IMG/VR virus record: IMGVR_UViG_3300006078_000008
Span: 1-25,804 of that record
Strand: one strand, 5' to 3'
Length of the DNA stretch: 25,804 nucleotides
Source: a virus
Positions 1 through 25,804 of this stretch are shown here, in pieces; within the stretch, counting starts at the first letter, position 1, and the number at the start of each line of letters is the position of its first letter. Made by a program: the position numbers and the translations under genes. The notes under the pieces are model-generated. The model was given only the letters and a program-made list of their open reading frames with translations. It did no database searches and was not told the origin of the DNA.

Positions 1-39
1 AAAAAACAAATAGTAATTAGTAAAATCTTCAGGAATTAA
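1..39 (+). CDS. Possible C-terminal end of an upstream gene (partial)
   Basis: Frame 1 is open from the first base and ends in TAA at 37-39, giving a 12-residue basic tail (KKQIVISKIFRN). The other two forward frames are closed by TAG codons within the first 20 bases. Genes here are tightly packed and on this strand, so an upstream gene would be expected to end about here, 32 bases before gp25. Twelve residues are too few to name a product, and the stretch could be non-coding. Confidence 0.3.
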   Translation, partial: KKQIVISKIFRN

Positions 40-66
40 ATACTCAGTTTATTCCAAGCATAAATA
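36..66 (+). promoter_or_regulatory. Possible T4-type late promoter motifs before gp25
   Basis: Two AT-rich matches to the T4-like late promoter core TATAAATA lie in the short gap before gp25: TTAAATACT at 36-44 and CATAAATA at 59-66. The first would start a transcript around base 50, leaving a short leader; the second would start at or near the ATG at 72. In DNA this AT-rich, such matches occur by chance, so this rests mainly on position in front of a late gene. Confidence 0.25.
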
Positions 67-71
67 TCAGT

Positions 72-440
72 ATGAATAATCGAATTGTCGGATACAGCTC
101 CGGAGAAAATGGAAAACAACAGGTTTTAAGTGATTTAGATCTTGCCAAACAGGATCTAAAAAATCATTTTGGAATACGTAAGGGTGAAAAATGGACAAAT
201 CCAGAATTTGGAAGTAACTTGCCATATTATGTATTTCAACCACTTGATGCCGCAACAATATCGTTAATAGATGAAGACGTATTATCGGTTGTCAATTATG
301 ATCCTAGATTTAGACTAGACGATAACGCTTTAGATGTAGATAAAGATGGTCACGAAGTTGTTGTAAGTATACGTCTTGTATATTTGCCAACAACCACACC
401 TACTGATTTAATACTAAAATTTAATCGTGAAGAATTTTAA
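72..440 (+). CDS. 25: Baseplate wedge subunit, gp25/GPW family
   Basis: A 122-residue protein of the gp25/GPW family, a small component of the contractile-tail baseplate wedge that binds the gp6/gp53 part of the wedge. Seen in the sequence: the family's hallmark segment with the NPEFGSNLPYYVFQPLD stretch at residues 43-59, then a helix, an acidic 'YDPRFRLDD' segment and a beta-strand pair before the C terminus. The length is close to that usual for the family. The N-terminal approximately 20 residues are polar and less conserved. The gp6-type gene follows 22 bases later, which supports the call. No Shine-Dalgarno sequence precedes the ATG, as is also true of the next two genes. The gene number follows T4 nomenclature. 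Confidence 0.85.
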   Translation: MNNRIVGYSSGENGKQQVLSDLDLAKQDLKNHFGIRKGEKWTNPEFGSNLPYYVFQPLDAATISLIDEDVLSVVNYDPRFRLDDNALDVDKDGHEVVVSIRLVYLPTTTPTDLILKFNREEF

Positions 441-462
441 CTAACATAAAATAAAATATATT

Positions 463-3400
463 ATGCCACAACTTATAAGACAAAATAAACTATTCTCAGC
501 CGAAAGCTATGATGTTGTTTATGAGAGTTACACACATGCTGACATGAAATCATACGACTATGACACTATACGAGCGTCTATGGTAGCATACATTAGTAAT
601 AATTATCCAGAAGATTATAACGATTGGGTTGAAAGTTCCGAGTTCGTGGCACTGTTAGATGTCATAGCAATGTTTGGTCACAACCTTGCTTATCGCATAG
701 AACTTAATAGCAGGAACAACTTTTTAAGTACTGCAGTACGACAAGATGCGATACATAAACTTTCTGAATTCCTAGGATATAAACCACGAAGAAATACTAC
801 ATCTGAGGGCAAGTTAAAGATAATATCAATTAGAACAAACGAATCTATAATCGGAAATGATGGATTAAGTTTAGCAGGCCAAGAAATTTTATTTGAAGAT
901 ACAACTAATAGTGGAAACATAGATAATTTTATTAGCGTAATAAATGCTACATTGTCTAGATTGACACAGTTCGGTAGTCCACACAAGCAAAATATTATAA
1001 ATGGATCAACAGTCCAATTCTATAATATGAATAATGTATCTGGACAAAATACTATCGGTATCTCAGGCATGGTGCTTGGACAGTCTGAATCATTTGAAAT
1101 CCTAAACGTCGATTACGATTCAGACAATAATTCAATAATTGAAAAGATACCAAATCCAGAGAGTCAGTTTTCCTTAGTATATGCCAATGATGGTGCTGGC
1201 GTCACGAGCAATGGTACTGGATTTTTTGTTGGAGTAAAACAAGGAACATTACAATATAAAGACTTTGTAGTTACTAATCCAAAAGACAGTATGTCTCTTG
1301 ATATACCTAGTATAAACATTAATAACACTGACGTTTGGGTACAAACAGTAGATAATCAAGGAAGCATATTGAAAACATGGACTCCAGCCGCATCCACAAC
1401 TGGAAGCAGTGCGGTGTATAACACACTAGGCAAAGGGCTACGTGATATCTATGCTATACAAACATTAAAAAATAACAGCATTAGTATTGTATTTCCTGAT
1501 GGTGAATTTGGTAACTTGCCTAGTGGAAATATACGAGTATGGTTCAGGACCAGCTTAAATGGCTCATACAATTTACGTCCGTCAGACATAGGGACGACTA
1601 CCGTAACTATTGATTATATTGGTAGAGATAATAATGTATATACTGCGACTCTAAAAGTACAGCTACGTGAAAGTATAATTAACAGCAGTAGTAGCGAAAG
1701 TTTACTTGAAATTAAGAAAAATGCTCCACTTGTATATGCTACACAGGATAGAATGATTACTGCTAAAGACTATAATGTATTTTTAGCAACAAAGAGTAGT
1801 AACGTATTAAAGATCAAAAGTGTCAATAGAACACATAGTGGACATAGTCGATATAATAAATTTAATGATCCGACTGGAACATATTCAAATCTTCAATTAT
1901 TTGGACGTGATGGCACATTATCAAAAGAGAAACGAGTTAAAAAATCATTTGTATCAAAAATGAATCCATCCAAATTGATAAGAAAATACATCTCACCTAT
2001 ATTATCTGATAGTGAAGTTTTAAACTTCTATTATAGTACCACAGTACCAACACCAATATCAGAAGAGATTAGATGGAGGGATAGCTGTATTGTCGCCAAT
2101 TCGGTTGAGCTAATTAGTACTGGAGCATTTTTTAATATTGACAATGAAGTAATTGCAACTGGTATTGAAACATCGATATTATCCAATATACGTGTCGGAT
2201 CATTTATTAAATTCAATAACAACGGTGACATTTATTGGGCAAGTGTTGGTAAAATATATAAAGATGGCCTTGGTATTGATGATTCCCTCGGTGATCCGAC
2301 TGGATGTACACCAACAGGCCACGGCGCAGTATCGATAGATCGAGACATACCGGCAGATTCTACAGTAGTAGCAATATATCCACCATTTCCTAGACAGTTT
2401 ACATCTACCACAGTATCAGATTTGGTAGCGGCATTAAATCTAAAACAAACGTTTAATTTAACATACGATAAAGATTCAGCAGCATGGAGTATAAATTATG
2501 ATGTTGACACTAATCCAGAAGATACAAATAATTATCCTGACCCTCTTACAAATTTAGATTGGATGATATATGTTGAGTATGATACATCTACAGATGGACA
2601 TACAGTTTACTATCGCACAATCAGGTATGAATTTGGAAGTGATAAAACATTCTTCTCAAATATTACTAATGAATATAGATTGGATGAGGATACTAACAAA
2701 AAGAAACGAGATACTATTGACATACTAACCGGAGACACTAGCCAAACTTTATTTGTATATGGACATCCACTAGACCAAACAGGTACAACTATTGATCATA
2801 AAGTGATAGTTGTGTTGGGTGATTATAATAATGATAATCGCACTGATAATCCAGAAATGTTTGATGATATATTTGGATACGCATCTGCGTTATCTGATCT
2901 TAGATTTGAATGGGAACATGTGCCGTATACTAATGAACTAATTGATCCAAGCTTTACTAATATTATAGATGTGTTCATGTTGACAACCGATTACGATGGT
3001 GAATATCGAAATTATATGGCTGATTCAACAGGCACAATAATAGAACCACTACCACCTACTATCAGTGAATTGAATCAACAATTTAACCAAGTAAGTGATA
3101 AAAAGGCAATGAGTGATAAAATCATTTATCGGCCAGTAATATACAGGCCATTGTTTGGTCCTAAAGCTAAAGAAGAACTACAAGCAAAAGTTAAAGTAGT
3201 TAAAATTAAGAATAGCAACGTTACTGATAGTGAGCTAAAATTTAAGATAGTAGAAGCAGTTCAAGAATTCTTTTTATTAGACAATTGGGATTTCGGAGAA
3301 ACATTCTACTTTACTGAGATGGCCAGTTATATACATTCACAACTTCCTGGAATGGTAGGAAGTATTGTAATTGTACCACAAAGTTCAGGTAGTATATTTG

Positions 3401-3513
3401 GAGATTTATTCCAAGTATCATTGAACGATGATGAAATATTTATATCAGACTTAGACGCTAATGATATTGATATTGTTGAAGATATGTACCAAGAAACGAT
3501 TTATACAAAATAA
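463..3513 (+). CDS. 6: Baseplate wedge protein, T4 gp6-like
   Basis: A 1016-residue protein with the characteristic N-terminal region of T4-type gp6, which dimerises and links the baseplate wedges into the inner ring. Residues about 28-120 carry the conserved pattern: SYDYDTIRASMVAYI, then NYPEDYNDWVESSEF, a Leu-rich helix, and the run from 'RIELNSRNNFL' to 'LGYKPRR'. The C terminus (about residues 910-1010) has the gp6/gpJ-like end: a 'VQEFFLLDNWDFGETFYF' segment, a 'PGMVGSIVIVP' strand, then 'FQVSLNDDEIFI'. It is clearly longer than T4 gp6 (about 660 residues); the extra length lies in the middle and looks beta-rich with Asp/Asn/Thr-rich loops. It sits between gp25 and the giant protein, separated by 22 and 17 bases. 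No Shine-Dalgarno sequence is visible before the ATG. Confidence 0.85.
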   Translation: MPQLIRQNKLFSAESYDVVYESYTHADMKSYDYDTIRASMVAYISNNYPEDYNDWVESSEFVALLDVIAMFGHNLAYRIELNSRNNFLSTAVRQDAIHKLSEFLGYKPRRNTTSEGKLKIISIRTNESIIGNDGLSLAGQEILFEDTTNSGNIDNFISVINATLSRLTQFGSPHKQNIINGSTVQFYNMNNVSGQNTIGISGMVLGQSESFEILNVDYDSDNNSIIEKIPNPESQFSLVYANDGAGVTSNGTGFFVGVKQGTLQYKDFVVTNPKDSMSLDIPSININNTDVWVQTVDNQGSILKTWTPAASTTGSSAVYNTLGKGLRDIYAIQTLKNNSISIVFPDGEFGNLPSGNIRVWFRTSLNGSYNLRPSDIGTTTVTIDYIGRDNNVYTATLKVQLRESIINSSSSESLLEIKKNAPLVYATQDRMITAKDYNVFLATKSSNVLKIKSVNRTHSGHSRYNKFNDPTGTYSNLQLFGRDGTLSKEKRVKKSFVSKMNPSKLIRKYISPILSDSEVLNFYYSTTVPTPISEEIRWRDSCIVANSVELISTGAFFNIDNEVIATGIETSILSNIRVGSFIKFNNNGDIYWASVGKIYKDGLGIDDSLGDPTGCTPTGHGAVSIDRDIPADSTVVAIYPPFPRQFTSTTVSDLVAALNLKQTFNLTYDKDSAAWSINYDVDTNPEDTNNYPDPLTNLDWMIYVEYDTSTDGHTVYYRTIRYEFGSDKTFFSNITNEYRLDEDTNKKKRDTIDILTGDTSQTLFVYGHPLDQTGTTIDHKVIVVLGDYNNDNRTDNPEMFDDIFGYASALSDLRFEWEHVPYTNELIDPSFTNIIDVFMLTTDYDGEYRNYMADSTGTIIEPLPPTISELNQQFNQVSDKKAMSDKIIYRPVIYRPLFGPKAKEELQAKVKVVKIKNSNVTDSELKFKIVEAVQEFFLLDNWDFGETFYFTEMASYIHSQLPGMVGSIVIVPQSSGSIFGDLFQVSLNDDEIFISDLDANDIDIVEDMYQETIYTK

Positions 3514-3530
3514 TAACTTATAATTAAATT

Positions 3531-6500
3531 ATGCCTGAAAACTACAAACCTAACGAATCTAACTCGGAAGTAAGTAAAACACGAGTAGGAAGTAAACAAA
3601 CAAAACAAGTAAGAAGTTCATCCTTTTTGCCTGCAGTATTTAATACTACATTAAACAAAAAGCTACTCGATAGTACATTTGATCAGCTGCTCCACAAAGG
3701 AGAGTTAGAAAGTATATCAGCATACATTGGATCAACTAAAGGTAAGCATAGAAATGATAAGGATATTTACACTTCTAATGACACTCAACAACTTGTGCCT
3801 GGAGTAGTGTCAACTGACACTGATGGTAATATTGAAAATCTAATTACGTTTAAAGATATTGTTAAAAAGACAAACAATAGATTCGATAGCTTTAATTATG
3901 CCGGAGCCTATGCGTCGAATTCTAAGACATTCCTACCACCTATCAATATTGATAAGTTTAGAAATCATACATCTTATTATTGGGTGCCTGAGGTAACTGG
4001 TGGGTCTACCAATGAGAATGATGTTGTTTTTGAAAAAGATTATATTCTTATAGAACAAGATGGAACTACAGCGTGGTCAACTGACAATCATTGGTATCAT
4101 ATTTCAGATACGGCAATTGAATATCAAAACCCAGGTAGAAAAGCAAAAAGACCTATTATTGAATTTGATAAAGATCTTGAGTTATTTTCAGGATTAGAAA
4201 AAACTACAACCAACCAACCTCCACTGTTTGTATTGTATGACGAAGACGGTATCGCATTAGATGATACTACATACAATACTCCAGATTTTACTGGTTCAAA
4301 GATAATAGGATACAAAGAGTCTGATGTATCTATAGATCCTGTGTTAGGATTGCCAGTCGCGTATAGCGATAATGCGTTTGGAAGTAATATAATATTTGAG
4401 AATTTCTTAGAAACTACAAGATATTATTATATTGATTCTGATGAAAACATAGCTGAGATAACAGGACAATATTATTATAAGACCGGTACTAAGCTAACAA
4501 CAAATTATCAATATAACAAATCACACAGTCTTACATCTGACAGTAAACAAATTATCGTAGATGATTTGTCAACCGAGATACAGTTTAATGTATCAGGATT
4601 TAGCTGGAGAAATGAGAAGGAACATTATCTAATAACAGAAAACGATAATCACCGCCTCGTAGAATTAAACAAAGATATCGGACATTATACATTTGTAGAT
4701 AATTTTCCAACGGGGATTGTATTAGAATCCAACACAACTCATACTATACATAATTTTGTATCAGGTACTGAACTTAGAGTATGGAGATCTGATCAAGATT
4801 TTACTACCCCAATCTCAGATGCGGCCGGTACATTTGATGTTCCGAGTGACATTCAAACGTTATCTTTTGGATTCGTCGATACTGTCATTGGTACTATATT
4901 CATACAAAGTAGTCAAGAAGTTGACGTGGCAAACCATACGTTATATTTAAATGGAACTCCGATTAATACAATTGACTATTATATTAGTGACACTATTACT
5001 GTAAATCCAGAAATTCTACAAATAGGAGATGTGTTAGATTTAGAATATCAAAATAATATTGGATTTGATGTAACCGATATACCAGAGATTATAACAACAA
5101 ACACGTCGGTGTCTAAGCTAACAGAGTTTACAATAGCAGATACTATATCTCACTGGGATAGCTTGATAGACGGCACGCACACCGGAACAAATATAAGCGG
5201 CGGTGATATACGTATGTTTGATAACAATGTATTATACAATGTAATTTCTGAATCACATGATCATTTAGATGTGCGACAATCATTGGACACGGCCGCGGCT
5301 GATTGGATGTCATTTAAAGGAAGATTCATTAGTCAAGTTAAACGTAATTGGATATTATCAACGAATAGTAATATTACAGATTTAGTTGATATAGTATTGA
5401 ATGATCTAACCTTAATTAAAGAAGGAATAGAATTATATAATAATGAAAATATGATACCGGGAGTGAAGCACATACCGAACAGTATCGCTTCCCTAGGAAT
5501 TACAAATTTATATATTCCACAAAAAGATAATGATAATATTATAGGACATGATGGTGATGTGTATCATATGGCTCCAGGTGCTAATATTGTGGATATGAAT
5601 ACAGCGAGCTATGACGTAGTCGCTGCGGCATTATTAGAGTTAGAAAGTAGAATTTATAATAACATTAGCACCAGTACTAATAGCACGGTAGCACATCACA
5701 TGCCATCACCATACATTTCTACATGGTACTCAATTACTGACGTAAATGATTACTTATACCAGAATTTTGCATCATGGCAGCCAGTTGCTGATATAATAAA
5801 GTTAGGCGAGCCAGATGTATCGGATATTGATGGATGGACATGGAATTACTCAAGCCTAGATGTTAATGGATATAGTATTCCTGGACATTGGAGCGGCATA
5901 TACATAACCCTATTTGGTACAGATACACCGCACCTAACACCATGGCATATGTTGGGCTTTTCAATAAAACCAACATGGTGGGACACTTACTATAGCTGGA
6001 CAGACACAGCAAAACGAAGTGCCTTAATATTATCACTTGCTCGTGGAGTTACAACCGTTCCCGGAGAAGCAGAAACTATTAATCTGTTATATGCCCGAGA
6101 TTGGGACTTCGATACTAACGCCCCTGTAGATATCCAGGGCGACCTAATATCACCAAAAGAGTTGTTATCTGTATACGGAAGCAACACAATGGATTCTGAA
6201 AAGTTTAATCCATTTAAGTTTGGAGATCATGGTCCAGTTGAAACTAAATGGAGAAAGTCATCATTTGGTCAAGCAAGTTTAATTAACTGTATATCTAAAA
6301 TTATACCATCTACAGTTTGGAATACTTTAGAACCTGGAGTAATAAAGGCACAAGAGAATTTTATACTTAGAAATAGATATGATACTGACATTACACAAAT
6401 ATATAATAACACTGATACAAGACTAATACACTGTCTTTACGGCTTTACAAGCAGTGACTTAATAAAACTTTATGCTGAAAGTGGCACTAATGGTGAATTT

Positions 6501-9500
6501 AGATTAAGTAGTAACGACTATGGCATACATATGTCAAAAGGTGCGCCAAATGAGTTAATTACCGCATCAGCGGTTATAATAGTAAAGTTAGCTAGTGGGT
6601 TCCAAATATTTGGACAATCACCAAACAAACAACAATTCGAATTCAATGAGCAATATATTTCAGCTGGCTCCAGTTTTGAAACGGTTGATATAGGCAATGT
6701 GTCGGTTCGCAAATATTCTAAATTTTATACACAACCTAGTATATTGGAATTTGGTAGCATTCTACCTAAAGCACAGGATGTATATAATTTTTTAAGAGGA
6801 TATGTATTTAGACTTAATAAAATTGGATTCACATCAGATAAATTAACTAGCAACTATCCTAATAGTTTTGTACAATGGATGTCAATTGCTGACATTAAAC
6901 ATAGCTTGACTTTATCACTTGGTGACTCCATTGTGTATGCCCCACAGCACGGATCAGTGGTTGAATTTAATACATTACCAAATAACAAAAACGGAATATA
7001 CGATGTTAGTGGCAATAAGATACCAACATCCTTATTAGATATTTCAAGACTCGATGGCAATATACAAGTAAAAGTTTTAGATGACACCAAGATTGGAAGT
7101 ATATCAACCGCCACTATTGATTACCAGCATGCTATTGTTTTTGATAATCGTACTATGTTTAATGATGTTATACATGATGATATAGTTGGAGTCAGACATC
7201 AAAGATTCAAACTGTTAGGACAAAAAACTAGTGAATGGGATGGTAGACAAAAGGCCCCTGGATTTTTGATATCCGGAGACCACATAATACAAAACTTTGA
7301 TACTAGCGTTGGTGCCATTTCAGATTTCTATGATTTATCAGTATGTAAATTAAAGAATAGCCAAACAATGGCTGAAAAATATACAGCTGGTGAATCATTG
7401 TCGACATGGTCGGATGCCCAACAATTATCTAATAACACACTGTCTAAGTTTCATAGAGGTATGATAACACATAAGGGTACGGCACATGCTGTTACACAGT
7501 TAGAAAGAAGCGGGCTGTTGATGGGATTAAATGACAGCTCCATATCTATTAATGAATCATGGATGTTTAGACAAGGCAAGTTAGGTATAGATGATTCCAA
7601 TCGCACAGAGATCGAATTACGACAGCATGAAATTAAGAGTAAACACCAAATAATATATTTCAATCCAACTGATATAGTAAGTAATTATAAGAATGTAATC
7701 GATATTAGAAAAGACGATATTTTAGATACTGATAATAGATATGTACATTACATTGATGATTTAGTATTTAATACTGAATCCTTTGGTAATAACAATTTAA
7801 AATTATACACAGCCGGCGAAGTACTTGAAAATGAGACTACAGAAACTATTTTTAACTTGGAAGATATTGGTGATGTGTATGATTCAACTGCTGTATATGC
7901 AAATATACCTACATGGAATACTACAACAAGTTATAAGTCCGGTGACAATGCCAGACATCAAGGCAAGTTATATAGCTGTATTGTAAATAGCACCGGCGTT
8001 GATTTGATTAGTGAAGACATTATTGAATTAGGGAATAAGAGATATCCGACATTTTCTTTTGGATCAACAGCACAAATTAGTATATGTGATATAAGCGATC
8101 CAACATGTATTCCAGACACAGTTATTTTCGGTAATTCAATTACTAGTTATTATGATATTAATGTTACAGGTAGCGTGTTTAATCCTATAACAACTACACA
8201 AGACTCTAACCTCGTTATCGATAATAATTATATTGATATGTCGTTAATTGGATTTGAAAATGTATTTGCAAGCAATCCATCATTTGAATCAACCTATATT
8301 CCAGCATTTACTGATGCTACAGGCAAAACACTCATAATAGACAACACAACGTATGCTTTATTTTATACAGCTAGTGTACTTAATGAAACTTTAAATGGCG
8401 ATGGTGTTCAACAATATACCACAGAGACTACTACAACTACACAAACATCGGCTCCGATTGCTGCAACATCGATGGTTGCTGGAATAGAATATACAATCGC
8501 AATACCAGGCACAACTGACTTTACATTGTATGGTGCGGCAGATAGTAATATAGGAACAGCATTTATATATAACGGAGCAACAGTAATTGGTGATGGCACT
8601 GTAACATTTGAAGAAACAATAACAACGACAACACAAGTGCCTACGGTTATTACAGGTACTTCAACATTTACACTCAGTCAAGAATTAGGACTAGGCTCTA
8701 ATAATATTAATGTTTATGTAGACAGTGTACAAATAGATGGCACACTGTTAGGTGTATCACAATATACTATAAATTCTTCTTTAGATACTATAGAATTCGT
8801 AACAGTACCACTTGCTGGTACTGTAATTACTGTAATATTTGGATACACTAATCCAATGGCAGGACAGGAAATAATCGATAGAATTTACGAACAAACTCCG
8901 CCATCGACATTATCATTCAGTATTAACTCTGATGGTATGTTAAAGGTTATTAAAGATGTAAACGGTGATATTAATGGTACTCTTTCAATAGGCAACGGTA
9001 CTGCTAATGCTGATTTAGGAATATCTGAAAACATTATTTTTGCTAATGATCAAACACAGGCGATCTATGTAGCTACAACATTAGCAAAAATAATATCTAA
9101 TATTCAAGAAGCAAATATAAATGGATTGACCGTCAGTGAAATTGATAACAAGATTAATATTATTAGTACAAACACTTCACTATTAATTAGTGGATCAACT
9201 GATGTATTATCAAGTATAGGATTAACAACAACGACACACGTTGCCACTACATATATTGAACAAGCACCAGACACATTGGATTCGGCTATTGTCAAATTAA
9301 GATCAACATATGATCCACAGGATACAGGAGTCATAGAATTTACAAATATTAGTGGATTTTTAGAGATCAAGACATCACTTCCGTTTATTGATTTAGGTGA
9401 CACTACCTTCAATGTTGAAGCTGGAATAATGTCTGGAATTTTAAGTACACTAAACAGCAATGTTGAGAATATATTTAAAAATAATGAATGGCAAGAAATA

Positions 9501-12500
9501 GATAATGATCCTGCGAGAATATCTGTACATACGGTTGATGATACTAGTTTCATGTATAATTCATTAGAAGAGAGACAGATCAGATATGGATCTTGGAATG
9601 TGTTTCAATTTATGACATTTGACTTATATAGCGATGGTGATAATCAGTGTACTATATGTGCGGGCAATGTAACATCTGATGGAAACGACGCCCAAATAAC
9701 ATTTAATAAAGAACACAATTTAAATGTAGGTGACTATATATTAATACTAAATTCAACAACTACTCCGAGTATAGACGGGATTCATAAAGTTACAAAGACA
9801 CACACTAGTGATAATACTACATTATTCGTAGATTCATTTATTGAAAAGTGTGGAACATCACCTAGTATTCTCGTGGCAAGAAGTATGAGATTTAAATATT
9901 TAACAGATATTGAAGATAGTTTAAGTTCGATATATTATAGCTATCAAGATGATGATTTAACATGGTGTTCAGAGTTTAATAATAGTACTGGTACTGGTGT
10001 ATATACATATGACAATGGAACATTTATACAAGAGCGCACCACATTATCTCGCCCAACAAACGCAGATTTAGATGCCATTCAAATATACAATGGGGCCGAC
10101 AAAAATTTAAGTTTTGAACTAGAGATATTTGATCCACTACGTGGTATAATTCCAGGAGTAGCAAGTCGCAACATTGATATTACTGGTGTTGTGGATTTTG
10201 CAGCATATACTGACAGCAACGATGATACTAATATTGATACAGAAAATGCTTGGGGAGAATATGAGATAGGTAAAATTTGGTGGGATACTAGCACTGTAAG
10301 ATATTATGATTATGACCAAGGAGATTTAGATTATAAAAGTACACATTGGGCTAAACAATTTCCAGGATCTTCTATCGATGTGTATGAATGGATAAAATCA
10401 CCACTCCCGCCAGAAGAATGGGAACAATTGGTAGAATCAAGAACGACTGTGTATGGGCACCTTGCGACTGGTGAAGCATACAACGTTATACAAAATGTAA
10501 CAGATGAGCCATATTATTACTATTCGCAACTTGAACAGTGGAACAGTAACTTGGGACATTACGATGATGTATATTATTTTTGGGTTAAAAATAAAACATC
10601 AATAACAAATAAAACAAAAGACTTGCCAGTTAGTCAAATTACAAAAATCATCAATGATCCGACTGCCACTGGTATTGGATGGTGCGCATTTGTAGATGGT
10701 TATTCGGTCATATTATCAAATGTACGCCCGTATTTGAATGACACGAGCTCAATATTACAAATAGATATGTTTGCTCCAGGGCAGACTCATTCAAATTGGA
10801 CATGTATTACGGCTGGTATAGATTCAATACCTGATTATTGGTATATGGGTGCTAGAGATAATCTAGTAGGATCAGTTAATAAAATAGTAGATACTGAACT
10901 AGTCTATACTCGTCCACTACCTAACAAACTAATTCATAGATTCAACCAATACGGTGATGATAGAGAAACTGGACAAGCATGGTTTACTAACTTAATTGGA
11001 GCAAGACGAGAAGCAATTATTTCGTTGAATTGTATTCTTAAAGGCATTACCGTGCTTCGCACAACTCCTAATTGGAATTACAGACTTGTTAACTACATTA
11101 CAGTGAATGCTGGTCCTATTCCTATTACTGACTATTGGGATTATGCAGCATATGAAACTACTGAATTTAATACAAGTGGACAATTCCCTAGTTTATATTT
11201 AGATAGTGATACGAATATAAGCACTGTTGATAGCAATAAAGATACACTAGTGGTAATATCAAAATATGACGATGAGTTAGGATTAGCCCAAGATGAAACA
11301 TATCTATTCGATAATGGGGAGTGGCATTTAATTAAGAAATTAAATTCAACAATACAATTTAACGATTTGGTATATGATATTGATGGATGGGACACAACAA
11401 AATGGGACACAGGCACGATATCCACTTGCCAATGGAATGAATTACATCAGGATGCCATGTATCACATCATGGAAGCGGCAAGATACGATATTTTCATTAA
11501 TAAATCAAAACAATATTTTAATACTTGGTTCTTTAATATTATAGATTATGTATTAGCTGATACAGAACATACTGATTGGGTATACAAAACAACGTATGTA
11601 GATGTAACGGTTGAAATACCATTAGCACTAGAATTAAAGAAATACAAACGAAATGTAGTCAGCCATCTGGACGAATATATTACGGAAGTTAAACCATATC
11701 ACACAAAAGTTAGACAGTACTACATGAATAATAATGTATCTGAATCATTAACTACTTCTATATCTGAGATTGCCAATATTGAATCTGATATCGTGTTTGG
11801 AGAGTGTGACAATAGTTTAGAATGTATTTCAACATTTTCTTATGATTCAACATTTTCCGGTGATGAAATCGTTGGCGCAATATTTACTGATAACGTTGAA
11901 CCTACTGAAACAGTAGAAGGCGCAGCGTTTGACGATAGTGTAGCATATGAAGAATATGATTGTGGATTATTTGCACACACTCATAATTATATGAATGATA
12001 TACATGGGAATACTCGCAGACTTTCGTTTGCTGCAAATGCTCATGAACATTTAACACTGGTTGTAATAACAAATAAATCCGGATCAATAGTTGATAATGA
12101 TAGTCGAACATACATGTACTTACAAGATAGGCATAGTAACATTAGTGCTTATACTTTGCCAGAAAACAAGCAATCACTATTGACAACTGATCTAAATGAT
12201 AGTACAATGTCTATAGGAGTCGCTGATATATCTAAATTTAACAATAGCGGCGGATACGTTATGATTAATGGCGAGATTTTATATTACGCTCAAATAATAA
12301 ATAATAACTTGGAACACATAACCCGTGGAATGAACGGTACGTTTGGTACGTCAGCAGTAATTGGCGATGCTATCATCAATATAGATGATGAAAAAATAGC
12401 GACATTAGATACTATAAGTGAGTCAGTTGACACTAGTAGTGGATTATATATTTCTGGATTAAGATTTAACGATCCTGGCAAATCACTGTTAGATCCGAAC

Positions 12501-12557
12501 CAAAATAATATGGAACCTACACAAATACAGAATAGTACAAAGGGCATTTCTTTTTAA
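3531..12557 (+). CDS. Giant modular virion structural protein (baseplate/tail, gp7-position)
   Basis: A 3008-residue single open frame, about one third of the window. The N terminus (about residues 30-140: FLPAVFNTTLNKKLLDSTF, 'YIGSTKGK', then 'PPINIDKFRNHTSYYWVP') and C-terminal parts ('KIWWDTSTVRYYDYDQGDLDY' near 2248, 'PGSSIDVYEWI', 'YITEVKPYHTKVRQYY' near 2720) resemble very large structural proteins recalled from marine T4-like phages. In between are beta-rich modules: about 430-510 and 1705-1775 share a 'YVDSVQIDG...YTI...VIFGY' type fold, and 1644-1691 is a 'GTTDFTLYGAADSNIGTAF' module seen in many marine phage virion proteins. The last 70 residues contain a 'MINGEILYY...ITRGMNGTFGT' motif common in phage tail proteins. 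It occupies the position of T4 gene 7 and could be the wedge hub or a fusion of wedge and fibre functions; that role is inferred from position. There is no signal peptide and no membrane segment. Confidence 0.7.
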   Translation: MPENYKPNESNSEVSKTRVGSKQTKQVRSSSFLPAVFNTTLNKKLLDSTFDQLLHKGELESISAYIGSTKGKHRNDKDIYTSNDTQQLVPGVVSTDTDGNIENLITFKDIVKKTNNRFDSFNYAGAYASNSKTFLPPINIDKFRNHTSYYWVPEVTGGSTNENDVVFEKDYILIEQDGTTAWSTDNHWYHISDTAIEYQNPGRKAKRPIIEFDKDLELFSGLEKTTTNQPPLFVLYDEDGIALDDTTYNTPDFTGSKIIGYKESDVSIDPVLGLPVAYSDNAFGSNIIFENFLETTRYYYIDSDENIAEITGQYYYKTGTKLTTNYQYNKSHSLTSDSKQIIVDDLSTEIQFNVSGFSWRNEKEHYLITENDNHRLVELNKDIGHYTFVDNFPTGIVLESNTTHTIHNFVSGTELRVWRSDQDFTTPISDAAGTFDVPSDIQTLSFGFVDTVIGTIFIQSSQEVDVANHTLYLNGTPINTIDYYISDTITVNPEILQIGDVLDLEYQNNIGFDVTDIPEIITTNTSVSKLTEFTIADTISHWDSLIDGTHTGTNISGGDIRMFDNNVLYNVISESHDHLDVRQSLDTAAADWMSFKGRFISQVKRNWILSTNSNITDLVDIVLNDLTLIKEGIELYNNENMIPGVKHIPNSIASLGITNLYIPQKDNDNIIGHDGDVYHMAPGANIVDMNTASYDVVAAALLELESRIYNNISTSTNSTVAHHMPSPYISTWYSITDVNDYLYQNFASWQPVADIIKLGEPDVSDIDGWTWNYSSLDVNGYSIPGHWSGIYITLFGTDTPHLTPWHMLGFSIKPTWWDTYYSWTDTAKRSALILSLARGVTTVPGEAETINLLYARDWDFDTNAPVDIQGDLISPKELLSVYGSNTMDSEKFNPFKFGDHGPVETKWRKSSFGQASLINCISKIIPSTVWNTLEPGVIKAQENFILRNRYDTDITQIYNNTDTRLIHCLYGFTSSDLIKLYAESGTNGEFRLSSNDYGIHMSKGAPNELITASAVIIVKLASGFQIFGQSPNKQQFEFNEQYISAGSSFETVDIGNVSVRKYSKFYTQPSILEFGSILPKAQDVYNFLRGYVFRLNKIGFTSDKLTSNYPNSFVQWMSIADIKHSLTLSLGDSIVYAPQHGSVVEFNTLPNNKNGIYDVSGNKIPTSLLDISRLDGNIQVKVLDDTKIGSISTATIDYQHAIVFDNRTMFNDVIHDDIVGVRHQRFKLLGQKTSEWDGRQKAPGFLISGDHIIQNFDTSVGAISDFYDLSVCKLKNSQTMAEKYTAGESLSTWSDAQQLSNNTLSKFHRGMITHKGTAHAVTQLERSGLLMGLNDSSISINESWMFRQGKLGIDDSNRTEIELRQHEIKSKHQIIYFNPTDIVSNYKNVIDIRKDDILDTDNRYVHYIDDLVFNTESFGNNNLKLYTAGEVLENETTETIFNLEDIGDVYDSTAVYANIPTWNTTTSYKSGDNARHQGKLYSCIVNSTGVDLISEDIIELGNKRYPTFSFGSTAQISICDISDPTCIPDTVIFGNSITSYYDINVTGSVFNPITTTQDSNLVIDNNYIDMSLIGFENVFASNPSFESTYIPAFTDATGKTLIIDNTTYALFYTASVLNETLNGDGVQQYTTETTTTTQTSAPIAATSMVAGIEYTIAIPGTTDFTLYGAADSNIGTAFIYNGATVIGDGTVTFEETITTTTQVPTVITGTSTFTLSQELGLGSNNINVYVDSVQIDGTLLGVSQYTINSSLDTIEFVTVPLAGTVITVIFGYTNPMAGQEIIDRIYEQTPPSTLSFSINSDGMLKVIKDVNGDINGTLSIGNGTANADLGISENIIFANDQTQAIYVATTLAKIISNIQEANINGLTVSEIDNKINIISTNTSLLISGSTDVLSSIGLTTTTHVATTYIEQAPDTLDSAIVKLRSTYDPQDTGVIEFTNISGFLEIKTSLPFIDLGDTTFNVEAGIMSGILSTLNSNVENIFKNNEWQEIDNDPARISVHTVDDTSFMYNSLEERQIRYGSWNVFQFMTFDLYSDGDNQCTICAGNVTSDGNDAQITFNKEHNLNVGDYILILNSTTTPSIDGIHKVTKTHTSDNTTLFVDSFIEKCGTSPSILVARSMRFKYLTDIEDSLSSIYYSYQDDDLTWCSEFNNSTGTGVYTYDNGTFIQERTTLSRPTNADLDAIQIYNGADKNLSFELEIFDPLRGIIPGVASRNIDITGVVDFAAYTDSNDDTNIDTENAWGEYEIGKIWWDTSTVRYYDYDQGDLDYKSTHWAKQFPGSSIDVYEWIKSPLPPEEWEQLVESRTTVYGHLATGEAYNVIQNVTDEPYYYYSQLEQWNSNLGHYDDVYYFWVKNKTSITNKTKDLPVSQITKIINDPTATGIGWCAFVDGYSVILSNVRPYLNDTSSILQIDMFAPGQTHSNWTCITAGIDSIPDYWYMGARDNLVGSVNKIVDTELVYTRPLPNKLIHRFNQYGDDRETGQAWFTNLIGARREAIISLNCILKGITVLRTTPNWNYRLVNYITVNAGPIPITDYWDYAAYETTEFNTSGQFPSLYLDSDTNISTVDSNKDTLVVISKYDDELGLAQDETYLFDNGEWHLIKKLNSTIQFNDLVYDIDGWDTTKWDTGTISTCQWNELHQDAMYHIMEAARYDIFINKSKQYFNTWFFNIIDYVLADTEHTDWVYKTTYVDVTVEIPLALELKKYKRNVVSHLDEYITEVKPYHTKVRQYYMNNNVSESLTTSISEIANIESDIVFGECDNSLECISTFSYDSTFSGDEIVGAIFTDNVEPTETVEGAAFDDSVAYEEYDCGLFAHTHNYMNDIHGNTRRLSFAANAHEHLTLVVITNKSGSIVDNDSRTYMYLQDRHSNISAYTLPENKQSLLTTDLNDSTMSIGVADISKFNNSGGYVMINGEILYYAQIINNNLEHITRGMNGTFGTSAVIGDAIINIDDEKIATLDTISESVDTSSGLYISGLRFNDPGKSLLDPNQNNMEPTQIQNSTKGISF

Positions 12558-12559
12558 TG

Positions 12560-12570
12560 CTAAATATACT
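12560..12570 (+). promoter_or_regulatory. Possible late promoter motif before the 183-residue tail gene
   Basis: CTAAATATACT lies in the 34-base gap after the giant gene. It resembles the TATAAATA late promoter core of T4-like phages (CTAAATA variant). A start about six bases downstream would leave the ribosome binding site at 12576-12580 within the leader. Weak, because the DNA is AT-rich. Confidence 0.3.
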
Positions 12571-12575
12571 ATAAT

Positions 12576-12580
12576 AGGAG
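12576..12580 (+). promoter_or_regulatory. Ribosome binding site AGGAG
   Basis: AGGAG lies 11 bases before the ATG at 12592. It fixes the start of the 183-residue protein and contrasts with the absence of any such sequence before gp25, gp6 and the giant gene. Confidence 0.7.
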
Positions 12581-12591
12581 ATTAATATCAA

Positions 12592-13143
12592 ATGAGTGAA
12601 ACGTTAAAAGAAAAAACATTTTTTAGTATAGATGGACATGTATTGATTACAGATATTGATACAGGCGAGACTCTACTGAACAAGCACAACGCTATTAATT
12701 TCCAAAACATGTCATGGACAATAGTTAACCTATTAAAGAGTGGTGATGGGTTAATTAATACAATGTCATTTGGTAATGGTGGAACCTATATTAATAGTTC
12801 TGGTGATGTGGTTTACAATGCTCCAAACGTATCTGGTAGTACAGCTCAACTATATAATGAAACTTACACAGTCGCTAATCCAGGTATTGGTATAGAGCAA
12901 CATGATGGTGAGAATTATAGTGATATAGTAGTAACCGCAATTCTTGACTATGATACCATAACTGGACAGCAGCCACTTGATAACGCTACCGGTGATGATG
13001 ATACTGATTATATATTTGATGAATTAGCATTGAAGTCAGAAAATGGTAACTACTTAACTCACATAGTATTTCACCCAGTACAAAAAAGTGCAAATAGAAA
13101 GATAAGAGTAATTTATACATTGAGAATTATAGCAGGAATTTAA
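12592..13143 (+). CDS. Virion structural protein of marine T4-like type (tail/baseplate)
   Basis: A 183-residue protein that matches, from memory, a structural protein widely found near the baseplate genes of marine T4-like phages. Visible features: an N-terminal 'GHVLITDIDTGETLLNKHNAI' strand-turn-strand, a 'MSFGNGGTYI' motif at about residues 59-68, a central 'YNETYTV' strand, a 'DYIFDELALKSENG' segment, and a terminal strand pair 'LTHIVFHPVQKSANRKIRVIYTLRI'. The pattern suggests a compact beta-sandwich; no catalytic motif is seen. It has a ribosome binding site and is followed after one base by the next tail gene. Its exact position in the tail is not known to me, so no T4 gene number is given. 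Confidence 0.65.
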   Translation: MSETLKEKTFFSIDGHVLITDIDTGETLLNKHNAINFQNMSWTIVNLLKSGDGLINTMSFGNGGTYINSSGDVVYNAPNVSGSTAQLYNETYTVANPGIGIEQHDGENYSDIVVTAILDYDTITGQQPLDNATGDDDTDYIFDELALKSENGNYLTHIVFHPVQKSANRKIRVIYTLRIIAGI

Positions 13144-13144
13144 T

Positions 13145-14035
13145 ATGGCATACGAAGTTAAAAAAAGTAATGGTGAAATACTAACTATTAGTAACAACGC
13201 CATTAACACTGAAACAAGCTTACAGTTAATAGGTAAAAGTTTATTAAACTACGGTGATCCAATTGCTGAGAATTTTGTACATTTATTAGAAAATTTCTCA
13301 CATGATACCCCGCCAGTAAATCCAACTTCTGGACAATTATTTTATGATAACTCTGAAGATAGATGGAAGTATTATACTGGTACGGTTTGGAAGGATTTGG
13401 ATATAGCCACTATTGAAGTAGAATACCTAATGGACAATAACGGAACTATGCACGCCGTGACTATGATTAATGATACTGATGCTACAAATAAAACAATTGG
13501 GTTAGTAAGTTCAGAAGGATTTATACTACATGCTACTGATCCATCAACTGATGCCTACCGAGTTCAATTTCCTGAGATCGGCGCAGGTATAACCCTTGCT
13601 TCTGGTATGAAGTTTCACGGCACCGCCATTAGGGCTGAGTATGCTGACGTAGCGGAGTATTATACTAGTGATGTTGAATATGTTGCTGGAACAGTAATAG
13701 AGTTAGGTGGGGAAGCAGAAGTTACACAGACGAATGATAAATTAAGCACAAATGTATTTGGGGTGGTTTCATCTAATCCAGCATACTTAATGAATACGGT
13801 TCTTATGGGAACAAAGGTAGCAGTAGCATTAGTAGGCCGAGTTCCTTGTAAGGTAACAGGCATAGTAAAGAAAGGAGATCGTCTAGTAAGTAGTGACATA
13901 GCTGGAGTAGCGAGAGCCGCCACAGTTGAAGAAAACAACGCAGGCATACATTGGAGTCAAGTTATAGGTCGCTCACTAGAAAATAAATCAACAGACACTG
14001 TTGACCTCATAGAAGTTATTATTGGGAATAGATAA
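13145..14035 (+). CDS. Tail-fibre-like protein with G2-peptidase-like C-terminal domain
   Basis: A 296-residue protein with two recognisable parts. Residues 1-90 carry a phage tail N-terminal module, including 'LLENFSHDTPPVNP' and 'SGQLFYD...WKYYTGTVWKDL', a pattern shared by several marine phage tail proteins. Residues about 155-296 form a domain with 'ADVAEYYTSDVEYVAGTVI' (167-185), 'FGVVSSNPAYLMN' (205-217), 'VALVGRVPCKVTG' and 'VKKGDRLVSSDIAGVA'. This domain ends many phage fibre proteins and is annotated in some as a peptidase G2-type autoprocessing domain. Whether self-cleavage happens here cannot be told from the sequence. AGGA at 13134-13137, seven bases before the ATG, supports the start. 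The stop is directly followed by the next ATG (TAAATG), so translation is probably coupled. Confidence 0.65.
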   Translation: MAYEVKKSNGEILTISNNAINTETSLQLIGKSLLNYGDPIAENFVHLLENFSHDTPPVNPTSGQLFYDNSEDRWKYYTGTVWKDLDIATIEVEYLMDNNGTMHAVTMINDTDATNKTIGLVSSEGFILHATDPSTDAYRVQFPEIGAGITLASGMKFHGTAIRAEYADVAEYYTSDVEYVAGTVIELGGEAEVTQTNDKLSTNVFGVVSSNPAYLMNTVLMGTKVAVALVGRVPCKVTGIVKKGDRLVSSDIAGVARAATVEENNAGIHWSQVIGRSLENKSTDTVDLIEVIIGNR

Positions 14036-15184
14036 ATGCCAGCGATTGGTGAGTTAATTTCATCGAGTGATTTTAACACTCTAGTTTCTACCTATAATAA
14101 ATTTTGGGCAGATACCTGCGCTGGTTGTGCTTTTACTGACGCAGATAATACACCACACCAATACGGATGGGGACAATTACAAGTTGAACCAACGGTTATA
14201 GCTACAGAATTAATTACTGAATCAGACACCAATCGACTTTTAAACCAAGTGAATGCTGGATTATATCATATATTATATGATCCGGTCAATGCCAGTTCAG
14301 ATCTCCAGAACCGATTATTACATAAAATTTACACTGCTGACTATAATAGTTTAGGCTTTATTAATAATTCTAGAGATATAATGGCTGCGTTTTTTGAACA
14401 CGTAGAACAAACAGTCAATGCTATAGATCCTATCAAAACAGATTTAGCAGGTGTGCGATCAACACTAATAGAAGACAGTATTAGTAATAATTCGTTAGAA
14501 TGGAAAACAAGCTCAGAGGTTGTACTTACAGCAACATTTGATAATTACAACCAAGCAAGATATTTCTTTAATAGTGGTGGCAATATATTTGTACAATTAG
14601 ATGCGTTTGGTGGAGCATACGGAGCTGATCAATGGAATGGTATATTTGATTATATACAGTCGGTACATATAGGAGCAACCTCGACATCTAGTATAAACAA
14701 CGTTGGTACTGGATTTGGTGGATTCTATAATCTAAAAAGCACCAATCAAGACTTTATAACATTATTTACTGCTATTGGTGGTAATAATTGTGGTAGTTAT
14801 GGAGGCTACGGGGGCTACGGGGGCTACGGGGGCTACGGCAGTTATGGAAGTTACGGATGCTACAGCAGTTATGGAGGCTACGGGGGCTACGGTGAATATG
14901 GTGGGTATTCAAATAGAGCTATCGTGATATCTGGCAAGTGCATACAAACAGAAAATGACTTTTCTGTCCTTATAAAAATAACATTAGAAGATGATATCTC
15001 AGATACAGATAGTTTATTTAATACTAACATAACATGTGATTATGGATATCACACAGCGGCCACTACAGATCCTAATCCTAATATTAGTCTATTCCAAACA
15101 GATAGCTATATATACAAATTTATACAACGAACCCCACCGACGATTGCCGTCTATCAAGATTGGACTACTACCGATAATATTTGA
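14036..15184 (+). CDS. Tail structural protein with Gly-Tyr triplet tract
   Basis: A 382-residue protein. Residues 1-85 resemble the N-terminal module of a common marine phage structural protein ('SSSDFNTL' and 'YGWGQ' motifs followed by a helix ending in 'LLNQVNAGLYHIL'). Residues about 155-250 match that family's beta domain ('ATFDNYNQARYFFNSGGNIFV', 'GGFYNLKSTNQDFITLFT'), and the fold seems to resume at 'YSNRAIVISGKCI' (291-303). Between them, residues 253-291 are 13 consecutive (G/S)-X-Tyr triplets, so the tract looks like an expanded surface loop. Cys residues flank and interrupt it (C252, one in the tract). Gly-rich loops are known as host-range determinants in T2-type gp38 adhesins, so a receptor-binding role is possible but inferred. 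This is the last gene before the sigma70-type promoter and enzyme operon. Confidence 0.6.
   Translation: MPAIGELISSSDFNTLVSTYNKFWADTCAGCAFTDADNTPHQYGWGQLQVEPTVIATELITESDTNRLLNQVNAGLYHILYDPVNASSDLQNRLLHKIYTADYNSLGFINNSRDIMAAFFEHVEQTVNAIDPIKTDLAGVRSTLIEDSISNNSLEWKTSSEVVLTATFDNYNQARYFFNSGGNIFVQLDAFGGAYGADQWNGIFDYIQSVHIGATSTSSINNVGTGFGGFYNLKSTNQDFITLFTAIGGNNCGSYGGYGGYGGYGGYGSYGSYGCYSSYGGYGGYGEYGGYSNRAIVISGKCIQTENDFSVLIKITLEDDISDTDSLFNTNITCDYGYHTAATTDPNPNISLFQTDSYIYKFIQRTPPTIAVYQDWTTTDNI
14792..14908 (+). repeat. Tandem 9-base repeat encoding 13 (G/S)-X-Y triplets
   Basis: 117 bases coding 13 successive triplets: GSY, GGY four times, GSY twice, GCY, SSY, GGY twice, GEY, GGY. At DNA level the 9-mer GGCTACGGG occurs exactly at 14804, 14813 and 14822, nearly so at 14831 and again at 14876. 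Every unit keeps the frame, so gain or loss of units by slippage changes loop length without a frameshift. The tract is much richer in G+C than its surroundings. Confidence 0.95.
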
Positions 15185-15221
15185 TTCGTAGTTAACTTTG
15201 ATCATTCAACATATTTGATTT

Positions 15222-15229
15222 AATAAATA
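15222..15229 (+). promoter_or_regulatory. Possible late promoter motif in the 141-base gap
   Basis: AATAAATA, followed by CAATTAAATATAC, lies in the gap after the tail genes and is one base off TATAAATA. It lies about 100 bases before the next ATG and upstream of the much better sigma70-type promoter. The gap shows no convincing stem-loop followed by a T run, so no terminator is called there. Confidence 0.2.
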
Positions 15230-15266
15230 CAATTAAATATACACATAATTATATAGTCACAATCAC

Positions 15267-15295
15267 TTGACAACGCCCATAATTTAGTGTATTAT
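15267..15295 (+). promoter_or_regulatory. Sigma70-type promoter for the enzyme operon
   Basis: A perfect -35 hexamer TTGACA at 15267-15272 and TATTAT (5 of 6 to TATAAT) at 15290-15295 are separated by exactly 17 bases. Transcription would begin about 15302, giving a leader of roughly 24 bases with GGAG at 15315-15318 before the ATG at 15326. This host-type architecture would allow early or host-polymerase-driven expression of the downstream genes, separate from late tail genes. The match is direct; activity is inferred. Confidence 0.7.
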
Positions 15296-15325
15296 TAATG
15301 TATAGATCACAACTGGAGAAGCATC

Positions 15326-15673
15326 ATGGATGAGCGCCTTACCAAAGCACTTGCGTTTTCAAACTTTACACTAACTGTAAATAACCAAAAGAAGACTATT
15401 AAAACCAGAGTAGCACAGCTACGGGTAGTTCACTATGCTGGAGGAGTATTTACGGCAGATCATAATACTATTTCATTTATCAAAACACTTATTGATTTGG
15501 GACATAAAAAGTCACTATTGGAAGATAACCGCGGCACCCCTATCAATGCTTTAAGTTTATCTGATCTACTAGATTTATTGGTATCGGCGTATTTCAATTC
15601 AATGAATGAATTAGATGCTGAATATGAAAAAATTAAAAAATCTAGATCTATCAACAAACTTATGGATTGGTAA
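15326..15673 (+). CDS. Small conserved-looking phage protein, unknown function
   Basis: A 115-residue protein with GGAG eight bases before the ATG, directly downstream of the sigma70-type promoter. The N-terminal half looks beta-rich ('FTLTVNNQKKTIKTRVAQL', 'VVHYAGGVFTADHNTISFI'), followed by helices with charged residues ('MNELDAEYEKIKKSRSINKL'). No catalytic motif, signal peptide or membrane segment is seen. It resembles, from memory, small proteins of unknown function in other marine T4-like phages, where 'HNGGxF' and a C-terminal 'KxKRSV/I' pattern recur. It overlaps the next gene in a TAATG arrangement, making it the promoter-proximal gene of the enzyme operon. It may be an ordinary phage gene into whose transcript the enzymes were added. 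Confidence 0.6.
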   Translation: MDERLTKALAFSNFTLTVNNQKKTIKTRVAQLRVVHYAGGVFTADHNTISFIKTLIDLGHKKSLLEDNRGTPINALSLSDLLDLLVSAYFNSMNELDAEYEKIKKSRSINKLMDW

Positions 15674-16581
15674 TGGATTATTTAGATGAAGAAGGCGTTT
15701 GCTTTTTTGCATATAATAACTCTCAAATAGACTACATAAAATTAGTATTACTTGCCGCTGATTATGTAAAAACACATTTAAAAAAACCAGTGTGTTTGAT
15801 AACTGATGAGGGTGGCGAGGCATATTTAAGCAATACCCAACCTAAAGAATTGGTTGATAAGAACATTGACTATGTTGTAGTTACTGACGATAAATTTAGA
15901 AAGAATATTAGAGGACATTTTGATAGTCCTTGGACTGAGTTTGGTGCTCAATTTTCTAATTCGAACAAACACAAAATATGGGAGTATAGTCCGTTTGAAA
16001 AGACATTATTGTTGGACATTGACTACTTGGTAAAAAGCGATTTCTTAAACTATACCTTTGATAATGTATCAGGGGTTGCTATGTTTGATAGAGCCCTTAG
16101 TCTTAGAAACAATTTACCACACCCGAGAGAACAATACCTATTTGACGCAGGCATAAAAATGTGGTGGAGTACCGTTGTATTTTTTGATCGAAGCAATGAG
16201 AGTAAGTTATTCTTTGATACGTGGGCACATGTTGGTGATAATTACGACTTTTACCAATACCTATATAATTTTCCAGGATCACTATTCAGAACTGATTATT
16301 GTGCAAGTATAGCTGTTCATATATTAAACGGTATGACAAGTGGGTACGCGGTTGATAATTTTGTGGATCAACCAATGTACTATATGGATCAAAAGGATGA
16401 TATCATAGAAATTAATAATGACCAAGATTGGATATTCTTAGCACACTCACCAAAAGAAAAATGGCTTAATATATTAGTTAATAGCCATAATATTGATTTA
16501 CATGTAATGAATAAACGGGCTCTTGCTCGATCATGGGATAAAATAATGAAACATTCTGTAAACCACACTACCGTATCATGA
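15673..16581 (+). CDS. GT-A-like glycosyltransferase
   Basis: A 302-residue protein when started at the ATG at 15673, which overlaps the previous stop (TAATG) and is preferred over a TTG six bases upstream. The N-terminal half alternates strands and helices as in nucleotide-sugar GT-A folds. Residues 110-120 read KTLLLDIDYLV, with D115-I116-D117 as the DXD metal/UDP-sugar-binding motif after a hydrophobic strand, as in GT8-like enzymes. Later segments 'YLFDAGIKMWWSTVVFFDRS' and 'ESKLFFDTW' resemble the acceptor-side region of such enzymes. The next gene shares the same architecture ('SPFEKTLLLDIDYLV' versus 'SPFTYTICVDAYSVV'). Donor and acceptor are unknown. No membrane helix is present, so a cytoplasmic enzyme is expected. 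Confidence 0.6.
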   Translation: MDYLDEEGVCFFAYNNSQIDYIKLVLLAADYVKTHLKKPVCLITDEGGEAYLSNTQPKELVDKNIDYVVVTDDKFRKNIRGHFDSPWTEFGAQFSNSNKHKIWEYSPFEKTLLLDIDYLVKSDFLNYTFDNVSGVAMFDRALSLRNNLPHPREQYLFDAGIKMWWSTVVFFDRSNESKLFFDTWAHVGDNYDFYQYLYNFPGSLFRTDYCASIAVHILNGMTSGYAVDNFVDQPMYYMDQKDDIIEINNDQDWIFLAHSPKEKWLNILVNSHNIDLHVMNKRALARSWDKIMKHSVNHTTVS

Positions 16582-17435
16582 ATTCAATAGAAGGAAATAA
16601 CGGCTACATAATATCAGCAGTATCCGATGTTGATATTAAGCATGCAGCAGCTGCGGCGTACAGTATTAAAATAGAAAATCCAGGCGCAGAAATAGCATTA
16701 GCAGTACCTTCATCATTGAATATACTAGACAAGTATGCCATTCCATTCGATTACATATCAGATTTTCCGTATATTGTAAGTGAAGATCGACGAGCTAATG
16801 ATTGGCAATTATATTGGACCAGTCCATTTACCTATACAATATGTGTAGATGCCTACAGTGTGGTTAAGGAAAATCATGACAATACATGGAATTATCTCAT
16901 CGATCATTATAATTTATATTTTAATAATAGTGCTTATAATTTTAAAAATGAACCAATACAGCATTCACAGTATAGAGAAATTTACAAAGAGAATAATTTG
17001 ATAGATATTAGATCAGATATATTTTACTTTAAGAAAGATAATGAAGAAGCATTATCATATTTTAAACTATTAGATCCATTAATGCGTAATTGGAGAGAGT
17101 TAGTCACTAACTTAATTCCTCCGAAGTTTCATTCAGGAACCTACGATAGTGATTTGATTCATAGCATATGCTTATCACGAACTTATGATTACGAGAAGGC
17201 GCTTTCAATAAACACATCATTGTTTAATTTAATAGATATGCGCGACAGTGAGAGTAGATTTTATAAGGCTAAGAAGGGCTGGCTTAATTATTTAAATGTA
17301 TGGAGTACTGTTGGCGCAAATATAAAAATACAAAATCACATAGTTTCTGGTATATTATCATACAATGATCCAGAATTTTTAACTGACGAAATTTATGAAC
17401 ATCATGTCGAAGAATACAGATATCGAACAAAGTAA
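16578..17435 (+). CDS. Glycosyltransferase-like paralog with degenerate DXD
   Basis: A 285-residue protein overlapping the previous gene by ATGA, so translation is probably coupled. The layout parallels its upstream neighbour: an N-terminal Rossmann-like run ('YIISAVSDVDIKHAAAAAYSI'), then 'EIALAVPSSL', then 'SPFTYTICVDAYSVV' at residues 82-96, where the neighbour has 'SPFEKTLLLDIDYLV'. The expected second Asp is Tyr here (D91-A92-Y93), so the metal-binding motif is incomplete. The C-terminal part contains 'GWLNYLNVWSTVGANIKIQNHIVSGI'. It could be an active enzyme using another acidic residue, or a non-catalytic partner of the upstream protein. No signal peptide or membrane segment is seen. 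The glycosyltransferase call rests on fold-level similarity seen by eye. Confidence 0.45.
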   Translation: MNSIEGNNGYIISAVSDVDIKHAAAAAYSIKIENPGAEIALAVPSSLNILDKYAIPFDYISDFPYIVSEDRRANDWQLYWTSPFTYTICVDAYSVVKENHDNTWNYLIDHYNLYFNNSAYNFKNEPIQHSQYREIYKENNLIDIRSDIFYFKKDNEEALSYFKLLDPLMRNWRELVTNLIPPKFHSGTYDSDLIHSICLSRTYDYEKALSINTSLFNLIDMRDSESRFYKAKKGWLNYLNVWSTVGANIKIQNHIVSGILSYNDPEFLTDEIYEHHVEEYRYRTK

Positions 17436-18378
17436 ATGGTGGATAACCTACGATAAGAAAACATCTAAGGTAAAAGGTGTTAGCCAAACATTGGTGACTT
17501 CAAAAAAGTTCTCAGTGGTTGAATCGGAAAATGAATGTTGTTTACGTATACTATCTGGAACTCAGAGTCTACGTAATTTTGGAATGGTATGGGACATGGC
17601 AAAGGACAGATGGGACATAGGCGAGAAGTCATATAAATTGAAGATTCGTCAATTATCACGTAAGCTATTTAATATTGTTGATAATAACCCACTTAATAGT
17701 GATGTACATATAACATTTAATATGACTAAGAACATTATGAATATTAGTGTGAATTATGAAAATCTAAAACGTTCAATGAATTTAATGGGGATTCATGAAA
17801 TATCTAAAGAAGAAGGTACCCTATTTAATTTGTATATTACCAAAAAGAATAATCCAGATTTTCTGATTCAAAGCATAGCTATAGAACCTGAAAGTTTATT
17901 AAAAAATGAAACAATAGATTATAAGCTGATTAACATTAACACTTTTAATGAATGGAAAGATTTAAGTATATATACTCGTCCAATTTTTAGAAAATATAGT
18001 GTTGAATATATAACCGAAGAAGTTATCAGTGACTATACTGAAGAAAAGAATACTTCACTCCAACAGGCAGCGACTGGCAGTAATGAAATATCAACCCATA
18101 TAGATATCTATAAAATTAGTGACAGGGTAATACAATTAACGAGCAATATATCCGAATCATCTAAATATGTAATGTCGGGTAGAAAAGGATTAAAGTTTTT
18201 AGTTGGCGATAGTACAATTGATAACTTAGCAGGTGGATTTTCAATTAAAACAGATGAACTTCTAAATAATAAGGATATTAACATTACCTTAGATTTTGAG
18301 TTTCCAGACAATCCAGTTATAATATATAAAAATAAATATGTATCAGTTAGATATAATAAGGAGAAAAATAATGAGTAA
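17395..18378 (+). CDS. Unknown protein inside the enzyme operon
   Basis: A 327-residue protein I do not recognise. It begins inside the end of the preceding gene: the first ATG at 17395 overlaps it by 41 bases and a second in-frame ATG at 17404 by 32; neither has a ribosome binding site, so the start is uncertain by three codons. It is polar, Lys/Asn/Ile-rich and probably mostly beta: 'YKLKIRQLSRKLFNIV', 'VHITFNMTKNIMNISVNYENL', 'LKFLVGDSTI' and a C-terminal 'INITLDFEFPDNPVIIYKNKYVSVRY' pattern of strands. No cysteine cluster, DXD, P-loop or membrane helix is present. It lies between two glycosyltransferase-like genes and shares their transcript. It could be a carbohydrate-binding, scaffold or structural protein; none of these is demonstrated. 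Confidence 0.65.
   Translation: MNIMSKNTDIEQSKWWITYDKKTSKVKGVSQTLVTSKKFSVVESENECCLRILSGTQSLRNFGMVWDMAKDRWDIGEKSYKLKIRQLSRKLFNIVDNNPLNSDVHITFNMTKNIMNISVNYENLKRSMNLMGIHEISKEEGTLFNLYITKKNNPDFLIQSIAIEPESLLKNETIDYKLININTFNEWKDLSIYTRPIFRKYSVEYITEEVISDYTEEKNTSLQQAATGSNEISTHIDIYKISDRVIQLTSNISESSKYVMSGRKGLKFLVGDSTIDNLAGGFSIKTDELLNNKDINITLDFEFPDNPVIIYKNKYVSVRYNKEKNNE
18358..18363 (+). promoter_or_regulatory. Ribosome binding site AAGGAG deciding a start
   Basis: AAGGAG lies seven bases before the ATG at 18371. It shows that this ATG, not the in-frame ATG at 18338 (33 bases earlier, inside the previous gene), begins the next protein. Confidence 0.8.
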
Positions 18379-19354
18379 TATGGTTAGTATTAATGAATTT
18401 GATATAGTTTTTATCAGTTACGATGAACCAAACGCTGATGAGAACTTCGCAGATTTATTGGAGAAATGCCCATGGGCAAAGAGGAGTCATGGAGTTGAAG
18501 GCAGTGACGCCGCACATAAAGCAGCAGCAGCGTTAAGTGATACAGAAAGGTTTATTACTATTGATGCTGATAACATTGTTGATTTAAACTTTTTTGGAGT
18601 TGAAATTGACATGAACCGAATTAGAAGTACTGATGTTGTTAGTTGGGCCGGCAAAGATGAAATAAACGGCCTAGTGTATGGAAACGGTGGCATCAAATGT
18701 TGGACTAGAGAGATTGTCAACAATATGCGAACACATGAAAATGCGCCTGCTGGAGATAAACGTGCACAAGTAGATTTTTGTTGGAACATTAGTTATATCC
18801 AAATGAATAACATCTACTGTCAGGTAATGAATAATGCCAGCCCATTACAAGCATGGAGAGCAGGATTCAGAGAAGGTGTTAAGATGGGACTAGTCGATGG
18901 CGATGTTGTCGACCCAACCGAACTTAAAGCCAGAGTTCATGATAAAAACTACAAGCGCATGTTGACATGGATGTCAGTTGGCGAAGATGTTACTAACGGC
19001 CTATGGTCAGTATACGGCGCCCGACTTGGCTGTCATATGACAAACCTAACCCGAGATGATTGGGATTGGAGAGATGTACGTGACTTCCAGTGGTTAAATA
19101 AATTCTTTAAAGATGAGGTATTCCCACAATTTGAAGGTGGTGAGGAACTATGTCAATATACTGGTGTTAGATGGGATTATAAAAAGCTATACGACAAATC
19201 AATTGAGTTAGGACATGACCTACGCCGAGAACTAGGTTTAGAAATATGTGATATTGGTGTTGAAGGTAGCACGTTCTTTAAAGAAGTATATATTAATCCT
19301 AGTAGACTGGGTCCGCAGATTAGAGAAGACCAAGTCGAAGATACTTTAGAGTAG
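18371..19354 (+). CDS. GT-A glycosyltransferase with DADN motif
   Basis: A 327-residue protein. Residues 10-70 show a clean GT-A start: 'FDIVFISYDEPNADENFADL' (a beta-strand with the 'YDEP' donor-side loop), a helix rich in Ala around 47-55, then 'RFITIDADNIV' with D65-A66-D67 as the DXD motif. Residues 98-116 contain 'NGLVYGNGGIKCWTREIV', typical of phage and bacterial relatives in which the 'NGGI' loop follows. It is the clearest glycosyltransferase of the three here and appears intact. It overlaps the preceding gene by eight bases (ATGAGTAA). A GTG-started radical SAM gene follows, its ribosome binding site overlapping this gene's stop codon. Sugar and acceptor are unknown. Confidence 0.65.
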   Translation: MSNMVSINEFDIVFISYDEPNADENFADLLEKCPWAKRSHGVEGSDAAHKAAAALSDTERFITIDADNIVDLNFFGVEIDMNRIRSTDVVSWAGKDEINGLVYGNGGIKCWTREIVNNMRTHENAPAGDKRAQVDFCWNISYIQMNNIYCQVMNNASPLQAWRAGFREGVKMGLVDGDVVDPTELKARVHDKNYKRMLTWMSVGEDVTNGLWSVYGARLGCHMTNLTRDDWDWRDVRDFQWLNKFFKDEVFPQFEGGEELCQYTGVRWDYKKLYDKSIELGHDLRRELGLEICDIGVEGSTFFKEVYINPSRLGPQIREDQVEDTLE

Positions 19355-19357
19355 GAG
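19352..19357 (+). promoter_or_regulatory. Ribosome binding site TAGGAG for a GTG start
   Basis: TAGGAG overlaps the TAG stop of the glycosyltransferase gene and lies eight bases before the GTG at 19366. It supports the non-ATG start of the first radical SAM protein and suggests coupled translation. Confidence 0.75.
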
Positions 19358-19365
19358 TAAACATA

Positions 19366-20376
19366 GTGTCATTAGGCCCGCAGAAGTTCTATAATATTCT
19401 TGATCATGAACATGATGAAGCTAAAACCGCAGTAGTTGTTAATTGGAACTTAGGAAACATGTGTAACTACTCGTGTAGTTACTGTCCTTCAATCCTAAAT
19501 GATGGAAGTTTCGGATGGAATGATTATGATGTAGTAAAGGGGTTTGTTGATGCAGTAGTTGTGCATTATGTTGGAAGACTTGTATACTTTGAATTCACCG
19601 GCGGTGAGGTAACCCTATGGAAAGAATTTGTAAAGATTGCAAAGTATATTAAAGAGATAGGACATGACGTTGGTTTTATTAGTAATTCTAGTAGAACTCT
19701 ACGCTGGTGGGAGAAAAATAAAAATGTGTTCGATCACGTATGTCTAAGTTTTCATCCTGAACACGCTGACCCAGATCATTTTTATAATGTCGTTGAGATC
19801 ATGAGTAAAGAATGCCGAACACATGTAAATATTATGGGACACACTGATGAAAAATTATTTAACACCGGAGTTGTGTTAAGTGAGCGGTTGTCCAATAACA
19901 TAGAGAATATTAGTATGGCATTCCAACCGCTAGTTATTGACTTCGGTACTGAACGATTTGATTATACAGCCTACCAACAGGATATATTAGATAGACAGTA
20001 TGAATTATTTGGATCAAAAGTAAACCATACTAGATCGTTTAAACTATATCGCGGCAGCATGAGAATGACCGATAGTATCAATGATTTAAACCAAGTATCA
20101 TCAGCTCATAGATTTATTGCTGAGGATACAAATAATTGGAAAGGATGGGATTGTTGGGCAGGAGTAGAACAAATTATTATTGACTTTGATGGTAGCGTAT
20201 GGCGTGGCTGGTGTCGAGTCGGTGATTCATTTGGGAATATTAAATCACCAACCAAAGTTAACTTTCCATCCCAGCCGGTAAGATGTAATAAAGATTTTTG
20301 CCACTGTAACTTTGATATTATGTGTAAGAAAATATTACCGGCACATAGATATGAGGTCTTAGCAGATGAAGGATAA
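19366..20376 (+). CDS. Radical SAM protein with C-terminal SPASM-like cysteine cluster
   Basis: A 336-residue radical SAM protein. The S-adenosylmethionine-cleaving cluster ligands are C33, C37 and C40 (CNYSCSYC, the canonical CX3CX2C), and 'FTGGEV' at 77-82 is the SAM-amino-group motif. The TIM-barrel half ends near residue 200. The C terminus holds six Cys: C263 and C283 flank 'IIIDFDGSVWRGW', followed by C307, C312, C314 and C320, a pattern of SPASM/twitch auxiliary iron-sulfur domains. Such domains occur in enzymes modifying peptides, proteins, sugars or carbohydrate precursors; the substrate here is unknown. The GTG start is set by TAGGAG. The gene overlaps the next radical SAM gene by 11 bases, so the two may act in sequence or together. 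Confidence 0.8.
   Translation: MSLGPQKFYNILDHEHDEAKTAVVVNWNLGNMCNYSCSYCPSILNDGSFGWNDYDVVKGFVDAVVVHYVGRLVYFEFTGGEVTLWKEFVKIAKYIKEIGHDVGFISNSSRTLRWWEKNKNVFDHVCLSFHPEHADPDHFYNVVEIMSKECRTHVNIMGHTDEKLFNTGVVLSERLSNNIENISMAFQPLVIDFGTERFDYTAYQQDILDRQYELFGSKVNHTRSFKLYRGSMRMTDSINDLNQVSSAHRFIAEDTNNWKGWDCWAGVEQIIIDFDGSVWRGWCRVGDSFGNIKSPTKVNFPSQPVRCNKDFCHCNFDIMCKKILPAHRYEVLADEG
20353..20356 (+). promoter_or_regulatory. Ribosome binding site GAGG inside the preceding gene
   Basis: GAGG lies nine bases before the ATG at 20366, inside the last codons of the previous gene. It supports this start, which makes the protein begin with the auxiliary-like domain rather than being a shortened reading of a longer protein. 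Confidence 0.55.
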
Positions 20377-21748
20377 CACACCTACTGATAATAGACAATT
20401 TCGTATATATGAGAAAACTGGCAACTACGCACGATTCACAGTAGAGGAAGTGATAGCATCTAACCTTAATCATTGGAAAGGTTGGCACTGTAGCGCAGGT
20501 GATAGGGGATTATACATTGATTATGACGGCAACGTGTGGGTGGCCAATTGTGCCAGTAGCAATAAAAATAAAACAAACCATTCAGGTACATGGGAAAGTT
20601 ATGTAGCATATAGGAAAAAAAGCCAACAGCAAGATTGGGAGGACTATCGTACTAAGCATATTGGAGAATATCCACATATTGAATGGATACAGGACAATAC
20701 TAGAGATGGGTGGCCCATGCCAAAAGTTGAATGGGAAACATGTGAACAACATAAAACTTTAATGAAGTACGTTTCTACACTCGAAGATGAATTTGATTTT
20801 AACTGGGACTATGATGGCTGGTACAAAGATTTTGTAAAAGATGAAGATGGATTCATATGGAAAAGTCGACCAGATGATAAGGAATCTACATGGGGACTTC
20901 TGGGTAGTATTTTTAATGGATGGGAAACACCACACAAATGGACAAGATGTCCGTATAATTCATGTGGGTGTGGTGCGGATGTGATATTAAGCAAAGTCAA
21001 AGACTCGAAATACAAAGCACAGCTACATGTCACACAGGATGGATTCACTGGCCAGCATGAAAGCCAAGATTTATATATTGCAAATATAGAAACCCCAACG
21101 GCGGTTGAAATGAATTTTCCAATTAACTATCAAATATTATGGGATCTATCAAGACGATGCAATCACAACTGTTCATATTGTTGGCCAAGCGTACATAACA
21201 CATCAGACCCTTGGCACAGTATTGACGATGTCATGAGCACCATTGATACTGCTATAGAATGGTCAGATGGTGAACAAATTAGATGGAATTTTGGTGGAGG
21301 AGAACCAACAATTTATCCAAAGTTTATTGAAATATTAAAGTACTTAAAGTCTCAAGGACACTGGACGATGGTAACTACTAACGGATCCAGGTCTTCTCGT
21401 TGGTGGAAAGACGCCAGTGCATATATAAATACAGTGAATTTTAGTTGTCATTTTGAAGAAGTAAATATTGAAAAATTTATCGGCAATATACAAGTAGTAT
21501 GCCAACACCATGACACGGTAAATGACGACCATTGGATTGAAATAAAGCTTATGGCACCAGCCGGTATGGTAGGAGAGGCATCACAGATGAAAAGACGAAT
21601 AGAAGCATTGCCTGAATGGAATACACCAGGGGCAAATAATAGACAAAAGGGTGCAATAGCAATTGTGCCTATACGAACGATAGAAGATGCTGGAGTTATG
21701 AGTTCAGATTATACCTCTATTGAATTAGAAATGTTACAAGAACAATAA
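20366..21748 (+). CDS. Radical SAM protein with N-terminal auxiliary domain (permuted order)
   Basis: A 460-residue protein whose domain order is reversed relative to its neighbour. The radical SAM core is C-terminal: C265, C269, C272 (CNHNCSYC) and 'GGGEPTIYP' at 310-318. Residues 35-62 ('NHWKGWHCSAG' to the C62 region) match residues 257-283 of the upstream protein ('NNWKGWDCWAG' to C283), and 'RCPYNSCGC' (194-202) matches its 'RCNKDFCHC' (306-314), so the auxiliary cysteine cluster precedes the core. About 110 extra residues, rich in Trp and Asp/Glu, lie between the two halves of that cluster. The core stops shortly after the usual barrel length, with no C-terminal SPASM domain. It may be a circularly permuted or fusion enzyme, active alone or with a partner. 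Function is unknown; the family call is firm. Confidence 0.75.
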   Translation: MKDNTPTDNRQFRIYEKTGNYARFTVEEVIASNLNHWKGWHCSAGDRGLYIDYDGNVWVANCASSNKNKTNHSGTWESYVAYRKKSQQQDWEDYRTKHIGEYPHIEWIQDNTRDGWPMPKVEWETCEQHKTLMKYVSTLEDEFDFNWDYDGWYKDFVKDEDGFIWKSRPDDKESTWGLLGSIFNGWETPHKWTRCPYNSCGCGADVILSKVKDSKYKAQLHVTQDGFTGQHESQDLYIANIETPTAVEMNFPINYQILWDLSRRCNHNCSYCWPSVHNTSDPWHSIDDVMSTIDTAIEWSDGEQIRWNFGGGEPTIYPKFIEILKYLKSQGHWTMVTTNGSRSSRWWKDASAYINTVNFSCHFEEVNIEKFIGNIQVVCQHHDTVNDDHWIEIKLMAPAGMVGEASQMKRRIEALPEWNTPGANNRQKGAIAIVPIRTIEDAGVMSSDYTSIELEMLQEQ

Positions 21749-21756
21749 TAAAAATT

Positions 21757-23376
21757 ATGAAATATGATGTTATTGGCCTAGATGGCTCCGAGACCCTTGA
21801 TCAAAGAATTGATATAGCGTTATCAAGGAATACCCACCCGAACATATTGCTAGATATGGCAATGCATGATGAAGAGTTTGATGTTTTATTGGCATTAATT
21901 TTTAATGTTGGAATAAGATCTAAAGTAAAAAGAAATAGTAAACTCGAATTCAAAATATTAGTAGGAATTCTATCCAATAATTATACTGATAATATAATAG
22001 ATTATATAGTAGAACATAAATTAAAACAACATGATATAATGAAAAAAATGTGTCCATTGTTATGGAATCATATCAGCACATTTAGTAATGGCGATATTCG
22101 ATTATGTTGTGAAATGATAGATAGTGAGACTGATTTTGGGAGACCACGTGATGGATTAGGTAACATAATGACAGTGCACTCTAATACTTTCAACGATATT
22201 AGAAATAGCAATTTTGCCAAGTCATTGAGATTAGACTTAATTAATGGACATGAACCGGCCGCCTGTCGTCAATGTTACCACCGTGAACAGCTTGATATGA
22301 ACAGCAAGCGTCTCAATATGACAAAAAGATATGATCATGAGATGATAGATTACCTAAAAGGCACAAACCCACAAGATGGTTCTATTGGACCGGAGGTTCA
22401 AATTAGATATCTAGATATTAGATTTGGTAATTTATGTAATCAAAAATGTAGAATGTGTGGACCAAATGATAGTTCATTGTGGTATAATGATTTAGCCGCT
22501 ATATCAGATGCTGACGATAATATTCCTATGAAGTATTATGGAGAAGACAAAGGATATATGTTGATCAATTCTAGAAGCGGATTTAAACCAAATACGTCCG
22601 ACTTCACATGGGGTGATGATTCACCATTTTGGATTGACATGATAGGTAATTTAAATCATATAGATCGTTTTTACTTTACTGGTGGCGAGCCAACTATTAA
22701 TAAGAAACATCAACAGTTATTGGAGTTATGCGTCGACGCTGGTGTTGCAAAAAATATAGCTCTTGATTATAATAGTAATTTTCAAGCCATCGCTGATTAC
22801 CTAATAGATACATGGAGCAAATTTAAGTCAGTCGGCATTGGAGCAAGTATTGACGGTGTAGGCAAAGTACAAGAATATATTAGAGCGCCGAGCAAATGGG
22901 ATAGTATAAGCAACAATATTATTAATTTAACTAATTCTAAACTTGATAATCTCTCGGTACAGCTATCGCCGACAATAAGTATACTTAACATATTATCAAT
23001 GCCAGAATTATCAGAATGGGTATTTGAACACACTAATGACTCATTAGAACCAGTAGTAGGAAATCATACATTATATTATCCTGATTATTTCTCAGTTCAA
23101 GTCCTACCTCTCGAAGCAAAATACAAGGTAAAAAAAATGTATGATGACTGGCTAGCAACACTCGCCGGAAAGTATAGTCATGAAATAATAGAAACCTACC
23201 ACCAACATGTAAAATCGGTAATGGATTATATGATGGAAGAGGATAATAGTCATCTATTGCCAACAACAATATTTACACTTAGTCAGATAGATGAGATTAG
23301 AGAAGAAGATTATACACAATCATTATCAGATTTATTTAATCTACTTTCAGAAACCAATACTATGACAAATAAATAA
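21757..23376 (+). CDS. Twitch-domain radical SAM protein
   Basis: A 539-residue radical SAM protein with the layout of the family described as having an N-terminal twitch domain. Residues 1-95 are helical, with a pattern reminiscent of leucine-rich-variant repeats ('NTHPNILLDMAMHDEEFDVL'). Residues 99-173 hold the twitch-like cysteines: C99, C117, C118, C170 and C173, with 'STFSNGDIRLCCE' and a 'GNIMT...FNDIRNS' segment. The core follows: C227, C231, C234 (CNQKCRMC), then 'FTGGEPTINKK' at 307-317 and 'GIGASIDGVG' as a further barrel strand. The function of this family is not established in my knowledge. No Shine-Dalgarno sequence is seen; the gene starts eight bases after the previous stop and precedes the sulfotransferase-like cluster by four bases. 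Confidence 0.75.
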   Translation: MKYDVIGLDGSETLDQRIDIALSRNTHPNILLDMAMHDEEFDVLLALIFNVGIRSKVKRNSKLEFKILVGILSNNYTDNIIDYIVEHKLKQHDIMKKMCPLLWNHISTFSNGDIRLCCEMIDSETDFGRPRDGLGNIMTVHSNTFNDIRNSNFAKSLRLDLINGHEPAACRQCYHREQLDMNSKRLNMTKRYDHEMIDYLKGTNPQDGSIGPEVQIRYLDIRFGNLCNQKCRMCGPNDSSLWYNDLAAISDADDNIPMKYYGEDKGYMLINSRSGFKPNTSDFTWGDDSPFWIDMIGNLNHIDRFYFTGGEPTINKKHQQLLELCVDAGVAKNIALDYNSNFQAIADYLIDTWSKFKSVGIGASIDGVGKVQEYIRAPSKWDSISNNIINLTNSKLDNLSVQLSPTISILNILSMPELSEWVFEHTNDSLEPVVGNHTLYYPDYFSVQVLPLEAKYKVKKMYDDWLATLAGKYSHEIIETYHQHVKSVMDYMMEEDNSHLLPTTIFTLSQIDEIREEDYTQSLSDLFNLLSETNTMTNK

Positions 23377-23380
23377 CAAT

Positions 23381-24259
23381 ATGAATTATATAATAATATC
23401 AACACCTAGAGCCGGAAGTACTTATATGGTACGCGGCATAAAGCAATCAACAGACATGGTTAATCGAACTGCTGGTATTGTTCCAGAGAACAATACACCA
23501 AATAACATGACCAATCTTGGTGAAATATTTCATCACGCAAAGAATATAAATTATCATACATTAGACGAAAATGGAGTATTTATAGAGCACTTGGATCAGC
23601 GTAGGAACTTTTCGCCTGAACTTGTAATGCATCCGCCACTTGACCAATTGACTATTAATAGGCACATGCATGATCTAATTGACAATGCCACTAGCCCGTG
23701 GGTAGCTAAAGTACATATGTATCAAATGCGTTCATGTGATTTATATAGATTATACAAAACAATGGCACGTGATGATGTACAGACCATATTTCTATATCGA
23801 GAAGATACTGAAGACACAATGCTAAGTATGATATTTTCTGAAGTAACTGGTATATGGAACAGTGATGAAGAACAGACATATAGTCGTCGCTTCTACGATT
23901 TCGATTGGCATAGAATTGAACGAATGGTAAAAGAATCAATTGATTTGTATAATATGTATCTTAGTATTAAATGGGATAAGATCATTAGATATGAAGACTT
24001 TATAGGAAGACCACATATAGATTTTTCGTGGGTCGGGCGAGAATATATCGAGAATCAAGCACATATTGGAAGCCCATTGCCGTTCCCAATACAACAAGAG
24101 ATATTGAATTTAGATGAACATAAAATTGTGTCTTCATCTAAAAAGTTATTAACAAAACGTGATAAAATGAGATTAATGAAAAACTACACTCACTTTCATG
24201 ATGTATTCATCAACCAATGCGATAGAAAGCAATGGCCATATACCTTCAAGATAAAATAA
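23381..24259 (+). CDS. Sulfotransferase-like protein, copy 1
   Basis: A 292-residue protein starting with a strand and the PAPS-phosphosulfate-binding-like loop 'STPRAGSTY' (residues 7-15), close to the T/SxPRSGTT pattern of sulfotransferases. A second conserved block, 'TIFLYREDTEDTMLSMIF', has R140 and a Ser nearby where sulfotransferases bind the 3' phosphate of PAPS. A 'KIIRYEDF' motif near 203 completes the usual set (strand, R/K-YED). The protein is cytosolic by sequence, with no signal or membrane segment. Two tandem paralogs follow, sharing the blocks at the same spacing. The acceptor (sugar, Tyr, lipid or small molecule) cannot be read. Alternative: another P-loop nucleotide-binding transferase. 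Confidence 0.6.
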   Translation: MNYIIISTPRAGSTYMVRGIKQSTDMVNRTAGIVPENNTPNNMTNLGEIFHHAKNINYHTLDENGVFIEHLDQRRNFSPELVMHPPLDQLTINRHMHDLIDNATSPWVAKVHMYQMRSCDLYRLYKTMARDDVQTIFLYREDTEDTMLSMIFSEVTGIWNSDEEQTYSRRFYDFDWHRIERMVKESIDLYNMYLSIKWDKIIRYEDFIGRPHIDFSWVGREYIENQAHIGSPLPFPIQQEILNLDEHKIVSSSKKLLTKRDKMRLMKNYTHFHDVFINQCDRKQWPYTFKIK

Positions 24260-24260
24260 T

Positions 24261-25091
24261 ATGAACTATTTAATAATAACACACCCTAGGTCAGGAAGTA
24301 CCTACGTAAACAAAGCAATACATCTAATGGCACGATGCAAAGCCGGGCATGATGATAAAAATAATAATCATCAAAATCTACATGAGGTATTTTTGCCATG
24401 GCCTGTTAATTATACACTTAATAAAGATGGATCGATTAATGATAATATTGATAGCCAGACTCTAGATATTAGCATTTCCCAACCTAAAGGCACACAGAAA
24501 TATTATATGGAGCGTAATAGATATATGCAGGACATCATGGATTCAGCAACTACGCCATGGTCAGTGAAGATACACATTGACCAAATCAACCGTGTTGATT
24601 TGGGTCGGCTATTCAATACAATGGACCGTGAAGATGTGTGTACTATATTATTATATAGAGAAGATACATTTAAATCATTCCTCAGTCGACTTATTGCTGA
24701 ACATACAAATATCTGGCAATCCAATGATATGAATGAGAACTCTAAACATGACACTGAGATATATTCGATTATTGATGCCGCATATGGCACAATGATGGAC
24801 ACTATAGCCCAGAGCGTAGAATTGCTTAATTTTTATAAAAGTTATCCGAGTTGGAATCATATTATGAAATACGAGGACTTAACTGGTGATCTATACTCAG
24901 ATTTTTACCATATATTTGGCTACGTGGACCCTGAATTCATAGAAAATCAAATGGCGTTCTCATTGATACCGGGACGTATGACCACAGATTCTGATAAAAA
25001 GAGAATAGTTTCAAACTATAATCAAATTCACGATGAATATATTAAATATGTTAATCGACATTCATTCTCAGAGAATTTAATAATAGATTGA
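24261..25091 (+). CDS. Sulfotransferase-like protein, copy 2
   Basis: A 276-residue paralog starting one base after copy 1 stops. The N terminus 'MNYLIITHPRSGSTY' aligns without gaps with copy 1 and has the best-preserved P-loop-like 'PRSGST' of the three (residues 9-14). 'WSVKIHIDQI' and 'TILLYREDTFKSFLSRLI' (R133) repeat the 3'-phosphate-side block, and 'HIMKYEDLTG' the later motif. It differs from copy 1 in the middle region, consistent with an acceptor pocket that has diverged after duplication. Its TGA stop overlaps the TTG start of copy 3 (TTGA). Substrate unknown. Confidence 0.6.
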   Translation: MNYLIITHPRSGSTYVNKAIHLMARCKAGHDDKNNNHQNLHEVFLPWPVNYTLNKDGSINDNIDSQTLDISISQPKGTQKYYMERNRYMQDIMDSATTPWSVKIHIDQINRVDLGRLFNTMDREDVCTILLYREDTFKSFLSRLIAEHTNIWQSNDMNENSKHDTEIYSIIDAAYGTMMDTIAQSVELLNFYKSYPSWNHIMKYEDLTGDLYSDFYHIFGYVDPEFIENQMAFSLIPGRMTTDSDKKRIVSNYNQIHDEYIKYVNRHSFSENLIID

Positions 25092-25804
25092 GCTATATAA
25101 TAATTTCCAATGCTAGATGCGGCACTACTTACCTAAATGTATTAATTTATAATTATTTGATTCAATGCGATAATAATGCGGTAAACTTGAATGAAGTATT
25201 CCACCGCAACACTAGTATTGATCATCTACAATTAAACAAAAAACAACTTAATGTGGTATCTGATCAGACGTTAAATCAAACTCCTTCTGATGGCAAACGT
25301 AGTATACGTAACAATCAAACAACTCTTAATATGTTACGAACTGCTACCAATCAATGGATATGTAAAATCCACATGCGACAGCTGTCTACAGTTAACACGT
25401 ATCAGTTATTTCAACTTATGGACCGTGATGACGTGACTACTATCTTCATGTATCGAGAAGATATTGAGGATACAATTCTTAGTAATATTTTTGCGGTAGC
25501 GACCGATACATTCAACACAAGTCACGATATTATTGATGACTATATGTATTATGATTACACAAATAGCATAGATCATACATTAAGACAAAATGATCTATTA
25601 TTAAATATGTATAACACTTATCCGAATTGGAATTATGTAGTCAAGTATGAAGACCTTACTGAGTCGCATAAGCATAATGGTAAGATGGTAGGTATTAACT
25701 TTGATAAATGTACATTATCACTGCCACAAAAAATGAGACTAAAGTCAGACAAAATTAAGGCGATGAGCAATTACAGTGAATTTAAAACAGAGTTTGATAC
25801 AAAA
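25088..25804 (+). CDS. Sulfotransferase-like protein, copy 3 (TTG start, truncated by window)
   Basis: An open frame of 239 codons running from TTG at 25088 to the last base, with no stop; it is cut by the window edge, not broken. The start is chosen because reading from TTG gives (M)SYIIISNARCGTTY, aligned residue for residue with 'MNYIIISTPRAGSTY' of copy 1. The TTG overlaps the TGA of copy 2, implying translational re-initiation. The shared blocks return: 'WICKIHMRQL', 'TIFMYREDIEDTILSNIF' (R123) and 'VVKYEDLT'. In the first loop Pro is replaced by Ala and the small residue by Cys (N-A-R-C-G-T-T), so PAPS binding may differ. The 3' end of the gene and any further copies lie outside the window. 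Confidence 0.6.
   Translation, partial: MSYIIISNARCGTTYLNVLIYNYLIQCDNNAVNLNEVFHRNTSIDHLQLNKKQLNVVSDQTLNQTPSDGKRSIRNNQTTLNMLRTATNQWICKIHMRQLSTVNTYQLFQLMDRDDVTTIFMYREDIEDTILSNIFAVATDTFNTSHDIIDDYMYYDYTNSIDHTLRQNDLLLNMYNTYPNWNYVVKYEDLTESHKHNGKMVGINFDKCTLSLPQKMRLKSDKIKAMSNYSEFKTEFDTK

Follow-up and report, generated by a model that had tools for sequence, protein, structure and literature searches.

Tail-adjacent hypervariable islands are already known from pelagimyophages and cyanophages. In pelagimyophages and cyanomyophages, a hypervariable host recognition cluster lies beside the tail-fibre genes and carries GT8 glycosyltransferase and radical SAM (rSAM) cassettes (PMC7029224), and passages of PMC7824862 describe LPS and secondary-metabolite clusters in jumbo cyanophages such as P-SSM2 and S-SSM6a. 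According to an excerpt of PMC5332604, the genome of a T4-like marine environmental phage holds 12 radical SAM genes, which are treated there in relation to Fe-S cluster metabolism. In mycobacteriophage virion glycosylation, phage-encoded glycosyltransferases (GTs) modify capsid and tail proteins (Freeman et al. 2023, cited by PMC12619734). The locus described here had been singled out from its sequence as a likely dedicated pathway with no familiar name. The lack of a familiar name was put too strongly, as comparable regions are those of PMC7029224 and PMC7824862.

The gene run and its products

The window, meaning the whole stretch of 25,804 nucleotides that was analysed, is the 25.8-kb uncultured virus record IMGVR_UViG_3300006078_000008, and the gene run occupies its positions 15326-25804. 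Upstream of the run, gp25- and gp6-like baseplate genes are accompanied by tail-fibre-like genes and by a gene whose product is a structural protein of 3008 aa. The gp6 product shares about 35% identity with those of the jumbo myoviruses Phosso, Atu_ph07, SCTP-2 and PA5oct, which marks the stretch as a genome fragment from a jumbo myovirus that is a distant relative of Atu_ph07, Phosso and PA5oct. The core genes H115, GT1 and GTA are without counterpart in sequenced phage isolates; tblastn searches of GenBank phages (n = 50,697) gave no match to them (GTA in two versions), nor to RS2, RS3 or T382.

The original prediction of a co-directional run with overlaps or gaps of at most 11 bases was borne out, with eleven plus-strand ORFs headed by the 115-aa H115, which had been left out of the original gene count (Table 1). 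Gaps of 11, 8, 4 and 1 bp were found, the other junctions being overlaps of 4-41 bp. The last ORF has no stop codon, and the contig ends inside it.

Table 1. Coordinates of the gene run, its promoter and the preceding tail-fibre-like genes in the window.
Feature	Position	Strand	Description
T296	13145..14035	+	Tail-fibre-like structural protein; PHROG matches include tail fiber protein phrog_19602 (E 4.7e-8)
T382	14036..15184	+	Fibre/adhesin-like, fast-evolving protein next to the tail genes; carries Tyr repeats (GGYGGYGGY...); acceptor candidate
Sigma-70-type promoter	15267..15295	+	TTGACA-N17-TATTAT, 11/12; 30 nt 5' of the H115 start codon
H115	15326..15673	+	First gene of the unit, 115 aa; present in 79/84 loci
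GT1	15667..16581	+	GT8-like glycosyltransferase; DxD motif
GT2	16578..17435	+	GT8/glycogenin-like; DxD degenerate in this stretch (DAY)
UNK	17395..18378	+	Predicted tandem FN3/Ig-like beta-sandwich protein (AlphaFold2 model)
GTA	18338..19354	+	Probable GT-A fold transferase; DAD(N) motif
RS1	19366..20376	+	Radical SAM core and C-terminal cysteine-containing auxiliary domain; Pfam Radical_SAM 38.9 bits
RS2	20366..21748	+	Permuted: core starts at about residue 256, behind the auxiliary domain; Pfam Radical_SAM 51.3 bits
RS3	21757..23376	+	Twitch/SPASM-first radical SAM protein, NF033640
ST1	23381..24259	+	Sulfotransferase-like; PRAGST loop
ST2	24261..25091	+	Sulfotransferase-like; PRSGST loop; Stf0 E 2.9e-4
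ST3	25088..25804	+	Sulfotransferase-like; ARCGTT loop; cut by contig end

The enzyme classes named in the original prediction were borne out, with the GT and sulfotransferase assignments as probable ones. GT1 and GT2 are homologues (hhalign E = 2.7e-21), and the GT2 profile matched glycogenin (E = 1.7e-4); neither matched Pfam GT8. The DxD motif is invariant across 42 aligned GT1 members and lost in many GT2 members. Searches of PDB sequences with GT1 and GTA profiles gave no meaningful match. When the structure model of GTA (pLDDT 84) was compared by Foldseek, the best 50 listed matches were GT-A enzymes throughout, at weak scores (best E 1.2e-3, TM about 0.3), and its DAD motif is invariant in 20 sequences; from the model, GTA is probably a GT-A fold transferase. 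The AlphaFold2 model of UNK is all-beta (pLDDT 92), with Foldseek matches to FN3 domains in the PDB (E about 1e-5, low TM) and to phage beta-proteins, one of them a minor tail protein, so that UNK is possibly virion-associated. For H115, all profile-library matches were under the cut-off.

Among the radical SAM proteins, which alike hold CX3CX2C, RS1 and RS2 exceed the Pfam Radical_SAM cut-off and RS3 falls below it; RS3 is identified by NF033640 (twitch-domain rSAM, cut-off 170 bits) with 345.7 bits, and RS1 and RS2 fall short at 23.9 and 21.9. The N-terminus of RS2 resembles the C-terminal domain of RS1 (hhalign E 2.7e-10) and its C-terminal part the RS1 core, and the cross comparisons gave nothing. 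The same permuted order recurs in six other loci, which rules out a frameshift or fusion artefact. A viperin or defence reading (pVip/NF038283) was rejected at 46.9 and 61.1 against a cut-off of 180 bits, with matches in the core region only.

Single-sequence sulfotransferase matches of the ST proteins were under the Pfam cut-off. A PRxGST-like 5' PSB loop is present, and most PDB matches of the family profile (A5) were sulfotransferases (best E 0.001), including SULT1A1, NodH and CurM at E 0.001-0.004, the top ones being phenol/aryl sulfotransferases. In the related-locus search, RS2 as query gave no match and ST2 one weak locus.

A fixed core and exchangeable cargo

Relatives of GTA, with 54-78% identity, turned up in no fewer than 278 viral contig stretches. 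The survey sample comprised 80 GTA stretches, the window and two other contigs, and a separate sample was chosen through RS1 (n = 70). The loci are partly redundant, with 59 distinct at 97% GTA identity. Relatives' genes were called with a simple longest-ORF script, and the putative marine and freshwater clades were assigned from sequence grouping and contig sets.

The order T183-T296-T382-H115-GT1-GT2-UNK-GTA recurs in the GTA-selected loci. Of the 78 loci holding both H115 and GTA, all 78 have H115, GT1, GT2, UNK and GTA in this order on one strand, mostly with overlapping junctions. This core directly follows T382, which was found immediately 5' of it in 80/84 loci; T296 is conserved in 73/84. 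As the same gene order is seen in strongly diverged relatives, the run is not a product of chance. GTA is the most conserved gene of the island, with a median pairwise identity of 0.70 against 0.46 for the structural neighbours, 0.28 for T382 and 0.22 for UNK.

Behind the core, rSAM genes were present in 75/84 GTA-selected loci, most 20-kb loci carrying one to eight, and up to 20 rSAM matches were counted on long contigs that are partial genomes. From the other side, 55 of the 70 RS1-selected loci hold GT1, GT2 and GTA within 6 kb upstream, and four more carry a GTA-RS1 fusion. The neighbourhood survey thus confirmed that core and rSAM genes travel together. It did not uphold the view of all nine enzymes as one dedicated pathway, since the GT core alone is fixed, the rSAM genes are exchangeable, and the sulfotransferase family occurs in only 15/84 GTA-selected and 21/70 RS1-selected loci. 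The island has two layers instead of being one operon: a fixed GT core and an exchangeable cargo, the composition of which varies in nearly every phage, as does the rSAM set.

Within the cargo, the permuted RS2 and the long RS3 share loci as a sub-module in which RS1 is always present too; the co-occurrence p-values for the three are near 1e-7, and as the loci are related these are not independent probabilities. For 222 of 223 rSAM genes the closest homologue sits in a different locus, which rules out recent tandem duplication. GTA-RS1 fusion proteins were found in five loci, about three of them distinct, and GTA also has rSAM and GT2-family neighbours on contigs assigned by binning to Halobacteriovoraceae/Bdellovibrionales (Bdellovibrionota MAG; the bins may be wrong). 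Together, these contigs and the fusions link GTA to rSAM independently of the phage core.

Other cargo genes encode a UDP-sugar dehydrogenase, an epimerase/dehydratase, a DegT aminotransferase, NTP transferases, a TylF O-methyltransferase and a B12-rSAM protein, and by sequence this cargo points to glycan chemistry. Some cargo holds ACP and AcpS, as might be expected if the phages encoded a secondary metabolite, that is, a diffusible sugar- or peptide-derived compound; the predicted metabolite cluster in passages of PMC7824862 is a cyanophage precedent. We regard this as very doubtful, given that almost every phage has a different cargo, whereas the GT core beside the fibre gene is constant, and that a hydropathy scan gave no sign of an export protein.

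By the simple hydropathy-threshold scan, all 412 core proteins were free of TM segments, and among 515 cargo proteins five showed a borderline segment, never more than one; core and cargo likewise gave no sign of a flippase, polymerase or lipid-carrier GT. The lack of membrane proteins tells against an O-antigen pathway that is complete in itself and favours an acceptor in the cytosol.

The core promoter and candidate targets

A near-consensus sigma-70 promoter precedes H115 by about 25-30 nt, also in 52 of 56 distinct gaps of the relatives. Upstream of H115 genes the score reached at least 10/12 in 58 of 62 cases (94%); most other gene classes reached it at a rate of 3-6%, the small set of sulfotransferase genes at 13% and the tail genes further upstream at 0-5%. 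In the RS1-selected sample the promoter was seen in marine-type loci and was mostly missing in the freshwater clade, where H115 has 101 aa. Sigma-70-type promoters recur across these genomes, with a few to about sixty per record, mostly well above a reversed-pattern control, and so probably represent a group of phage promoters that a host-type RNA polymerase uses. Occurrences of the T4-type late promoter TATAAATA were below chance expectation. From its sigma-70 promoter the unit could be expressed early.

A separate promoter of this kind keeps the host surface in play as a target. Early enzymes would then alter LPS/O-chain or capsule sugars and block adsorption of competing phages (superinfection exclusion). 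This main rival is in accord with the tail genes having no such promoter, with the nucleotide-sugar enzymes of the cargo, and with the published reading of the pelagimyophage GT8 genes (PMC7029224) and, in passages of PMC7824862, of jumbo cyanophage sugar clusters. It is nevertheless somewhat unlikely in our judgement: core and cargo have no multi-span membrane proteins in the hydropathy scan, every one of the 78 ordered loci has the core linked to the tail-fibre gene, and UNK resembles a virion-type protein.

The early-type promoter would also suit hypermodification of phage DNA by the GTs and rSAM enzymes. Phage GTs are known as DNA modifiers, and sequence inspection found DHFR, thymidylate synthase and ThyX genes after the core in some loci. 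The tail-fibre neighbourhood, the nucleotide-sugar tailoring and the sulfotransferase cargo make this extremely unlikely, and a non-exhaustive look at the loci found no hydroxymethylase or TET/JBP-like gene.

T382 matched nothing in PHROG or Pfam, and its position beside the tail genes suggests a structural role. A Tyr run of at least four occurs in 38/80 T382 proteins against 7/452 unassigned ORFs; repeat types in the marine clade are YGYGYG, GGYGGY, AYAYAY and GEYGEY, and two of the 14 invariant residues of T382 are Tyr inside the repeat region. The codons of the Tyr repeats are mixed, which indicates that the repeats are kept at the protein level and, with their excess over unassigned ORFs, makes Tyr a candidate acceptor. 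About half of the marine T382 proteins have no long Tyr runs, rSAM gene number and Tyr-run length were uncorrelated (Spearman 0.09, p 0.40), and T382 in the freshwater clade has no Tyr repeats and yet the GT core is retained. Tyr repeats are therefore ruled out as a universal substrate, and a Tyr acceptor cannot be a general rule.

These repeats bear on a further alternative, direct peptide or protein modification, in which rSAM/SPASM proteins and sulfotransferases would act like RiPP maturases on residues of a phage protein, such as the T382 Tyr repeats, and the GTs would add sugar to the modified residues. Radical SAM proteins with SPASM/twitch domains are typical peptide modifiers, the best A5 matches are of the phenol/aryl type, and the structural neighbours of GTA include the peptide S-glycosyltransferases SunS and ThuS. 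We consider it quite improbable, as the gaps within the run are too small for a RiPP precursor gene, a RiPP recognition element was not identified, and many relatives keep rSAM genes without Tyr repeats. Also unlikely is a modular phage system in which a GT-A/rSAM pair, at times a single fused protein, and up to about 20 exchangeable rSAM enzymes would add and diversify covalent modifications on Tyr-repeat tail-fibre proteins, a combinatorial post-translational chemistry serving host range or defence evasion.

The reading that we favour, tentatively, is a phage glycosylation and glycan-tailoring island in two layers that acts most likely on the phage's own tail-fibre/adhesin protein. In these uncultured aquatic jumbo phages it would probably form and diversify a chemical coating of the particle or of the infected host cell. 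A virion target is indicated by the position of the core after the fast-evolving, fibre-like T382 and by the UNK beta-sandwich inside the core. In the first layer, soluble GT8-like and GT-A-like transferases, UNK and the small H115 would be transcribed apart from the tail genes. In the second, exchangeable radical SAM, sulfotransferase, methyltransferase and nucleotide-sugar enzymes would make or tailor a sugar or a modified residue. The acceptor may be T382, T296 or UNK, and in the marine clade perhaps the Tyr-repeat region of T382; cargo variation would then give fibre surfaces whose chemistry differs between phages.

There are counterpoints to a virion target. Early expression, which the separate promoter could mean, would suit host takeover at least as well, GT2 often loses its DxD, the GTA fold match is weak, and the freshwater clade has no Tyr repeats and is mostly without the promoter.

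Comparison with known systems

Radical SAM genes of marine phages have often been noted as scattered metabolic genes, whereas here they stand behind a promoter-led GT core. That they are fused to a core enzyme and exchanged as distinct families gives a concrete functional hypothesis with few genes to test. If the virion is the target, this would be an unusually elaborate protein-modification system for a virus; if it is the host surface, the islands would be a large reservoir of unexplored sugar chemistry.

The pelagimyophage cluster is likewise a large hypervariable island adjacent to tail-fibre genes with GT8 and rSAM genes, a likeness in organisation in a different lineage. Unlike it, the present island is built on five core genes in strict order, led by a promoter of their own; GTA-rSAM fusions occur, and a single partial genome can hold as many as 20 rSAM genes. 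In Agrobacterium phage Atu_ph07 and Sinorhizobium phage Phosso, between three and five rSAM genes lie close to the corresponding tail genes, but these rSAM genes are only weakly related (E 1e-6 to 1e-14) and the GT core was not found there. We know of no rSAM or sulfotransferase cargo in mycobacteriophage virion glycosylation. The cyanophage clusters share a variable set of epimerases, cupin isomerases, nucleotidyltransferases and GTs, but the passages of PMC7824862 describe neither an rSAM array nor a conserved fibre-tied GT core. The T4-like marine phage is similarly rich in rSAM genes, and a GT core is not described in the excerpt of PMC5332604. Our literature search found no report of this exact gene combination. 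Within the reach of our searches, several features are new: a fixed core that has a promoter of its own, an island organised in two layers, GTA fused to RS1, a permuted rSAM protein, rSAM cargo on this scale, and a connection with GTA-rSAM clusters on Bdellovibrionota MAG contigs.

Fused and accessory genes

In three of the related loci, GTA (the probable GT-A fold transferase that ends the fixed core of the phage cassette) and RS1 (the first radical SAM protein of the window) are joined in a single protein, whose N-terminal part consists of repeated segments rich in W and D. In the large structural protein of the window, residues 1461-1488 gave a weak match of chitin-binding-like type (CBM5/12). 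The L112 record (G022), a single partial phage genome, has 20 radical SAM matches in the 45 kb at 104-149 kb.

Features and their coordinates within each locus (cargo, exchangeable genes 3' of the core)
Feature	Coordinates	Strand
GTA-RS1 fusion protein	L223:6672-8936	
GTA-RS1 fusion protein	L233:6120-8936	
GTA-RS1 fusion protein	L240:6330-8936	
Sulfotransferase-like domain and radical SAM core in one ORF	L063:4844-6772	-
Holo-ACP synthase-like gene in phage cargo	L085:10996-11310	
Acyl carrier protein gene in phage cargo	L094:18075-18317	
3008-aa structural protein	window:3531-12557	

Bacterial bins

GTA-like genes also lay amid several radical SAM and GT2-family genes on contigs L157-L159, from bins assigned to Bdellovibrionales, Halobacteriovoraceae and Bacteriovoracaceae. 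As three contigs of a single MAG, MED685, bear the phage cassette (L153, L154 and L160), this bin probably includes phage contigs.

Cultured jumbo phages

Close to the same tail genes as the run in the window, the cultured jumbo phages Phosso (L006/L061) and Atu_ph07 (L062/L072) carry 3-5 radical SAM genes together with small unknown genes. These radical SAM genes are only weakly related to those of the window and possibly offer a tractable cultured analogue.
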